This document shows positions 1 through 64,000 of a stretch of DNA of 64,000 nucleotides, piece after piece. Numbering within the stretch: position 1 is the first letter of the stretch; the number at the start of each line of letters is the position of its first letter. Source of the stretch: Chitinophagales bacterium (GTDB taxonomy: Bacteria; Bacteroidota; Bacteroidia; Chitinophagales; JADIYW01). Location of the stretch: positions 81,383 through 145,382 of the forward strand of contig JAMLHH010000001.1 of assembly GCA_023957215.1 (NCBI GenBank), read 5' to 3'. The notes under the pieces are model-generated. The model did no database searches and was not told the origin of the DNA. It worked only from the letters and a program-made list of their open reading frames with translations. A program made the position numbers and the translations under genes.

Positions 1-518
1 ACGGCAATATAGATAAGCATGAAATGTTTATGGATGAGAATAGTGCCAGAATCATGAATCTATTGAAATTGACACATCTGAAATTAGCTGAAGATCTGAG
101 TTTCAAAGGTAAAACCGAAGAGTCTTTTTCAGTATTGGAACAGGTGTATGACAAATTCAAATACAACAATGCGCCGTATTACTCACCTTATAACAATTTC
201 TTTAATTTTTATAATTTAAGATGGATAGAACTTTATTATAGAGTAGGGCATAGCAAAGATGCCGAAAAGGTTTATAGCAAGTTTGTTGATGATTTAGCAG
301 ATTGTATGAGGTTTTATCAACAGCCTAATCTTTTTGCCAGAAAGTTTCAGACAGACTATGAATCTGCCAAACAATTTGTGGCTTCTTTGGAAGAGATTGC
401 CAAAACCTATAACGATGCTACACTTCAAAAACTATTGAGTGAAAAGTTTCCACTCATGGTAGCCAATACAAATGCGCAATCGAATGAGGATAGTCTCAAT
501 ATAGATGATATAAACTAA
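1..518 (+). CDS. DUF2723 (GT117-like) membrane protein, C-terminal part
   Basis: The frame is open from base 3, so this is the 3' end of a gene that begins before the window. The visible ~170 residues are soluble and helical, with a TPR-like look (a segment near FSVLEQVYDKFK followed by ELYYRVGHSKDAEKVY). This matches the C-terminal tail of Bacteroidota DUF2723 proteins, large polytopic membrane proteins classed as glycosyltransferase-like (protein O-mannosyltransferase fold). The membrane part lies outside the window, so the family call rests on the tail alone. The methyltransferase gene follows after only 5 bases, which suggests co-transcription. Confidence 0.6.
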   Translation, partial: GNIDKHEMFMDENSARIMNLLKLTHLKLAEDLSFKGKTEESFSVLEQVYDKFKYNNAPYYSPYNNFFNFYNLRWIELYYRVGHSKDAEKVYSKFVDDLADCMRFYQQPNLFARKFQTDYESAKQFVASLEEIAKTYNDATLQKLLSEKFPLMVANTNAQSNEDSLNIDDIN

Positions 519-523
519 AAGAA

Positions 524-1297
524 ATGGCAGTATATACCACCGAAATTGCATCCGAATCTATTGCCTCTGATGGTCCTATCCATAAGAGATTACTCAAAGC
601 TTATTATCTTGCTAAGCCATACATACATGGAGATTTGCTGGAATTAGGTTGCGGAGAAGGTAGAGGAGTGGAGTTGCTTTCTCCTTTATCCAAAACCTAT
701 ACAGCAGTTGATAAGATAGTGGAAGTCGGAGATACGATTAGAAGAAAGTATCAAGATATTCGTTTTATCAATATGAACATTCCTCCTTTTAAAGGTTTGG
801 ATGATGACAGCTTTGATACCATCGTCAGTTTTCAAGTGATAGAACATATTCAAGAGGATAAAGTTTTTTTAGAAGAAATACATCGAGTATTAAAACCGGG
901 TGGGGTGGCTGTGATTACTACTCCAAACAGTATCATGTCTTTGACAAGAAACCCCTGGCATATAAGAGAATATACGGCTCAGGAGTTAATCCGTCTCACT
1001 TCTTCTATTTTTAAAGAAGTTCAGGCTTTTGGAATCACGGGCAATGAGAAAATTTGGAATTACTACGAGAAAAATAAGGCGGCGGTTGCAAAATATAAAA
1101 AGTTAGATATTTTTGGTTTAGAAAAAAGACTTCCGGCTTCCGTCCTGAGGATTCCTTATGATTTCTTAAACAGAATCAACAGAAACAAGTTGAAAAAATC
1201 AAATGAAAACTTAGTATCTGATATTGATTTGGAAGATTTTTTTATTTCCAACAAACCACAGGAATGTATTGATTTGTTTTATGTTTTAAAAAAATAA
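524..1297 (+). CDS. Class I SAM-dependent methyltransferase
   Basis: This 257-residue protein has a Rossmann-type methyltransferase core. Motif I is LLELGCGEGRG at about residues 38-48. The later segment FDTIVSFQVIEHIQED and the post-core HRVLKPGG are typical of the Methyltransf_11/UbiE-like group. The substrate cannot be read from sequence. It starts 5 bases after the DUF2723-type gene, a pairing that suggests a role in sugar, lipid or surface-polymer modification, but that is inference. No signal peptide or membrane segment is present, so it should act in the cytoplasm. The C-terminal 90 residues are a variable helical extension. Confidence 0.8.
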   Translation: MAVYTTEIASESIASDGPIHKRLLKAYYLAKPYIHGDLLELGCGEGRGVELLSPLSKTYTAVDKIVEVGDTIRRKYQDIRFINMNIPPFKGLDDDSFDTIVSFQVIEHIQEDKVFLEEIHRVLKPGGVAVITTPNSIMSLTRNPWHIREYTAQELIRLTSSIFKEVQAFGITGNEKIWNYYEKNKAAVAKYKKLDIFGLEKRLPASVLRIPYDFLNRINRNKLKKSNENLVSDIDLEDFFISNKPQECIDLFYVLKK

Positions 1298-1389
1298 TGA
1301 TCTTACATGGAGACTTATATTTTTTTATAGAATATTTACACATTAAATTGTCCAAAATTGTAGCTTTACACAATAAAAACTTTCAAATC

Positions 1390-1818
1390 ATGGGAATGAT
1401 AGATGAATTTAAAGAGTTTGCGATCAAAGGTAACGCAATTGACATGGCAGTCGGTGTGATCATCGGGGGCGCATTTGGTACCATCATTACAAGTATAATA
1501 GATGATTTGATTATGCCGATTGTAGGTGCTATTGTAGGCAAACCGGATTTCAGCAGTCTGTATTTAGTGCTGAAAGGTAGTGTAGAACCCGGCTCTACCT
1601 TGGAACAGGCACGTGCAGCGGGTGATGCTACAATATTTGCCTATGGTAACTTTATTACAGTGGCTATCAACTTCTTCTTATTGGCTTTGGTAGTTTTCTT
1701 GATGGTGAAATCTATTAACAGTATGAAGAAAAAAGAGGCAGCAGCTCCGGCAGCGCCACCGACACCATCTAATGAAGAAGTATTGTTGGGTGAAATTAGA
1801 GATTTGCTCAAAAAATAA
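1390..1818 (+). CDS. mscL: Large-conductance mechanosensitive channel MscL
   Basis: This inner-membrane channel opens under membrane tension and releases solutes in hypo-osmotic shock. The sequence shows the family pattern: an amphipathic N-terminus (IDEFKEFAIKGNAIDMAVGV), TM1 rich in small residues (GVIIGGAFGTIITS), a periplasmic loop, TM2 (ITVAINFFLLALVVFLMV) and a cytoplasmic helix ending EEVLLGEIRDLLKK. The start at 1390 gives 142 residues, the usual family length. The frame stays open back to 1297, but those 31 extra residues match nothing in the family. A strong hairpin terminator follows the stop. Confidence 0.95.
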   Translation: MGMIDEFKEFAIKGNAIDMAVGVIIGGAFGTIITSIIDDLIMPIVGAIVGKPDFSSLYLVLKGSVEPGSTLEQARAAGDATIFAYGNFITVAINFFLLALVVFLMVKSINSMKKKEAAAPAAPPTPSNEEVLLGEIRDLLKK

Positions 1819-1835
1819 TAACAAATCTTAAAAAG

Positions 1836-1872
1836 TAAAAAAGCTGTCGCAGTTACGCGACAGCTTTTTTTA
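1836..1872. terminator. Bidirectional rho-independent terminator between mscL and argF'
   Basis: A perfect 9-bp stem AGCTGTCGC / GCGACAGCT (1842-1850 with 1857-1865) encloses a 6-base loop. It is flanked by an A-tract on the left and a T-tract on the right, so it can end transcripts from both converging genes. Its right edge overlaps the last codons of argF'. Confidence 0.9.
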
Positions 1873-2826
1873 TACCCTTTTTTCTAAAATTCTCCTGATG
1901 ACAGCTTGGGCAGCCCACTCTCTATTTCCTGCTTGTCGTATGACAATGGAACTATCACTATCCAAGACCTCATCCGCAACAACTACATTCCTCCTGACCG
2001 GAAGACAGTGCATAAATTTAGCCTGATTGGTCAATGCCATTTTACCGGGAGTCACTAACCAACTAAAATCTTCTTTTAAAACTTTGCCATAATCTTCATA
2101 TGAAGACCAATTTTTGGCATAAATAAAATCAGCATTCTTGAAAGCTTCTCTTTGGGTGTGAAATACCTGTGCATCACCGGTAAATTCTTTAGAAAGATTA
2201 TATCCTTCGGGATTAGCTATGACAAACTCTACATCTGCCCGATTCATCCACTGTGCAAAACTGTTAGACACGCATTGTGGTAAAGGTTTGATATGAGGCA
2301 CCCATGTGAGAACGACTTTGGGGCGTTTTTTTTGAGTAAACTCTCGAATGGTTGCCAAATCTGTCAAAGATTGTAAAGGATGTACCGTAGCAGATTCCAT
2401 ATTCACCACCGGCACACTCGAATATTTCACAAACTGATTTAAAATAAACTCTTGATAATCTTTTGTTCTATCTGTCAAAGATGGAAAACTACGTAAAGCG
2501 ATGATATCTGCATATTCACTGATGACAGCGGCACCTTCTTTGATATGCTCGGCAGTATTTCCTTTCATAATCACTCCATCAGCAAATTCCATATTCCAAC
2601 TATCTTGACCCAAGTTTAAAACGATGGCATTCATTCCGAGATTGAGTGCAGCTTTCTGTGTACTAAGTCGTGTACGCAAACTGCTATTTAAAAAGACCAA
2701 AACCAAAGTCTTGTTTTGACCCAAATATTTCCATCTGAATGGATCTTTCTTGATTTCTAATACTTCTTGTGCAAGTTTTTCAACATCATCTACATCATCG
2801 GCTGAAATAAAATTAAAATCTGTCAT
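1870..2826 (-). CDS. argF': N-acylornithine carbamoyltransferase (ArgF', acetyl/succinyl type)
   Basis: It transfers the carbamoyl group to N-acetyl- or N-succinylornithine in the arginine pathway used by Bacteroidota. The 318 residues follow the Bacteroides fragilis succinylornithine enzyme closely. They contain the carbamoyl-phosphate motif NSSLRTRLSTQKAALNLGMN, PVVNMESATVHPLQSLTDL, and the HCLPVRR motif near the C-terminus. Start 2826 is preferred: a TAnnTTTG box lies just upstream at 2845-2852, and an in-frame extension to 2883 would begin before that promoter. At the position that separates the known enzymes (Pro90 in succinyl, Glu92 in acetyl types) this protein has Ala92 (…GNTAEHI…), so the acyl group used cannot be assigned. 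Confidence 0.9.
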   Translation of the reverse strand: MTDFNFISADDVDDVEKLAQEVLEIKKDPFRWKYLGQNKTLVLVFLNSSLRTRLSTQKAALNLGMNAIVLNLGQDSWNMEFADGVIMKGNTAEHIKEGAAVISEYADIIALRSFPSLTDRTKDYQEFILNQFVKYSSVPVVNMESATVHPLQSLTDLATIREFTQKKRPKVVLTWVPHIKPLPQCVSNSFAQWMNRADVEFVIANPEGYNLSKEFTGDAQVFHTQREAFKNADFIYAKNWSSYEDYGKVLKEDFSWLVTPGKMALTNQAKFMHCLPVRRNVVVADEVLDSDSSIVIRQAGNREWAAQAVIRRILEKRV

Positions 2827-2844
2827 AGGTCTATTGTTTATCGT

Positions 2845-2852
2845 CAAAGGTA
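2845..2852 (-). promoter_or_regulatory. -7 box TACCTTTG for argF'
   Basis: On the minus strand this reads TACCTTTG, a match to the Bacteroidota -7 consensus TAnnTTTG, ending 18 bases before the argF' ATG. No convincing -33 TTG was found at 17-23 bases. It supports the start at 2826. Confidence 0.5.
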
Positions 2853-3019
2853 AAAATTTTATACCAATAGTAAATACAGACACTATTGTCTATTGTTTTG
2901 TTGTATTTCTTGACATTAAAATATCGATCATTGCAAACGGTATTAAAAATCTGTTAAAAGTGAGTTGTTGGTAAGTTAACATTTTCTCAATAAAACAATT
3001 ATTTGCATCTTGCGTTTAT

Positions 3020-3565
3020 ATGCGTTTTTTGATTTCAATCTTCTGCACATTTTGGGTAAGCGGCTCTTTTTTTGCCAAAGATATCAATCTATGCTCCTTA
3101 GAAGCTGCATCTTATGATTATGATATTGATTATCAAAACTTAGTGACTTTTTTGGGTGAAGAAAAAATAGATATAGAAAGCTCGGCTTTTCCTGATGTAT
3201 ATGCTTTTGCCTATTCATGGTTGCATACGCCGTACAGATATGGAGGTGATTCAAAAAATGGTATCGATTGTTCAAGATTTGTAATGAAATTGTTTAATCA
3301 GGTATTAGGTCTTAATACGGTTGGAACTTCTGCTGAGCTTTCAAGAATGGGTCAGACAGTAGATAAATCACAATTAAAAGAAGGTGATTTAGTATTTTTT
3401 ACAACTCGTGGAAAAAGCATTAGCCACGTTGGGATTTACTTACAAAATAACAAATTTGTACATTCCAGTACCAGTAAAGGCGTGATAGTATCTTCCTTGG
3501 ATGAACCTTATTGGAAACGCACTTACGCCAAATCTACCCGTTTTTACGAGCCACATCCTTTCTAA
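3020..3565 (+). CDS. Secreted NlpC/P60 (C40) cell-wall hydrolase
   Basis: This 181-residue protein has an N-terminal signal segment (MRFLISIFCTFWVSGSFFA) followed by one NlpC/P60 domain. These papain-like cysteine peptidases cut peptide stems of peptidoglycan (D-Glu to diamino acid bond). The triad is visible: Cys84 in GIDCSRFV, His136 in SHVGIYL and His148 in FVHSSTSKG. The YRYGGDSKNGIDCSRF stretch and EGDLVFF are family hallmarks. It has no extra binding domain. It stands alone between argF' (divergent) and tatC (convergent). Confidence 0.88.
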   Translation: MRFLISIFCTFWVSGSFFAKDINLCSLEAASYDYDIDYQNLVTFLGEEKIDIESSAFPDVYAFAYSWLHTPYRYGGDSKNGIDCSRFVMKLFNQVLGLNTVGTSAELSRMGQTVDKSQLKEGDLVFFTTRGKSISHVGIYLQNNKFVHSSTSKGVIVSSLDEPYWKRTYAKSTRFYEPHPF

Positions 3566-3623
3566 TTTACCAATTAAAAATTTATCTGCCGGCAAAAAAT
3601 GATAAGTATCGGATTTTATTGCC

Positions 3624-4454
3624 TTAATCGAAATCCTCTGCAAATTTTGAATAGACTCTCTTCGATACCAAAATACTTAGCTCATAAAGTATGATGACAG
3701 GAGATGAAATCAACATCAGGCTAATCATGTCTCCTTGCGGAGTGATGATGGCAATCACCACCAAAATAATTACATAAGCAAATCTTCTGCCATTGATGAG
3801 AAGGTCAGGACCGACCAACCCTATTTTACTTAAAAAGTAAACCAACATAGGTAACTCAAACATGATACCCGTAGGAATGACCATAGAAATCACATTCGAG
3901 ATATAGTTGTCTATGGAAATAAAATTTTGTGCTATCTCAATCGCAGTATATGAGTAAAAGAAATTGATAGAGAAAGGTGCAATGATGAAGTAGCCAAAGC
4001 AACAACCTATCGTAAAAAACAAAGAACTAAAAAAGACGACACCTCTCGTCACCTGTATCTCATTTTTATACAAAGCCGGCTTGACAAATCGCCACAATTC
4101 CCAGAAAATATAGGGAAAAGCCATTACGAAACCCATGACGGCAGACATCTTCAAATGGAGCATAAATTGTCCCGCCAAATCCGTATTGATAAATTGATAA
4201 TGCAAATTTTCAGGGCACATGTTTAAAAAAGGAACACGCTCCGATATCCAGCAAAAAAGCTTATTGGTCGGAAAGTCATTTCTCGTCGGGCCAAATAAGA
4301 TATAGTCAAAAATTATTTTCTTGTTTAAGAAAGCAACTATCATAAAAATAACGACAGCTCCCACAGATCTCAACACATGCCAACGAAGTGCTTCCAAATG
4401 ATCTATAAATGACATTTCATTTTCGGAACTATCCTCTAAAATGCTCTCTTTCAT
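3624..4454 (-). CDS. tatC: Sec-independent translocase subunit TatC
   Basis: TatC is the six-span inner-membrane receptor for twin-arginine signal peptides. The protein (276 residues) has the cytoplasmic N-terminal motif FIDHLEALRWHVLRS, several hydrophobic spans, and the conserved stretch PTGIMFELPMLVYFLSKIG with the membrane Glu typical of TatC. The ATG at 4454 is chosen because it lies 5 bases after a perfect -7 box (TATCTTTGC, 4468-4460). The upstream in-frame TTG at 4463 falls inside that box. No tatA/tatB is adjacent. The transcript would be leaderless or nearly so. Confidence 0.93.
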   Translation of the reverse strand: MKESILEDSSENEMSFIDHLEALRWHVLRSVGAVVIFMIVAFLNKKIIFDYILFGPTRNDFPTNKLFCWISERVPFLNMCPENLHYQFINTDLAGQFMLHLKMSAVMGFVMAFPYIFWELWRFVKPALYKNEIQVTRGVVFFSSLFFTIGCCFGYFIIAPFSINFFYSYTAIEIAQNFISIDNYISNVISMVIPTGIMFELPMLVYFLSKIGLVGPDLLINGRRFAYVIILVVIAIITPQGDMISLMLISSPVIILYELSILVSKRVYSKFAEDFD

Positions 4455-4459
4455 GCACT

Positions 4460-4468
4460 GCAAAGATA
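4460..4468 (-). promoter_or_regulatory. -7 promoter box TATCTTTGC of tatC
   Basis: It is a perfect Bacteroidota -7 element, TAnnTTTG followed by C, on the minus strand. The tatC ATG begins only 5 bases after it, so the mRNA should have almost no 5' leader. It decides the tatC start. Confidence 0.65.
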
Positions 4469-4524
4469 GACTATCTCAAATAAATAGTATAAAACACAAA
4501 AGCAATTCTTAATTTTATAATCTC

Positions 4525-5880
4525 ATGGCAAAAGTCAAAACTATATATGTCTGTCAAGAATGTGGCACGACCTCTCCCAAATGGATGGGTAAGTGTACTT
4601 CTTGCGGAGCATGGAATACTTTGGTAGAAGAAATAGTGACTACAAATACCACAAAAAATATTTCGGCTATTCCCTTACACAAATCCAATGCTATTCTATT
4701 AAAAGATATTTCGGCAAGTGAACAAGCGAGGATCTTTACGTCAGACAGCGAGTTTAACAGAGTCTTGGGGGGCGGCGTAGTCATCGGGTCTTTGATTTTG
4801 ATAGGAGGTGAACCCGGTATCGGCAAATCCACTTTACTTTTACAGATAGCCATGCAGACGGTCGGATTAACCGTATTATATATTTCGGGTGAAGAAAGTG
4901 AGCAACAGATTAAAATGCGTGCAGAGCGGCTAAATGAACAGATGGCAGACGTATATCTTTATACGGAAACAAAAGTGGATTTGATTCTTCATCAAGCCCA
5001 ACATCTGAAACCCGACTTGATGATTATCGACTCTATTCAAACCCTACAAGTAGAAGGTTTGGAGTCCGCAGCAGGAACAGTTTCACAAGTAAGAGAAGCA
5101 ACTCATGCCCTTCAAAATTTTGCCAAAAGTACAGGTACTGCAACCGTTATCGTCAGTCACATTACCAAAGAAGGTGTCATAGCCGGCCCTAAGTTGTTAG
5201 AACACATGGTCGATACCGTCTTGCAGTTTGAAGGAGATAGGCACTATAATTACCGCATGCTCAGAACAACAAAAAATCGTTTTGGTTCCACCTCCGAACT
5301 CGGTATTTATGAGATGAGAGGTGATGGCTTACGCCCTGTAAGCAATCCGAGCGAATTGCTGATTACCATGCGCGATGAACCTGCCAGTGGAGTAGCAATC
5401 GCTGTCACAATGGAAGGCAATAGAGCAATGATGATAGAAGTGCAAGCTTTGGTTTCCAATGCGGTTTATGGCACACCACAACGTTCGGCGACAGGTTACG
5501 ATTTGAGGCGTTTGCACATGATTCTGGCAGTGTTGGATAAAAAATGCGGTTTCCGATTCGGAACAAAAGACGTTTTTCTTAATATTGCCGGTGGAATGAA
5601 AGTGGATGATCCTGCAACAGATTTAGCAGTAGTAGCCGCTTTACTTTCTTCGTATGAGGATATTCCTCTAAAAGAAAATATTTGTTTCTCTGGTGAAATA
5701 GGACTTTCAGGGGAAATACGCGCCGTCAACAAAATAGAACAGAGAGTTTCTGAAGCTGAAAAAATCGGTTATCAAAATATTTTTATCTCCAAGTTTAACA
5801 CCAAAGGTTTAAAAAAATCTGCAAAATTGAATATTACAGGTATTTCTAAGGTAGAAAATTTAGTACAAAAGCTTTTTTGA
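4525..5880 (+). CDS. radA: DNA repair protein RadA
   Basis: RadA is a RecA-like helicase that extends heteroduplex and helps recombinational repair. The 451 residues show the full architecture: an N-terminal C4 zinc finger (Cys10, Cys13, Cys24, Cys27), a RecA core with Walker A GGEPGIGKST (residues 94-103), MIIDSIQT as Walker B, the RadA-specific KNRFG motif at 250-254, and a C-terminal Lon-like domain. Its stop overlaps the start of comF by one base (TGATG), indicating translational coupling. Confidence 0.97.
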   Translation: MAKVKTIYVCQECGTTSPKWMGKCTSCGAWNTLVEEIVTTNTTKNISAIPLHKSNAILLKDISASEQARIFTSDSEFNRVLGGGVVIGSLILIGGEPGIGKSTLLLQIAMQTVGLTVLYISGEESEQQIKMRAERLNEQMADVYLYTETKVDLILHQAQHLKPDLMIIDSIQTLQVEGLESAAGTVSQVREATHALQNFAKSTGTATVIVSHITKEGVIAGPKLLEHMVDTVLQFEGDRHYNYRMLRTTKNRFGSTSELGIYEMRGDGLRPVSNPSELLITMRDEPASGVAIAVTMEGNRAMMIEVQALVSNAVYGTPQRSATGYDLRRLHMILAVLDKKCGFRFGTKDVFLNIAGGMKVDDPATDLAVVAALLSSYEDIPLKENICFSGEIGLSGEIRAVNKIEQRVSEAEKIGYQNIFISKFNTKGLKKSAKLNITGISKVENLVQKLF

Positions 5881-6587
5881 TGAAATTTATCTCTCAGACA
5901 TTTAGTGGGCTTTACAGCTTTGTCTATCCCAACACCTGTCCGGGATGTAACAGAAGTTTGACGAAATGGGAGAAAAACATTTGCAATATTTGTCTCAAAA
6001 ACCTACCAGTAATAGCATTAAGCAATGAAAATGACAGCATCTTGCAGACCAGATTGATGGGAAGAGTATATTTGACACAGGCATACTCTATGATGCGTTT
6101 TTACAAAGGAAGCTTATCGCAAAAGCTTATCCACTCTTTGAAATATAGAAACAAGCCTTTGGTTGGTGTCGAATTGGGGAAAATGTTTGGAGAACAACTG
6201 AAACCATTTTTACAAATTCAGGAAAATTCCATCTTAGTCCCAGTACCTCTACATCCACATAAATATCAAATCAGAGCTTATAATCAAAGCGAAAAAATTG
6301 CAGAAGGTCTCTCACAAACCTTGAATATTCCTGTGGTGACAGATGCATTAGAAAGAAAAGGTTTTCACGTTTCACAGACTCAAAAACACAAAGAGGCAAG
6401 ATGGTTAGAAATAAAAAACGATTTTATAGCACATAAAGAGAAAGTAAATGATAGAGATATTATATTAGTAGATGATATTTGTACAAGTGGTGCTACCATC
6501 GAAGCTTGTGCAAAAACAATGGAAAATATGAATGTAAAATCTATCAAATTATTAACCTTGGCGGTTGCCGGAGACCATTATCAATGA
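5880..6587 (+). CDS. comF: ComF family phosphoribosyltransferase-like protein
   Basis: The 235 residues have an N-terminal zinc-binding motif (Cys20, Cys23, Cys35, Cys38) and a type I phosphoribosyltransferase fold with the PRPP loop ILVDDICTSGATI. ComF-family proteins are linked to DNA uptake in competent bacteria. In Bacteroidota the gene is widespread and its exact role is not settled. The ATG at 5880 overlaps the radA stop; a TTG one codon earlier is also possible. Its own stop overlaps the next start in ATGA form, so radA, comF and the lipoprotein gene form one packed unit. Linkage to radA fits a DNA-processing role. Confidence 0.88.
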   Translation: MKFISQTFSGLYSFVYPNTCPGCNRSLTKWEKNICNICLKNLPVIALSNENDSILQTRLMGRVYLTQAYSMMRFYKGSLSQKLIHSLKYRNKPLVGVELGKMFGEQLKPFLQIQENSILVPVPLHPHKYQIRAYNQSEKIAEGLSQTLNIPVVTDALERKGFHVSQTQKHKEARWLEIKNDFIAHKEKVNDRDIILVDDICTSGATIEACAKTMENMNVKSIKLLTLAVAGDHYQ

Positions 6588-8029
6588 GTGCAAAAAAAAT
6601 CATATATCATTCTTTATTGGGAATTTTCTTAGTCGTTTTCTTCTTTCTTTCTTCATGTAAAAAGGATAAGATAGATAGAAGCGGACAGGTGGAATTAAAA
6701 TTTTCGACAGACACACTCACCTTTGACACTCTATTTGTATCTCTCGGTTCGACTACTCGTTCTTTCACTGTCAGAAATCCTTCCAAAAAGCAAGTAGAAA
6801 TCAGTCATATTTATTTGAAAGGGATGAATAATTCTAATTTCAGATTGACCATTGATGGAGATTTGACCAATGAAGTAAAAGATATTATTATTCCGGCTCA
6901 GGATAGCATCTACATCTTTGCAGAAGTAACCGTCGATCCCAATCGTGAGCATCTTCCTTTTATCATAGAAGACGAAGTCGTCTTTGAAACGAAAGGTAAA
7001 AAACAACAGGTTATTTTGAATGCTTATGGACAAAATGCTCATTTTATCAATGGAGAAACCATAGAAACTCAAACATGGACCAATGATTTACCTTATGTGA
7101 TACTCAATTCCGTAGAAATAGCAGAACATCATACGCTTACGATACAAGAAGGTGTCACTGTCTATTTTGGTGGCAATTCAGGGATGTTTGTGAGCGGCAC
7201 ATTAAAAGTCGAAGGAGGAAAAGACACGACAGGTTGGGTGACTTTTAGAGGATATCGTTTGGACAAGCAAGTAACCGGAGTCGCTTATGACAAACTGCCG
7301 GGGCAATGGTTAGGAGTATTTTTGATGCGAGGTAGCCAAAACAATGAAATAAATAATTTCAGAATGCGCGGGAGTCAATATGGTTTAAATATCGGCAATA
7401 CAGAGATAGCGGAAATACCCAATATTTCTTTTGCCAATGCACCTGATTTAAAAATATCTAACAGCATCATTTACAATTCGAGTACTTATGGCATTTTTGC
7501 CTTCTTATCAAAAGTGGATGCTACAAACGTGCTGATTTATAATGCCGGGAAAAATGCCTTCAATGTGTCTTTGGGTGGCGAGTATGATATAAAACACTGT
7601 ACTTTTTATCTGAAACCTTCTGTCTTTTTAGAACACAAAGAACCTGCCGTTTATATCAGCAATTATCATATCATAGATGTAAATAGTCCGACATTTACCG
7701 CAGATTTAAATTTCAAGATGACCAATAGTATAGCTGATGGATCTGGTGAAGATGAAATCCTATATGACTTAGATAAAAATACGACAGTAAAAAGTATGGT
7801 GGAAAATAGTGCTATTAGAAATAAAATCACTTTCCCTGACGTTGTTGAAACAAATGTCAATCTTTATAACGAAAATTTTGGTTATATTGATGTGAATAAA
7901 GATGATTACAGATTGGGCAAAGGTTCCGTATTGATCAACAAGGGTAAAAATATAGGTATAAAAAATGATATACTTTGGAATCCAAGAGATGAGCAACCGG
8001 ATATTGGAGCTTTTGAGTATATTGAATAA
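6584..8029 (+). CDS. Predicted beta-helix lipoprotein, unknown function
   Basis: The 481-residue protein begins with a lipoprotein signal (LVVFFFLSSC, Cys25), so it should be anchored to the outer membrane or surface. An N-terminal beta domain (FSTDTLTFDTLFVSLGSTTRS) resembles choice-of-anchor or ASPM-like Ig modules. Residues ~150-400 alternate short beta strands and turns (VTVYFGGNSGMFVSG, LKISNSIIYNSSTYGIF), as in right-handed parallel beta-helices. The end, DEQPDIGAFEYIE, is a common finish of such proteins. The start at 6584 overlaps the comF stop and is the one followed by the signal peptide. The ligand or substrate is not known. Confidence 0.72.
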   Translation: MSAKKIIYHSLLGIFLVVFFFLSSCKKDKIDRSGQVELKFSTDTLTFDTLFVSLGSTTRSFTVRNPSKKQVEISHIYLKGMNNSNFRLTIDGDLTNEVKDIIIPAQDSIYIFAEVTVDPNREHLPFIIEDEVVFETKGKKQQVILNAYGQNAHFINGETIETQTWTNDLPYVILNSVEIAEHHTLTIQEGVTVYFGGNSGMFVSGTLKVEGGKDTTGWVTFRGYRLDKQVTGVAYDKLPGQWLGVFLMRGSQNNEINNFRMRGSQYGLNIGNTEIAEIPNISFANAPDLKISNSIIYNSSTYGIFAFLSKVDATNVLIYNAGKNAFNVSLGGEYDIKHCTFYLKPSVFLEHKEPAVYISNYHIIDVNSPTFTADLNFKMTNSIADGSGEDEILYDLDKNTTVKSMVENSAIRNKITFPDVVETNVNLYNENFGYIDVNKDDYRLGKGSVLINKGKNIGIKNDILWNPRDEQPDIGAFEYIE

Positions 8030-8043
8030 AAAGGAAAACAAGA

Positions 8044-10311
8044 TTGAATAAGAATGTAAAAAATTACGTTTATTCATTTCCTATACAGTTAGTAGTGGTG
8101 CATATCAAAAAGCATCCGATTCTACTGTTGTATTGGATAGTTCTGACATCTATCTCTGCCAATGTTTTTGCACGTGAGTACGGAGGTCCTTATCTCTTTC
8201 TCGACCCTGAATACAGAGGTAAAGTTTCTTGGTTAAGCTTTATGATGATGGGTTTTGCAATAGGTTCTTTTATTATGACCTGGAACACTTGTTTTTTTAT
8301 GCTGACAAGTTTTAGATTCAAATTTATTGTGGCTTTCGCAAGACCTTTCTTTTATTTCTGTTATAACAATTTTATCATTCCATTCACCTTTAATATTATT
8401 TACATTCTTTCAATTATCAATTTCCACTATAATCAACAGACTCCTTTTAATGAAGTGATGATTTATATCGTTTCTATGATAGGCGGTCAGTTATTGGTGG
8501 TTGCCTTGGTGACACTCTATTTTAGCTTATTCAATAAAAATGCCGAACACTTTTTGGATAATTTGACACAAAAAGCACGTGAAAAACTCGAAGTGGCCGG
8601 CGTTGTTTTGAAACCATTAAAAGATATTAACATCAATCGTGCAATTCACGATAATTCACAGTGGCCGGTTGAAACTTTTTTTTCCGGTCTTTTTAGAGTC
8701 CGAACCATAAGAGAAGTCGATGATTTTGATATGGCTATCGTTAAGCGAGTACTCATGCAGCATCACATCAATACGATATTAATTATAATCGTCAGTTTAG
8801 TGATTGTTGTCGTATATGGTGCTTTGTTGGACAATCCTATCTTCAGGTTTCCTGCCGGAGCCGGTCTCATTTTAATACTTTCCATCTTTGCGGCAGTCAC
8901 GACAGTGATTAATTATTTGGCGGGTGGATGGCAAATAATTGTTTTTATTGCAATCATTTTGGGTATCAATTGGATATCTACTTTTAACTTTATGGTCTAT
9001 AAACACAAACTTTTAGGATTAGATTATACACAGAAACCGTATTTGACATATAGCAATACTACTGTAGATGAAGCCTTGACGGAAGATATTTTAAAGAAAG
9101 ATATCGCAAATACCGAAAAGATTCTCAATAAATGGAAGCAGAAAGTACAGAAAAAAGATCAAAGAAAACCTTATATCATCTTTCTGCAAACTTCGGGTGG
9201 TGGCATGAAAGCATCATATTGGAGTATGAATGTTTTACAAAAACTTCAAGAAGCAACCCATGGAAAGCTTTTTGACAATACTTTTATGATGACAGGTGCA
9301 TCCGGCGGAATGATTGCCAATTCTTTTTTCAGACAATTATACTTTTTACAAAAACAAGGTCAAGATATCGACCCTTTAGACAAGCGTTTTCGCGGTGATA
9401 TAGGAAAAGATTTGTTGAATACAATTTTTTCGGGTATGGCCGCCAATGATATTCTTTTCCCTTGGCAGTCTTTTGAGGCTTATCATCAAAGGTATAGGAA
9501 AGACAGGGCGTATTGGTTTGACAATCAGCTTTTAGAGAATACTGAGAATCTATTAAAAGGGAAGATAACCGATTTTGTTGAAGCAGAGAAAAATGCAGAA
9601 ATTCCGATGTTGGTTTTTTCCCCTACTATTGTCAACGACCAAAGAAGCTTAATCATTAGTGCTACTCCGGTATCTTATCTATGCAGACCTTATGTAGGTA
9701 AAAATAGGGGACAGCTCAATTATCTCATTCCTGATGGTGTGGAATTTATGCGCTATTTTAAAAATGATGGAGCTGAAAATATGGATTTGACTACTGCAAT
9801 AAGACTCAATGCGACTTATCCGTACATATTGCCGGCAGCATATCTACCGACCAAACCGGAAATGAAAATTATGGATGCAGGCATCAAAGAAAATCATGGC
9901 TTTTTGATGAGTACCCGGCTTATTAATGTCTTTAGAGATTGGATCAACAACAATACGGCAGGGATTATCTTTGTACAGATACGCGCAGACGAAAAGTTGA
10001 GAAAAACGGATAATATGGATGAAAAAAGTACTTTCATCAAAGAATTACTACTTCCGTTTGGGAGTATTTATTCAAACTTTGCAGCTTTACAAGACTATAA
10101 TGACGATATTATGGTAGGTGAGTTAGCTTCAAGTCTGAAAGTACCGGTTCATATTTTACCTTTTATCTATACTCCGGCAGCTGAAAATAAACGGGCATCC
10201 ATGAGTTATCATTTGACCAATCGTGAAAAGATTGATATCATTTTGGCTTATAACACTCAAGGAAATCAAAATATGGAGAGAAAACTGAAAGAGCTTTTAA
10301 GAGTAAAATGA
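8044..10311 (+). CDS. Membrane-anchored patatin-like phospholipase
   Basis: The N-terminal half (residues ~15-320) holds several membrane segments. The C-terminal half is a patatin-type lipid hydrolase with a Ser-Asp dyad. The oxyanion loop SGGGMKAS is at ~384-390, the nucleophile elbow is GASGG (Ser420), and the catalytic Asp is in MDAGIKENHG (Asp611). Patatins cleave acyl esters of phospholipids or related lipids. The only usable start is the TTG at 8044: an in-frame TGA lies at 8023-8025, and no ATG precedes the first membrane segment. A purine-rich AAAAGGAAAA sits upstream. It lies 14 bases after the lipoprotein gene and meets the TlpA-like gene tail to tail with no gap. Confidence 0.82.
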   Translation: MNKNVKNYVYSFPIQLVVVHIKKHPILLLYWIVLTSISANVFAREYGGPYLFLDPEYRGKVSWLSFMMMGFAIGSFIMTWNTCFFMLTSFRFKFIVAFARPFFYFCYNNFIIPFTFNIIYILSIINFHYNQQTPFNEVMIYIVSMIGGQLLVVALVTLYFSLFNKNAEHFLDNLTQKAREKLEVAGVVLKPLKDININRAIHDNSQWPVETFFSGLFRVRTIREVDDFDMAIVKRVLMQHHINTILIIIVSLVIVVVYGALLDNPIFRFPAGAGLILILSIFAAVTTVINYLAGGWQIIVFIAIILGINWISTFNFMVYKHKLLGLDYTQKPYLTYSNTTVDEALTEDILKKDIANTEKILNKWKQKVQKKDQRKPYIIFLQTSGGGMKASYWSMNVLQKLQEATHGKLFDNTFMMTGASGGMIANSFFRQLYFLQKQGQDIDPLDKRFRGDIGKDLLNTIFSGMAANDILFPWQSFEAYHQRYRKDRAYWFDNQLLENTENLLKGKITDFVEAEKNAEIPMLVFSPTIVNDQRSLIISATPVSYLCRPYVGKNRGQLNYLIPDGVEFMRYFKNDGAENMDLTTAIRLNATYPYILPAAYLPTKPEMKIMDAGIKENHGFLMSTRLINVFRDWINNNTAGIIFVQIRADEKLRKTDNMDEKSTFIKELLLPFGSIYSNFAALQDYNDDIMVGELASSLKVPVHILPFIYTPAAENKRASMSYHLTNREKIDIILAYNTQGNQNMERKLKELLRVK

Positions 10312-11502
10312 TTATTCCGCTAAAAGTGTCTTGATTTTCCCTTCAAAATCCTCTTTATAGTTTTCATATAAAACACCCGTTGCCGGACCGTTAAAACCGG
10401 TATGTACTGCTACAATCTTTCCTTTTTTGTTGATTAAGAAAGATGTAGGATAAGCACGCAGTTGGTCTATCATGGGAAATTTTTTCAAAACATTCTCGCT
10501 TCCCGTTTTGCCGGCAAGTAGAAAAGTAATTCCCTTGTCAATATTTTTTCGAGTGATAAAACCTTTTACACGTTGCTGCTGTACATCTATTTTGTCCGTA
10601 TATTCAAAAGAAACGCTAATAATTTTTAACTCTGGAAACTTTTTGATCAGTTCTACAAAATAATTGGTTTCATCCACACAATTGGGACACCATGTGCCGA
10701 AAATACTAACGATGGCAACTTTTCCTTTTATTAAATTCTGAAAATTTTGCTCTATACCGTCGGCATTTTTTAAATCCAACTGAAAAGGTAAATCATTAAC
10801 GATTTTTGTCAATTTATCACCATCCGGAAGTTGGTAACTTTCATCCTGTACCGCCTCAAACCTAGTAGTATTCGTTGTCAAGCCATGAATAAGGGCACGT
10901 ATCGTATCCTTTTCGATTTTTCCATCCAAATAGAAAGCAGAATTTCCGCTGAAAGTACTCAAATAAAAATTTTCTCCATCAGTGACACCTTCTAAATATC
11001 TATAATCTCCCGAGTTGGTTCTTATCGTACCAAATACCTTGTCAAGTTCCTGGTGGATAATTAATAAAGCCGGAATATCTTTGTCTGAGCGTATTATTTT
11101 AGCTTTCCAATTTCCTTGAAAAGGAGTGTTAATTGTCTTTATTGGCGATAATTTTTGTAGAACGGGAAAAGCAATCACTTCTCTTTTTTGAGGGTGGCTG
11201 TCTTCAAAATTGATCCATTGACCGGAATAAATACCATTTGCACCTTGAATAAAAGATATCTCTGCGTTATAATCTATAAAATTGTAAAAGAGCGTATCAT
11301 TTATGATTTTTGCAGGCTGCAAGCGAATGGTTTCACCGGCATTTCTGATATTTAAGACCTGTTGTTTGTCATTCTCATTAACAAAACTCATTCTTGCCGG
11401 CAACCATTCATCCAAATCACTTTGAATATAGAGTTGATAGTTTGTTTCTTGTCCCCATAGAATGAAGGGTATCCATGATATAAAAAGTAAAAGCTTTTTC
11501 AT
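10312..11502 (-). CDS. TlpA-like thioredoxin-fold protein
   Basis: This is an exported protein of 396 residues with an N-terminal signal (MKKLLLFISWIPFILWGQ). A beta-rich N-terminal region (~20-240) is followed by a thioredoxin/AhpC-TSA domain with the redox motif WCPNC (Cys272, Cys275) and the cis-Pro region AYPTSFLINKKGKIV. Such proteins keep periplasmic disulfides reduced or serve cytochrome c maturation and stress defence; the partner here is unknown. Its stop codon lies directly beside that of the patatin gene on the other strand. Confidence 0.85.
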   Translation of the reverse strand: MKKLLLFISWIPFILWGQETNYQLYIQSDLDEWLPARMSFVNENDKQQVLNIRNAGETIRLQPAKIINDTLFYNFIDYNAEISFIQGANGIYSGQWINFEDSHPQKREVIAFPVLQKLSPIKTINTPFQGNWKAKIIRSDKDIPALLIIHQELDKVFGTIRTNSGDYRYLEGVTDGENFYLSTFSGNSAFYLDGKIEKDTIRALIHGLTTNTTRFEAVQDESYQLPDGDKLTKIVNDLPFQLDLKNADGIEQNFQNLIKGKVAIVSIFGTWCPNCVDETNYFVELIKKFPELKIISVSFEYTDKIDVQQQRVKGFITRKNIDKGITFLLAGKTGSENVLKKFPMIDQLRAYPTSFLINKKGKIVAVHTGFNGPATGVLYENYKEDFEGKIKTLLAE

Positions 11503-11961
11503 TCAAGCTGTTTATTAATACTCCTTGTCTAATGCATATATATGCATTTTGTTTAAAATCAAGTAAAAGATAAAGGTTTTAAAGTGTGTCTTGTTTAAGT
11601 GGCATAAAAATCTTGATCAAATAAGGAAGAGGAGAAATCGTCTTCAACGGGAATAATATTTGGTCCCTGATATACATGGAGCTTCGTTTGTTTTTGTTCA
11701 ATACCATAAAATGATATCAGCGTATTATACAGGCAAAGTGTCACCTTTTTAGACTATCTCTTATCCAAAATACATTATGGCAGAAAATCTGATTGAGGTA
11801 ATTTCTACTTTTTATGGCTCGAAGCTGAATGCATTAGTAATTGGTAATATTTGGTAGAGAAATAGCTATCTCTAAACATCCCTATAGTGTTGCTTAGCTC
11901 CATATCACCTCATCAATGGAAAGTAATAGCAAGTCGAATCCACATAAAATTCACTACACCT
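11503..11961. other. Intergenic stretch, no recognised gene
   Basis: About 460 bases between the TlpA-like start and the terminator of the giant adhesin. A 49-codon minus-strand frame (11744 down to 11595, GTG start) is the longest open piece; upstream frames are cut by stops. It may be the rest of a decayed gene. No repeat, insertion-sequence end or RNA was recognised. The palindrome ATGCATATATATGCAT (11532-11547) lies upstream of the TlpA-like gene and could be a regulatory site. Confidence 0.3.
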
Positions 11962-11999
11962 AAAAAAGAAACTGCCTACCTTTTCAGATAAGCAGTTTC
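11962..11999 (-). terminator. Terminator of the giant adhesin gene
   Basis: On the minus strand the stem GAAACTGC pairs with GCAGTTTC across a 16-base loop and runs straight into six T residues. It lies about 30 bases after the stop at 12032. Confidence 0.8.
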
Positions 12000-12031
12000 A
12001 CTATTTAAAAATGTATGTATGTGCCTAAAGC

Positions 12032-13475
12032 CTATTTCACTATCACAAATGGCAGAGATTGTATCTGACCATTGCTTCTGTCTGTAATTTGTAAGTAATA
12101 AGTACCTGCTGCAAATCTGCTGACATCTATCGTATTACTCGTTTCAACTTTATCTATAGACATCATCAATCGACCATCAGTAGAAATTACATTGAACTGG
12201 GTTTTTAACAAATCTTTACCCTTTATCTCCACTCTCAATAAACTTGAAGTAGGATTAGGATAGAGTCTGATACTTGTTTCGTCACATCCGATAACGTTTA
12301 CACTGACTATCTTATGAGTAGCTACAGTACCGTCAAAGTCAGTTTGTTTTAATCTGTAATAAACCAAACCACTTTGTACTTCTTGATCCACATAGGTATA
12401 ATCATGTCTTAAGTTTGTCGTACCATTACCGCTCATCGTTGCAATGGTTTCCCAACCTTTGGCATTGTAGCTTCTTTGAACCTCAAAGTAATCGTTGTTT
12501 AGTTCGGAGGCAGTTGCCCATTGCGTGAGAACTTTACAATCTTCAGATGTCGCAGTAAAGTAAATTAGTTCTATCGGAAGTGCAGCATCAGTAGTTATTC
12601 TGTAATCTACCGCAGGGCTTGAAAAGCCTGCATTATCTACCAAACTGTATTGGAAGCCTAATGGCTTATCAGTGAGACTATCTACTTGACCGGCTCCTTT
12701 CATACCGTATATGACAAGTTTATTAGGATCATAGTTTACCAAAGTGTCACCCGGTACTACTTCATCCACTCCTCTGTTTCCACCAAAGTCATAATACAGT
12801 CTTGTAGTAGGATAAATTTCATTGATAATATAAGTAGCGTTGTCCTTACATACGACACAATCTTCAGGGTCACTTCCCGTTAGCAATCCTTTATTCACAT
12901 AATTGGTGACACCTGTTAATGATGGGCTACTTGTCGGAATTGAGTAATAATCATCACCGGTAGGTGTAGTAACAGCCGGATAACCACTAACCGGAGTCAG
13001 GCTAAAGTCTGTTGTCTCCAAATAGTATTCTTTTGGATCAGCCAATGGTGGTTGTTGAATACCAAAATTGATATCTACCAAATTTGTTCTTGGCTTACCT
13101 ACTTCACTATTTTTACCATCAATATTGCCATCATTACCAGAAACTGCATCTATTTTACCCAATTTCTCTCCTGTACTCACCCAGCCGTCAGGCAGGGTTG
13201 ATGAAGTGACCGTAGTACCTTTTTCTCTTTGTACGGTATCTATTACTACTAAAAGATCTGTCTGGAATGGAGCATTAGTAAATTCGTAAGTACCATCTGA
13301 ATTGACAGGGACACTTTGCAAGACGACTCCGTTTGTATCTGTCAATATCGCATAAATTTGACCACCCACATTCACACCAGCACCATTCACATAGTCATCT
13401 GTCATACCGTTTCCATCATGGTAAACATTTCCTTGTATTGTCAGTCCTTCACCTATCAACATGCAAATGCCTAGT
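12032..13475 (-). pseudogene. C-terminal part of the giant surface protein, with T9SS sorting domain (frameshifted)
   Basis: This frame continues the giant protein after a frame break at 13454-13475. It begins with an SdrD-like module (LTIQGNVYHDGNGMTDDYV) and a further beta region. It ends in a type A T9SS sorting domain: LYPNPTSSLLRVEI, STDGRLMMSI, FAAGTYYLQI and the basic end FVIVK. T9SS cargo needs this domain to cross the outer membrane. There is no signal peptide or plausible independent start; upstream codons in this frame are an out-of-frame reading of the repeat. Without correction, recoding or a sequencing error, the body would lack its sorting signal. Confidence 0.75.
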
Positions 13476-16400
13476 ACAAAGTGGTTTTGGTTGGATGACA
13501 GTACTGTCACAGATTCCATATACACTTCTATCAGGACCTACATAATCTTTTGGTGGATTGTAGGTATAAGTACCGTTGTCATAATAAGTGATTGTACCGC
13601 CTTTCTCTGTTGAGTCTGTACGGACAGGCTGCTTGTTGCCTTCTGTTATACTTGGGTCGATAATCACTTTTGTACCATTCTCTTTGGTCATATATATAGG
13701 ATTATCATCCGGATCACTGTCATTATCTACAAAGTTGCCCTTCACCGGTGTATTCACAGTCGTGTATGAGAAGTCATCACCTGCATGAGGTGGATTGTTT
13801 TCAGGACCACGAGCATCAATGATTGGACGCTCTACTGTAATGACTACTTGAGCTTTGTCTTTTGCAGGTTGTGCAGTATAATCATCCGTGATTTCATAGT
13901 CGTAAGTAACCGTTCCGGCAAAACCGTTTTCAGGTGTGAAGACCATGTTTCCATTTTCATCCAAACTCAAATGACCTGCAACGTCCACTGGATTACCTTT
14001 TTCATCTATTCCACTAACTGGAATATTATTAACAGGATGTGTATTGTCCACACTCACTGTATGTGATCCATTGACATCATTATAAGTAATTTCAGTGATT
14101 GTAAAACCATCGCCTTGTGGATCGGCATCATTAATCAAGATATTACTTTCTACAGGACTGCCTTTTGTGTGATACTCATCATTATTAGCAATTATACTAT
14201 TTGCATCCGTTGGTTTTGGTGACACCGTGATTTCTAATATTGCCGTATCTCTGGCTACTCCCGCAGGATTGTCTTTGTCCTTGATAGTATATGGTACACT
14301 GACTGTTCCCACAAAGTCATTGATTGGGGTAAAGGTATAGTTACCGTTAGCATCAAATTTCAAATAACCTGCTCCTGTTACTGTATTACCATTTGCATCT
14401 ACTCCATTGACTAATGTACCTTGACCGCTACCACTAATTGGTGTGCCACTGCCATCTTGCTTGATAAAGCTTTCAAACACTTGTACATCTCCTTCTTTGT
14501 CAAAGTCGTTGGTCATTACATTGCCGTCAACAGGTGTATTGACCCATGTGCTGTTTTCGTCATTGACTGCATTAGTACTATTCTTACCACCTACCAATAC
14601 GTGAACTGTTGCTTCCGCACATAGTGGCTTAGGTTGTATCACCGTACTGTCACAGATTCCATATACACTTCTGTCCGGTCCTACATAATCTTTAGGTGGA
14701 TTGTAGGTATAAGTACCGTTGTCGTAGTATGTGATTGTACCGCCTTTCTCTGTTGAGTCTGTACGGACAGGCTGTTTGTTGCCTTCTGTTATACTTGGGT
14801 CAATGATTACTTTCGTACCATCTTCCTTAGTCATATAGACAGGATCGTCATTCAAGTCTCCGTCATTGTCGATAAAGCCACCATCTACAGGTGTATTTAT
14901 ATCAGTATATGAGAAGTCATCTCCTGCAAATGGCGGATCATTCTTAGGACCGTTGTTGTCTTTCACTACTGTAATCACTACCGTTGCATTATCTGTTGCT
15001 GGGTTGCCATTATCATCCGTGATTTCATAGTCGTAAGTAACCGTTCCGGCAAAACCGTTTTCAGGTGTGAAGACCATGTTTCCATTTTCATCCAAACTCA
15101 AATGACCTGCTACGTCCACTGGATTGCCTTTTTCATCTATTCCACTAACAGGAATATTATTAACAGGATGTGTATTGTCCACACTCACTGTATGTGATCC
15201 ATTGACATCAGTATAAGTAATTTCAGTGATTGTAAAACCATCGCCTTGTGGATCGGCATCATTAATCAAGATATTACTTTCTACAGGACTGCCTTGTGTA
15301 TAATATTCGTCATTGTTAGCGATGACACTATTTTCTTTTGTATTCAATGGTGACACCGTGATTTCCAATACAGCCGTATCTCTGGCTACTCCCGCAGGAT
15401 TGTCTTTGTCCTTGATAGTATATGGTACACTGACTGTTCCCACAAAGTCATTGATTGGGGTAAAGGTATAGTTACCGTTACCATCAAATTTCAAATAACC
15501 TGCTCCTGTTACTGTATTACCATTTGCATCTACTCCATTGACTAATGTACCTTGGCCACTACCACTAATTGGTGTGCCACTGCCATCTTGCTTAATAAAG
15601 CTTTCAAACACCTGTACATCTCCTTCTTTGTCAAAGTCGTTGGTCATCACATTGCCATCTACCGGTGTATTCACCCAAGTGGAGTTTTCATCGTTAACTG
15701 CATTGGTTGTATTCAATATAAGATAATCAGTCACATCATCTACAATAGGTGTTTTTACAAAGTTAGATGTTGCACTTGCCTTATTATATATAGAATCTAT
15801 AGCAGGATTATTTACTACCACCTTATAAGTAACTACTAAAGAGTCTCCCGGTAATATTGACCAATCACTTGCTAATACAGAAGGTGAACCAACATTACCT
15901 TGTATTATCTGAGTAGTAGTACTAGAGTAACTAATGATAATCTGACCATCAGCACCGGCACCGCCATTTCTAGTACCAGATGTTCTTCTGGCTCCACCGC
16001 CACCGCCACCCGGAATAAAGCCCGGATTACCATCAGCATTGACATTCACACCGTCACCGCCATTACCTCCACCTGTTGGTGCAGTGGCTCCACTTATATT
16101 AGTTGCATTTACTCCATTAGCAGAAACTCCGGCTGATGAGCCTCCACCTCCGGCATCATTACCGCTTGCATTAGCTCCATTTCCACCGGCATATCTAATA
16201 TCACCTTTAGCTCCAGTGCTACCACTTGTACTACTTGTACCACCATTAGCACCAGAAGTAGAGTTATTTGCAACACTACTTCCCCCTTTTGCTCTAACAA
16301 TAACATTATTGTTGTTGTTTTGACTTCCACTAGTAGTTGCAAACCAAGTATCATCACCTGCACTAGTACTATTCCCGGCAGCACCAGCACCCACAGAATA

Positions 16401-19400
16401 ATAATAAGTTCCTTGTGACACGTTGAATGTACTTTCGGACATCCCACCGCCACCTCCGCCACCGTAAGCTCCGCTACCACTTGACCTTGAACCTCCGGAT
16501 CCACCACCTGCCCATGCTTGTACGGTCAATGAAGTTACACCATTCGGAACTACAAAAGAACCTGCACTCGAACCCGATAAGGTGTCAGTGTGTTGGACAG
16601 AAACTTGAATTTGATTATTACCCAATGCCGCATTTGTAGAGTTGGTTACATAAGTAACTCCTGTCGGAAGAGTATCCGTCAACTTAACACTATTGTGTAT
16701 AAAATCATCATTATTTTTTACAACAATTCGATAAGTGATAGTGTCTCCCGCCATATAACCATTTACAACATCTGATGTTTTCTTAATACTCAATTTGCTA
16801 TATGCCACACCAAAGTTAACCTCATCTACCGTTACATCAGAATTTGTAGTGTAATAAGTATTCAAATTACCTATGGATACAACACCTTCAGTATTGTTTG
16901 TATTAGCACTTGGTGTTGTACCGCGATTCGTACCGGTATAGTAAGTATTATCTGGTGCTTGATCTCCAGTGGTTAGGTTGGAACCTATGGTTTTCTTACC
17001 TTTAGTCAAAATCACCTGATAATCTCCGGATTCTGATAAATCTCTGTTACTTACTTCTATTTCATAAGTGCCATCGGCATTTACATTGGCTTGACCAATC
17101 ACTTCTCCTTCTGGATTAACCAAATTTGCCCAAATATTACTATTGCCTAAATTACCCTCACTATTGTCTAAAATAGCATCTTCATTCTCATCTATCCAAA
17201 TATTACCTGGTATAGTAATTTTATATTCTTTACAATTTTCAACTGTTATCAAAACCTGAACTATTGCACCTGCACATTCGGAAGATGGAGGAAGTTCATA
17301 ATAGACTCTGACATTTCTTTGTGTTACAGCACCTGAACCACTACCCCAATTCATGTTTCGGGCATCTAACATTCCGTTTTGATCAATGCTGACACTGTTA
17401 AATATCGAACCAGAAGTCTGACCATCCACACTTGCGATACTATAAACACCACCTACTGGTTCTCCAATTAACTCAATCAAATCTGCATTACAATAGGTAG
17501 CATAGTTAGCCAATTTAGGTTTTAATGTACCATCCACAGTCGGCAGACCACATACATCAATCACGTTAGATTCAAACTGTACAGGATTTATAGAATTGTC
17601 ATCAGTAGAACCATCTCCCATACTACCATTTGTCTTATGTCCGATATACCCAAAAGTATTGTTACATTTTTTTAAAAGCATAGTTGTATGGCTACCTGAT
17701 TCTACAGTGATTACATCATTGTTTCCACCAGTAAACTGGGTAGGCATACCCGGATCTACTTTTGTACTAGCACTTGTAGATTGGTGTACTCCTCTTCCCA
17801 AATCATAACCACTTTCTTGTCCCCAGTTCCAAACTTCCCCATTATTATTTCTTGATATTACATTAATCATAGGGTATTCATTGTAGCTATGTTCTTGAGG
17901 AGATATCCAAGCGATATTATTCATAATATTACTTGTACCTCCTCCACTTGCATATCGAGGTTGTTGCCATGAGTCGAATGTAGTAGTAGTCGAAAAATTT
18001 CCTATCTGACCATCTCTATTACCTCCGAGTGCATATAAAGCACCATCCTGATATAATACATAATAAGTCATATCCACAGGGCGTTGATTCTGTCCAGTAC
18101 CAACAGTATAATTAAAAGCCGTATAGCCACTCCATGCTTGCATTTCTTTCATAGCACCTATCATTTTGATAGTTCCGGCTTTAGGTCTAGTCATTTTAAC
18201 TGCATAAGTTCTGTTTGCAACTGTAGTATTATTACCTAAACGAGTTCCATATCCCCATGTCCATAAATCTCCATTTTCATCTAAGGCAACTAAACCTGCA
18301 GATGTACCACGCGTAGCGATAATATTTTCTAAATAACCGCTTGCTGTATTTCCATTGCTATTATTACTATACTGTACCCGTACCCAGTCTGTACTTCCTC
18401 CACCTTGATTAATCAAATCATTTTGAGACAAGACATAAACTTCACCACTACAAGTAGTCAGTGCCAAGGTCTGTACTGTACCAAATAACATCTTGACATC
18501 AGAAGCACTAACTCCTGTCGGAAGTCCGATAGTCAGCTGTCTAAAATCTCGTTCAGAGTTGCCGGAGCCTCCAGGTGTTAACGAGCTATTAACCAACACT
18601 CCTTTCCAACCCCATGCCCATAATTTATCATCACTTGTCAACAAGATAAATTGCGGATGATCCCACATACTCGCCATAGCAATCATCACTGGTTCTCCAG
18701 TATAATTATATCCATTGCCTGGCGTAATAGACGTCGGTACTAATGAAGGATTCTTGCTAGAATTACCAACCGGGCCGGTATATTCTCCCCAAACTTTGAT
18801 AGTTCCATCTACCCACTGAGCTGCGGACGAATGCCAAACTGATATTACATTATCATAACTCAAAGAAGCCGGATCTTCTGATTTAAAGCCGGAGTTTTCC
18901 GGATTCACACAAGTAGCTTCTCCCAAACAATTCAAGAATGTAGGGCCAGGGCATTTCACTGTCTGAACTGCATTGTTGGAGACGATATTATTACAACCCA
19001 CTCCGGATGGAAGTCCGTCACATTCATCTTGTGGATCTGTGGGGATTGTATCAGTCGAATTGATATCTGTCGCATTAATATCTTCAAAATCTGCCGGTCT
19101 CAAAATAGAAGCCTTAACACCAATATTTGAGTTAGCCACCAATGGAGGATTTATGCGGCCTTTGATAGTAAATAATCCTTTACTACCATTTTTAATATCC
19201 ACCAATACAGAATATTGAGTATTGGTAATATCTGCGCTTCCGTTTTGTAATGATGTTGTTCCAACTATAGTCGAGTAGGAAACATTCCAAATCTCAAAGC
19301 CGTCAGGATAATCAAAGAAAAACTTAGCACCTTCTGCATCATCCGTCAATCCATTACCACTGATATTTTCAATCTCTATTGTATAAACAACTGTATCTGC

Positions 19401-21107
19401 ACATACAGTGGCTGTGTTCACGTTAGACGTAACACTATTGACTGCCAAGTCTCCAATATGTCTTATTAAAGAAGAGGCGATTACTTGTGGAACACTTTCC
19501 ACAAAAGTCCAAGTATCAATTGTCCTATTATTACCATAAAAGTCTGTGTCTGGGCCACCTCCACCTGAGGAAGAGCCAATACCACTCCATTTATGACCAT
19601 TGGAATTACTGCTGATACCATCATTTTTATTGTTTCTCGGGTTAGATGCAATCTGACCAGCCTTGGCATTTAAATCAGTTGGAGAATCATTCCAATAGAC
19701 TATATCTTTCCCGGGAATCAAAGTGTAATTATTTGTATGGTCAGTCTGCTGAATAATAAATCCATCCCAATTCGACTCTACGTCTATAAAAGGAAAGTGT
19801 ACTTCAGAAACACTGATAACGCCTCTCACAGTAACACCGGCATTGTTAGGAATCAAATTTCCAAAATTATCTTTTCCATCCCAATGTATTTGCACTTCTT
19901 CATTAGCATTTGCATCACCAATAAATGTAACATCCACAGGATCCGTATAGCTTCCATTGCTATCAACATCTATATAGATTCTATATTGTCCTGAAATATT
20001 AGAGGTGAAAGAAATAATACTTCCTTTAGGACCTACAGTATTAGCACTATTAGCTTCAAATCCTACAAGTTTTAAATTGTTTATCTGCGGAACTACAGGT
20101 GTATTTTTCAACCATGTAGTAGCTGTAGGGTTGCTTCCGAATTTAATTGAAGCAGATGTTGGCAAGTCAGTTGCAGGTTTATTGAAAAACAATTTATTGG
20201 TAATATTATTTCCATTATCAGCTTGTCTCGGATCCCATACATTTGATGACACCGTCGCTAAATCTGATGCATCCAAACTTACATAAGCAGAGCCTCCATT
20301 CGGAAAATTGGTCATTACTCCTTTGTTATTACTAAAAAAGTTAAAAGAGGCCCCATTCTGTCCATTATTATCCACTAAGTAAACAAAACCTTCTGGTGTT
20401 AGAACATAAAATTTCGCATAGAAAGAACGTTCATTAAATCTTGTATTGGGAGCGGTACCGTTAAAAACTGTTGTATAAGCTCTACCAGAAATCAATGTAC
20501 CTGAAGAGCCTACTGAAACATCCCAAGCTGCAATCAATGATGCACTATAAGCATGTGCTTCCTGCACCCAGTTACCGTTAGCAGTATAGTTTCTATCTGT
20601 ACCTGAACCTGTAGTGGAAGAACTAATATTTGTTCCATAACCGACTGTCGTAAAATTAATCTCCCAAATACCTTCTTGGGCACTTGTAACGGTTCTCGTA
20701 TAAGCATTATACCCACCATTATTATTGATATTGGGCCCTATCAATTCCTGAGATCTATTTTGAATTCTACCGACCGTCGTACTCGTACCTGAGGTATAAG
20801 TATCGCCATTGGGCGCTTTCAATTGAATGCTGGCAGTAGTCCCACTTAATGACATCCCTTGCATGCTGGATCCCACATAGATAGTCTCTCCAGATTTTGC
20901 ATATATATACATCCGCCCCGGGTTGGAGAAAGGGTTAAAAGCAGCATCAGTCGTAGAACTCAATAAATAAGCTCTGTATCCTTGCGCACCGTTAGGATAC
21001 AAATCTTTACTACCTTCGGCATATACGTATGTGCTGAATGAAAATAGCAATAGCAGGAGGATAGCTATCGGATTTTGAAAGGATTTAGTTTGTAAAAAAT
21101 TTCTCAT
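13449..21107 (-). CDS. Giant multidomain surface protein (adhesin-like), body
   Basis: The 2552-residue frame starts with a signal peptide (FQNPIAILLLLLFSFSTYVYA). Domains in order, approximate residues: a beta-rich head (30-530), a DUF11/Ig-like segment (~550-700), RCC1-like repeats (~780-1170; LWAWGWKG, LWTWGYGTRLGNN, LYALGGNRDGQIG, VWNWGQ), an SdrD-like module (~1300-1430), a DUF11 repeat (~1440-1530), a glycine-rich stretch (~1530-1720), then cadherin/Ig-like repeats (~1795-2552) in two near-identical blocks. Such proteins act in adhesion or gliding. Cys/Gly-poor, Asn/Asp/Thr-rich composition fits a secreted surface protein. The frame stops at 13449, just before the rest of the protein continues in another frame. 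Confidence 0.8.
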   Translation of the reverse strand: MRNFLQTKSFQNPIAILLLLLFSFSTYVYAEGSKDLYPNGAQGYRAYLLSSTTDAAFNPFSNPGRMYIYAKSGETIYVGSSMQGMSLSGTTASIQLKAPNGDTYTSGTSTTVGRIQNRSQELIGPNINNNGGYNAYTRTVTSAQEGIWEINFTTVGYGTNISSSTTGSGTDRNYTANGNWVQEAHAYSASLIAAWDVSVGSSGTLISGRAYTTVFNGTAPNTRFNERSFYAKFYVLTPEGFVYLVDNNGQNGASFNFFSNNKGVMTNFPNGGSAYVSLDASDLATVSSNVWDPRQADNGNNITNKLFFNKPATDLPTSASIKFGSNPTATTWLKNTPVVPQINNLKLVGFEANSANTVGPKGSIISFTSNISGQYRIYIDVDSNGSYTDPVDVTFIGDANANEEVQIHWDGKDNFGNLIPNNAGVTVRGVISVSEVHFPFIDVESNWDGFIIQQTDHTNNYTLIPGKDIVYWNDSPTDLNAKAGQIASNPRNNKNDGISSNSNGHKWSGIGSSSGGGGPDTDFYGNNRTIDTWTFVESVPQVIASSLIRHIGDLAVNSVTSNVNTATVCADTVVYTIEIENISGNGLTDDAEGAKFFFDYPDGFEIWNVSYSTIVGTTSLQNGSADITNTQYSVLVDIKNGSKGLFTIKGRINPPLVANSNIGVKASILRPADFEDINATDINSTDTIPTDPQDECDGLPSGVGCNNIVSNNAVQTVKCPGPTFLNCLGEATCVNPENSGFKSEDPASLSYDNVISVWHSSAAQWVDGTIKVWGEYTGPVGNSSKNPSLVPTSITPGNGYNYTGEPVMIAMASMWDHPQFILLTSDDKLWAWGWKGVLVNSSLTPGGSGNSERDFRQLTIGLPTGVSASDVKMLFGTVQTLALTTCSGEVYVLSQNDLINQGGGSTDWVRVQYSNNSNGNTASGYLENIIATRGTSAGLVALDENGDLWTWGYGTRLGNNTTVANRTYAVKMTRPKAGTIKMIGAMKEMQAWSGYTAFNYTVGTGQNQRPVDMTYYVLYQDGALYALGGNRDGQIGNFSTTTTFDSWQQPRYASGGGTSNIMNNIAWISPQEHSYNEYPMINVISRNNNGEVWNWGQESGYDLGRGVHQSTSASTKVDPGMPTQFTGGNNDVITVESGSHTTMLLKKCNNTFGYIGHKTNGSMGDGSTDDNSINPVQFESNVIDVCGLPTVDGTLKPKLANYATYCNADLIELIGEPVGGVYSIASVDGQTSGSIFNSVSIDQNGMLDARNMNWGSGSGAVTQRNVRVYYELPPSSECAGAIVQVLITVENCKEYKITIPGNIWIDENEDAILDNSEGNLGNSNIWANLVNPEGEVIGQANVNADGTYEIEVSNRDLSESGDYQVILTKGKKTIGSNLTTGDQAPDNTYYTGTNRGTTPSANTNNTEGVVSIGNLNTYYTTNSDVTVDEVNFGVAYSKLSIKKTSDVVNGYMAGDTITYRIVVKNNDDFIHNSVKLTDTLPTGVTYVTNSTNAALGNNQIQVSVQHTDTLSGSSAGSFVVPNGVTSLTVQAWAGGGSGGSRSSGSGAYGGGGGGGMSESTFNVSQGTYYYSVGAGAAGNSTSAGDDTWFATTSGSQNNNNNVIVRAKGGSSVANNSTSGANGGTSSTSGSTGAKGDIRYAGGNGANASGNDAGGGGSSAGVSANGVNATNISGATAPTGGGNGGDGVNVNADGNPGFIPGGGGGGARRTSGTRNGGAGADGQIIISYSSTTTQIIQGNVGSPSVLASDWSILPGDSLVVTYKVVVNNPAIDSIYNKASATSNFVKTPIVDDVTDYLILNTTNAVNDENSTWVNTPVDGNVMTNDFDKEGDVQVFESFIKQDGSGTPISGSGQGTLVNGVDANGNTVTGAGYLKFDGNGNYTFTPINDFVGTVSVPYTIKDKDNPAGVARDTAVLEITVSPLNTKENSVIANNDEYYTQGSPVESNILINDADPQGDGFTITEITYTDVNGSHTVSVDNTHPVNNIPVSGIDEKGNPVDVAGHLSLDENGNMVFTPENGFAGTVTYDYEITDDNGNPATDNATVVITVVKDNNGPKNDPPFAGDDFSYTDINTPVDGGFIDNDGDLNDDPVYMTKEDGTKVIIDPSITEGNKQPVRTDSTEKGGTITYYDNGTYTYNPPKDYVGPDRSVYGICDSTVIQPKPLCAEATVHVLVGGKNSTNAVNDENSTWVNTPVDGNVMTNDFDKEGDVQVFESFIKQDGSGTPISGSGQGTLVNGVDANGNTVTGAGYLKFDANGNYTFTPINDFVGTVSVPYTIKDKDNPAGVARDTAILEITVSPKPTDANSIIANNDEYHTKGSPVESNILINDADPQGDGFTITEITYNDVNGSHTVSVDNTHPVNNIPVSGIDEKGNPVDVAGHLSLDENGNMVFTPENGFAGTVTYDYEITDDYTAQPAKDKAQVVITVERPIIDARGPENNPPHAGDDFSYTTVNTPVKGNFVDNDSDPDDNPIYMTKENGTKVIIDPSITEGNKQPVRTDSTEKGGTITYYDNGTYTYNPPKDYVGPDRSVYGICDSTVIQPKPLCTRHLHVDR
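13476..14576 (-). repeat. Tandem ~1.1-kb intragenic repeat, copy 2
   Basis: This copy (1101 bp) runs from the TNAVNDENSTWVNTPVDG start to PKPLC. It encodes about 367 residues of Ig/cadherin-like modules nearly identical to the neighbouring copy at the DNA level over long stretches. It is 12 bp longer than copy 1, an in-frame difference. The frame break lies directly after its end. Confidence 0.88.
14619..15707 (-). repeat. Tandem ~1.1-kb intragenic repeat, copy 1
   Basis: This 1089-bp copy has the same borders as copy 2 and encodes the same three module types: VNDENSTWVN…, NNDEYYTQGSPVESN…, and AGDDFSYTDINTPV…. A 42-base linker (AEATVHVLVGGKNS) joins it to copy 2. The high DNA identity indicates recent duplication or gene conversion. 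Confidence 0.88.
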
Positions 21108-21420
21108 ATCGTACGTTTAAATGTTTTCAAATGGATTCATACAACTACTTATTAGTAGGTGTTGTTCAATGTTATAAAAAGGAATATCTTTCCCATATAT
21201 ATTGAGAAAAAAGTTGTTTCTAAAATAGACAAATATAAAATGTATAACTTTAATCATAGTATCTCTTTGATTTACAATACAAAAGTATATCTGTTTTACA
21301 ATCAATTATAAGCATCATTCATTTCTTTACAAGAATATAAAAGTATATTAATAGCAACTTTATAGTTACTATACAGTTTACAAAGCTACATCGGCAAGAC
21401 AAATATTATTGTGTTGAATG
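21108..21420. other. Upstream region of the giant adhesin gene
   Basis: This AT-rich non-coding stretch precedes the minus-strand adhesin. A minus-strand TAGCTTTG (21388-21381) fits the -7 consensus and would give a leader of about 270 bases. No -33 element was convincing. No gene was recognised. Confidence 0.3.
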
Positions 21421-21472
21421 AGTGAACAAGGCGTTTCATTAAGTGAACAAGGCGTTTCATTGAGCGAACGAG
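21421..21472. repeat. 21-bp direct repeat, two and a half copies
   Basis: Units at 21421-21441 and 21442-21462 differ only in the last base. A degenerate third partial unit follows to 21472. The unit length is three times seven, as in the heptamer array that begins about 95 bases further on. Confidence 0.75.
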
Positions 21473-21566
21473 AAAAATAAAGTTTGCAGATAATAGTAAG
21501 ATAACGCTGAAGTGATGAATAGGTAATGGAAGTTAGTAAATGAGTAAATGTGAGAATTAGCAAATA

Positions 21567-22231
21567 GACGATAGACCACAGACGATAGACCACAGACCAC
21601 TGACAACTAAAAATTAAAAGTTAAAAACTAAAAACTAAAAACTAAAAACTAAAAACTAAAAACTAAAAGTTGACTGCCGACCGATGACTGCTGACCATTA
21701 ATAACTGACTACAGACCATAGACCATAGACCACTGACAACTAAAAATTAAAAGTTAAAAACTAAAAACTAAAAACTAAAAGTTGACTGCCGATTGATGAC
21801 TGCTGACCACTAATAACTGACCACAGACCACAGACCACTGACTACTGACCACTAATAACTGACCATAGACCATAGACCATAGACCACTGACAACTAAAAG
21901 TTAAAAGTTAAAAGTTAAAAACTAAAAACTAAAAGTTGACTGCCGATCGATGACTGCTGACCACTAATAACTGACTACAGACCATAGACCATAGACCATA
22001 GACCACTGACAACTAAAAATTAAAAGTTAAAAGTTAAAAGTTGACTGCCGACCGATGACTACTGACCACTAATAACTGACCATAGACCATAGACCATAGA
22101 CCACTGACAACTAAAAGTTAAAAGTTAAAAACTAAAAACTAAAAGCTGACTGCCAACCGATGACTGCTGACCACAAATCACTGACCACTGACCACTGACC
22201 ACTGACCACTGACCACTAATAATTAATAACT
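21567..22231. repeat. Heptamer-periodic array (95 x 7 bp)
   Basis: The whole 665 bp can be cut into consecutive seven-base words without a slip. The main words are GACCACT, GACCATA, AAAAACT, AAAAGTT, AATAACT, GACTGCC and GACTGCT. Words recur in a fixed order, forming a higher-order unit marked by GTTGACTGCC at 21669, 21781, 21935, 22040 and 22145 (GCTGACTGCC in the last). The spacings of 112, 154, 105 and 105 are all multiples of seven. There is no long open frame. It lies between the divergence side of the adhesin gene and the terminator of the SusCD operon. No function is known to me. Confidence 0.9.
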
Positions 22232-22260
22232 GTCACCCTTTATAGACAAAGAGTAGAAAA

Positions 22261-22288
22261 ATAAAAAAGGCCACCTTGCGGCAGCCTT
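22261..22288 (-). terminator. Terminator of the SusC/SusD operon
   Basis: On the minus strand AAGGCTGCC pairs with GGTGGCCTT (two G-T wobbles) around a GCAA tetraloop and is followed by a T-run. It lies 25 bases after the last gene of the operon. Confidence 0.85.
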
Positions 22289-22312
22289 GAAATTTTAAAT
22301 GAGTGATACCTC

Positions 22313-22852
22313 TTAGTAATCCTCATCAGGTTGTCCGGTATATTTGATACCGGAATAGTAGAATACATCACCCGGAGAATCAGCAAACTCGACCTTAAAG
22401 AAAATACTATCTACTTTCTTACCAATCAAAGATGTTGCTCCTTTAGGAATGATTTTACCCTCTATAGAAGTCACCAACTCGACAACACTTGGATCTTGAC
22501 TCGGGATGATACTAATATAATCCCCCTTAACAAATTCCTTTGTTTCAGTATTGACAGCTATCTTAGATTGGAATGGCCAGATAGCATTATCTACTAACCA
22601 AAGAGAATCTTTAGAGTTTGCAGCATCATTAGAAGTCGTGAAATCAAAACCTGTGTCAGCATAATCCAAATATAAGTAATCATTATCATGGTTGAGAACA
22701 CCATCACCATCCGTATCAAGCCATAGTTGTATCCACCATCTACCTGACATATCCACTACATTGGATACCGGTGCTTCATATTCTTTCTCGCAAGAATTAA
22801 AGAGTGAGACTAGAAGCAGTGCAGAAATTATTAATAAACTTTTCTTTTTCAT
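22313..22852 (-). CDS. SusCD-linked lipoprotein (Lipid_bd / putative hydrolase family)
   Basis: The 179-residue protein has a lipoprotein signal with lipobox LFNSC (Cys21). The mature part contains MSGRWWIQLWLDTDGDG and a late segment SIFFKVEFADSPGDVFYYSGI. This matches the small lipocalin-like lipoproteins that follow SusC/SusD pairs in Bacteroidota (Pfam Lipid_bd), whose function is not established. It is the last gene of the four-gene operon and is followed by a clear terminator. It is 11 bases from its upstream neighbour. Confidence 0.7.
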   Translation of the reverse strand: MKKKSLLIISALLLVSLFNSCEKEYEAPVSNVVDMSGRWWIQLWLDTDGDGVLNHDNDYLYLDYADTGFDFTTSNDAANSKDSLWLVDNAIWPFQSKIAVNTETKEFVKGDYISIIPSQDPSVVELVTSIEGKIIPKGATSLIGKKVDSIFFKVEFADSPGDVFYYSGIKYTGQPDEDY

Positions 22853-22863
22853 GTTATTTCATT

Positions 22864-23511
22864 TTATTGTTTAATCCAAACATTTACTCTGGCAACCGGA
22901 CCTTGATCAACTAAAATAGTATTGATAGACATTCTATCTCCATCAAAAGTTCCTGAACCTGTCATACCGCCAAAAACAGTAGTTACAAGTGGCATAGTAA
23001 TATTTACCCCATCAGGACAGAATATATAGGCCGGAACAGGTAATGGATTACCACCACTTGATGCAGACCCCCAACCATCTGACATGGAATAAACGCCATC
23101 AACTATTTTTGTCAATTTACTTAACCTACCATTTGCTTCTCTTGCATAAGTACCAGATAAGTCGGCAGCACCATCAACGAATGGCTCTGCTACTATTACT
23201 GTTCTTTCAACTGAAGCAGTAAATCCATCCGTGTTTTTTGCAGTGTATTTCACAATATAAACACCCGGACTGTTCACATCCACATTACTATTTGTTGAGT
23301 AATCAGCAGGTTCACCTTCAATTTCAGCGTTAGCACCATCATCTACAAAATCTACACCAAGTGGCACAATGACCAAGCTTTCACCCTCTAATGAGATAAC
23401 GGGCAGATAGGTTATTTTAGATGGCTCCGGATCTTTGTCCTTAGAGCAACTTACAATACCCACTAACGATAAAAGTATTGAAGCATAAAATATATTTTTT
23501 AATGTTTTCAT
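22864..23511 (-). CDS. SusCD-linked lipoprotein with DUF5011-like Ig domain
   Basis: The 215-residue protein starts with a lipoprotein signal (Cys22 in GIVSCSKD). It has one bacterial Ig-like domain of DUF5011 type at ~35-105 (LVIVPLGVDFVDDGANAEI … SPGVYIVKYTAKNTDGFTAS) and a C-terminal beta domain with DGVYSMSDGWGSASSGG. Such proteins are surface lipoproteins that probably help the SusCD complex bind its ligand. The ATG at 23511 is preferred to an in-frame TTG at 23535, which overlaps the susD-like stop and delays the signal peptide. Confidence 0.72.
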   Translation of the reverse strand: MKTLKNIFYASILLSLVGIVSCSKDKDPEPSKITYLPVISLEGESLVIVPLGVDFVDDGANAEIEGEPADYSTNSNVDVNSPGVYIVKYTAKNTDGFTASVERTVIVAEPFVDGAADLSGTYAREANGRLSKLTKIVDGVYSMSDGWGSASSGGNPLPVPAYIFCPDGVNITMPLVTTVFGGMTGSGTFDGDRMSINTILVDQGPVARVNVWIKQ

Positions 23512-23531
23512 CTTGTAATTTTTTAACTTTA

Positions 23532-24980
23532 TCAATTATCCCAAAATCTCTTATCTGTCACCTTACGTCCTTTTGGAACATTAGGGTTATAATTTGTTTC
23601 TGTAGATGGATATACAAAAGAAGAAGGAAAAACACCGACCGGTAAGATCGTCAATGTAGGGGTGGTATAAATACCTTTGGTAAAGATATTATGACCTGGT
23701 CTGTCAAATCTCAATGTCTCTAACCATCCTTCTATCATCTGCACGCCATTCATAGAAATCCATTTTTGAATACCTAAAATATCCAACTGATCTTCCTGAT
23801 CAGCGGAAGCAAAATTCAATCCTGCAACATAAGTACTAGCAGATCCCGCATCATAGTAATCAAATGAAGCTTGTACACCTTCTTCAAACAAACTTGATGC
23901 ATCTCCACCTTCTCTAATGATTACCTCTGCTTGTAAGAATTTAGACTCCCAAGAACTCAAGAAGAAAACCGGAACGTTTGGTCCGAAAGTGTAAGACTTA
24001 TTAGGTCTTGAGAAACGAACGTTGTCATTAAGACCACCGGGAGGATATGCTTTTGTATTTACGTTCAAATCGCCTGATACCACAGCAGAGTCACCAGCTT
24101 GACCTTGTGTATAAATCATATCTTTCCTTGGATCTCCGGTTTTAGATAGATAATTTACACTTGACCATGCACCCACATAATACATCCCTACACCTTGACG
24201 TGCTTCAAATCTTGCAAATAGAGGGTTGACATTTTTAGAAGAACCAAAGTATGACAATTTAGCATCACCTCCAGTTCCAATAAAATTGACACCGCTATTC
24301 ATCAAAGATTTTGCCTCCGCATATTGACCACTTCTAACCAAAACTTTAAGTTTTAAGGTATTTGCAAATTGAATCCACTTTGTCAAATCGCCACCATAGT
24401 ACAAATCTTCATTACCCAATTCTTGATTCGCTGCAGGTTTTGACAATTCTTCAATCCCTTCATCAATCATAGGAATTAAAGCTGCATAGATATCTTCTTC
24501 TTTATCAAATTTAGGAGTTACGATACCACCTTTATCCGCTTCACCCTTTAGAGCCTCAGAAAATGGAATATCACCATAAAGATCTGTCAACATTTGGAAA
24601 ATATATGCACTCATAATTTTAGCGACACCTACATAACGTGTTTCTCCACTTCTTATCAAATAATCCAGGTCCTCCAATGTTCTAAAATAGGCTTGGGCAT
24701 ATGAGCCATTCGCATCAGCAGGCTGCATATTATAAAATTCCATATTACTTGTAGACACACCGTAACCGCCTGTCCAATACTGTGCCCACATAGAACCATA
24801 ATAGTTCCATTGATTTCCTAACACAGTACCAAGTGTTGCTTGTGCTGATGGCAAGACTAATTTTGGTGTTGCGGTAGAAAGATTATTCGGGTCAGTATTG
24901 ATATCCAACTTATTACACGCTGAGAAGGATACTACTAATATCGCAACCAGCATTAATAAACTATATCTTATCTTTTTCAT
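23532..24980 (-). CDS. SusD/RagB-like nutrient-binding lipoprotein
   Basis: This surface lipoprotein caps the SusC channel and binds the nutrient. It has a lipobox VVSFSAC (Cys22) and the helical TPR-like SusD fold. Segments such as LDINTDPNNLSTATPKLVLP, LTDLYGDIPFSEALKG and WIQFANTLKLKVLVRSG are typical of the SusD-like_2 branch. The 482 residues are of normal length. It lies 11 bases after the SusC-like gene. The branch is often tied to peptides or unknown ligands rather than glycans, and no glycosidase is nearby. Confidence 0.93.
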   Translation of the reverse strand: MKKIRYSLLMLVAILVVSFSACNKLDINTDPNNLSTATPKLVLPSAQATLGTVLGNQWNYYGSMWAQYWTGGYGVSTSNMEFYNMQPADANGSYAQAYFRTLEDLDYLIRSGETRYVGVAKIMSAYIFQMLTDLYGDIPFSEALKGEADKGGIVTPKFDKEEDIYAALIPMIDEGIEELSKPAANQELGNEDLYYGGDLTKWIQFANTLKLKVLVRSGQYAEAKSLMNSGVNFIGTGGDAKLSYFGSSKNVNPLFARFEARQGVGMYYVGAWSSVNYLSKTGDPRKDMIYTQGQAGDSAVVSGDLNVNTKAYPPGGLNDNVRFSRPNKSYTFGPNVPVFFLSSWESKFLQAEVIIREGGDASSLFEEGVQASFDYYDAGSASTYVAGLNFASADQEDQLDILGIQKWISMNGVQMIEGWLETLRFDRPGHNIFTKGIYTTPTLTILPVGVFPSSFVYPSTETNYNPNVPKGRKVTDKRFWDN

Positions 24981-24991
24981 ATTCTCTATTT

Positions 24992-27900
24992 TTAAAATTT
25001 AATTTTCAAATCAACTCCAACAGAACGTGTGGTAGGATAAGAACCTGCTTCTATACCTTGCTCGTTACCGGCCTGTCCATAAGAGTTAGACTCAGGATCT
25101 GCAAAAGTATTTTCTTTAGGCAACCAGAACATTAAGTTTCTTGCCACCACTCCCAAACTGATAGAAGTCAATGGAGTGTTTTTAAAGAATCTATCACCAA
25201 ATGTATATGACAAGCTGACTTCTCTCAATTTGATATAAGAAGCATCTAACATATTCACTTTGTTAGGAGCGATGTTACTTACAATATCATAAATGTTAGT
25301 TGCAGGTACCGTATTTTCAGAATAAGTACCGTCACCATTGTCTATTACACTATTTGGTATGATATAGGGTTGTCTGTCGTTCAATAAAGAACTCAAAGAA
25401 GTACCATTAAAATCTGTAGCTCTTTTTGTCTCAGAATAGAATACTCCACCTTTTTTCATATCAAACTGGATATCGAATACCAAACCTTTCCAAGACAAGG
25501 TAGATCCCCATCCCATTGTATATTTAGGAAGGAAAGAACCTGCATAGACAAATTCGGTTGACAAGGTAGGTAATCCACCTGGACCTACAATGATTTTACC
25601 ATCTGCTGTCCTTTCATAATCATCCACTTTGAAAGTACCGAAAGGCAATCCTTCAACTGCTGCAAGACCCGGATTTATATATGTACCAATATTTAATTCC
25701 TTAGAATCCGTATTTGCTTTTAAGACTTTATTGTTTGTTTTAGAAAATTGCAATCTAAAGTCCCAATTCACACCTCTTTTATTTTTAACGGCTGTCACAC
25801 GTGCTAACAATTCGTTAGAGATGTTTCTCATTTTACCTACGTTAACCACCTGTGAAGTAAAGCCGGTAGATGCAGGGAGACTTGCAATAATAATTAAATC
25901 TTTATGAGTTCTATGTCTGAAAGAGTATTCAACGTGAACATAGTTTTTCAAGATGTCTAAATCCACACCTGCTTCATAAGCAATCGTAATCTCAGGTTTC
26001 AAATTAGGATTACCAATTCTGTTATTGATAGTAATACCATTTACATCGTTGCCGTCTAATGCCTGAATAGGGAAATTCAAAGGTAAATTACCATCAAAAA
26101 AGTCGTCAAATATAGGATTGACACTATTAGTAGATGCTAACAAATACGGAGTAGCATCTTTCCCTTGCGTACCTGCGTTAAATCTCAATTTGGCATAGCC
26201 TATCCAATTTCTTGCACTTCCTTTAATAAATTCTGTTGGGATAAAAGACAGACCTGCTGATTGATAAAAGAAGCCTCTGCTGTCTTCGGGCAAAGTGGAT
26301 GACCAGTCATTTCTTGCAGTATATTCTGCAAACAATAAGTTGTTATAAGACAAACCGATTTGACCATAAGCACCAATCAATCTGTAATTGCTGATTCCCT
26401 GTGCAACTGTCGGCAATGCTACCGAGTTGTCCAAATTGTAAAAACCTGGGACTGTCAAACCGTTTTCGGTTTGTGCTGCCATTGAACGGATAGCGATACT
26501 GTTTGTATTATACCCGGCTAAAGCAGTCAGTCCGATTTTATTGGAAAACTCTTTTTGATAGCTTGCAATCAAATCAATAGTCAGGTTGTTTCTTCTTTCC
26601 ACACTTTCAGCATAGCTACCAAAGTACTTGTCGTTGTTTGCTTTGGTAGGATTGGTATATTCATACCAAGGTTTTTCCTGAGTAGTATTAGAGATAGTAA
26701 TGTTATCACCGACACGAGCAGTGAAATTCAAATTTTCTATCGGAGTATATGTTAATTCTGCAGATGCTAACAAGTTGTCAACATGGTTGTCATTGTTAGA
26801 ATTATTCATCAAGAAATATGGGTTAGCAGTATAACCACCATAATATCCCGCAAAACCTTGATAAAGATTGTTGTAGTCTCTCAATTCGTTTATCGGAATG
26901 TTAGCAGCTTGCTGCAACAATGCTTGATAAGTACCACCAAAGTTAGATGTACCCGCTCCTAAAATCACTCTTTGATTTACATTAGAATATTGAACATTTA
27001 CTCTTGAACTCAATTTGTCTGAGAATTTCACGTTCATATTACCGGTCAAAGCGTGTCTTTTATAGAAAGTGTTATCAAAAATACCTTTGTTGTCAGTGTT
27101 TATATAAGAGAGGAAATAACCGTATTTCTCATCACCGCCTTCCACTTGGAGACCATTTCTTGTGGTAATACCGGTGTTAAAGGCATTTTGCAATTGGTTT
27201 TTCACTGCGGAATAAGGTCTGATCAATTGAGAAGGGATACCTGTTTCAGGGTCGATTACTACTGGTGTCCAAGGTCTTACCACACCATCAAACTCAGGAC
27301 CCCAAGAAAAGTTTTCTATCGGATCGGGAGCCAAATCATACCCTTGACCGAAGCGCTCTTGTTTTTTCATTTGCAAGTAAGCTCTATCAACAGTCAAACC
27401 TGAATTTAAAGTCACATGGAATTTTCTACCTTCACCAGCAAGTGAACTCCCTGATTTTGTAGTAATCATAATGACACCTGAAGAAGCACGAGAACCATAA
27501 AGTGCAGTTGCAGCAGGACCTTTCAACACTGTCATGCTTTCGATATTGTCAGGATCAAAGTCATTGGCTCTGTTACCAAAGTCAACGAAGTTTTGAAGGT
27601 CATTCAAGTTACCGTTAGCCGTATTGTTATTAACAGGAATACCATCAATAACAATCAATGCATTATTACCTAATAAGAAAGAAGCTTCACCATCCAACAC
27701 GATTCTGTTAGAAGATCCGACAGCACCACCGGCAGAGTTAATTCTCACACCCGGTGTCTTAGCTTGTAAGGCACTAAACAAGTTAGTTGTACCTTCATTC
27801 AAATCTCCACTCTTTACAGTGTTAGTAGAGTAAGAAGTACTTCTCTTTTCTCTTTTAATAGCCACCGCCGTTACCACCGTTTCGTCTAATTCGATACCGG

Positions 27901-28195
27901 ACTGCAATTTGACATTAATAGTCGGGTTGGTACCGATAGCGACTTCCTGTGAAGGATAGCCTACATAGGAAAAAACCAAAGTAGTAGCTGACTGGGCTAC
28001 ATCTTTGATGGAATAATTACCATCAATGTCTGTCACCGCACCTTGAGCAGTACCCTTCACAAGGACACTCACCCCAATGAGCGGCTCTCCATCGTCTGCG
28101 TCAGTCACCGTACCTGAAATAGTACGTCCCTGCGCCAGCACTTGATTTATGCCAAGCATAAAAACAAGTACCCAGAATAATAAGTTTTTTTTCAT
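24992..28195 (-). CDS. SusC/RagA TonB-linked outer-membrane transporter
   Basis: This TonB-dependent channel imports the ligand held by the SusD partner. From the N-terminus: a signal peptide (FWVLVFMLGINQVLAQ), a carboxypeptidase-regulatory-like domain (ISGTVTDADDGEPLIGVSVL), the plug with LYGSRASSGVIMITTKSG, and a 22-strand barrel ending in RSVGVDLKIKF, with a terminal Phe as BAM signal. The ATG at 28195 gives 1067 residues; the frame runs 18 codons further up, but those precede the signal. It heads the four-gene operon and is divergent from the T9SS type B gene. Confidence 0.95.
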   Translation of the reverse strand: MKKNLLFWVLVFMLGINQVLAQGRTISGTVTDADDGEPLIGVSVLVKGTAQGAVTDIDGNYSIKDVAQSATTLVFSYVGYPSQEVAIGTNPTINVKLQSGIELDETVVTAVAIKREKRSTSYSTNTVKSGDLNEGTTNLFSALQAKTPGVRINSAGGAVGSSNRIVLDGEASFLLGNNALIVIDGIPVNNNTANGNLNDLQNFVDFGNRANDFDPDNIESMTVLKGPAATALYGSRASSGVIMITTKSGSSLAGEGRKFHVTLNSGLTVDRAYLQMKKQERFGQGYDLAPDPIENFSWGPEFDGVVRPWTPVVIDPETGIPSQLIRPYSAVKNQLQNAFNTGITTRNGLQVEGGDEKYGYFLSYINTDNKGIFDNTFYKRHALTGNMNVKFSDKLSSRVNVQYSNVNQRVILGAGTSNFGGTYQALLQQAANIPINELRDYNNLYQGFAGYYGGYTANPYFLMNNSNNDNHVDNLLASAELTYTPIENLNFTARVGDNITISNTTQEKPWYEYTNPTKANNDKYFGSYAESVERRNNLTIDLIASYQKEFSNKIGLTALAGYNTNSIAIRSMAAQTENGLTVPGFYNLDNSVALPTVAQGISNYRLIGAYGQIGLSYNNLLFAEYTARNDWSSTLPEDSRGFFYQSAGLSFIPTEFIKGSARNWIGYAKLRFNAGTQGKDATPYLLASTNSVNPIFDDFFDGNLPLNFPIQALDGNDVNGITINNRIGNPNLKPEITIAYEAGVDLDILKNYVHVEYSFRHRTHKDLIIIASLPASTGFTSQVVNVGKMRNISNELLARVTAVKNKRGVNWDFRLQFSKTNNKVLKANTDSKELNIGTYINPGLAAVEGLPFGTFKVDDYERTADGKIIVGPGGLPTLSTEFVYAGSFLPKYTMGWGSTLSWKGLVFDIQFDMKKGGVFYSETKRATDFNGTSLSSLLNDRQPYIIPNSVIDNGDGTYSENTVPATNIYDIVSNIAPNKVNMLDASYIKLREVSLSYTFGDRFFKNTPLTSISLGVVARNLMFWLPKENTFADPESNSYGQAGNEQGIEAGSYPTTRSVGVDLKIKF

Positions 28196-28384
28196 AAAAC
28201 CGACTTGTTCGTTAATAAATACTGTTTTGTTTAATAAATTGTTAAGCACAATTATATGTAATTTTTTACTAAAACAAGACTTATAAGCTTAATTTTTACA
28301 CATTTTTTCTTCATTATTTTCAATTAAGCTATCAAATGCTAAATTTCATAAGCCGAGAAGGTTAAAATTATCAATCCAAATAAG

Positions 28385-28415
28385 TTGGGGATTCACAATA
28401 CTTCAATAATTTTGC
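28385..28415 (+). promoter_or_regulatory. Promoter TTG-N19-TAATTTTGC upstream of the T9SS type B gene
   Basis: TTG at 28385-28387 and TAATTTTGC at 28407-28415 are spaced 19 bases, as in the Bacteroidota sigma-factor consensus TTG-N17-23-TAnnTTTG. The ATG follows about 80 bases later. Confidence 0.65.
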
Positions 28416-28494
28416 GTTTATTGTGAGACAAAGTTTTTGATCCTTAATAAGGATTCACAAAGAAATTTTCATTATAAAAAACAATACACATTAG

Positions 28495-30285
28495 ATGAAA
28501 AAGCACTTCTTATTCTTAATAAACATTTTACTCTTTTGGAATATTTACGCACAGATATCACCGCAAAAGACTGGAGTTCCTCCTACTTTATTATGTGTAA
28601 AAAATGCAAGTTCCAATACAATTTCCATACAATGGGAAGAGTCAAAAGACAAGGGGAGTTGCTTTTCAGAATATGGAGTCTATATGTCCATCGGCGATAA
28701 AAAAGGGAACTATCAAAAAGTGAGTTCCATCACCAATGCCAATGACGGTATTTTAGTTTTTAATCCGCAAACTCTATCTGACGTTTATATTTTTCTCATC
28801 AATGAGCAGAGCTGTCTAAATCCTGCCAAAACAGAAATTTCAACTTCAGATACTTTGAGCAGTAAAGTACCGCAAGAAGCCCCTCATATTGAGAGGGTGA
28901 CGGTAGAAAACAATCATCCGACTATCTATTGGACACCAATAAAAAATCCTGAAGTAAGTGATTATGCTATTTTCAGCAATTCAAACGCCTATAATATCCC
29001 TATCGATACCGTCAAAGGTCGTCTTTCTGATTCTTATATAGACAATGCTCATGATGCAAGTACAGAGGCCGGTGTATATATGATACGCTCCATAGAATAC
29101 TGTGAAGATTCGACAGGGCTATTTAGTAATATTACAGAGGCATTTAACACCATTCTTTTGACTCGCGAAGAGGAAGATTTGTGTAAGCGGTCTATCGTCC
29201 TACATTGGAACGGCTATAATAATCACAGCGACGGCGTGTTGGGATATAGGATAGATTACAAAGAAGGAACAGGGATGTTTACAGTGGCAAACACCTTGGC
29301 ATCAGATGCGAGAATCTATAATTTTATCGGGCTAAAAGCAAATGCTGAAAATTGTATCAGGGTAGTTGCCTTATTGCCGGACGGAAATGAATCTTGGTCA
29401 AATGAGGTGTGCCTGATCAGTCAATCTGTCGCACCAGTTTATCACCATTATATCTACAATGTCACTGTGAAAGATGATCATGTAGAATTGACTTATCAGT
29501 CCGATATGCAAGCCGATGTACAAGAATTAGCATTAGAAAGAAGTGCAAATGGTAGCGCATTTCAAGTGTTAGAATCAGGCGTTGCTTTTGGCAATCCGAG
29601 TGTCAACGGAATTTATACCATACAGGATTTCAGCGCTTTGACAAGTCGATCCGCACTCTATTATAGAGTCATCGTTAAAAATGCCTGTCAAGACAGATTT
29701 AATACTTTACCGGCCAAAACAATTCTTTTAAAGGGAGAAAACTTAGGTCTTAATAATGAATTAGAATGGGATAGTTCAAGTATAGATCATGACGTAGTCA
29801 TTGAATACAGCTTATATAGAATAAGGGGTCAAGACACTTTGCTCATCAAAAGCTCTTCCCAAGAAGGAAGCTATACAGACAAAGGGGTATATTCCAATCA
29901 TTCTTTTGAATCCACTTGCTATTTTATACAGGCAGAGCACCATTCAATAGATTCCAATAGGACGAATACGGCTTTTATATCACGCTCCAATAAGGTCTGT
30001 TTACAACCGACTCCACAGGCATTCATTCCCAATGCCTTTGCGCCGACAGGTCACAATAGGATTTTTAGACCTATTTTGGTTTTTTCTTCCGATGAAAATT
30101 ACCTATTGGAGATATTTGACAGGAACGGCAACAAAGTTTTCAGCAGTACTGATCCAAAAGCAGGCTGGGACGGAACATACAAAGGAAAATTATTGCCTTT
30201 TGATTCTTTTACCTATCATTTGGAATTTATGGGAATGGACGGTCAAGAATTTAAAAGAGTGGGTTTTGTCACCTTGGTAAAATAA
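28495..30285 (+). CDS. Secreted FN3-like protein with T9SS type B (gliding-type) C-terminal domain
   Basis: The 596 residues begin with a signal peptide (FLFLINILLFWNIYAQ). Several fibronectin-III-like domains follow (~30-130, ~130-230, ~235-320, ~325-420, ~420-505). The last ~85 residues are a CHU_C/gliding motility-associated domain (AFIPNAFAPTGHN … LEIFDRNGNKVFSSTDPKAGWDGTYKG … GFVTLVK), the type B T9SS signal. The protein should be secreted to the surface or medium. The ligand is unknown. The small barrel gene follows after 9 bases. Confidence 0.85.
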   Translation: MKKHFLFLINILLFWNIYAQISPQKTGVPPTLLCVKNASSNTISIQWEESKDKGSCFSEYGVYMSIGDKKGNYQKVSSITNANDGILVFNPQTLSDVYIFLINEQSCLNPAKTEISTSDTLSSKVPQEAPHIERVTVENNHPTIYWTPIKNPEVSDYAIFSNSNAYNIPIDTVKGRLSDSYIDNAHDASTEAGVYMIRSIEYCEDSTGLFSNITEAFNTILLTREEEDLCKRSIVLHWNGYNNHSDGVLGYRIDYKEGTGMFTVANTLASDARIYNFIGLKANAENCIRVVALLPDGNESWSNEVCLISQSVAPVYHHYIYNVTVKDDHVELTYQSDMQADVQELALERSANGSAFQVLESGVAFGNPSVNGIYTIQDFSALTSRSALYYRVIVKNACQDRFNTLPAKTILLKGENLGLNNELEWDSSSIDHDVVIEYSLYRIRGQDTLLIKSSSQEGSYTDKGVYSNHSFESTCYFIQAEHHSIDSNRTNTAFISRSNKVCLQPTPQAFIPNAFAPTGHNRIFRPILVFSSDENYLLEIFDRNGNKVFSSTDPKAGWDGTYKGKLLPFDSFTYHLEFMGMDGQEFKRVGFVTLVK

Positions 30286-30294
30286 ACTGTTAAA

Positions 30295-30966
30295 ATGAAA
30301 ATCCTTTTAAAGTATCTTCTATTTTTTGTTTTAGTCATGGGTATTTCTATTTCTCATGCTCAAACGAAAGAAGATACCGTAGTCATTGCGCCCACCCAAA
30401 AAAAGTTTATTTACAATCCTGATCACTTCGTTTTTGGAGAGATGACTTATGGATATGCTAAATTGGGACACTTATTTCACGGAGCACTTAATTATAAGTA
30501 TCGGTTCAATCTTTTCAAGATTTCTTATGTACAAGTCAATAATTTCAACAAGAACAGAGACAAGAACAACCACATACAAACTATCTCTTTTTTGTATGGA
30601 TGGTCATTTAGAAAAAATAATTTTCTCTTCTCTGCAAGTTTTGGGATAGGTGGTAATTGGGGAAATGCAGTAACGAATTTAAAAGAAATCGATAGTATTC
30701 CTTTAAACTTTGACCGGCAGATAAAGGTAAAGACTGTCGGGTTTCCCATAGAAGCCTCTTTTGCCGTTACTCCCAAAAAAATAAAGACTTTTAGCAGTGT
30801 CGGCATTGCCCTTCATGCCAATTTTAATAATAACAAGGCTTTTATCGGCGGCGGATTAAATTTTACTTTTGGAAAGGTTTCACCTAAAATAAGGGAAGAA
30901 GAGAAGAAAAATCCTTTAAAAGATTATTACCAACCGAAAGATAATAGAAGAAAGTGGTACGATTGA
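30295..30966 (+). CDS. Predicted outer-membrane beta-barrel protein
   Basis: The 223-residue protein has a signal peptide (LFFVLVMGISISHAQ) and then alternating hydrophobic/aromatic strands (FGEMTYGYAKLGHLF, FLFSASFGIGGNWG, AFIGGGLNFTFG), consistent with a small barrel. It has a basic C-terminal tail (YYQPKDNRRKWYD), which is unusual as a barrel end. It lies 9 bases after the T9SS type B gene. This tandem is a common arrangement for T9SS-linked proteins and suggests the two work together. The precise family was not recognised. Confidence 0.6.
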   Translation: MKILLKYLLFFVLVMGISISHAQTKEDTVVIAPTQKKFIYNPDHFVFGEMTYGYAKLGHLFHGALNYKYRFNLFKISYVQVNNFNKNRDKNNHIQTISFLYGWSFRKNNFLFSASFGIGGNWGNAVTNLKEIDSIPLNFDRQIKVKTVGFPIEASFAVTPKKIKTFSSVGIALHANFNNNKAFIGGGLNFTFGKVSPKIREEEKKNPLKDYYQPKDNRRKWYD

Positions 30967-30982
30967 CAAACCGAAAAATCAA

Positions 30983-31011
30983 TTGAAGCCATAATAAATG
31001 TTTACATTTGC
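30983..31011 (+). promoter_or_regulatory. Promoter TTG-N17-TACATTTGC, first copy
   Basis: TTG at 30983-30985 and TACATTTGC at 31003-31011 with 17 bases between them match the Bacteroidota consensus. An ATG follows at 31016 but its frame is short. This is the left copy of a ~25-bp direct repeat. Confidence 0.55.
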
Positions 31012-31054
31012 ACTCATGCCGTCTATCATCCATCGTCCATCCATATTAAATGTT

Positions 31055-31063
31055 TACATTTGC
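31055..31063 (+). promoter_or_regulatory. -7 box TACATTTGC, second copy, at the M48 start
   Basis: The stretch 31048-31072 repeats 30997-31020 with a single change (and one flanking base). It places a second -7 box 5 bases before the M48 ATG at 31068. No TTG lies at the right distance, so the -33 part was not duplicated. Confidence 0.5.
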
Positions 31064-31067
31064 AATC

Positions 31068-32297
31068 ATGCCTACAACACTGACATATATAATGATCTTG
31101 ATTCTTTTGGCAGACTTTCTCTTTGAGGAAGTGCTGGATAAAAGAAATCATAAAAGATGGTCACTTCCGATTCCTTCGGCATTAAGCGATTTGTACAAGG
31201 CAGATGAATACCAAAAGGCAAAAGACTATCACAATGCCAATAGAAAGACGGCTAAAATTTCAGGCTATTTGCAAACCCTTATCATTTTGTCCATCTTATA
31301 TTTTTGTTTATTCGGTCAGTTACAAAATTGGATAGCGACACTTACGGATAGTCCTTATTATCAAGCCTATCTCTTTTTTGCCATTTATGGCTTGGGTAGT
31401 TTTATCATCAGTCTGCCCTTCAGTATTTATAATACTTTTGTCATAGAAGAAAATTTTGGTTTCAATAAGACGACCGGTAAAACTTTCATATTAGATATCA
31501 TGAAGAGTACGGTAGTCGGCATCCTCATAGGAGGTCTTTTATTGACGGCTATCATAGCATTTTATTATTTCGATGAAAAGAATTTTTGGATTTACGCATG
31601 GATACTTTTTGCGACATTTTCCATTTTTATGGCGATGTTTTATACTTCATGGATCGTCCCGATTTTCAACAAGCTGACACCTCTTTCAGATGGAGAATTA
31701 AAAGAAAAACTTACCGACTTAGGTCAAAGAACCGGCTTCCCATTGCATGAAGTCTATGTCATAGACGGCTCTAAGAGAAGTTCAAAAGCAAATGCCTATT
31801 TCAGTGGCTTAGGCTCTAAAAAGACGATTGTTTTATACGACACTCTGATAGAACAGTTGAGCATAGATGAAGTCGTCGCCGTCATGGCACACGAAATCGG
31901 TCACTATAAAAGAAACCACGTTATCAAAAGCCTGACCATTAGTCTGTTACAGATGGGCGTATTACTTTGGATATTATCACTTTGTGTCAGTCTCCCTGCA
32001 TTTCATTTGGCTTTGGGGAGTGATGCTCCGGCATTTCACATCGGCCTGATTGCTTTTTCGTTGCTTTATAGTCCCATTGGCTTGTTGACAGGTGTCGGGA
32101 TGAATATTTTATCTCGAAAAAATGAATATGAAGCAGACGCTTATGCTAAAATATGGTCAAGTGCACCCGCTTTAGTCAGTGGATTAAAAAAATTGCATAA
32201 AGACACTTTGAGCAATGTCAATCCCGACCCTTTGAATGTATTTGTACATTATTCTCATCCGACTTTATTACAGAGGATACAGGCACTAACGAAATAA
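31068..32297 (+). CDS. M48 membrane metallopeptidase (Ste24/CAAX protease type)
   Basis: This 409-residue integral membrane zinc protease has an N-terminal Ste24-type region (Peptidase_M48_N) with several spans. The zinc motif is HEIGH (in VMAHEIGHYKRNH), and the third ligand Glu is in SRKNEYEADAYA. The segment GSKRSSKANAYFSGLGSKKTIVLYDTL is strongly conserved in the family. Eukaryotic members cut prenylated CAAX proteins. Bacterial ones are thought to clear damaged or misfolded membrane proteins. The start at 31068 is preferred over an in-frame ATG six codons earlier, which lies within the -7 box region. Confidence 0.92.
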   Translation: MPTTLTYIMILILLADFLFEEVLDKRNHKRWSLPIPSALSDLYKADEYQKAKDYHNANRKTAKISGYLQTLIILSILYFCLFGQLQNWIATLTDSPYYQAYLFFAIYGLGSFIISLPFSIYNTFVIEENFGFNKTTGKTFILDIMKSTVVGILIGGLLLTAIIAFYYFDEKNFWIYAWILFATFSIFMAMFYTSWIVPIFNKLTPLSDGELKEKLTDLGQRTGFPLHEVYVIDGSKRSSKANAYFSGLGSKKTIVLYDTLIEQLSIDEVVAVMAHEIGHYKRNHVIKSLTISLLQMGVLLWILSLCVSLPAFHLALGSDAPAFHIGLIAFSLLYSPIGLLTGVGMNILSRKNEYEADAYAKIWSSAPALVSGLKKLHKDTLSNVNPDPLNVFVHYSHPTLLQRIQALTK

Positions 32298-32444
32298 ATT
32301 TTCTTTGTGCATCTTATACATTCTCTGTGAACTTTGTAGTTAAAAATTAATAAGCTACAACTTCTCAGACTCGGTATTTGCAAACCGTTACTAAACTTCT
32401 ACCAATAAATAAAAAAACTATTATAGCATTTGCGCCTTTCTTTC

Positions 32445-32453
32445 TAACTTTGC
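32445..32453 (+). promoter_or_regulatory. -7 box TAACTTTGC of the pheT operon
   Basis: It is a perfect TAnnTTTGC, 17 bases before the pheT ATG at 32471. It supports this start over the longer open frame from 32378. A second TTTGC lies at 32429-32433 but has the wrong TA spacing. Confidence 0.55.
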
Positions 32454-32470
32454 AAATTGATAAGATTACA

Positions 32471-34891
32471 ATGAAAATTTCATATAACTGGCTGAAAACT
32501 TTTGTGGATGTGGATTTAAACACGGAAGAATTGAGCTATTTGTTGACAGATATAGGATTAGAGGTAGAAGGAATCGAAGAAGTAGAATCAGTAAGAGGAG
32601 GACTCAAAGGTTTGGTAGTTGGCGAAGTACTCACTTGCGAGCAGCATCCCGATGCCGATAAATTAAAAGTGACCACGGTTCGCTATGGAGAAGAAGAAGA
32701 TGTGCAGGTCGTCTGTGGCGCACCCAACGTAGCCCAAGGTCAAAAAATAGTTTTTGCACCGGTAGGTATCACTCTGTATCCTTACAATGATGAAGGAAAT
32801 TTTAAAATCAAAAAAGCCAAAATCAGAGGGGTAGAATCTTTGGGAATGATTTGTGCTGAGGATGAAATCGGATTGGGGGAATCTCACGACGGTATCATCA
32901 TTTTACCGGAATCATCTGTTGTAGGTACACCGGTTAGTGAAATTTACCAACTCAATAACGATACCATTTTGGAGATTGGACTGACACCGAATAGACCCGA
33001 TGCCCAATCACATTACGGAGTTGCAAGAGATTTGGCAGTCGCACTCAATTTTAGAAAAGGTTTGGATATCGAACTAAAAAAGGGAGCTTCTGACATACAA
33101 GAATCTGATAAGGTACAGGTTAATATTGATGTCATCGACAAAGACCTATGTCCACGATATGCAGGATTAGTGATAGAAGGTTTAAAAGTAGAAGAGTCAC
33201 CGGATTGGCTCAAAGAAAGATTGCACGCTATCGGTATCAACAGTATCAATAATGTGGTCGATATCACCAATTATATTTTACATAGCTATGGTCAGCCTTT
33301 ACACGCATTCGATATGGAAAAAGTGGGCGATACAATACAAGTTAAAACCTTAGAAACAGGTACTAAATTCAGAACTTTAGACGATGAAAAGGTAGAGTTA
33401 GATGCGCAAGATTTGATGATTTGTAATGCTAGCGAAGCGATGTGTATTGCAGGAGTTTACGGTGGAATCGATTCCGGAGTCAAAGACAGTACGACTTCTA
33501 TCTTTTTAGAGAGTGCCTACTTTCTTCCGACATCTATCAGAAAAACTTCTATGCGTCACAATATGCGTACTGAAGCAGCGCAGCACTTTGAAAAAGGGAT
33601 TGACCCACAAAGTACAGTGGAAATATTGAAGATAGCAGCCCGTATGATTATTGATATTGTAGGTGGCCAGGTCGCATCAAAAATCTACGATGTAAAAAGT
33701 CAGGAATTTGCAGAAAACAAGACTACTTTAGAACCTGAAAAGGTGAGACGTATCACAGGAGCCAATATTACGAATGAGCAAATCAAACAGATTTTGACTT
33801 TATTGGAAATCAAAGTTGACGATCAATCACAACCTTGGCAGCTTTCCATTCCTTTGTATAGAGCAGATGTGACAAGAGACGTGGATATTATAGAAGAGGT
33901 TTTGCGCATTTATAGTTATAACAAAATCGAAATCTCTAACCGTATCAATGCTGCCATTCCGATTAAAAAAGGTTTGACCAAAGATAAGTTGTACCAAGTC
34001 ACTTCTGACTATTTGGCAGCAACCGGTTTTTATGAAATGCTCAACAACTCGCTCACTAAATCCAAAAATGTAGAAAATATCATTGATGCATCTGTTCAGG
34101 TAAAACTTTTGAGTAGTATCAATGCTGAACTTGACATTTTACGACCGGATATGCTTTTGAGTGCTTTGGATGTTTTGAGTTATAATATCAATCGTTCCCA
34201 AAAAGACTTGAAACTATTTGAGTATGGAAAAGTTTACACTAAAAACGAAAAGAAATATATCGAAGAAGACCATTTGTTTTTAGCTGTTACCGGCAAGCAA
34301 TTGCCTGTTAACTGGAATACGCCGGCACAAGATGTGGATTTCTATTATCTGAAAGGAATCGTTGAAAGCATTTTACAGCGATTGGGAATCAAACACTCTT
34401 CTGTCGAAGAAGGAAAAAGTGCTTTTTATGATTACGTTTTGACTTACTATATCGGAAGAAATAAGATAGCGATGATAGGAAGAGTGGTCAAAAACATTTT
34501 AGCCCAATCCGATATCAAACAAGCAGTATTTGCAGCAGATTTTTATTGGGATTTTATTTTTAGAATTGCCCAAAATCAATCTACACCAAAAGTAAATATT
34601 TCAAAATATCCATCTACCCGACGAGATTTAGCAATTTTGTTAGACAAAAATGTTAAGTTTACGGAGATTCTTAACCTAACCACGCAAGTGAATAGGAAAG
34701 AATTGAGAGAAATCAATCTTTTTGATGTCTATGAAGGAGAGAAAATTGAAGAAAGTAAAAAGTCGTATGCAGTCAGCTATGTGTTCTGCGACGACAATAA
34801 AACAATGTCAGATAAAGAGGTAGATAAAATAGTCAATCAACTAATCGATCAGTATTCCAATCAATTGGGAGCTGTTATAAGAGGAAAATAA
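32471..34891 (+). CDS. pheT: Phenylalanine-tRNA ligase beta subunit
   Basis: The beta chain of the (alpha-beta)2 enzyme that charges tRNA-Phe. The 806 residues contain the N-terminal MKISYNWLKTFVDVDL start, the EMAP-like tRNA-binding domain (LVVGEVLTCEQHPDADKLKVTTV, VVCGAPNVAQGQKIVFAPVG), the B3/B4 editing region (DAQSHYGVARDLA, NSINNVVDITNYILHSYGQP), B5, the catalytic-like core, and the FDX-ACB anticodon-binding domain at the end (KYPSTRRDLAILLDKNVKF). pheS is not in the window. Its TAA overlaps the next ATG by one base. Confidence 0.97.
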   Translation: MKISYNWLKTFVDVDLNTEELSYLLTDIGLEVEGIEEVESVRGGLKGLVVGEVLTCEQHPDADKLKVTTVRYGEEEDVQVVCGAPNVAQGQKIVFAPVGITLYPYNDEGNFKIKKAKIRGVESLGMICAEDEIGLGESHDGIIILPESSVVGTPVSEIYQLNNDTILEIGLTPNRPDAQSHYGVARDLAVALNFRKGLDIELKKGASDIQESDKVQVNIDVIDKDLCPRYAGLVIEGLKVEESPDWLKERLHAIGINSINNVVDITNYILHSYGQPLHAFDMEKVGDTIQVKTLETGTKFRTLDDEKVELDAQDLMICNASEAMCIAGVYGGIDSGVKDSTTSIFLESAYFLPTSIRKTSMRHNMRTEAAQHFEKGIDPQSTVEILKIAARMIIDIVGGQVASKIYDVKSQEFAENKTTLEPEKVRRITGANITNEQIKQILTLLEIKVDDQSQPWQLSIPLYRADVTRDVDIIEEVLRIYSYNKIEISNRINAAIPIKKGLTKDKLYQVTSDYLAATGFYEMLNNSLTKSKNVENIIDASVQVKLLSSINAELDILRPDMLLSALDVLSYNINRSQKDLKLFEYGKVYTKNEKKYIEEDHLFLAVTGKQLPVNWNTPAQDVDFYYLKGIVESILQRLGIKHSSVEEGKSAFYDYVLTYYIGRNKIAMIGRVVKNILAQSDIKQAVFAADFYWDFIFRIAQNQSTPKVNISKYPSTRRDLAILLDKNVKFTEILNLTTQVNRKELREINLFDVYEGEKIEESKKSYAVSYVFCDDNKTMSDKEVDKIVNQLIDQYSNQLGAVIRGK

Positions 34892-35181
34892 TGGAAGATT
34901 TATCAAACAAATGGAATCAAATCATCTCGAAAGTTGAATCACTCATTCAAGAGAATGTCCGTTTGAAGTCTGACAATCTCAGATTGACAAAAAGTTATGA
35001 AAAATTACAAGAAGAGAACGATAAATTAGAAGAGGAAAAAAGAGAATTATTAGAGAATTTCAACAAAATAAAGCTGGTTAAAGGGAGTGCAATTTCAGAA
35101 GAAGAAAGAGCTGAAATGAAAACTCGAATGAAGCACTTTATGGAGGAAATAGATAATTGTTTAGCGAAAATCAATGCATAA
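34891..35181 (+). CDS. Small coiled-coil protein of the pheT-zapA-rny operon
   Basis: The 96 residues are nearly all coiled coil (residues ~10-60, rich in Glu, Lys and Leu: EENDKLEEEKRELLENF). The gene sits between pheT and zapA with overlaps or near-overlaps on both sides. In this position Bacteroidota often carry a small coiled-coil protein thought to partner with ZapA in division, by analogy with ZapB; that role is inference. It has no signal peptide. Confidence 0.75.
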   Translation: MEDLSNKWNQIISKVESLIQENVRLKSDNLRLTKSYEKLQEENDKLEEEKRELLENFNKIKLVKGSAISEEERAEMKTRMKHFMEEIDNCLAKINA

Positions 35182-35183
35182 TC

Positions 35184-35477
35184 GTGGAAAAAGAAAAAAA
35201 GAGCATAAAAGTAGTCCTATTAGATAGACAGTACAAGTTGCAAGTGTTTTCTGACGAGCAAGACATTGTAAATGAAGCTATCCATGAAATCAATAAAGCT
35301 GTTCTTGCATATCAGGAGAAATACCCCGCTCAGGATAAACAAGACTTATTGACAATGTTGTTTTTACATCAAAAAGTGGATATGATAAGTAAAAAGAGAG
35401 CCGGTGAAAATGTAGATTGGAACGAAAGGTTGGACGCTCTCAATGAATTATTAACAAAAAGTCTATCGAATCAATAA
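35184..35477 (+). CDS. zapA: Cell division protein ZapA
   Basis: ZapA binds FtsZ and bundles its filaments at midcell. The sequence KSIKVVLLDRQYKLQVFSDEQDIVNEAIHEINKAV is the typical N-terminal beta domain, followed by a helix with LLTMLFLHQKVD. The GTG at 35184, right after the previous stop, gives 97 residues, the usual length. A TTG at 35157 would add nine residues overlapping the previous gene. It belongs to the pheT-coiled coil-zapA-rny run, a conserved Bacteroidota arrangement. Confidence 0.85.
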   Translation: MEKEKKSIKVVLLDRQYKLQVFSDEQDIVNEAIHEINKAVLAYQEKYPAQDKQDLLTMLFLHQKVDMISKKRAGENVDWNERLDALNELLTKSLSNQ

Positions 35478-35527
35478 AGCATACCTTTAAGCGGCACATT
35501 TATTAACTATAAAACTGTGCAGAAAAA

Positions 35528-37102
35528 ATGGTAGAAATCATTGTAGGGATAGTAGCATTAGCGATAGGTGTATTACTGGGTAAGATTATATTTCGAGCCA
35601 ATGTCAATGAACAAATCGAGAATGCTAAAATCATCGAGGAAAAAGCTAAAATCAATGCGGAAAGCATTTTGAAAGAAGCAAAAGTAGAAGCTGAGGCTTT
35701 GAAAAAAGACAAAGAATTAGAAGCGAAGGAGTATCTTTTAAAACAAAGAGAAAAACTCAATCAAGAAACGGAAGCCAAAGAGAAAAGATTTCAAGAGGGC
35801 GAAAAAAGAATCAAACAAAAAGAACAATCACTCAACCAGCGACTCGAAAATGCCAGTCGAAAAGCCAAAGAGGCCGAAGACGAGCAAAAAAGGTTGGAAG
35901 AACTCCAACAAGGTGTGGCTAAGAGAAAAAACGATTTAGACAAAGCATATTCCGAACATATCGCCAAGTTAGAACAGATTGCCAAACTTTCTGCCGAGGA
36001 AGCAAAAGCCGATTTGATAGAACGTCTAAAAGACAAAGCCAAAACAGATGCAATGGCACACGTCAAGTCTGTGATGGATGAAGCCAAATTGAGAGCGAAT
36101 AAGGAAGCGAAGAAAATCATTATTCAATCCATACAAAGAGTGGCTGCCGAAAAAACCATAGAAAACTCCGTGTCCGTTTTCAATCTTTCTAATGACGGGC
36201 AAAAAGGTCAAATCATCGGTCGTGAAGGTAGAAATATTCGGGCTTTAGAAGCTGCAACAGGTGTTGAAATTATTGTAGATGACACACCGGAGGCCATCAT
36301 TATTTCAGGCTATGACCCATACAAAAGAGAGATAGCCAGACTTTCTCTCCAAAGATTGGTCTCTGACGGACGTATCCACCCTGCCAGAATTGAGGAAGTC
36401 GTGGCTAAGACCCAACAACAGATGGAAGCGCAAATTCTCGAGATTGGAGAGCGGACAGTAATTGACTTGGGGATTCACGGACTACATACCGAATTGGTAA
36501 AATTAGTAGGTAAAATGAGGTTTCGTTCTTCTTATGGTCAAAACTTATTACAACACTCCAGAGAGGTTGCTAATCTTTGTGCCTTAATGGCTTCCGAACT
36601 CGGTGAAAATGTCAAGGTTGCCAAACGTGCGGGTCTCTTACACGATATCGGCAAGGTCTCTGATGACGATCCGGAATTGTCACACGCATTATTAGGTGCT
36701 AAGCTTTGTGAGAAATATGGAGAAAGTAAAGTCATTATCAATGCCGTAGGAGCCCACCATGATGAAATGGAAATGCTCTATATGGTTTCACCAATTGTGC
36801 AGGCTTGTGATGCTATTTCAGGTGCACGACCGGGAGCAAGAAGGGAAATCATGGAGATTTATCTAAAGCGTATCCAAGATTTAGAGGATGCCGCTTTGTC
36901 CTTTGATGGTGTTATGAAAGCTTACGCCATACAGGCAGGTAGAGAATTGCGCGTCATTGCGGAGGCAGATAAAACTTCCGACGAAGATGCAGAACAGCTA
37001 TCTTTCAAAATTGCTCAAAAAATTCAAGATGAAATGACTTATCCGGGTCAAATCAAAATCACCGTCATTCGAGAGACCCGTGCAATAGCCGTAGCGAAGT
37101 AG
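35528..37102 (+). CDS. rny: Ribonuclease Y
   Basis: This membrane-tethered endoribonuclease starts mRNA decay. The 524 residues contain an N-terminal membrane helix ([19 protein letters not shown]), a long charged coiled coil (~25-210), a KH domain (~220-280; [20 protein letters not shown]), and an HD domain with the metal pair His372-Asp373 in GLLHDIGKV. The end [22 protein letters not shown] is conserved. It closes the pheT operon and is followed by a hairpin terminator. Confidence 0.96.
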
Positions 37103-37145
37103 AAATCCGGCAAACGAGAATTACGATATACAAGGTATATTTAAA

Positions 37146-37180
37146 AAATAAGCAATCGTTGTTTCACGATTGCTTATTTT
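37146..37180 (+). terminator. Terminator after rny
   Basis: AAATAAGCAATCG (37146-37158) pairs with CGATTGCTTATTT (37167-37179) around an 8-base loop and continues into a T-run. It lies about 45 bases after the rny stop. Confidence 0.9.
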
Positions 37181-37431
37181 TTTATACTTGATATATCAGT
37201 CACGAATATTCTTTTTTCTGGTAGAGCATAACATTATAGATAACAGAAAAATAGAAGAGGATTTATATTGTCTAATCTTATTAAGTCACATTTACATTCG
37301 TTTTCTATCTTAGTGATAAAAACATTCTGATGGGCAAATTTTTATACTATTGGCATCAGAGTTAGTTTAGTGATGATAGGGGTCTTATGCTGGCACTACA
37401 ATTTTTTAGCGTCAGAAATAGGAGTGAAATC

Positions 37432-37548
37432 ATGAATAACAATGAATTATTTGAATCTCTTTTTCTGACAATATTATTGACAGGATTATTCGTCGCAAAA
37501 TTAATCCGGTTTGATAAAGAGGAAACTGAAAATAAGAAATCAAGATAA
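37432..37548 (+). CDS. Possible small membrane protein (38 residues)
   Basis: An ATG at 37432 follows AGGAGTG by about 8 bases, a rarely good Shine-Dalgarno for this window. It opens a 38-codon frame with one hydrophobic segment (LFESLFLTILLTGLFVAKLI) and a charged tail. A 20-codon frame beginning at 37373, also hydrophobic, ends in an ATGA overlap with it. The two could be the halves of one decayed or frameshifted small membrane protein. The rest of the 451-base gap (37103-37553) holds only the rny terminator. Confidence 0.3.
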   Translation: MNNNELFESLFLTILLTGLFVAKLIRFDKEETENKKSR

Positions 37549-37553
37549 GTTGG

Positions 37554-39413
37554 TTACTTTCTCCCTTTGTTCTGTTGTCCCTGCTTTTGTTGTTCCATCA
37601 TTTGTTCCACTCTTTCTTGCCATGCAGATTTTTTCTTAGGATTTTTCATATTGGCATCCATTTCTGCTTTTAGAGCTTTTTCATCAATAAAGAATTTCTT
37701 GATGGCATAAGTTTGTATCAATGACAATAGATTAAATAAGAAATAGTAATAGCTCAACGCCGCAGAAAACGAGTTAAACATAAATAAGAACATGATAGGC
37801 GTAAAGTATTGCATCATCTGCATCTGCTTAGCCATTGCATTGTCAGTGGCCATACTCGCTTGTTGCTGACTCATAATCCTACTGTAACCAATGGAGGTAA
37901 TCGCCATCAATAAAGTAAACAAACTGACATGATTACCATAAATCGGAATGGTAAAAGGTAGTGTCATGATAGAATCGTAATGTGACAAATCCGTTGCCCA
38001 TAAGAATGGTTCTTGTCTTAATTCGATGGAGTTAGGAAAAAAACGGTACATCGCAAAAAGAATCGGCATCTGCAACAAGATTGGGAAGCATCCACCCATC
38101 GGATTGACTCCGGCATTTCTAAACAACTCCATTTGCTTGGTGCCTACCATTTGTTTGTCATTGGGGTATTTCTTTTTGAGTGCATCTATTTCAGGTTTTA
38201 ATATCGCCATTTTAGCAGATGAAACGAGCTGTTTTCTATTGAGTGGTGTTAAAACAAGTTTTAGCAAGAGTGTCAATATGAAAATAATCACTCCATAGTT
38301 AGAGATAAATTTCCCCAAAATATTAAAAACCGGAATAATCAAGAAACGGTTGACCCAACCAAAAATCGCCCAACCCAAAGGAATGATTTCATCCAATCCG
38401 ATTTTCATCTTTTTGAGGTCGGTGTATTTATTGGGGGCAAATAGCCATTGCATTTCAAAGTTAAAATCCTTTCCTTTTTCCAATTGAAGTTGTAAGTCGG
38501 CATTAGCAGATTTTACAATATCCTCTCCTACAGGATTGGGATTTGCGCCCAATGTCGCACCACTATTAAATGGTGTTTTCATGGATATTAGTGTATTATT
38601 GAAAAACTTTTGCTTAAAGCTGACCCACTGAAGTTGCTCTTCTATTGTCTTGTCTTCATTTTTCCTTGCACTCAGCTCATCCACATTCTCTTTGCTGTTT
38701 CTGTAATAGACATTGGAATACATTCGTTCTTCCTTGATATTGTCTTCCAAAGAAGGCATATCTTGATTCCACTGAATATCTAAGGTTTTTGAAAGTGGCG
38801 AAATAAACTGCGAAGCATTGATGGATTTCACTTGAAAGTCCACCAAATATCCTTTTCCGTGTATGATATATGATTGGACGTATTGGGCATCAGAACCAAA
38901 ATTCAACACAAAGTCAACATGATAGACGTCTTCACCGCTCAGCTCGGAAGAAGTGGCTTTTGTGTCAAAATACAAATCTTTGGTATCAATAGCTTTATTG
39001 GTATTATTGATAAACGAAATGCCAAATTCATTTTCATTACCTTGAAAGAGTATCAAAGGTTTTTGATCGTGGGTTTTATAGTTTTTGAGTTCTACACTTT
39101 TAATCACACCGCCTTTACTGTCAAAAATATAAACAGCATCTTCATTTTCGACAACAATTTCTTTAGAAGTCCCTGTGATAAAAGGAATAGTACTGTCAAT
39201 TTTATTTTCTACCGCTGTAGGAAGTGTCTGTGAAGAATCCATCGCAATATCAGTCTTACCCACGGTATCCGCATGGGTACTGTCTTGCTGGATAGTAGAA
39301 ACGATTTGCGCCTTTCTTTTTTCTATATCTGCCTGTTGTTTATAACTCCAAAAGACATAACCGACAGTAAGCAATGCCAATAAAATAAAACCTGTAATGG
39401 TATTTTTATCCAT
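37554..39413 (-). CDS. yidC: Membrane protein insertase YidC
   Basis: YidC inserts proteins into the inner membrane, alone or with SecYEG. The 619 residues have an N-terminal anchor (ITGFILLALLTVGYVFWSY), a large periplasmic beta domain (~60-350) and the conserved five-span core. The core carries the NRKQLVSSAKMAILKPEIDALKKKYPND stretch and MGGCFPILLQMPILFAMYRFF. The C-terminal tail is basic (QQKQGQQNKGRK), as expected for ribosome contact. The ATG at 39413 is preferred to an open frame reaching 39470, because a -7 box lies at 39441-39433. Confidence 0.96.
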   Translation of the reverse strand: MDKNTITGFILLALLTVGYVFWSYKQQADIEKRKAQIVSTIQQDSTHADTVGKTDIAMDSSQTLPTAVENKIDSTIPFITGTSKEIVVENEDAVYIFDSKGGVIKSVELKNYKTHDQKPLILFQGNENEFGISFINNTNKAIDTKDLYFDTKATSSELSGEDVYHVDFVLNFGSDAQYVQSYIIHGKGYLVDFQVKSINASQFISPLSKTLDIQWNQDMPSLEDNIKEERMYSNVYYRNSKENVDELSARKNEDKTIEEQLQWVSFKQKFFNNTLISMKTPFNSGATLGANPNPVGEDIVKSANADLQLQLEKGKDFNFEMQWLFAPNKYTDLKKMKIGLDEIIPLGWAIFGWVNRFLIIPVFNILGKFISNYGVIIFILTLLLKLVLTPLNRKQLVSSAKMAILKPEIDALKKKYPNDKQMVGTKQMELFRNAGVNPMGGCFPILLQMPILFAMYRFFPNSIELRQEPFLWATDLSHYDSIMTLPFTIPIYGNHVSLFTLLMAITSIGYSRIMSQQQASMATDNAMAKQMQMMQYFTPIMFLFMFNSFSAALSYYYFLFNLLSLIQTYAIKKFFIDEKALKAEMDANMKNPKKKSAWQERVEQMMEQQKQGQQNKGRK

Positions 39414-39432
39414 CCTTGAAATTTTGTAAAAC

Positions 39433-39441
39433 GCAAAGATA
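39433..39441 (-). promoter_or_regulatory. -7 box TATCTTTGC of yidC
   Basis: A perfect TAnnTTTGC on the minus strand, 19 bases before the yidC ATG. It is the same nine bases as the tatC box. It supports the start at 39413. Confidence 0.6.
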
Positions 39442-39526
39442 ACATAAAACCATAAAATACTATTGTACACCTATTGGTTTACAATCAATACTATGTTATG
39501 TAATTATAATTTACATGAAAATGAAC

Positions 39527-40270
39527 TCAAGAAGCTCTCAACAACAGACTGTTATAACCTTCACCTACTTCAATATTGAAATAATGTTGCTGTACCATCT
39601 CTAATATGGCCAAAAAGACAAAAACTGCATGAATTTTCGTGGTACACTCTTCAAAAACCTCTTCAAAATAACAAAGGTTTTTAATCGATATTCTGTCAAA
39701 AAGTTTTTCTTTTTCTTCTTCTATGGTATGGTTGTAAGGCACAACACGATGTTCTATTTTTTGATTCCTGTCTTTTAAATCTTCCAATACTTTCTGAAAG
39801 CTTTTATACAATCTGTATAAACTGACCGGCTCTAATTCTATATCGTTGTCAAAAATTTCCAAGATTTCTTTTTGTTCGTTTTCGACTCCTCCTCTACTAA
39901 AAAATTTAGAACGCTCTTCTTCCATGAGCTCCAAGTTTTGAAGTACCGATTTATATCTTTTATACTCTAAAAGCTTTTGTATCAATTCTTCGCGCGGGTC
40001 TATTTCTTCGCCATCTTCATTGAGTTCTTTTCTTGGAATCAACATTTTTGTCTTGATACTCATCAAAGTGGCTGCCACCAAAATAAACTCACTTGCCACT
40101 TCAATTTTCATCTCTTCCAATGAACGGATATAGTCCAAAAAATCTTCCGTAATTTGATGAATAGGTATATCCTGAATATCTAATTCATCCCTTTCTATAA
40201 AGAAAAGCAACAAATCAAATGGCCCTTCAAACTGTGGTAATGATATTTTATAGATATTTGTATCAGACAT
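39527..40270 (-). CDS. scpA: Segregation and condensation protein A
   Basis: ScpA is the kleisin that bridges Smc heads with ScpB in chromosome condensation. The 247 residues begin with the typical YKISLPQFEGPFDLLLFFIERDELDIQDIPI and continue with EFILVAATLMSIKTKMLIPR. The C-terminal winged helix includes VFVFLAILEMVQQHYFNIEV. The ATG at 40270 is used; the codon before it is TTG. smc and scpB are not nearby. It is divergent from the deacetylase-like gene, with 21 bases between the starts. Confidence 0.93.
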   Translation of the reverse strand: MSDTNIYKISLPQFEGPFDLLLFFIERDELDIQDIPIHQITEDFLDYIRSLEEMKIEVASEFILVAATLMSIKTKMLIPRKELNEDGEEIDPREELIQKLLEYKRYKSVLQNLELMEEERSKFFSRGGVENEQKEILEIFDNDIELEPVSLYRLYKSFQKVLEDLKDRNQKIEHRVVPYNHTIEEEKEKLFDRISIKNLCYFEEVFEECTTKIHAVFVFLAILEMVQQHYFNIEVGEGYNSLLLRAS

Positions 40271-40291
40271 CAAGTCGTAAAGATATCATTT

Positions 40292-41569
40292 ATGAATGAA
40301 AATAAGAGAGTTGTCATCCTAAGTTCTATCCGGTCAGAAAGATTAATTTTTGTCTTGGATACCATTTTCGGACAAAGACTGAAAGTTAACTATATACTTA
40401 GTAATCAAAGCAATGTCATACAGGGAAACGATATTGTGATAGAATATAATTTTACACCTTCCACAAGCTATCCATTCATAAAAGCAGAGGAAATTATAGT
40501 CGAAAAAAATATCCATCCGGACTTCAAACCTGCCATTGCTAACCATGAAGAAAATCTACTTATTTTTCCATCTGTAGAATCTTTTTTAGGGTTTGATATT
40601 TTTTCTGCCGTTTTTTATTGTCTGTCACATTACGATGCATATACACAAACCAAGTTTGATGAACACAAGCGAGTAAAATTTGCCGAATGGTTTCCAAGAG
40701 TCTCCGGTTTGGATAGGTTTCCATATATAGAAATTTGGATACAAAAACTCAAAGTTTTCATAGAAGAACAGCAACTCGAGTGTATTTCTCCTACTTTTAA
40801 GCAAGATATTTCCTTTGACATTGATCATTTTTATCTCATCAGCCAAAGACCCCTGATTCATCATATCAAAGCCACGATAAAAGACATTTATTACCTGAGG
40901 TTTTTTAATCTATTTAAAAGATGGATGATTATTTTTGGTTTGGCAGAAGATCCGGGAGAGCGTTTTTTTGATATTTTAGATTATCAAAATAATGAAAAAT
41001 TCAGCTTTTTTATTTTGATGAAACAAGGTGGAAAAGATAGTCTGAACGTACTAAATGAAGTAAAAAGAAAATTGATTAGAAAGTTGGAAAATATCGGTGA
41101 GATAGCCATTCATCCTTCTTATCATTCTTCACAAAAGCCTGAGTTGATTTCTAAAGAGAAAAAACAGTTGGAAGAGATTATCCAAGACAAAGTCAGTGTT
41201 TCCCGGTTTCATTATTTAAAGTTTCAGTTTCCAAACTCATTTTACCATTTGGTCGAAAATGGAATATCTATTGACAAATCTATTGGCTATTACGACCGGT
41301 GTGGGTTTCCTTCTTCCACAAGTCTGCCTTATGATTTTTTTGATCCGGTAGCCAATAAAAAATTAGAGTTACAGATACATCCTTTTGTGTGGATGGATTC
41401 ACAAAATAAATACTACCGTCAGATAGACGAAAAAGAAGAAAAACAAGAACTGATAGAATTAAAATCTTTGGTCAAAAGGTATGACGGTCATTTCAATGTC
41501 GTCTTTCACAACGACAGCATGATAGATAGCCGTTACAGACTCCTCTTCAAGTTTTTACTGTATGGGTAG
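40292..41569 (+). CDS. Polysaccharide deacetylase-like protein (DUF7033 type)
   Basis: The 425-residue protein has an N-terminal domain of DUF7033 type and a NodB-like barrel. Metal-site motifs are visible in degenerate form: SFDIDH (Asp176, Asp178, His179) and HPSYHS (His274-x3-His278). RFHYLKF and FHNDS fit later motifs. Relatives occur beside surface-polysaccharide genes in Bacteroidota. There is no signal peptide, so cytoplasmic action is expected. Activity on a particular sugar is not shown. Confidence 0.7.
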   Translation: MNENKRVVILSSIRSERLIFVLDTIFGQRLKVNYILSNQSNVIQGNDIVIEYNFTPSTSYPFIKAEEIIVEKNIHPDFKPAIANHEENLLIFPSVESFLGFDIFSAVFYCLSHYDAYTQTKFDEHKRVKFAEWFPRVSGLDRFPYIEIWIQKLKVFIEEQQLECISPTFKQDISFDIDHFYLISQRPLIHHIKATIKDIYYLRFFNLFKRWMIIFGLAEDPGERFFDILDYQNNEKFSFFILMKQGGKDSLNVLNEVKRKLIRKLENIGEIAIHPSYHSSQKPELISKEKKQLEEIIQDKVSVSRFHYLKFQFPNSFYHLVENGISIDKSIGYYDRCGFPSSTSLPYDFFDPVANKKLELQIHPFVWMDSQNKYYRQIDEKEEKQELIELKSLVKRYDGHFNVVFHNDSMIDSRYRLLFKFLLYG

Positions 41570-41585
41570 AAGTGGAAATGATTCC

Positions 41586-42806
41586 TCACACTTTCCACTC
41601 ATTAGACAAAAAACTTCGTAAATCGATTGCTAAAATACCTTCCATTGTATTTCCTGAAAACTTATCCATTGTAACCACCATTTTGGGATAATTGTCATTG
41701 ATCTTCTTTAAGTTGCCAAACTCTCTGTCTATAGTTTTTTGTTCGAGTAGAGATAGAGCTACTTGTACATAAAGCTTTTCACCTTGCTTCTCGGCTATAA
41801 AATCAATTTCTTGAGCTCCCAATATTCCAACCTCTACAGAATAACCTTCTGCTAATAGATGATTGTGTACAATGTTTTCCATGACTTTTCCTAAATCTTT
41901 AAGATGATAGCCCCAAAGAGCATTGCGAACTCCTATATTTTCGAAATAATATTTATCACCAATCTCAAAGAGTCTTTTACCTTCGATATCATAACGCTTT
42001 ACCTGGTGTACTAAAAAAGAATTGATAAGATATTGTACATAAAGCTGCACCTGATTGGGTGCCATATTTACTTTTTGAGATTTTAGGAAATCACTAATCT
42101 TTTTAGCTGAAAAAACACTTCCAATATTAGATGCAAAAAAATAAACTAATTGTTCTAAAAATATAGTATTCCGGATAGCGTAGCGATGTATAATATCTCG
42201 AAAAACAATGGTAGAATATATATTCTTTAAGTATTCAAAAACAATTTCATCTTCTAATGACAAATGAATTAGATAAGGTAATCCTCCATATTTTAAATAT
42301 TGCTGTAAGGTGTTTTCTGTGTTTTCTAATTGATGAAATTTTAAAAACTCCAAATAAGTCAAACTATAGACACTTATTTCTATAAATCTACCGCTCAATT
42401 GTCCGGCTATGTCACTTGATAATAGTTTTGCGTTACTGCCGGTACAATATAAATCCATACTATCGTCTAACAGCAAAGAACGAAGCGCAAGTTCAAAGTT
42501 TTCAATTTCTTGAATTTCATCTATAAAAACATAATTCTTTTGACTATCAGACTTTTTATTTAAGACATAATCGTTTAAATGCTCTGCATTTTTAATGTTC
42601 CTAAATTTTAAATCTTCCTTATTAATATAAATGATATTTGATTGGATGTCTTTCCTTTTAATAATATCTATAATTTGAAGCATTAAATAACTCTTCCCTA
42701 CTCGCCTTTGACCGGTAAAAACTTTAATCAAACTTTTTCCAATAAAGGGAAGAACTCGATTAAGATAAAGTGGACGCTGTATGCTATGTGGAAGTTCTTT
42801 TGACAT
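41586..42806 (-). CDS. AAA ATPase with DUF4143 (AAA_14 family)
   Basis: The 406 residues have an N-terminal P-loop ATPase (Walker A FTGQRRVGKS, Walker B NYVFIDEIQEI, sensor YCTGSNAKLL), a winged-helix middle and a C-terminal DUF4143 domain resembling a degenerate PD-(D/E)XK fold (AQEIDFIAEKQGEKLYVQVA). The family is widespread, often singly placed and mobile in distribution; its function is unknown. The ATG at 42806 is chosen over a GTG one codon earlier. It is unlinked in function to its neighbours and may be an acquired gene. An inverted repeat AGTGGAAA/TTTCCACT (41571-41599) spans its stop and may end transcription. Confidence 0.85.
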   Translation of the reverse strand: MSKELPHSIQRPLYLNRVLPFIGKSLIKVFTGQRRVGKSYLMLQIIDIIKRKDIQSNIIYINKEDLKFRNIKNAEHLNDYVLNKKSDSQKNYVFIDEIQEIENFELALRSLLLDDSMDLYCTGSNAKLLSSDIAGQLSGRFIEISVYSLTYLEFLKFHQLENTENTLQQYLKYGGLPYLIHLSLEDEIVFEYLKNIYSTIVFRDIIHRYAIRNTIFLEQLVYFFASNIGSVFSAKKISDFLKSQKVNMAPNQVQLYVQYLINSFLVHQVKRYDIEGKRLFEIGDKYYFENIGVRNALWGYHLKDLGKVMENIVHNHLLAEGYSVEVGILGAQEIDFIAEKQGEKLYVQVALSLLEQKTIDREFGNLKKINDNYPKMVVTMDKFSGNTMEGILAIDLRSFLSNEWKV

Positions 42807-42942
42807 CACTCATTCGTTTATTAAACAAAGATACTAAAAATTATAATCATAACTATAACTTTTAGTAAAATCTTATAAAGTTATAAGTATAACTATAATA
42901 TTTATCTCAATTTGTATTTCAAATCTTGGCTAAAAATCCATT

Positions 42943-43014
42943 GGTACATTGATACATTGATACATTGATACATCGGTACATCGGTATATCGGTACATCGG
43001 TACATCGGTACATT
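42943..43014. repeat. 8-bp tandem array, nine units
   Basis: Nine consecutive units of GRTACATY (GGTACATT, GATACATT, GATACATC, GGTACATC, GGTATATC) fill 72 bases. The array stops 2 bases before the stop codon of the VWA-like membrane protein gene and lies upstream of the DUF4143 ATPase gene. Confidence 0.9.
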
Positions 43015-43016
43015 AA

Positions 43017-45113
43017 TCAATACCTCCCAAACAGCTTCCTTAAAAACCATTCGATACTTAGTAAACATATAATGAGTGCTAATAGCCATTTGAAGTCCAA
43101 TAACGATTTCGTTTTGGCAGACTCTTTGAAAATAGGTTGGATACGTTCGTCTTGAAAAATCAAATCCTTTAAATTTTCTACCTCAGAATAGGTCAACATC
43201 TTTCCATTGTTTTGTAGTGCTATCGTATTCATCAAGCCAAAGTCTGCTTTGATTTGATTGGTTTCTATATCAAAAGCTTGTACGGCAAAACGATACTCAC
43301 TTTTTAAGGTTTGTTGTCCTAATTTTGAACTTGCCTCTATTTTATACGTACCTGTCGGTAGTTTTCCAAGACTATAACTGTATGCATTCGGCGTTTTATC
43401 CATGATAAACTCATCCTGATAACTTTCATCACTCGTGACAACAATTTTCACATCTTCACTATTCACCATTTGGGCACTTTCGTTGTAAATAGAAGCGTCA
43501 AGGTATATCCATTCGCTTTCGTTATAAATCGTTTTATTGGTTCTCACACGGAAAGACCGATGATCAGATTTGTCAGCAATATATTGTACCAATCTTTCTA
43601 CCCATTCTTGGCTATAATTTTGGTGTCCGTATTTGAAATATTCCTGCATAGGCCATCTCCAAATTCCTTCACCCAGCAAAATAGCCGTGATTTTTTGATT
43701 TTGTTCGCCGGTGACTAAAAGTGGTTGGGAAGTTTCCACACTGCCTATCTTTTGTTTCCAACAAATCTCTGCAATCGGTGCAAGCTCTAATTGACCATAA
43801 GGTGCGACCAAGGGTGGAACTTCTTGCAGCCACTTTTGAGAGGCCTCACTCACATAAAATTTTTGATAATTAGAAGAAAAACTCGGGAGCACCTCATTTT
43901 GTACCTTTAAGACATTGCTCAATTTGGCCAGAGATTGCATTTGGTCAAAAGCGGTGATATCTGTTCCGGCAGAATATATCCACCAGACAGAACTGTTTTT
44001 TTGTAAAGCCTGTTGTAGTTTGTTGTTAGCTACTTTATTTTTCACTGAAGGCAACCCATGTAAAATCAACAAATCCACTTTTTCATTTACATTGTTCCAC
44101 TGATCGATTTGCTCTACGTCCACTTCTATGTTTTTCATTTCCCGAAGTGTCTCTCTAATAAATTTAATGTCAGGATGTGGCGCATCGTATAGCAAAAGTA
44201 CTTTTTGCCTACCGTCTATCACTTGTATGTAAAAATCCTGTTGATTATTAGTTGTTATCCTTTCGCCCTCAAATATAGTCGTCTTGATTTTATACTTAAA
44301 AATACCCGCTGATTGCGGTTCGAAGGTAAAAGCTTGTGTTTGATGCCACTCTCTATCTTTGATAGAAAGTTCTTTTTGTTGAAGAATATTACCGCGACTG
44401 TCTTGCAATTGCACATTCACCGTTTTCCCATCTAAATATTCAGCTCCCAAATCGGCTAAAACTTCCACTTCATCACCGATATAGACAAGGTCATTCAACC
44501 TGAGCCTTTGCACTCTCATATCTTTTTGAGTAGAAGTATCACCCAAAGCTATCGTGTAAATCGGAATACCCGCAAAGGATGTATTGTAAATCGGATTAAT
44601 CCCTTGATTATAAATACCATCCGAACTCAATATTACAGCACCGATATGTTGACCATTACTTCTTTGCGCTACCTGCGTAAGCGCTTTGTCAATATCCGTT
44701 CCTTTTTCCTGAAATGCCCGGCTTTTATTTAAAGAATCTAAAATCTCTGTACCAAAATCATATTCCCTGACTTTGTATTTTTTAGAAATCTCAGCTAACG
44801 TTTTTTGATAATTTTCTTGAAAGGTATGAAGTTGATTTTTATCCATTCCCGCGGAAATAGAGGCGGTCCGGTCTTGAATTGCAATGATGACAGGCTCTAT
44901 CTTTTCATTGCTTACTTTTTTTATCAAAGGATTTAAAAGTAGAAGTCCCAAAAGTGAAAGTGCAGCCCATCTTAAAAACGCCATTAAGGCAATCCAAGGT
45001 CGGGCAATCTCAAAGTTTTTAGAACTATTTTTATAAAATAAAAAAGTAATGCCGGCAGCGATGACTGCTACCAATAAAAAAGACCAAGCGGGAGATGTCA
45101 AAATCCATTGCAT
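43017..45113 (-). CDS. Large membrane protein with VWA-like domain
   Basis: The 698 residues have two N-terminal membrane helices (SFLLVAVIAAGITFLFY, FLRWAALSLLGLLLLNP), a VWA-like segment (VIIAIQDRTASIS with a degenerate MIDAS, GAVILSSDGIYNQG), Ig-like and glutamine-amidotransferase-like regions, and one C-terminal helix (WLLALIICLLSIEWFLRKL). This plan is a known but unstudied Bacteroidota membrane protein type, related in layout to Bat aerotolerance proteins. Most of it should be periplasmic. A role in envelope integrity is inference. It follows fabG by 19 bases, so it may be co-transcribed. Confidence 0.7.
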   Translation of the reverse strand: MQWILTSPAWSFLLVAVIAAGITFLFYKNSSKNFEIARPWIALMAFLRWAALSLLGLLLLNPLIKKVSNEKIEPVIIAIQDRTASISAGMDKNQLHTFQENYQKTLAEISKKYKVREYDFGTEILDSLNKSRAFQEKGTDIDKALTQVAQRSNGQHIGAVILSSDGIYNQGINPIYNTSFAGIPIYTIALGDTSTQKDMRVQRLRLNDLVYIGDEVEVLADLGAEYLDGKTVNVQLQDSRGNILQQKELSIKDREWHQTQAFTFEPQSAGIFKYKIKTTIFEGERITTNNQQDFYIQVIDGRQKVLLLYDAPHPDIKFIRETLREMKNIEVDVEQIDQWNNVNEKVDLLILHGLPSVKNKVANNKLQQALQKNSSVWWIYSAGTDITAFDQMQSLAKLSNVLKVQNEVLPSFSSNYQKFYVSEASQKWLQEVPPLVAPYGQLELAPIAEICWKQKIGSVETSQPLLVTGEQNQKITAILLGEGIWRWPMQEYFKYGHQNYSQEWVERLVQYIADKSDHRSFRVRTNKTIYNESEWIYLDASIYNESAQMVNSEDVKIVVTSDESYQDEFIMDKTPNAYSYSLGKLPTGTYKIEASSKLGQQTLKSEYRFAVQAFDIETNQIKADFGLMNTIALQNNGKMLTYSEVENLKDLIFQDERIQPIFKESAKTKSLLDFKWLLALIICLLSIEWFLRKLFGRY

Positions 45114-45132
45114 AGACCTAAATTAATCAAAT

Positions 45133-45867
45133 TTATTGAAGTCCACCACAAACTTGTATCACTTGCCCTGTTATATAGGATGACATTTCTGATGCCAAAA
45201 ACACGGCAACTTGTGCCACTTCATTGGGTTCACCCATTCTGTTCAGACAAGTTTTCCCGTCAAATTCACTTTTTACGGTATCAGATAAATTTTTAGTCAT
45301 ATCTGTCTGTATCCAACCGGGGGCAATGGCATTGCATCTGATTTTGCGCACGCCGTATTCTTTTGCTATTGCTTTGGTAAGACCGATGATTCCGGCTTTG
45401 GATGCAGAATAATTCGCTTGTCCGGCATTGCCGTAAATACCCATGACCGAACTGATATTGATGATAGAACCGCCATTCTTCAACATAGATTTTAAAGTTG
45501 CTTTTGAAAATAAAAAGACAGACTTCAAATTCGTTTGTATGACCTCATCAAAATCCTTTTCACTCATCCGCAAAAGAATACCGTCTTTAGTGATACCCGC
45601 ATTGTTAACGAGAATATCTATTTTACCCAAAAAGACCAAGCTTTCTTTGATGCATCGCTTGACATCCTCTGCGTTGCTTCCATCACAATAAATGGCTTTC
45701 ACGTGTTCCGAACCCAATTCAACCTCTAAAGCTTGTGCTTTTTCGTGAGATTGAAAATAAGTAAAAACAACTTTTGCGCCTTCCTGCACGAAAGCTCTGA
45801 CAATAGCCTCTCCTATGCCTCTGGCACCACCGCTAATGATTGCTGTTTTATTTGCCAAAAGTGCCAT
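45133..45867 (-). CDS. fabG: 3-oxoacyl-[ACP] reductase FabG
   Basis: FabG reduces 3-oxoacyl-ACP with NADPH in fatty-acid synthesis. The 244 residues have the cofactor motif SGGARGIGEA (in place of TGxxxGIG), NNAGITKDGILLRM, the catalytic Ser in INISSVMG, and Tyr/Lys in YSASKAG. The end SSYITGQVIQVCGGLQ is typical. The substrate could be another 3-oxoacyl thioester, since other SDRs share these motifs, but the TKDG(I/M)LLRM segment favours FabG. It lies 20 bases after sucD. Confidence 0.88.
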   Translation of the reverse strand: MALLANKTAIISGGARGIGEAIVRAFVQEGAKVVFTYFQSHEKAQALEVELGSEHVKAIYCDGSNAEDVKRCIKESLVFLGKIDILVNNAGITKDGILLRMSEKDFDEVIQTNLKSVFLFSKATLKSMLKNGGSIINISSVMGIYGNAGQANYSASKAGIIGLTKAIAKEYGVRKIRCNAIAPGWIQTDMTKNLSDTVKSEFDGKTCLNRMGEPNEVAQVAVFLASEMSSYITGQVIQVCGGLQ

Positions 45868-45887
45868 AGAGAGCTTGTTTCTATCTA

Positions 45888-46763
45888 TTACTTGCCATTG
45901 ATGACTTTAGCCATTTCACTACCTATATCGGCAGGAGAATCAACAACATGCACACCACTTTCTCTCAACACTTTCTTCTTGGCATCAGCAGTATCACTTA
46001 CACCACCGATGATTGCTCCTGCATGACCCATTCTTTTACCTTTAGGGGCAGTTTGTCCGGCGATAAATCCGACAATAGGTTTTGTCGCATTGTCTTTTAT
46101 CCAATGGGCAGCATCAATTTCCATTGTACCACCGATTTCTCCGATGATGATAATACCATCCGTTTCGGAATCTTCCATAAAAAGTTGTACGGCCTCTTTG
46201 GTAGAAGTACCGATGACAGGATCACCACCAATACCGATAGCGGTAGAGATTCCCAACCCCGCTTTTACCACTTGGTCTGCGGCTTCATAAGTCAAAGTAC
46301 CTGATTTAGAAACGACTCCTATTCTTCCTTTCTTAAATACAAATCCGGGCATAATACCCACTTTTGCTTCACCGGCAGTAATAATTCCCGGGCAATTCGG
46401 TCCGATGAGACGGCTACCTGATTTTTTGACATAAGCTTTTGCTTTGACCATGTCTTGTGCAGGAATACCCTCAGTGATACAGACGATGAGTTCTATACCG
46501 GCTTCTGCCGCCTCCATGATGGCATCTGCTGCAAATGCAGGTGGAACAAAGATGATAGAAACATTGGCACCGGTTTCATTTTTAGCTTTCTCGACAGTAT
46601 TAAAAACAGGTCTGTCCAAATGTGTTTGTCCTTCTTTACCCGGAGTCACACCACCTACAACATTGGTGCCGTATTCTATCATTTGCGAAGCGTGAAAACT
46701 CCCCTCTTTCCCGGTAAAACCCTGTACTATTATTTTTGAATCTTTGTTAACTAAAATACTCAT
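45888..46763 (-). CDS. sucD: Succinate-CoA ligase, alpha subunit
   Basis: SucD forms succinyl-CoA/succinate with nucleotide phosphorylation in the TCA cycle, together with the beta subunit SucC. The 291 residues have the CoA-binding fold ([23 protein letters not shown]), [20 protein letters not shown], and the phospho-histidine loop [13 protein letters not shown] (His247). The sequence is of full length. sucC is absent from the window, so the subunits are encoded apart here. It lies 12 bases after the ABC ATPase gene. Confidence 0.95.
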
Positions 46764-46775
46764 CTTCTATTTTAT

Positions 46776-47546
46776 TTATTTTTTTGTTTTTCCCAATCTA
46801 TATGCTCTTGCTTCACGCAAAAAATCCGAAGCAAAGATAAAATCCATCAATTCTTTATTATTGGTCTCAAACAACGAATCTTTATTTCCTTCCCAATGCT
46901 TTTGACCTTGATGTAAAAATAAAATCTTATCTCCGTTAGCTATAACGGTATTCATATCGTGAGTGTTCACTATCGTGGTCATTTTATACTCTTCCGTAAT
47001 ATCTTTTATCAACTCGTCGATGACAATTGATGTCTGTGGATCGAGTCCCGAGTTGGGTTCATCGCAAAAAAGATACTTTGGTGTCATCACAATAGCACGT
47101 GCTATACCAACTCTTTTTTGCATACCACCACTGATTTCGGAAGGAAGTTTATGATTTGAATTAACCAGATTGACTCTTTTTAAAACCTCATTGACTCTAT
47201 CTCTTTTTTCGTCTAATGGCAAGCGTGTAAACATATCCAATGGAAATCTGACGTTTTCTTCGACTGTTTGCGAATCAAATAAAGCATTTCCTTGAAACAG
47301 CATGCCCAAAGAGCGATGTATATTTTTTTTCTCTTTGGTATTCATAGCGATAAAATCTTCGCCATTGAATAAGACAGAACCATTGTCAGGACAAAGCAAT
47401 CCTACCATACATTTGAGCAAAACACTTTTACCCGAACCGCTTTTCCCTATGATAAGGCTGATTTGTCCCGGATGAAAGACAGAACTCACGCCCTTCAAAA
47501 CCTTTGCTCCGTCAAAACTTTTTTGAATATCTTTCAGCTCTATCAT
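46776..47546 (-). CDS. mlaF: Mla-type ABC transporter ATPase (MlaF-like)
   Basis: ATPase of an Mla/MCE-type lipid transporter that moves phospholipids between membranes. The 256 residues show Walker A IIGKSGSGKS, the signature SGGMQKRVGIARAI, Walker B YLFCDEPNSGLDPQ and the switch His in NTHDMNT. SGGMQKRV is characteristic of MlaF-type ATPases. The ATG at 47546 overlaps the mlaE stop in ATGA form; the few codons before it are an in-frame extension into mlaE from a TTG. An MCE-domain partner (MlaD) is not adjacent. Confidence 0.9.
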   Translation of the reverse strand: MIELKDIQKSFDGAKVLKGVSSVFHPGQISLIIGKSGSGKSVLLKCMVGLLCPDNGSVLFNGEDFIAMNTKEKKNIHRSLGMLFQGNALFDSQTVEENVRFPLDMFTRLPLDEKRDRVNEVLKRVNLVNSNHKLPSEISGGMQKRVGIARAIVMTPKYLFCDEPNSGLDPQTSIVIDELIKDITEEYKMTTIVNTHDMNTVIANGDKILFLHQGQKHWEGNKDSLFETNNKELMDFIFASDFLREARAYRLGKTKK

Positions 47547-48280
47547 AATACCAACCAAGCAACAATATAATCAGCTATCAAAACCAAAATACAACTCAAA
47601 ACAACAGCCTGCGTACTCGCTTTACCAATTTCCAAAGCTCCTCCTCTCGCATAATATCCTTTGTAACATGAAATAGAAACAATGATAAAGCTAAAAACAA
47701 TGGCTTTTATCATCATAATGACAACGTTTTTAGCCAAAAAAAGACTTTGTACACCCTGTATATATTCTATACCCGACAAATAGCCGGAAGAAATTCCTGC
47801 CAAATAACCGCCACCGATACCTATCACAGCAGCAAAAACCACCAACAAGGGTATCATCGTCAAAGCTGCCACTAATTTGGGACCGACGAGATAAGCAATC
47901 GAGTTGACACCCATGATTTCCAAAGCATCAATCTGCTCTGTCAAGCGCATCGTACCCAGTTCCGAGGCGATATTAGAACCTACTTTTCCCGCCAAAATCA
48001 AAGCCGTAATTGTAGGTGCAAATTCCAAAATCATAGACTCTTTCACGATATAGCCCACATAACTCATAGGCGTAATCGTCTGTGCCAAATTATATGCAAA
48101 CTGTACCGCTGATACTGCACCGATAAAAAAAGCAATGATAAAAACAATGATCATGGAATCAATTCCTATCTGATACATCTGCCGCAAAGTCTCTTTCCAA
48201 TACATCGTTTTACGCTCCGGACGTACAAAAAGTCCCTTTAGCATCATCATGTATTTGCCTATGTGATATAAAGAATCCAT
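47543..48280 (-). CDS. mlaE: Mla-type ABC transporter permease (MlaE-like)
   Basis: Membrane permease of the MlaE family, 245 residues with five to six hydrophobic segments. The family stretches GKVGSNIASELGTMRLTEQIDALEIMGVNSIAYLVGPKLVA and YKGYYARGGALEIGKASTQAVV are clearly present in the middle and near the end. With MlaF it should form the inner-membrane engine of lipid transport. It is the first gene of the minus-strand run mlaE-mlaF-sucD-fabG. Confidence 0.92.
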   Translation of the reverse strand: MDSLYHIGKYMMMLKGLFVRPERKTMYWKETLRQMYQIGIDSMIIVFIIAFFIGAVSAVQFAYNLAQTITPMSYVGYIVKESMILEFAPTITALILAGKVGSNIASELGTMRLTEQIDALEIMGVNSIAYLVGPKLVAALTMIPLLVVFAAVIGIGGGYLAGISSGYLSGIEYIQGVQSLFLAKNVVIMMIKAIVFSFIIVSISCYKGYYARGGALEIGKASTQAVVLSCILVLIADYIVAWLVL

Positions 48281-48355
48281 ATTTGAGTCGATAAAAATAG
48301 TTTATTTTTATAACATAGTAATTGATTAAAGACAGAATTTCATAAAACCAAGTAT

Positions 48356-49060
48356 ATGAATATAGTAATAACAGGTGCAAGTAAAGGAATAGGCAAAGCT
48401 TTGGCACTCAAATTTGTAAAAGAAGGTTATCCGGTGGCTGTTTGTTCGAGGAATCAAGAGCATCTCAACGAGTTGGATAAAGAATTAAAAGAAATCAATC
48501 CAAAAGTTGAAACTATTTTACAAACCGCCGATGTATCTAAAAAGGAAGATCTGAAAAACTTTGCAGAGACTATTCTAAGTCATTGGAAGACCGTTGATAT
48601 TTTAATCAACAACGCAGGAGTTTTTATTCCCGGTGCCATCATGGACGAAGACGAAGACAATCTTCAACGAACGATAGAAACCAATTTGTACAGTGCTTAT
48701 CGGATGACAAAATATCTTTTACCCACTATGCTCAAAAAAAAATCCGGACATATATTTAATATGTGTTCTATTGCAAGTTTTCAAGCCTATCCGAATGGAG
48801 GCTCTTATGCCATTTCTAAATTTGGACTACTCGGTTTTTCCAAGTGTCTGCGTGAAGAACTCAAACCACATAACATCAAAGTGACCGCCGTCATGCCCGG
48901 CGCCACCTATACTGATTCATGGAAAGGAGTCGATATTCGGGAAGATAGATTTATCCCAGTGGAAGACGTCGTCAATATGATTTACACTGCAACCTTATTG
49001 AGTGACAGAAGCGTGGTAGAAGATATCATTATCAGACCCCAGCTAGGGGATATTGCATAG
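48356..49060 (+). CDS. Short-chain dehydrogenase/reductase
   Basis: The 234 residues have the SDR cofactor motif TGASKGIGKA at the N-terminus, NNAGVFIPG, the catalytic Ser in MCSIASF and YAISKFG with Tyr and Lys. The Arg after the second strand (VCSRNQEH) suggests NADP. PGATYTDSW follows the active site. The closest types are cytoplasmic reductases of unknown substrate. It is divergent from mlaE with 75 bases between them and stands alone. Confidence 0.88.
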   Translation: MNIVITGASKGIGKALALKFVKEGYPVAVCSRNQEHLNELDKELKEINPKVETILQTADVSKKEDLKNFAETILSHWKTVDILINNAGVFIPGAIMDEDEDNLQRTIETNLYSAYRMTKYLLPTMLKKKSGHIFNMCSIASFQAYPNGGSYAISKFGLLGFSKCLREELKPHNIKVTAVMPGATYTDSWKGVDIREDRFIPVEDVVNMIYTATLLSDRSVVEDIIIRPQLGDIA

Positions 49061-49171
49061 AGATTGGTCTTTCGCAAATTGACAAAATAGCATCGCAACT
49101 AAATGTGTCTATATGTCATAGCCTTTATAGTTTCCTGTTTTTATTAAAGAGGATTGAAGTACTAAAAAGAC

Positions 49172-50530
49172 TTAGGTTTCACTCATTTGTAAAACTTCTT
49201 GGGCAGTCCTATATCCCGATTGGATAGCACCATCCATATAGCCACTCCATTGGGTTGCAGTCTCTGTTCCAGCCCAATGGATTCTACCTGTAACAGCTCT
49301 TAAAGATGCTCCAAATTGTACCCATGAGCCAGGTGTCATATTTCCTGTATAGCAACCACCACTATATTCTTCTTCTGTCCAACATTTATCTATGTAGTCA
49401 ATAGGATGAAGTGCTTCATTTCCATAATATTTAGCTACTTCTTGAAGAAATTTTTCTTTTCTAACATTTTCAGGTAGTTCTATAAAGTCTCTGGCATTTT
49501 CACCTTCCACAAAAAATAAGAAGATGCCTCTGCCATCTTTTTTGCTACAGTCAAAGCTCACATGAAAAGGAGTCCTGTCACTTACTATCTGCCCGGAGAA
49601 GTTTTTATCTCTCCAAAATGGCTTTTCGTACACGCCGAAACACTTCATGGCTGCACCCATAGGAACTCTTTGTAATAATTGGGCTTTTCGTTTAGGGAGA
49701 GCCTGTTCAAAATGTATTTTTTGACACATTGCGGGCGACAGTGCCAAAATGATACGCTTGCCTTTGATTTCTATATCTTTTGTTCTCGCTATTACAGATT
49801 TATCATCTTGATAAATACTTTTTACCGGTTGGTTCAAAATAATTTTATCTTTAAAAGGTTGTACTTCTTGTTCTAAAAGATGTTGTGCTCCATTTACAAA
49901 TAAGGTCTGCTGGGCACCATTGGTAACTGCAAGAAGCGCATCCAAATTATCTCCCGATTTGCAATAAAATAAAAAATGTAGCAAGGAGATTTCTGAAGAC
50001 TGGCAAGCAAAAACTGTTTCTAGACCGATATTGAGTGACAGTCTTGCTTTGGCAGTAAGCGAATTTCTTCTTATCCATGTATTCATTGTGATTCCATCCC
50101 ATTCTTCGGCTTTCGGATGTGACCACGGAGTCTCCACATTGATACTTTTTGCCATATTGTCTATCCTTTTCATAGCTATTCCCAAATCTATTAATGAGAG
50201 TGGATCTATTTTTGGAATAGTACCTGAATATTTAATTGTTTTCCCTTTATAATTGAAAATGTTTTTTCCTGTGTCGTGACCTTCTACCGTTTCAACTTTG
50301 TGTCTGTACACCCAATCCCAGATTTTATGTTGTGTAGGACCTATCCATTGTGCTCCTACATCAATAACCGTATTAGAATTAGGCAAAGTAATCGTATTCA
50401 CTCTGCCTCCTATGCGTTCACGAGCTTCTACAATCACAAAGTTCTTACCCGAACTATGCAATACAGATGCCGCAGCAATACCTGCATAGCCTGCACCCAC
50501 TATGATATAATCTGTTTCAAATGTATTCAT
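49172..50530 (-). CDS. Flavin monoamine oxidase family protein
   Basis: FAD-dependent amine oxidase of 452 residues. The N-terminal dinucleotide fold is DYIIVGAGYAGIAAASVL, followed by the family motif ERIGGRVNTI. The C-terminal FAD-binding stretch is RIHWAGTETATQWSGYMDGAIQSG. These enzymes oxidise primary or secondary amines (monoamines, polyamines, amino acids). The substrate is not evident. It lies 1 base after the C69-type hydrolase gene, so the two are probably translated from one mRNA and may act in one catabolic route. Confidence 0.88.
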   Translation of the reverse strand: MNTFETDYIIVGAGYAGIAAASVLHSSGKNFVIVEARERIGGRVNTITLPNSNTVIDVGAQWIGPTQHKIWDWVYRHKVETVEGHDTGKNIFNYKGKTIKYSGTIPKIDPLSLIDLGIAMKRIDNMAKSINVETPWSHPKAEEWDGITMNTWIRRNSLTAKARLSLNIGLETVFACQSSEISLLHFLFYCKSGDNLDALLAVTNGAQQTLFVNGAQHLLEQEVQPFKDKIILNQPVKSIYQDDKSVIARTKDIEIKGKRIILALSPAMCQKIHFEQALPKRKAQLLQRVPMGAAMKCFGVYEKPFWRDKNFSGQIVSDRTPFHVSFDCSKKDGRGIFLFFVEGENARDFIELPENVRKEKFLQEVAKYYGNEALHPIDYIDKCWTEEEYSGGCYTGNMTPGSWVQFGASLRAVTGRIHWAGTETATQWSGYMDGAIQSGYRTAQEVLQMSET

Positions 50531-50531
50531 T

Positions 50532-51815
50532 TTATATGGTTTTAAATTTTGACTGTTTTCTTTGCCACATCATTCGATATAACCAAGAAGAATGTTTTTG
50601 TTCGGGGATTTGCATCATCTTTTCAAGGATAGCATCTGAAGTTTTTAAAGCTTCTTCGTTTAAGTTTTTCAACAATTGCATATCATTTTTCAATATAAAA
50701 GCTGCATCCTTTTTTATCCAGTTTGCCTCAGTATTTTTTCTAGCAGAAGAGATTTCTCTTTGTGCATTTTGATAGTTGTGAATAGCCTTTCTATGCCATT
50801 TTTCCCATCTCATCCAATGTTGATTCGTTTCAAATGAAGTATTGGTCAAAGTAGTCACTCCAAAATAATAAGGCACAAAAATACTCAAGCAAGCAGCAGA
50901 TGATTCCGTAGTCCAAATCGTACTATTCAGATGATTTCTAATTTCTACTACCATACTCGAAGTAGTCTGTGAAGGACAAAAAACGCCACTTGCATGCATA
51001 CAGATATCCGAGGTCTTACCTTGATCAGGAGTGAAATTTTGTGTAGAATGGCTTCTTAAAATTTCAAAGGCATCACTGATGCTAAAATCTTTCTTCTTTT
51101 GCGCTGTTGCACAACCTTTTCTTTGTTCACAATTAGCAAGTTTAGGCATCCAAAAAGACGAGAATGCTTTAGCAAAATGAAAAGTTTCATTCTCTTTTAT
51201 CCAACGTTTTTTCTTGGCATAATCAATGGCTTCGGGATGTATATCGAAGAAATCACTTCCTATAGAAAGACCATTAGATATTGCCCTGAAATCTTTTACC
51301 TTCTCAACAGCCCAAAATACTCCTGCCGTTTCTAAAACATAGGCTTCTTTAGCATCCGCAATAATAAAACTATTATGGTAGAAAAATTGAGATTGATAGC
51401 CACCATCTCCATCTTGTCCATACTGGTCATTGAGTTTTATGATTTTATACAAGGCATCTTTTGCAGTAGCACAAGATTCAAGTGCTAACCGAAGCATATC
51501 CATGCCTGACAAGCCCTGATTGTTTTTAGCTAATTTTATTTTAGTAAAGACAGCTTCATTGCCGATTGTTACACCTTTTTCATTAATACCCATTTCTGCT
51601 CCCCACATTTGAAAAGGTTGTGATAAGATAGTAGCAAAAGTTTTTTCTACATGCTCTACTTCTATATAAGAACACTGCTGTTTTTTTGTGGGTATTTCAT
51701 AGGATGGATATTGTCGCAATATTTGTATTTCATTGGGTTCTCTATCCGAATTTTTACCAAAAATCCAATTTTTAGTTGCTGATAACTCCGGCGAACAAAT
51801 GAAGGTGTCACACAT
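50532..51815 (-). CDS. C69/secernin-like N-terminal nucleophile hydrolase
   Basis: The 427-residue protein begins MCDTFICS, so Cys2 would become the N-terminal nucleophile after Met removal, as in the C69 dipeptidase/secernin branch of Ntn hydrolases. GKNSDREPNE follows at ~20-29 and GAEMGINEKGVTIGNEAVF at ~72-90, both family marks. Relatives cleave dipeptides or other amides, so amide or peptide hydrolysis is likely. No signal peptide is present. It heads a two-gene unit with the amine oxidase: an amide could be cleaved and the released amine oxidised, but this is inference. Confidence 0.82.
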   Translation of the reverse strand: MCDTFICSPELSATKNWIFGKNSDREPNEIQILRQYPSYEIPTKKQQCSYIEVEHVEKTFATILSQPFQMWGAEMGINEKGVTIGNEAVFTKIKLAKNNQGLSGMDMLRLALESCATAKDALYKIIKLNDQYGQDGDGGYQSQFFYHNSFIIADAKEAYVLETAGVFWAVEKVKDFRAISNGLSIGSDFFDIHPEAIDYAKKKRWIKENETFHFAKAFSSFWMPKLANCEQRKGCATAQKKKDFSISDAFEILRSHSTQNFTPDQGKTSDICMHASGVFCPSQTTSSMVVEIRNHLNSTIWTTESSAACLSIFVPYYFGVTTLTNTSFETNQHWMRWEKWHRKAIHNYQNAQREISSARKNTEANWIKKDAAFILKNDMQLLKNLNEEALKTSDAILEKMMQIPEQKHSSWLYRMMWQRKQSKFKTI

Positions 51816-51948
51816 ATTTTATTTCCAGTTTGAAGTCATTTTATCCATAGAGATAAAATAGAAAGTATAAGTTAATAAAACTCTCTGAAAATCACACAGT
51901 TTAAAATTATATATTGTATAAAACCTTTTAAAACTATGACGGTCAAGC

Positions 51949-51982
51949 TTTGAAACAATCTGAGAAAATAATATTATCTTTG
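51949..51982 (+). promoter_or_regulatory. Promoter TTTG-N22-TATCTTTG of the GDPD leader
   Basis: TTTG at 51949-51952 and TATCTTTG at 51975-51982 are spaced 22 bases, within the Bacteroidota range. Transcription would start near 51989, at the edge of the hairpin that follows. Confidence 0.6.
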
Positions 51983-51985
51983 TCA

Positions 51986-52041
51986 AGAGAGGATTTCGTT
52001 TTTGTTGTTCAACCTCTAAACTTAACCCATCCTCTCTTTTT
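51986..52041 (+). ncRNA. Attenuator-like leader or small RNA with terminator hairpin
   Basis: A perfect 9-bp inverted repeat AGAGAGGAT / ATCCTCTCT (51986-51994 and 52029-52037) is followed by a T-run. The loop of 34 bases contains CCTCT (within AACCTCT, 52011-52017), which can pair with the same AGAGG instead. The start of the transcript would be about at the left arm. Two exclusive foldings just after a promoter look like transcription attenuation, or a ~55-nt small RNA. No known riboswitch family was recognised. Confidence 0.45.
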
Positions 52042-52067
52042 AATTTTTTAAACGTTTAGGACACTAT

Positions 52068-52109
52068 ATGAAAAAAAATGATAACTTGATTATAAATATG
52101 GCTCTATGA
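52068..52109 (+). CDS. Possible upstream leader peptide (13 residues)
   Basis: ATG at 52068 opens the frame MKKNDNLIINMAL, whose TGA overlaps the GDPD start codon as ATGA. This would couple translation of the two. It may be chance; there is no clear ribosome binding site. Confidence 0.3.
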   Translation: MKKNDNLIINMAL

Positions 52110-52942
52110 GAACAATTATCTTCTTTTTAGTTAGCGTTTTAATATTCTCTTCTTGTAAAAAAGAGAAGAAAGAAATAGTAAAACAAATCGACCCTCCTAC
52201 ACATATTGAACCTATAAAAACACCAAAACTGTTTGATGAAAGTCATCAATTGGTACTGATTGCTCATCGTGGTGGCGGGGGTTTTCCTGAAAACACTTTA
52301 CAGGCCTTTGAGTCGGCTATTGAAGATGGTACTGATTATATAGAAGTAGATTTACGTACTACAAAAGATGGCTATTTAGTGATCATGCATGATTCAGATG
52401 TCGATGGAATGACTAATGGCAAAGGGAATGTGAGAGATCTGACTTTTGAAGAGATTAAATCCTTGAGAATCAATGGGAGCTATGAAGTTCCAAGTTTTGA
52501 AGAAGTATTGCAAATTGCTCAAAACAGAGTAAATATTTACGTGGATTTTAAAGATGCCGATGCCGATAATACCTTTTCATTACTCAGAAAATATGGAATG
52601 GAACAACATTTTGTGGTATATGCAAACAACAATGAGAAAGTAAAAGCTTGGAGAGCGATAGCACCGGAAGTGCCATTGATAGGCAGTATTCCATTAGACT
52701 TAAAACGCGAACAAGTAGAAGGTTTCTTGGCTGAAAATGATTTGGATATTATAGATAATGTGTATGCACCTGCTGTTGTAGAGATATTACAACAAAAAGG
52801 TAAATTAATTTGGTTGGATATCGAAGGACCATGGGAAAACCCTACTTTTTGGGTCACTGCGTTAGATTATAAAGTCAATGGTTTTCAGACAGACAAGCCT
52901 AAGGCTTTTGGAGAGTTTCTGATGCGTAAAGGAATGAGATGA
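52106..52942 (+). CDS. Glycerophosphodiester phosphodiesterase, lipoprotein
   Basis: It splits glycerophosphodiesters into an alcohol and glycerol 3-phosphate. The 278 residues have a lipobox VLIFSSC (Cys17), a short linker, then the GDPD TIM barrel. Catalytic residues are visible in LIAHRGGGGFPENT (His, Arg, Glu), EVDLRTTKDG (Glu, Asp) and LVIMHDSD (His). Length and order fit bacterial GDPDs. It should sit in the envelope, so lipid breakdown products are likely substrates. Expression may be set by the leader before it. Confidence 0.92.
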   Translation: MRTIIFFLVSVLIFSSCKKEKKEIVKQIDPPTHIEPIKTPKLFDESHQLVLIAHRGGGGFPENTLQAFESAIEDGTDYIEVDLRTTKDGYLVIMHDSDVDGMTNGKGNVRDLTFEEIKSLRINGSYEVPSFEEVLQIAQNRVNIYVDFKDADADNTFSLLRKYGMEQHFVVYANNNEKVKAWRAIAPEVPLIGSIPLDLKREQVEGFLAENDLDIIDNVYAPAVVEILQQKGKLIWLDIEGPWENPTFWVTALDYKVNGFQTDKPKAFGEFLMRKGMR

Positions 52943-53037
52943 GAGCGTTTTGTTAAAAAGAAAACACCTTTAAGCTTTCATTCCACTTATAAACCCAACT
53001 TATTGTCTAAATTTACGATGTTTTGGACTTGCTGCAC

Positions 53038-53046
53038 TATATTTGC
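53038..53046 (+). promoter_or_regulatory. -7 box TATATTTGC of the carbonic anhydrase gene
   Basis: A perfect TAnnTTTGC, 15 bases before the ATG at 53062. A TTTTGG at 53021-53026 is too close for the usual -33 element. Confidence 0.55.
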
Positions 53047-53061
53047 ATTTAAAACAAACTC

Positions 53062-53697
53062 ATGCCCAAAAGTCCGAGAGAAGCACTCCAATTTTTAAAA
53101 GAAGGGAATTACCGATTTACTCAAAACATTAAGAAAAACGTAGATTTATTACAACAAGTCAAACAAAACAAGGATAGACAGCATCCCTATGCCGCAATCG
53201 TGAGTTGTATAGATAGCCGTATCACCTCTGAGTTGATTTTCGATTTGGGGCTGGGAGATGTTTTTAGCACCCGATTAGCAGGAAATATTATCACTGAAAA
53301 TGTATTGGGTAGTCTTGAATTCTGTTGCAAGATTGCAGGAGCTTCACTTATCGTTATCTTGGGACACACAAGATGCGGAGCTGTCAGCGGGGCTTGTGAT
53401 CATATCGAGATGGGTAACTTAACGACCTTGCTGGATCATATTTTGCCCTCTGTGTTACAAGAAGTAACCGTAAAAGGTGACAGAACTTCTAAAAATTATG
53501 ATTTTGTCAATAAAGTAGCAAAAATCAATGTCTATCGTTCTGTGGATATCACTTTATCCCAAAGTGTTTTGATAAGAGATATGGTCAAAAGTGGTGAAGT
53601 GGCTATTATTGGAGCCATGTATGATGTCGTGAGTGGAAATGTAGAATTTTTTGAAGATACTTACTTATGCGGAGAGATAAGAACAGTGAATGTGTAA
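53062..53697 (+). CDS. Beta-class carbonic anhydrase
   Basis: This zinc enzyme interconverts CO2 and bicarbonate. The 211 residues carry all catalytic positions: Cys49, Asp51 and Arg53 in SCIDSR, and His102 and Cys105 in GHTRCGA. LAGNIITENVLGSLEF is the conserved stretch before the second metal site. No signal peptide is present, so it is cytoplasmic. It stands alone, with its own promoter and an 8-bp repeat array after the stop. Confidence 0.95.
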   Translation: MPKSPREALQFLKEGNYRFTQNIKKNVDLLQQVKQNKDRQHPYAAIVSCIDSRITSELIFDLGLGDVFSTRLAGNIITENVLGSLEFCCKIAGASLIVILGHTRCGAVSGACDHIEMGNLTTLLDHILPSVLQEVTVKGDRTSKNYDFVNKVAKINVYRSVDITLSQSVLIRDMVKSGEVAIIGAMYDVVSGNVEFFEDTYLCGEIRTVNV

Positions 53698-53704
53698 ATG
53701 TACC

Positions 53705-53752
53705 AATTTATCAATTTACTAATTTGCTAATTTACTAATTCGCTAATTTACA
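53705..53752. repeat. 8-bp tandem array, six units
   Basis: Six degenerate units of AATTTRCT (AATTTATC, AATTTACT, AATTTGCT, AATTTACT, AATTCGCT, AATTTACA) fill the gap between two converging genes, the carbonic anhydrase and the CBS-domain protein. The unit length equals that of the array at 42943-43014, but the sequence differs. Confidence 0.85.
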
Positions 53753-53758
53753 AGTAGG

Positions 53759-55039
53759 CTAAGCTCCTTTTTTAGTAATCAGTATTTTATCAATACGGAC
53801 ACCATCCATTTTAGTGACCTTGAAGTTAAATCCGAGTTTGTTAAAAGAATCGCCTACTTTTGGGATACGCTCTAATTTTTCCAAGACAAAGCCACCTAAA
53901 GTATTAAAATTCCCTTCTTTGTTTTCTTCATTGAGTTTGAAATATTCGCAGAATAAGTAGAATGAAATTTGTGCATCTGCTAACCAAGTATTCTGTTCTT
54001 GCGGAATAATCTGAAATTCATCTTCCTGATACATATCGCTCATATCTCCGAGTAGCGCATCCAATACGTCGTCCAGAGCCACCAAACCCTGTAAATCTCC
54101 ATATTCATTGACAACCAAACCGTAGTGAATACGATGTTTTTTAAACTTTTCGAGTACGGTATATACGGCTGTTGTTTCCGGGAAAATGATAGGTTTTTTG
54201 ATAAATTTTTTCAGATTGAAATTTGAGGAGTTTAAACTTTCAGAAAAAAGTTCTTTTACAAAAATCAGCCCTTTCCAATTGTCTAAGCTTTTGTCACATA
54301 CCAAATAAGTAGAATGTAATTCCTCGCCGGCTTTTTCTTTCAGCGTTTCCAGATTATCTTGAATATCTATCCATACCAAATCATTCCTATGAGTCATAAT
54401 CTCACTCACTTTCCTGTCTCCCAAAGAGAAGACCCTTGTAACAATATCTTGTTCTATTTTTTGAATCTCACCGGCGACAGTACTTTCGTGTATTATCGCT
54501 TTGATATCCTTTTCACTGATATAATCAGGACGTTTATTGTTAATTCCAAAAAGAGAGAGTATGAAATTATTGGAAATGCTCAAAATCCAAATAAAAGGCA
54601 TACACAAGAGCGAAAACCAATACATCGGTATTGCAATGGCTTTAGCAATTTTTTCGGGATATAAGAATCCTAGCATTTTGGGAATTAGCTCTCCAAAAAG
54701 AATTGTGATATAAGTAACTATTATAACTGCCGAAAGTATAGAAAGAGTCTGTGCATAGGGTTGCAAAAAGTCAATCTTAGCTATTATATTAAAAAAAGGT
54801 GTAGATAAAGAGTCTTTGGAGTAAATACCTAGTAAAAGACCAATGACAGTTATTCCTATCTGTACAGCAGAAAAGAAAGTATTGGGGTTGTTAGAAAGTT
54901 GCATGGCTTTCTGAGCCACCCGGCTTCCTTTACTTACTTCTTCTTCTAATTTATATTTCTTCAATGAAACCAAAGCGATTTCGCCTAATGAGAAAACAGC
55001 ATTAGCAGCAATCAAAATAAAAACGATGAGTATTTCCAT
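53759..55039 (-). CDS. CNNM/CorC-type membrane protein (hemolysin family)
   Basis: The 426 residues have an N-terminal DUF21/CNNM membrane domain of about four spans (IVFILIAANAVFSLGEIALVS … VTYITILFGELIPKMLG), two CBS domains (~200-330), and a C-terminal CorC_HlyC domain. The motif GDLQGLVALDDVLDALLGD is the usual end of the CBS pair. Relatives are Mg2+ or Co2+ efflux proteins; in Bacteroidota one paralogue (GldE) serves gliding. Which one this is cannot be told from sequence alone. It is a single gene. Confidence 0.85.
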   Translation of the reverse strand: MEILIVFILIAANAVFSLGEIALVSLKKYKLEEEVSKGSRVAQKAMQLSNNPNTFFSAVQIGITVIGLLLGIYSKDSLSTPFFNIIAKIDFLQPYAQTLSILSAVIIVTYITILFGELIPKMLGFLYPEKIAKAIAIPMYWFSLLCMPFIWILSISNNFILSLFGINNKRPDYISEKDIKAIIHESTVAGEIQKIEQDIVTRVFSLGDRKVSEIMTHRNDLVWIDIQDNLETLKEKAGEELHSTYLVCDKSLDNWKGLIFVKELFSESLNSSNFNLKKFIKKPIIFPETTAVYTVLEKFKKHRIHYGLVVNEYGDLQGLVALDDVLDALLGDMSDMYQEDEFQIIPQEQNTWLADAQISFYLFCEYFKLNEENKEGNFNTLGGFVLEKLERIPKVGDSFNKLGFNFKVTKMDGVRIDKILITKKGA

Positions 55040-55107
55040 GTATTCAATAAATTATATAAAAATTAAAAGGTTAAAAGGTTTGATGAAGTTGAAAGATTTT
55101 AAAATTC

Positions 55108-56043
55108 TTACATTCTTTTCCAATAGTCTTGTGAACGAATATTGTCCAAAATATTAAAGTAAGACATATATCTTGATTCGGAAATTTTCCCTTTCGAAAA
55201 TGCTTCTTTGACTCCACATTGCTGTTCATTTTCATGTGAGCAATTATTAAATTGACATAAGTCACTTACTTTTCTCATTTCGGGAAAATATCCACTTAGT
55301 TCTTCCGGCTCCATTTCGATGACAAAAAGCTCTTTGATACCGGGCGTGTCAATGACATAAGTATTTATTCCCAATTCATACATGGTGGCAAAGGTGGTCG
55401 TATGTGTTCCTTTTTCCCACTTATTGGAAATGGACGCTGTTTTTAATTGTAAAGAAGGATTTAAAACGTTGAGTAACGATGATTTCCCCACGCCGGAATG
55501 TCCCATTATCAGATTGGTCTTATTTTGCATAGATTCTTTTATTCTATCTATTCCTTTGAATGTCTGTGTAGATGAAGGAATCACACGATAACCAATCTCG
55601 GTATAAACTTTTATCAATTCTTCTAATTTGTCCATCTCTTTTTGCTTCAGCAAATCTACCTTATTGATGATAATCGTAGCGGGAATATGATACATTTCCG
55701 CAATCACTAAAAATCTGTCAATAAATCCCAAAGAAGTCCTTGGTTGTGAGATAGTTGCCACTATAAATGCCTGATCAATATTAGAAGCAATGATATGTCT
55801 TAGATGCTTTTGTCTTGGAGATTGTCTGATGATATAGTTTTTTCTATCAAGAATCTCATCAATAACAAAATCAGTCGTTGCTTCATCCTGTGTGATGATA
55901 ACTTTGTCTCCTACCGCTATCGGATTGGTGTCTTTTTTCTCACCTATTTTAAATCGTCCCGGCAATCTGCAATTCAGCACATTCCCATCTTCTGTCTTGA
56001 CGATATACCAGCTACCGGTTGATTGCAGGACGACGCCTTCCAT
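55108..56043 (-). CDS. rsgA: Ribosome small subunit-dependent GTPase RsgA
   Basis: RsgA checks late maturation of the 30S subunit. The 311 residues show an OB domain, then a circularly permuted GTPase: NKVD at ~127-130, P-loop GHSGVGKSS (~181-189), DTPG (~232-235). The zinc site is Cys263, Cys268, His270 and Cys276. It is 4 bases after the GGGP synthase gene and probably shares its transcript. Confidence 0.96.
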   Translation of the reverse strand: MEGVVLQSTGSWYIVKTEDGNVLNCRLPGRFKIGEKKDTNPIAVGDKVIITQDEATTDFVIDEILDRKNYIIRQSPRQKHLRHIIASNIDQAFIVATISQPRTSLGFIDRFLVIAEMYHIPATIIINKVDLLKQKEMDKLEELIKVYTEIGYRVIPSSTQTFKGIDRIKESMQNKTNLIMGHSGVGKSSLLNVLNPSLQLKTASISNKWEKGTHTTTFATMYELGINTYVIDTPGIKELFVIEMEPEELSGYFPEMRKVSDLCQFNNCSHENEQQCGVKEAFSKGKISESRYMSYFNILDNIRSQDYWKRM

Positions 56044-56047
56044 AGCA

Positions 56048-56776
56048 TTAAGTATTCACTTGGCTTAGAGAATGTAAAGAATAAATAAAGCCAAGGTCTT
56101 TTTCGATAATAGAACCCAAAATTATCAAATTTGCCCCCGCTTCGATAGCCGAGTCGATTTGTGTTTTTGTACGCAATCCACCTCCTACAATAATAGGTAT
56201 ATCAATATTTTCTCTTACTTTCTTAATCATTTCTGCCGGCACAGGCTTTTCGGCGCCACTTCCTGCTTCAAGGTATATACATTTTAATCCCAACATTTCT
56301 CCGGCCATTGCCGTGGCTACAGCGATATCACTCTTATCTCTTGGAATCGGAGTCGTATTGCTGATGTATGAAACAGAAGTAGATTTTTCACCATCTATCA
56401 AAATATATCCTGTCGGTATGACTTCTAATGAAGTCTGTTTGATAATAGGTGCTGCCTCTACATGTCGCCCTATCAGTAAATCTGCATTTCTACCTGAAAT
56501 AAGTGATAAGAACAAAAGTCCGTCAGCATTTTCATACACTTGTGATGGGTTGCCCGGAAATATAATGATGGGAATAGATGTATGCGCTTTTAAAAAATCG
56601 ATGATTTGAGATAATTGGTTTTTAAAAATCAAACTTCCACCCACCAAGAAATAATGAGCTAATCCTTTGTTGGCAATATCGACAAGATATAATAAGTAAT
56701 TATCAGAACATTTGTCCGGATCTATCAAGATGGCTATTTGCCCTTTTTGTTCAGAAATGTGAGATAAAATACTCAA
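56048..56776 (-). CDS. Geranylgeranylglyceryl/polyprenylglyceryl phosphate synthase (GGGPS)
   Basis: It joins a polyprenyl diphosphate to glycerol 1-phosphate, the first ether bond in archaeal lipids; Bacteroidota carry group II enzymes. The 242-residue TIM barrel shows IAILIDPDKC, the LVGGSL loop, CIYLEAGSGAEKPVP and the phosphate loop IIVGGGLRTKTQIDSAIEAGANLIILGS. A TTG at 56776 is the start; there is no ATG before the first conserved strand. A minus-strand TACCTTTG (56800-56793) lies just upstream. The bacterial product is not fully known. Confidence 0.9.
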   Translation of the reverse strand: MSILSHISEQKGQIAILIDPDKCSDNYLLYLVDIANKGLAHYFLVGGSLIFKNQLSQIIDFLKAHTSIPIIIFPGNPSQVYENADGLLFLSLISGRNADLLIGRHVEAAPIIKQTSLEVIPTGYILIDGEKSTSVSYISNTTPIPRDKSDIAVATAMAGEMLGLKCIYLEAGSGAEKPVPAEMIKKVRENIDIPIIVGGGLRTKTQIDSAIEAGANLIILGSIIEKDLGFIYSLHSLSQVNT

Positions 56777-56792
56777 TATGTCTATTTTAATT

Positions 56793-56800
56793 CAAAGGTA
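56793..56800 (-). promoter_or_regulatory. -7 box TACCTTTG of the GGGPS-rsgA unit
   Basis: A match to TAnnTTTG on the minus strand, ending 16 bases before the TTG start codon. The same eight bases precede argF'. Confidence 0.5.
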
Positions 56801-56884
56801 TTAAATTTCATTCAATATAATTTACATCTATTTCATATATAGTAGTTTCTACGCTTTTGAAATTTGACTATCTTTCGGCAAAAT

Positions 56885-57379
56885 ATGAAAAACAGCTCTA
56901 TTATTTTAACGTGGATATATGAATTAGTTTGGTTCGTGGCAGCTATTCTCTTCGTTGCATTTTTCACTTGGAATCTCTATTCATCTTTAGAAAAGAGTTT
57001 CTTTTATTATATTGCCACTACTATGTTTTTGGCTTTCAATCTTTTTAGATGGATTGCTTTTCCAAGGTATTCTCCTTTGATGTATTCATTTGTATTTAAA
57101 GCCATCATGTTGATAGCCAATATTTTTATGTTTGTCTATATACTAAAAGACTTTCAAGATGTGATGAATGTCTTCAATTCTTTCAATTTTACCAATGGGT
57201 GGTATGACACCTATCTAATCAAGGAAAATGTCAGTTTGGAAAATATCATGAAAATCAAAAGCACGACAATTGCAAGTGTAGTTTCATATCTCATTTTGTG
57301 TATCTTGTTTGAATTTCGAGCTGTTCAACTCATTTTCCGGTGGAGACAAGTCCCCGATTATTTACTGAATAAAGATTAA
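56885..57379 (+). CDS. Small integral membrane protein, unknown
   Basis: The 164 residues hold four predicted membrane spans (~10-30, ~38-58, ~68-90, ~128-148) with aromatic-rich sequence (YELVWFVAAILFVAFFTWNL). No domain was recognised. The ATG at 56885 is preferred over a TTG at 56864. It is divergent from the GGGPS gene. The next gene starts 80 bases later on the same strand. Confidence 0.65.
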   Translation: MKNSSIILTWIYELVWFVAAILFVAFFTWNLYSSLEKSFFYYIATTMFLAFNLFRWIAFPRYSPLMYSFVFKAIMLIANIFMFVYILKDFQDVMNVFNSFNFTNGWYDTYLIKENVSLENIMKIKSTTIASVVSYLILCILFEFRAVQLIFRWRQVPDYLLNKD

Positions 57380-57459
57380 TTCCGGCTATCTCTTACGATT
57401 GATTAATATTTTTGACGAGTCTTTCATACAAATGAAAGGTCTATTCATTATATTTAATC

Positions 57460-59580
57460 ATGTTTAGACTTTTTTTGTTGTTAGCCCTACTTTTTCCCGG
57501 TCAAAAGATATGGGCATTTCAAATTGATATTGAGGCATCTCAGAATGTTCTCCATCAAACTGTCGTTAAATATACCCTTGACGATTTTTCATCTTTGCTG
57601 CTCAAAGCTCAAGTAGAAAATGTTTCTGTCAATGGGAACAAAAATGTGAAATTGGTTATCCTTTTGCCCGATATACAAGAAGAAAAATATGCTAAAAAGG
57701 TCTCTGACCAATATCCCATCTATGCAGTCAAAGATCGCTCCTATCAATGGACAGGTCGGGTAGATGGGAATGCATATACTTTAGAATTAAAAGCTTACAG
57801 CTATGAAGGCATTAGTGCGGCACTGTATGGTCTGTTACAAGAAGTTTTGGGATTTAGTTTTTATCATCCGAGAGAAAGTGTGATTCCCGACTTATCAAAA
57901 TTCCCTTTTGCCAAAGATTTTGAATACGGCTCAAATCCGAGATTTAACAAGATGGGTTTCCATTTACACCTCATGCATCCCATCGAATTGACAGAAGCAC
58001 TTTTGGACGAGGATTTCCCAAATGGTGAACAACGTATCAAAGAATACATAGATTGGTTAGCAAGAAATCGCCAAAATTATTTTGAGTTTAATCTCCTCAA
58101 TTCTATAAATCTAAAGAAATGGATTCCTTATGCCCAAAAGTGGACTGCCTATATGTTAGAAAGAGGAATTATGCCGGGAGCCGATTTGTCTTTGAATATG
58201 AAACAACAATATGCATTTAAGCTCTATGAGTATCCGCCTATAAAATTTCGAACCAAAAAGAAGCAAGTATTTAAAAGAGTACAACAATTGGCACAAATTC
58301 CGTGGAAATACTGGAACATGGAGTTTTCATCAACGGAATTTTCATCGGGTAATGCAAAAATGAAATCTAAGTTGAGGGTGTATGTTCATCAACTTTTACG
58401 TGAAAATAAAATTCAACTCGCAGGAAGAGAACATGTCGTAAAACCCGAAACGATGGTTAACAAAAATGCATTTCAAGGTTTGGATTTGAGTGATTCTTTA
58501 GAAAAATACAGAGCTAATTTTATTCATACGGTGATGTTTTATACACTCAATGATTCATTAGCTCCCGTATATGGCAATAAAAATCTGCAACACATGCGCA
58601 ACAAGCTTTTACACGAGCAAGAAATAAAAGAAACTTGGTATCATCCTGAGTCTGCTTATTGGATTACTTTTGACAATACAATTCCCATGTTTTTAACACC
58701 TTATCTCAATGCCCGTTTGGAGGATATTTTGTATTGCGATACCCAAAAAGTAGAAGGTCATTTGGAATTTTCTTCCGGTTGGGAATGGGGATATTGGTTA
58801 GTAGATTGGAGTGTGGCCAACTGGTCATGGTCGAGTGAAATAAATGGTAAAAAAGTAGAAGCTTATCCGACACAGTATTTTGATAAAATAGTTAAAGATC
58901 AATCTGCAAGAGATTTCTTTTTAGCCACATCTCAGTTACAAGATACAATTATCAAAGCCCAAAATTTAATACAGTTTTTGACGGCAGCAACGGTGACAGA
59001 TGAAATGCCTTTTGACAAAAATCTGCCTCTACATCCTATGCCACCCTATTTGTACAAAGATATCAGAAATAAAATCAGTTTGCAGGTAGTAGATAGTCTA
59101 TATCAGCATACTCTTCCATTGCTTGTAAAATATGACAGTCTGTACCAAAGTTATCGATCACAGTTGGGTGAGGAAGTACTCCGGCATCCGGTCGTTCGTG
59201 AAATGGTAGAAAGTTTGGACATTACAGCTCTTAGAGCAAGACATCGCACTGCCACCTTGAAATATCTATTGCAATACAGAAAAGCGAGTTTAGAAAATAA
59301 TTCCTACATGAAAAATGATGCATTGCGCTATTTAGAGCAAGCTAAAAAGATCCGTTTACAGGCCTTGGAAATTGTCAGAGACCGGGAGGCAAACTACCGC
59401 TATCCGGTAGAAGAATTAGCCTATCAAAGACCCAGTAAAACGGTATATAATTTCGGCTATTTATACACCGCCCACCGTCTGCACTTTTGGGAGCGAGAGG
59501 AAGGTCAAGCACTGAATAATAAATATACTTTCAGGTATCAAAATATCTGGGATGTACTAAAAATTATAGGTTTAAAATAG
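57460..59580 (+). CDS. Secreted glycoside hydrolase-like protein (alpha-glucuronidase-like N-terminus)
   Basis: The 706-residue protein has a signal peptide (LFLLLALLFPGQKIWA). The N-terminal ~150 residues resemble the beta domain before the barrel in GH20/GH67/GH115-type enzymes (YTLELKAYSYEGISAALYGLLQEVLGFSFYHP). A barrel-like region follows (RFNKMGFHLHLMHPIE … IDWLARNRQNYFEFNLLN). A late segment is helical. Catalytic residues could not be assigned, so it may be a catalytically distinct or inactive relative. No other glycosidase or SusCD gene is adjacent. Confidence 0.6.
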   Translation: MFRLFLLLALLFPGQKIWAFQIDIEASQNVLHQTVVKYTLDDFSSLLLKAQVENVSVNGNKNVKLVILLPDIQEEKYAKKVSDQYPIYAVKDRSYQWTGRVDGNAYTLELKAYSYEGISAALYGLLQEVLGFSFYHPRESVIPDLSKFPFAKDFEYGSNPRFNKMGFHLHLMHPIELTEALLDEDFPNGEQRIKEYIDWLARNRQNYFEFNLLNSINLKKWIPYAQKWTAYMLERGIMPGADLSLNMKQQYAFKLYEYPPIKFRTKKKQVFKRVQQLAQIPWKYWNMEFSSTEFSSGNAKMKSKLRVYVHQLLRENKIQLAGREHVVKPETMVNKNAFQGLDLSDSLEKYRANFIHTVMFYTLNDSLAPVYGNKNLQHMRNKLLHEQEIKETWYHPESAYWITFDNTIPMFLTPYLNARLEDILYCDTQKVEGHLEFSSGWEWGYWLVDWSVANWSWSSEINGKKVEAYPTQYFDKIVKDQSARDFFLATSQLQDTIIKAQNLIQFLTAATVTDEMPFDKNLPLHPMPPYLYKDIRNKISLQVVDSLYQHTLPLLVKYDSLYQSYRSQLGEEVLRHPVVREMVESLDITALRARHRTATLKYLLQYRKASLENNSYMKNDALRYLEQAKKIRLQALEIVRDREANYRYPVEELAYQRPSKTVYNFGYLYTAHRLHFWEREEGQALNNKYTFRYQNIWDVLKIIGLK

Positions 59581-59684
59581 AGTTTCTCTGTAAGATTTTT
59601 TGTTAGCCAAGAGAAGTACCTGATACTGTTTTTCATATCTTGGATATCGAATCTAAAAAGCGCATGAGGGGCAAAGTGGAGTAT

Positions 59685-59722
59685 AGTATTGAGACTAATT
59701 GTAATGAGTATTGAGACTAATA
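59685..59722. repeat. Short direct repeat, 22-bp period
   Basis: AGTATTGAGACTAAT occurs at 59685-59699 and again one 22-base period later. A reverse-complement partial copy (CTCAATACT) lies near 59821. These lie in the gap between two converging genes (59581-59860), where no gene was recognised. Confidence 0.5.
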
Positions 59723-59860
59723 GTAGTGTGGTTCGACAAGCTAACCAACCATATTGAGGCTTTTCAGAGTTACAATGTATATTACGAGAAAAATGTGTCG
59801 CATTACACTTTACTCACATACTCAATACTATTTCAGGGACATGCCCCAATAAATCCAATT

Positions 59861-60853
59861 TTATGCTATCAAACCCTTTTTGAGCAAATATTCTGCTATC
59901 TGAACGGCATTGGTTGCAGCACCTTTTCGCAAGTTATCGGCTACCACCCAAATATTCAAAGTCTTTTCTTGAGTTTCATCTCTTCTTATCCTACCGACCA
60001 AGACATCATCTGTATTATGGGCATCCATCGGCATGGGATATTTGTTGTGTGCCACATCATCTACAAGAACTAATCCCGGAGAACTGCCGAGAAGTTTTTT
60101 CACTTCTTCCAAATCAAATTCATTTTCAAACTCAATATTTACAGCTTCAGAATGCCCGCCCATTACAGGAATACGAACGGCAGTCGCTGTCACTTTGATA
60201 CTGTCATCACGCAAAATCTTTTTGGTTTCATTCACCATTTTCATTTCTTCTTTGGTATAACCATTGTCCAAGAAGACATCAATGTGTGGTATTACGTTCA
60301 AATCTATTCTGTAATTGTAAGCCATTGCTCCTTCTTTCCCTTCACGCTCGTTCATCAATTGATCGACGGCTTTCTTTCCGGTACCCGTGACAGATTGATA
60401 GGTAGAAACGACAATGCGTTTTGCCTTGTATTTTTTGTGTAAAGGATTGAGTGCCACGACCATCTGTATGGTGCTACAATTAGGATTAGCAATAATTTTA
60501 TCTTCGGAGGTCAAAGCATCAGCATTGATTTCCGGTACAATCAATTTTTTATTGGGATCCATTCTCCATGCGGATGAATTATCAATCACTGTAATACCGG
60601 CTTCTGCAAATTGAGGTGCCCATTCTAAAGAAGTTCCTCCACCGGCGGAAAACAAAGCTATTGAAGGTTTCAGTTTGATAGCTTCATCAGGAGTGACTAC
60701 CGTGTATTCTTTTCCTTTAAAAACTACCTTTTTACCTGCGGAACGTGCAGATGCTACAGGAATCAATTCACTAACAGGGAAATCCCTTTCTTCCAAAACT
60801 TTGAGCATTTGACCGCCAACTAATCCGGTCGCTCCTACAACAGCTACTTTCAT
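59861..60853 (-). CDS. asd: Aspartate-semialdehyde dehydrogenase
   Basis: It reduces aspartyl phosphate to the semialdehyde, the branch point to lysine/diaminopimelate, threonine and methionine. The 330 residues show the NADP fold MKVAVVGATGLVGGQMLKVL, the nucleophile Cys126 in ANPNCSTIQ, and the general acid/base His234 in MGGHSEAVNIE. STYQSVTGTGKKA is also conserved. The gene is single and on the minus strand. A -7 box lies 17 bases upstream. Confidence 0.96.
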   Translation of the reverse strand: MKVAVVGATGLVGGQMLKVLEERDFPVSELIPVASARSAGKKVVFKGKEYTVVTPDEAIKLKPSIALFSAGGGTSLEWAPQFAEAGITVIDNSSAWRMDPNKKLIVPEINADALTSEDKIIANPNCSTIQMVVALNPLHKKYKAKRIVVSTYQSVTGTGKKAVDQLMNEREGKEGAMAYNYRIDLNVIPHIDVFLDNGYTKEEMKMVNETKKILRDDSIKVTATAVRIPVMGGHSEAVNIEFENEFDLEEVKKLLGSSPGLVLVDDVAHNKYPMPMDAHNTDDVLVGRIRRDETQEKTLNIWVVADNLRKGAATNAVQIAEYLLKKGLIA

Positions 60854-60869
60854 TTTTTTACCTTTGTAT

Positions 60870-60878
60870 GCAAAAATA
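60870..60878 (-). promoter_or_regulatory. -7 box TATTTTTGC of asd
   Basis: A perfect TAnnTTTGC on the minus strand, 16 bases before the asd ATG. The divergent lamin-tail gene starts 30 bases on the other side. Confidence 0.5.
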
Positions 60879-60907
60879 TAAAATCGTATATTATCTTAAC
60901 GTGATAA

Positions 60908-63427
60908 ATGCTAAAGACTATTAAAATCAGAATTGTTTTTTACATCTTCTTAATGGGAATGATTACCCAAATACAGGCACAAGATGTAGAATATAGAGAG
61001 GTAGTTATCAATGAAATTATGGCAAATCCCAATCCGCCGGTTGATAATCTCCCCAATAATGAATATATAGAAATCTATAACCGATCGAATCAAAATATAG
61101 ATTTGACCAATTGGACATTAAAAGATGCCTCCACGACTGTGGGTGTTTTTTCAAATGCAAATATTGCACCACACGAGTATGCCATTATTTGTAAATTAGC
61201 GGATGAACCATTATTCACACCTTTTGGGAAAGTGGTGACTGTCAATAAATGGCCTGCACTCAATAATGACAAAGACAGTGTCGTCATACGGACTGCAACC
61301 GGTCAATTGGTCGATGCGGTCTATTATAGCGACACTTGGTATAAGGATGCAGGTAAAAAAACAGGGGGGTATAGTTTAGAACTGATCAATCCTACATTAA
61401 ACTGCTCAGATGATAAAAATTGGATAGCTTCAAAAGCCGGCGATGGTGGTACTCCCGGTCAAAAAAATAGTGTTGAAGTCTTAATACCGGATACAATCGC
61501 TCCGATTATCAGTCAGATAAATATTTTAAATTCCCAATCAATCCAACTCACTTTTTCTAAATCCATAGATGTAGTGACAGCAGAAAACACCAATTTATAC
61601 ATTTTCACTCCTTCTATAGAGGTAGCTTCCATCCACTTCAATGTTGAGAGAAATATCGCCACCATTGAATTGAGTGAGAGTTTGAATCCCGGTGCATTAT
61701 ATAACTTTCATGTTTTCGGCATCAATGATTGTGAGGGGAATGCTCTAAAAGATACCACATTTGCCATTTCTATAGGTCAAAAAGCGACATTTAACGATAT
61801 ACTGATTACAGAAATCATGGCAAAACCTACACCTGTTGTAGGATTGCCTGAAGTAGAATACATAGAATTATACAACAATAGCGAAAAAGCAATTGACTTA
61901 AAAGGCATGGTGTTGAAAGCAAGTACGAGAACTGCTACATTTACAGGTGGCACACTTTTACCGCACGAATATGCAGTGGTCACTTCATCGGAGAATGTCG
62001 GTCTATTCAGTTTTTCACCCAAGGTGATAGGTCTCGATAAATTTCCTGCTTTGACGGATGGCGGTGCACAGTTATCTCTTAGTAACAGTGATGGCAGTGC
62101 CACCTTTCAAATCACTTATAGCAACGCTTGGTATGCAAGTTCTGAAAAGAAAGTCGGTGGTTGGTCTTTAGAGATGAAAGATCTTTTACAACCTTGCATA
62201 GAAAGAGAAAATTGGAGTGAATCTCAAGATCCGAAGGGAGGAACTCCCGGTCAGGTTAATTCTGTCAACGGTTCTCTGGGAGCAATAGCTTCGGTAGTAG
62301 CCGGCACAGTGGAATTTCACGATGCACACCACATACAAATACTTTTTTCAGGCAAGCTCCATCCAAATATAATTGATGATGTATCTATCCGTGTAGAGCC
62401 TCATTTGGAAATAGCTCATTTTCAGATTCAAACCAACACTCCTGATATTGTAGAAATTGAATTTACTGATAATATAGTAGAAAACACGATTTACAAAATC
62501 ACGATAGACGGGCTATATGATTGTGCAGGGAATGCGATAAAGTCTTCTACTTTGGAATTTGGAATACCACAAACCGTTGAACCGGGCGATATCATCATCA
62601 ATGAATTGCTCTACGATCCCAATACAGGCGGAACAGACTTTGTGGAATTGCTCAATATCAGTGATAAATTATTATCCGTTTCCGATTTACTGATTACTAG
62701 AGAAGATCCTTTGACACAAGCTGTCATTACCAATACCGATTTGTCCTCCGTGAAAAAATTGATATTTCCGGGAGATTATTTGGTCTTGTCTTCTAAAGGA
62801 GAAAATATCAGGGTACAATACAACACGCCGGGAGTCAGTGTATTTGCTGATGTGAGTAGTTTCCCAAATTATGTCAATGATGGAGGAATCGTAGGTTTGT
62901 ATCGTAACGATAATACCGTACTCGAAAAATTTGAATACAATCCTAAGATGCATTTTAAGATGTTGAAAGTGACCAAGGGTGTTTCTTTGGAGCGCATTAA
63001 TCCGAGAGTCTCTACCGAAGAAGTTTCCAATTGGAACTCGGCAGCTCTTTCCGTTGGCGGGGCGACTCCGGGATATAAAAATAGTCAATATTTACAGGTT
63101 ATTCCTAAAGGAAAGCTCTCCGTATCTCCGGAAGTATTCTCACCCGATAATGACGGAGTAGATGACGTACTTGGTGTTTCTTATCAATTGGACAAAGCCG
63201 ATTATGTAGGCTCGGCTTCTGTCTATACGATAGAAGGGATTCCTGTCAAAACTTTGTTTAGCCAACAGACTTTATCCCAAGAAGGATTTTTCACATGGGA
63301 TGGCTTGGATAAGGATGATAAAAAAGCCAGAGTCGGTATTTATGTTGTCGTTTTAGAGTTGTACAATCTCAAAGGGAAAAGTGAGATTCTTAGAACGAAA
63401 TGTGTATTAGCTGCCAGAAACAGATAG
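60908..63427 (+). CDS. Secreted lamin-tail-domain surface protein
   Basis: The 839 residues have a signal peptide (YIFLMGMITQIQAQ) and three lamin-tail domains: ~30-185 (VVINEIMANPNPPVDNLPNNEYIEIYN), ~295-450 (ILITEIMAKPTPVVGLPEVEYIELYN) and ~560-735 (IIINELLYDPNTGGTDFVELLN). Ig-like (Big_5-type) domains lie between them. The end is FlgD-like (SPEVFSPDNDGVDDVLGVSYQL … GIYVVVLELYNLKG), as seen in T9SS-exported proteins. It ends in AARNR rather than the usual basic tail. A role in surface binding is likely. Confidence 0.82.
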   Translation: MLKTIKIRIVFYIFLMGMITQIQAQDVEYREVVINEIMANPNPPVDNLPNNEYIEIYNRSNQNIDLTNWTLKDASTTVGVFSNANIAPHEYAIICKLADEPLFTPFGKVVTVNKWPALNNDKDSVVIRTATGQLVDAVYYSDTWYKDAGKKTGGYSLELINPTLNCSDDKNWIASKAGDGGTPGQKNSVEVLIPDTIAPIISQINILNSQSIQLTFSKSIDVVTAENTNLYIFTPSIEVASIHFNVERNIATIELSESLNPGALYNFHVFGINDCEGNALKDTTFAISIGQKATFNDILITEIMAKPTPVVGLPEVEYIELYNNSEKAIDLKGMVLKASTRTATFTGGTLLPHEYAVVTSSENVGLFSFSPKVIGLDKFPALTDGGAQLSLSNSDGSATFQITYSNAWYASSEKKVGGWSLEMKDLLQPCIERENWSESQDPKGGTPGQVNSVNGSLGAIASVVAGTVEFHDAHHIQILFSGKLHPNIIDDVSIRVEPHLEIAHFQIQTNTPDIVEIEFTDNIVENTIYKITIDGLYDCAGNAIKSSTLEFGIPQTVEPGDIIINELLYDPNTGGTDFVELLNISDKLLSVSDLLITREDPLTQAVITNTDLSSVKKLIFPGDYLVLSSKGENIRVQYNTPGVSVFADVSSFPNYVNDGGIVGLYRNDNTVLEKFEYNPKMHFKMLKVTKGVSLERINPRVSTEEVSNWNSAALSVGGATPGYKNSQYLQVIPKGKLSVSPEVFSPDNDGVDDVLGVSYQLDKADYVGSASVYTIEGIPVKTLFSQQTLSQEGFFTWDGLDKDDKKARVGIYVVVLELYNLKGKSEILRTKCVLAARNR

Positions 63428-63454
63428 CCAAAAAGTATATAGTCAAAATCAAAC

Positions 63455-63491
63455 AAAAAAGCCCCGATAGCAATAAATGCTATCGGGGCTT
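63455..63491. terminator. Terminator between the lamin-tail gene and the small unknown gene
   Basis: A perfect 14-bp stem (63459-63472 with 63478-63491, AAGCCCCGATAGCA / TGCTATCGGGGCTT) has a 5-base loop. The A-run on the left gives a T-run for the minus strand, so it ends the minus-strand gene best. It should also slow plus-strand transcription. Confidence 0.9.
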
Positions 63492-63497
63492 GTCATT

Positions 63498-63833
63498 TTA
63501 GATCTTGAAAATTCTCAATTTATTTGTTTTAGGTTTAAAAAATCTGTTGATAACGGGGTTGTTAAAGGCGCTTAGGATATCGTTCCAGATGGAATTGGTT
63601 TCACTTTTAAAAACTTCCATAGAGATGAGTTGATATTTGTATCTTTCTTTGAGTTGTATGTATCTTTTGTCCGAAAAAAGTAGTTCGTTTTTTAATTTGG
63701 TGAGTTCAGTCTGCACGACATAATCTCCTTTCGGGATGTAATAGATATACTGTGCGTTGTACCTGCTTTTTGCCGTTTGGATGAAATCTAAGACCAATTG
63801 TTCTTTGGATGAAATGACATTGTTTGTTTTCAT
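63498..63833 (-). CDS. Small hypothetical protein (111 residues)
   Basis: The frame opens with ATG at 63833 and encodes a charged, mainly helical protein (SKEQLVLDFIQTAKSRYN … YIPKGDYVVQTELTKLKNELLF) with a basic C-terminus (FFKPKTNKLRIFKI). It has no signal peptide or membrane segment, and no family was recognised. The strong terminator after its stop supports it being transcribed. Confidence 0.6.
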   Translation of the reverse strand: MKTNNVISSKEQLVLDFIQTAKSRYNAQYIYYIPKGDYVVQTELTKLKNELLFSDKRYIQLKERYKYQLISMEVFKSETNSIWNDILSAFNNPVINRFFKPKTNKLRIFKI

Positions 63834-63902
63834 GGAATTAAAGATTTAAGATTTGGAAATGAATGACTTAGTCAATATGACCTTTTCCTTTGGGTAGGAC
63901 AC

Positions 63903-64000
63903 TTGACGAAGACTATCTGTCAAAGAACTGCGGTGCTTAAAGGCACACGACTCCCGATACAGCTCTCTTTGAGCCTTTCGAGGTTAGTCAGTTCTTCGAT
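63903..64000. other. Possibly structured element at the right edge
   Basis: AAGAACTG (63923-63930) and CAGTTCTT (63989-63996) form an 8-bp inverted repeat. Inside it, AAAGGC (63939-63944) faces GCCTTT (63973-63978), and the smaller hairpins GTGC/GCAC and GCTC/GAGC can form. A hairpin TTGAC/GTCAA (63903-63923) lies to the left. The minus strand also has an open frame from the edge to a TGA at 63920 (C-terminal IEELTNLERLKESC…), so it may be a coding end. The two readings cannot be separated here. Confidence 0.3.

Follow-up and report, generated by a model that had tools for sequence, protein, structure and literature searches.

The window, the whole stretch of DNA analysed here (64,000 nt, G000:C1:81383-145382), belongs to the 2.88 Mb assembly G000 (70 contigs) and harbours on its minus strand a large repeat protein gene divided between two reading frames. 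The first, ORF-A (13449..21107, minus strand, 2552 aa), begins with an N-terminal signal peptide, called typical by eye, and continues with DUF11 and Big_9/Cadherin/CshA repeats; a Gly-rich domain, RCC1-like repeats and Cadherin_5 were also found. It stops early, at 13449, after the residues CTRHLHVDR. The second, ORF-B (12032..13537, minus strand), encodes the C-terminal part of the same protein in the +1 frame; its first start codon (13525) gives 497 aa, and ORF-B alone was without a signal peptide by eye. The T9SS type A C-terminal sorting domain (Por_Secre_tail / TIGR04183) lies at 12065..12265 on the minus strand (ORF-B residues 421-487). It scored above the cut-offs of both models (Por_Secre_tail, E 4.3e-10, 40.2 bits vs. 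a cut-off of 27, Pfam PF18962; TIGR04183, 37.8 bits vs. a curated cut-off of 23, NCBIfam), as required of a T9SS type A sorted protein.

The original prediction, that the first frame stops at 13449 and that the sorting domain follows in the other frame, was correct: the +1 frame is open from 13537 to 12032. ORF-A and ORF-B overlap by 89 nt, in which both frames are open. The protein of a relative (L023/L138) aligned over both pieces and switched frames only once, at 13470/13468; the split is thus no accidental overlap of two ORFs. As the frame changes between 13537 and 13449, signal peptide and sorting domain do not share a single open frame in the window gene; they do in the relatives L023 and L025. 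The gene has the parts of the T9SS type A CTD surface proteins of Bacteroidota (tandem-95/CshA/DUF11) in the right order, spread over two frames; unlike in those proteins, the sorting domain is, as assembled, in another frame. The name giant adhesin is a putative one, taken from the domain content (Big_9, Cadherin_5, CshA and DUF11 repeats). The presence of T9SS was judged by SprA alone, which was detected in G000 with 2418.6 bits and an open frame of 2478 aa, so that export is expected in principle.

Upstream of the gene, an intergenic stretch of about 670 bp (21564-22232) is made up of heptamer-based repeats (AACTAAA / GACCATA / TAAAAGT units) with higher periods of 105-154 bp. The sequence GACCATAGACCATAGACCA from these repeats recurs at G000:C45:35685 and the edge of G002:C15, and is absent from G001. 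An Rfam scan around the adhesin gene gave no match.

The join between the two frames

The break is located at the end of a duplicated module. Repeat copy 1 (14619..15714, minus strand) reads through intact, and repeat copy 2 (13476..14583, minus strand, 87.8% identical to copy 1) ends immediately ahead of the break. The two copies otherwise differ by 118 mismatches and by gaps that keep both frames open, and within 200 nt of the break the identical words common to both are at most 44 nt long. The frame-break stretch itself (13454..13475, minus strand) has 22 nt between the codons TGT (13478-13476) and GGT (13453-13451), where copy 1 has 27 nt; the counts previously given between the shared Cys and Gly codons were right.

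We compared the gene with its relatives in G001 and G002, genomes of the same genus (genes as in the contigs of the Chitinophagales MAGs ACE_NR_BACT6 and ACE_NR_BACT7), in a comparison set with one genome per species. ORF-B is 54-59% identical to three same-genus relatives (L023, L024 and L025). All three have exactly 27 nt between the same Cys and Gly codons and pass the join in a single frame, indicating that an intact form exists and that nothing at the join looks programmed. The first 1750 residues of ORF-A were unmatched in G001/G002 except weakly at the DUF11 repeat, and the comparison therefore covers the repeats and the C-terminal part. L023 and L025 hold a single copy of the repeat module and the window gene two; the doubling looks lineage-specific to the window genome. 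The sister-species gene L024 has a frame break of its own at another site (about 3799-3831), beside a run of four C.

Aligned with the 27-nt form, the 22-nt stretch is recognisably homologous to it, and a single unique event cannot be named. One clean 5-nt deletion was rejected: against L023, one gap gave 20/28 matches and three gaps gave 23/28. The one-gap score was reached by 7 (L023), 6 (L025), 138 (copy 1) and 171 (L024) of 2000 shuffled stretches.

The original prediction had offered four readings of the break, among them programmed recoding, in which ribosomes would shift +1 within the overlap and make the whole protein. The 89 nt open in both frames would give room for this. However, none of the three relatives needs a shift at the join, so that no shift site is conserved, and the overlap contains neither an in-phase -1 slippery heptamer nor a run longer than four. 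Moreover, the window shift is +1, and the further single breaks that we analysed in G000 (L157, L177 and L187) are -1. Recoding is accordingly the least probable of the four readings.

A phase-variable switch, in which slippage or recombination at the repeat border would maintain a mixed population of frame-on and frame-off cells, is also highly improbable. Such switches usually target repeat-rich surface proteins, and the lesion does adjoin a duplicated module. By contrast, the site has no simple-sequence repeat or tandem array (longest run in the overlap, four), which disposes of simple-sequence slippage, and the three relatives show no length variation here. A silent donor copy was sought elsewhere in G000 by DNA and protein searches of the own genome, which matched only this gene and its internal copy. 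The site showed neither a hypermutable tract nor an invertible segment or donor cassette, inverted repeats having been sought within 5000-16000, 11400-12100 and 21000-22400. Recombination between the two copies, also suggested earlier on account of the repeat border, fared no better. The border itself is real, the homology of the copies ending at 13476, at the Cys codon just before the 22-nt stretch. As the lesion lies just outside this homology, crossing-over between the copies would change the copy number and leave the join unaltered, whether as a repair or as a switch. It is very doubtful that the break is reversible and that small gains or losses of length at the border of the last repeat toggle the export of a giant surface protein; in the off state of such a switch, the long part would be kept in the periplasm.

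Garbled patches and broken genes in the assembly

The assembly contradicts itself at two other loci, and lesions like that of the window were found at both. The 3' part of uvrA and the region beyond it, 2.5 kb in all, were assembled twice (L247, G000:C24:19800-23800, and L248, G000:C53), a locus that displays the type of error directly. The two versions align over 2,536 columns at 98.5% identity, and perfectly matching runs reach 714 nt; they differ in a mismatch cluster of 70 columns where C53 ends and in five patches of 6-9 columns. Each of the five patches has a net change in length, which shifts the frame in four cases; four patches also contain substitutions. uvrA is open for 703 aa on C53 and cut into pieces on C24. 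In a genuine second copy of the gene, one would not expect long stretches of perfect identity interrupted by nothing but garbled patches. The 22-nt stretch of the window resembles such a patch.

The second locus, L190 (G000:C70:23651-26139), duplicates the 3' end of the repeat gene before it, with numerous indels. One of its segments is 97.7% identical to that gene, with 7 indel events vs. 6 mismatches, and its longest segment has 35 indel events, 32 of them not a multiple of three. Real divergence would be expected to bring far more substitutions than indels. One-base events fell in runs of three or more in 6 of 23 cases, and the patches mix substitutions and length changes, so that these are not pure homopolymer errors. 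In addition, a giant T9SS gene on C6 has two shifts about 70 nt apart, the second of which restores the frame. On the same contig (L143), a 3.6-kb stretch that extends through the sorting domains is 99.6% identical between two adjacent giant T9SS genes (7712-11323 and 15134-18745).

Next, we analysed how many genes are broken. In the window, 39 other ORFs were tried; 13 had no relative among the stretches compared, and all of the remaining 26 were in one frame with the compared relative, over 26,871 nt. Likewise, the 23 TonB plug receptors of G000 had no stop inside the domain. Among genes with a T9SS sorting domain, 6/47 were broken in G000 (the window gene, the C6 gene, L157, L177, L187 and L190) vs. 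2 or 3 of 56 in G001, the latter count depending on L245, a fragment of ambiguous assignment (p 0.14 or 0.29 respectively). This excess is not significant and was discarded as proof of error. The total of 47 derives from 49 sorting-domain loci, two of which (L142 and L174) run into the contig start and were left out. For each sorting-domain ORF, the 5' border was the only place at which the absence of breaks was scored. Signal peptides were rated by a home-made maximum of hydrophobicity, and we inspected the flagged cases by eye.

Local assembly error or recent frameshift

Of the four readings offered at the outset, a sequencing error is favoured, followed by a recent real lesion. A local error of the assembly is the most likely cause of the frame break. 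On this explanation, no more than 22 nt would be garbled, with 5 nt lost on balance, where the duplicated repeat module borders on the unique C-terminal part, and this patch would have the same cause as those elsewhere in G000. In the living cell, the gene would then be a single open frame that starts with a Sec signal peptide and finishes with a T9SS type A sorting domain, and it would encode an otherwise ordinary T9SS-exported repeat protein.

Several results argue for an assembly error: the open 27-nt join in all three same-genus genes, the frame-changing patches where the assembly contradicts itself (C24 vs. C53, and C70) and the pair of frame-restoring shifts in the C6 giant T9SS gene. 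The state of the two ORFs points the same way. The remainder of ORF-A and ORF-B is free of other stops or shifts; about 4% of random substitutions would create a stop, and the number of such substitutions at which a stop becomes 95% probable is about 68 for ORF-B and 78 for ORF-A. The break is consequently young at most. According to the excerpt of PMC8442456, long-read-first hybrid assemblies usually have a higher number of errors in repeats, and insertions/deletions make up 91% of the errors overall. The errors of hybrid long-read assemblies described there, mostly in repeats and dominated by indels, also support an assembly error. The window lesion is like them in being short, frame-changing and at a repeat border, with more examples in G000; the G000 patches differ in mixing substitutions with length changes, and the platform used for G000 may differ from that in the excerpted part of PMC8442456.

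Other results speak against an assembly error. The window is otherwise clean (26/26 genes with a compared relative unbroken), so that errors are sparse, and the 23 TonB plug receptors are stop-free inside the domain. The gaps between the repeat copies otherwise leave the frame open, the shared words near the break (44 nt at most) mean that the repeat alone need not mislead an assembler, and the excess of broken T9SS genes is not significant. A second assembled copy of the adhesin locus, with which the join could be compared, was not found in a DNA search of the own genome.

The main rival, which we consider possible and clearly less probable than an assembly error, is a recent real frameshift that would have turned the gene into a pseudogene in this lineage. 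It is consistent with the lack of any other break in the window, with the location of the lesion at the border of a lineage-specific duplication (one module copy in L023 and L025) and with the broken surface genes of a sister genome (L024, the same locus as L202, and L233). However, neither ORF has an extra stop or shift, so that the lesion would have to be very young, and similar-looking patch errors were demonstrated in the same assembly. Further accumulated lesions, as expected of a pseudogene, were not found in ORF-A or ORF-B, although a very young pseudogene would escape detection in this way.

T9SS cargo that lacks its sorting domain is expected to cross the inner membrane and then to be retained in the periplasm. 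If the frameshift were real, the 2552-aa part would be trapped in the periplasm after its entry, and export of the C-terminal part would fail. The cargo of T9SS-deficient P. gingivalis was located in the periplasm and had lost its signal peptide (PMC7712824, excerpt). The same excerpt provides a precedent for a frameshifted cargo gene: PrtT, a T9SS CTD protein of P. gingivalis, has 840 aa in one strain and is listed with a 'frameshift' in another (PMC7712824). A CTD protein that is whole in one strain and frameshifted in another is like the possible state of the window gene; the PrtT frameshift is known from a comparison of strains and the window break from a single genome. A real break would represent a strain-level loss of T9SS cargo. 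With an assembly error as the preferred explanation, the locus serves as a warning that apparent pseudogenes or 'switches' in large repeat proteins of draft assemblies need a read check first.

Two further observations were made away from the adhesin gene. In the window, an 8-bp unit, CATCGGTA, is repeated 9.4 times at 42939-43013, between two minus-strand genes. L115 (2721-4006) contains a 258-aa ORF resembling an IS630-type transposase, adjoining a truncated ABC-transporter ATPase of 101 aa.

Follow-up and report, generated by a model that had tools for sequence, protein, structure and literature searches.

What process fills a gap between two bacterial genes with hundreds of bases that all fit one seven-base register, and why does the result persist there? 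We addressed this question for an array in the window, by which we mean the whole stretch of DNA that was analysed (64,000 nucleotides). The features of the array and its surroundings are as follows.

13449..21107, minus strand: ORF of 2552 aa, a presumed surface protein containing cadherin-like, Big_9 and CshA repeat domains.
21305..21332, minus strand: promoter-like site TTGTAA-16-TATAAT upstream of the surface-protein gene, at a frequency no higher than in shuffles.
21421..21469, no strand: 21-bp repeat AGTGAACAAGGCGTTTCATTA (3 x 7) in 2.3 copies, found by TRF in the same intergenic region, between the array and the surface-protein gene.
21533..21566, plus strand: octamer-like leader TTAGTAAATGAGTAAATGTGAGAATTAGCAAATA directly before the heptamers; this genome has the order octamers-then-GACnAYA at three further loci.
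21567..22231, no strand: heptamer array, 95 units and 21 words, with five GACTGCC words heading higher-order units.
22267..22288, minus strand: strong hairpin carrying a T tail, resembling an intrinsic terminator, which belongs to the operon whose last gene stops at 22313.
22313..22852, minus strand: last gene of a SusC/SusD-type operon (Pfam Lipid_bd).

The array measures 665 bp, or 95 x 7, with zero slips, and its best phase is identical in 19 of 19 consecutive 35-bp blocks. Lag-7 identity reaches 0.734. Dinucleotide shuffling of the array, repeated 2000 times, gives 0.307 +/- 0.018 with a maximum of 0.381, and the remaining 665-bp stretches within the window stay at or below 0.346. The sequence-only reading had described 95 in-register heptamers without a slip and had proposed this autocorrelation check; both the uniform phase and the lag-7 signal uphold it. 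All word families that it had named are found, with GACCACT present 15 times, AAAAGTT and AAAAACT 13 times each, GACCATA 11 times and GACTGCC 5 times. It had also described a set word order with higher-order units of 105-154 bp, all multiples of seven. Consecutive GACTGCC words indeed lie 112, 154, 105 and 105 bp apart, and TRF recovers the same higher-order periods.

How are the words related to each other? A minimum spanning network joins the 21 distinct heptamers with a total length of 22, nearly every link being one base change, while random sets of 21 heptamers with this composition require about 56 changes (minimum 45). The words are therefore not "unlike", as had been thought; so short a network suggests that one heptamer was multiplied and mutated. 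Runs of a single word, including AAAAACT x6 and GACCACT x5, occur within the array. Judged from the sequence, descent from a single heptamer best accounts for the words, and block duplication for their set order. All 95 words carry A at position 2, and the other six of the seven positions vary; we rejected this invariant A as a sign of selection, because a single column left empty by 22 mutations across seven columns is not significant. There are no out-of-register indels in the 665 bp even though TRF match rates between higher-order copies are only 82-93%; this counts against growth by slippage or misaligned recombination, but the numbers are too small for significance. Indel and substitution counts from TRF at loose settings, meant to judge whether the register is protected, were mostly noise.

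The position of the array suggests that it lies between transcription units. Its edge is ~36 bp beyond the terminator-like hairpin of the SusC/SusD-type operon, and on the other side it is upstream of the 2552-aa ORF, ~460 bp from the start of this ORF and ~235 bp from the promoter-like site. A coding function was ruled out, since each frame of the array contains 13-31 stops. An Rfam scan of the window gave no match and thus no known RNA. Read as RNA, the plus strand has no structure beyond shuffles (z 0.11), whereas the minus strand folds far better than dinucleotide shuffles (z -8.25), a result that repeats with G-U pairing can produce on their own; an RNA role is possible. A CRISPR array was excluded, in agreement with the earlier remark that CRISPR has a different plan: there are no unique spacers, and the seven flanking ORFs carry no Cas domains.

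The array is not alone in its genome. We sampled ~490 kb of this genome's stretches, including the window, and added pattern searches; the sample is ~17% of the draft genome and partly array-chosen, and its ORF calls are mechanical. The period spectrum was taken from a 463-kb set with 42.7 kb of intergenic DNA, in which some contigs had been picked for pattern matches on them. At identities of at least 72% this set holds 11 intergenic arrays of period 7 and 12 of period 8, with ~0 in shuffles, and periods 1-6 and 9-13 gave no array at all in the sampled intergenic DNA. When the threshold was lowered to 64%, arrays of other periods turned up too, about as often as in shuffled DNA, and periods 7 and 8 remained prominent. 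Among short dispersed matches in the sample, 100 of 145 are 7/8-periodic. The 665-bp array is the largest of the sampled 7- and 8-base arrays. Two octamer arrays of the same genome-wide class lie in the window:

42930..43023, no strand: octamer array TACCGATG/TACCAATG, abutting a gene 3' end.
53689..53755, no strand: octamer array AATTTACT/AATTCGCT, in the gap that separates two convergent ORFs.

The second of these fills the entire gap, so intergenic DNA there is purely repeat. A tandem repeat of another class, with a 167-bp unit, was called intergenic at L198 6970-7507.

The arrays also share their words. The nearest-neighbour distance between words of different loci is 0.56 for 7-mers (1.58 +/- 0.19 shuffled) and 0.72 for 8-mers (1.75 +/- 0.18 shuffled), and the families comprise GACnAYW/AACnACT, AGARYCA and ACTTCGT together with the octamers RATGTAYC and AATKnnnn. 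Whole modules are dispersed as well: octamers followed by GACGATA-type heptamers occur at four loci, one of which is the left edge of our array, where the leader-type module matches the other loci at 81-84% over 54-68 bp (E 1e-12 to 4e-16). Between two module loci, on contigs C12 and C35, segments of 76 bp and 52 bp are 95% and 96% identical. A mosaic of octamers with GACGATA and ACTTCGT heptamers is common to two unlinked gene 3' ends, L195 11818-11950 and L202 844-1130, at 95-96% identity over 76 and 52 bp.

With respect to genes, arrays were found in 11 of 52 convergent, 24 of 248 tandem and 4 of 99 divergent gaps (convergent vs divergent, p = 0.003), as would be expected if they are tolerated away from promoters. 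They favour gene 3' ends and often begin at the stop codon. At L036 (G000:C12) 1675-3173, AACnACT/AAAAACT heptamer arrays lie between consecutive genes, which we take from their sequence to be a type I restriction operon, and run straight into start codons.

We also compared the locus with four genomes of the same family. Each has an orthologue of the Lipid_bd gene (35-40% identity) with a hairpin and T run at its 3' end, and none of the four carries an array at the matching place. There, the hairpin is followed within ~100 bp by another gene, which by its sequence is presumably that of the ATP synthase a subunit (atpB). The gene order beside the array differs from that of the relatives. An array-mediated rearrangement next to atpB was considered and rejected, as no array adjoins atpB in this genome. 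In the two other species of the genus the Lipid_bd gene has no match and the SusC gene gave partial matches only.

Arrays of this kind extend well beyond the genome. Four other Bacteroidota genomes, counted outside the stretches fetched around known matches, hold two arrays of period 7 and five of period 8 in 36 kb of intergenic DNA; retaining low-complexity sequence adds one homopolymer-type run and nothing more. In a scan with four GACCAYW words, the matches listed include Planctomycetes, Chloroflexi, Cyanobacteria, Acidobacteria, Bacteroidota, Verrucomicrobia, Desulfobacteria and others, often with mixed words. RAYNACT arrays were found in 49 of 296 Bacteroidota genomes and, counted by hand, in ~30 for the reversed control, and are therefore only mildly enriched; we accordingly claim neither a universal word nor a lexicon specific to the word type of this array. 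Short GACCAYW arrays occur in 33 viral-contig stretches. The whole array has no match among plasmids and phages, and its origin from either was rejected on this ground. The earlier suggestion was to look for the array words elsewhere; the word families are common to other loci of the genome, and similar arrays exist in other genomes.

Together these results point to a long, diversified heptanucleotide array located in a gap between operons. It is among the many 7- and 8-bp arrays dispersed in this genome and probably grew by slippage or misaligned recombination combined with point mutation. One heptamer would have been duplicated in register, in 7-bp steps, by replication slippage or misaligned recombination; point mutations would then have altered the copies by one base each, runs of variants would have expanded locally, and blocks of 15-22 words would have been duplicated to give the 105-154-bp units. 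We infer slippage or recombination as the mechanism of growth. Our sequence analyses found no evidence of function at the locus, and the array would persist without a function of its own because it lies outside transcription units. The sequence-only reading had offered two causes. Of the first, a template-independent or slippage-type process in 7-bp steps, stepwise duplication by slippage or misalignment stands, in accordance with the single-step word network, the homogeneous runs, the nesting in multiples of seven and the arrays of period 7 or 8 only across the sampled genome. Template-independent synthesis is unsupported, because the words descend from one another by copying and are similar to those of other loci. 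The second, selection for a 7-bp spacing, found no positive evidence at the locus, where there is no plus-strand structure, no coding and no conservation in relatives.

Could the words instead be a regulatory element, either bound at fixed spacing by a protein on DNA or RNA or tuning the surface-protein gene by copy number in the manner of phase variation? The array does lie upstream of that large gene, its words are common to several loci, in the C12 operon two arrays extend up to start codons, and for related repeats a role as regulatory or RNA-binding sites close to start or stop codons has been suggested (PMC4679880, PMC4692102). We nevertheless consider this improbable: neither neighbour's likely transcript includes the array, as the hairpin at 22267-22288 indicates, it is ~235 bp further upstream than the promoter-like site, relatives do not conserve it, 21 words varying at six of seven positions are loose for a binding site, and the genome's arrays avoid the divergent gaps in which promoters lie. 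We likewise think it rather unlikely that ready-made 7/8-bp modules are spread between intergenic sites by some mobile or copying process and that the array was assembled from such insertions instead of arising locally by slippage. The module at four loci, the segments of 95-96% identity shared by C12 and C35, the frequent start of arrays at a stop codon and the different gene order beside the array all speak for such a process, and module dispersal does show that copying between loci also occurs. Against it, no terminal repeats, target duplications or transposase were noticed with the array, though without a systematic search, the whole array matches no plasmid or phage, the atpB gene that adjoins the locus in relatives has no array next to it here, and the word network inside the array fits stepwise growth.

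An assembly artefact would concern only part of the structure, namely the copy number or higher-order arrangement in this draft. At 665 bp the array is longer than short reads, and a contig of a related genome (G002:C15) ends in a similar array. However, the array is internal to a 179-kb contig, the 7-bp periodicity and word types recur at independent loci and in other genomes, and the units differ by substitutions and are therefore not simple collapses; such an artefact is very unlikely. Local growth by slippage or misaligned recombination is the reading that we retain. Slippage alone nonetheless leaves unaccounted for why periods are restricted to 7 and 8, and why the same words appear at unlinked loci and GACCAYW in many phyla. 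A proposal of Mrazek et al. 2007, as relayed in PMC4679880, equates 7 nt with the length of DNA contacting the polymerase, and a contact length of this kind would suit the restriction to 7 and 8. It is conceivable, if doubtful, that Bacteroidota and several other phyla have a genome-wide system of intergenic 7- and 8-bp arrays, located by preference behind stop codons, which one shared mechanism makes or maintains in steps of only 7 or 8 nt and from a small, reused lexicon. The array would then be the largest product of this system in its neighbourhood.

Heptamer arrays are a long-standing observation in bacteria, and no mechanism for them has been established. The restriction to 7 and 8, with a shared lexicon and about equal shares in the sampled intergenic DNA, constrains models based on polymerase contact length, recombinase overlap or binding spacing, and this strict rule is the interesting residue after explanation. 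Equal octamer shares with all other periods absent, and nested 105-154-bp units, were described nowhere that we found in the open-access literature. Cyanobacterial STRR repeats are heptanucleotide simple-sequence repeats, and the array fits a known, little-studied class of heterogeneous intergenic heptanucleotide repeats, of which it would be a long new case. As in the heptanucleotide long simple-sequence repeats (LSSRs) of bacteria (Mrazek 2007, as cited in PMC4679880 and PMC4692102), a tandem 7-bp unit occurs above chance in noncoding intergenic DNA, with many arrays per genome.

In Xanthomonas and Nostoc, the repeats (GGGANTN)n and GGGGA(C/T)T, respectively, are intergenic heptamers of mixed words that lie close to stop codons and are seldom found between divergent genes (PMC4692102). 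The arrays described here resemble them in having fixed and variable positions, in their proximity to stop codons and in their scarcity in divergent gaps. Those repeats are G-rich and form G-quadruplexes, whereas our array words lack G runs: G-tracts of at least three per unit, the mark of G-quadruplex heptamers, are missing, as 0 of 21 words contain GGG or CCC. TAACTGA direct repeats occur in Beggiatoaceae, Cyanobacteria and Bacteroidetes, with up to 43 copies in the latter two, and some Bacteroidetes carry long mixed arrays of this type (PMC4679880). That ordinary repeats keep no register across mixed words, as the sequence-only reading had held, is therefore mistaken for this class, in which Xanthomonas, cyanobacterial and Bacteroidetes heptamers all mix (PMC4692102, PMC4679880). 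GATAACT is a rotation of TAACTGA, and AATAACT and GACCACT lie near it; the exact repeat (MacGregor 2015) is absent, since GATAACT, the in-register rotation, is not among the 21 array words. In the Beggiatoaceae strain sets of 2-6 copies lie mostly directly upstream of start codons, whereas our array has 95 copies far from gene starts. The LSSR and STRR repeats are likewise intergenic tandem 7-bp units of mixed words, dispersed in the genome and of no known function; this genome differs from them in that octamer arrays are as common as heptamers, with no other period from 1 to 13 in the sample, and the array itself in its nested units of 105-154 bp.
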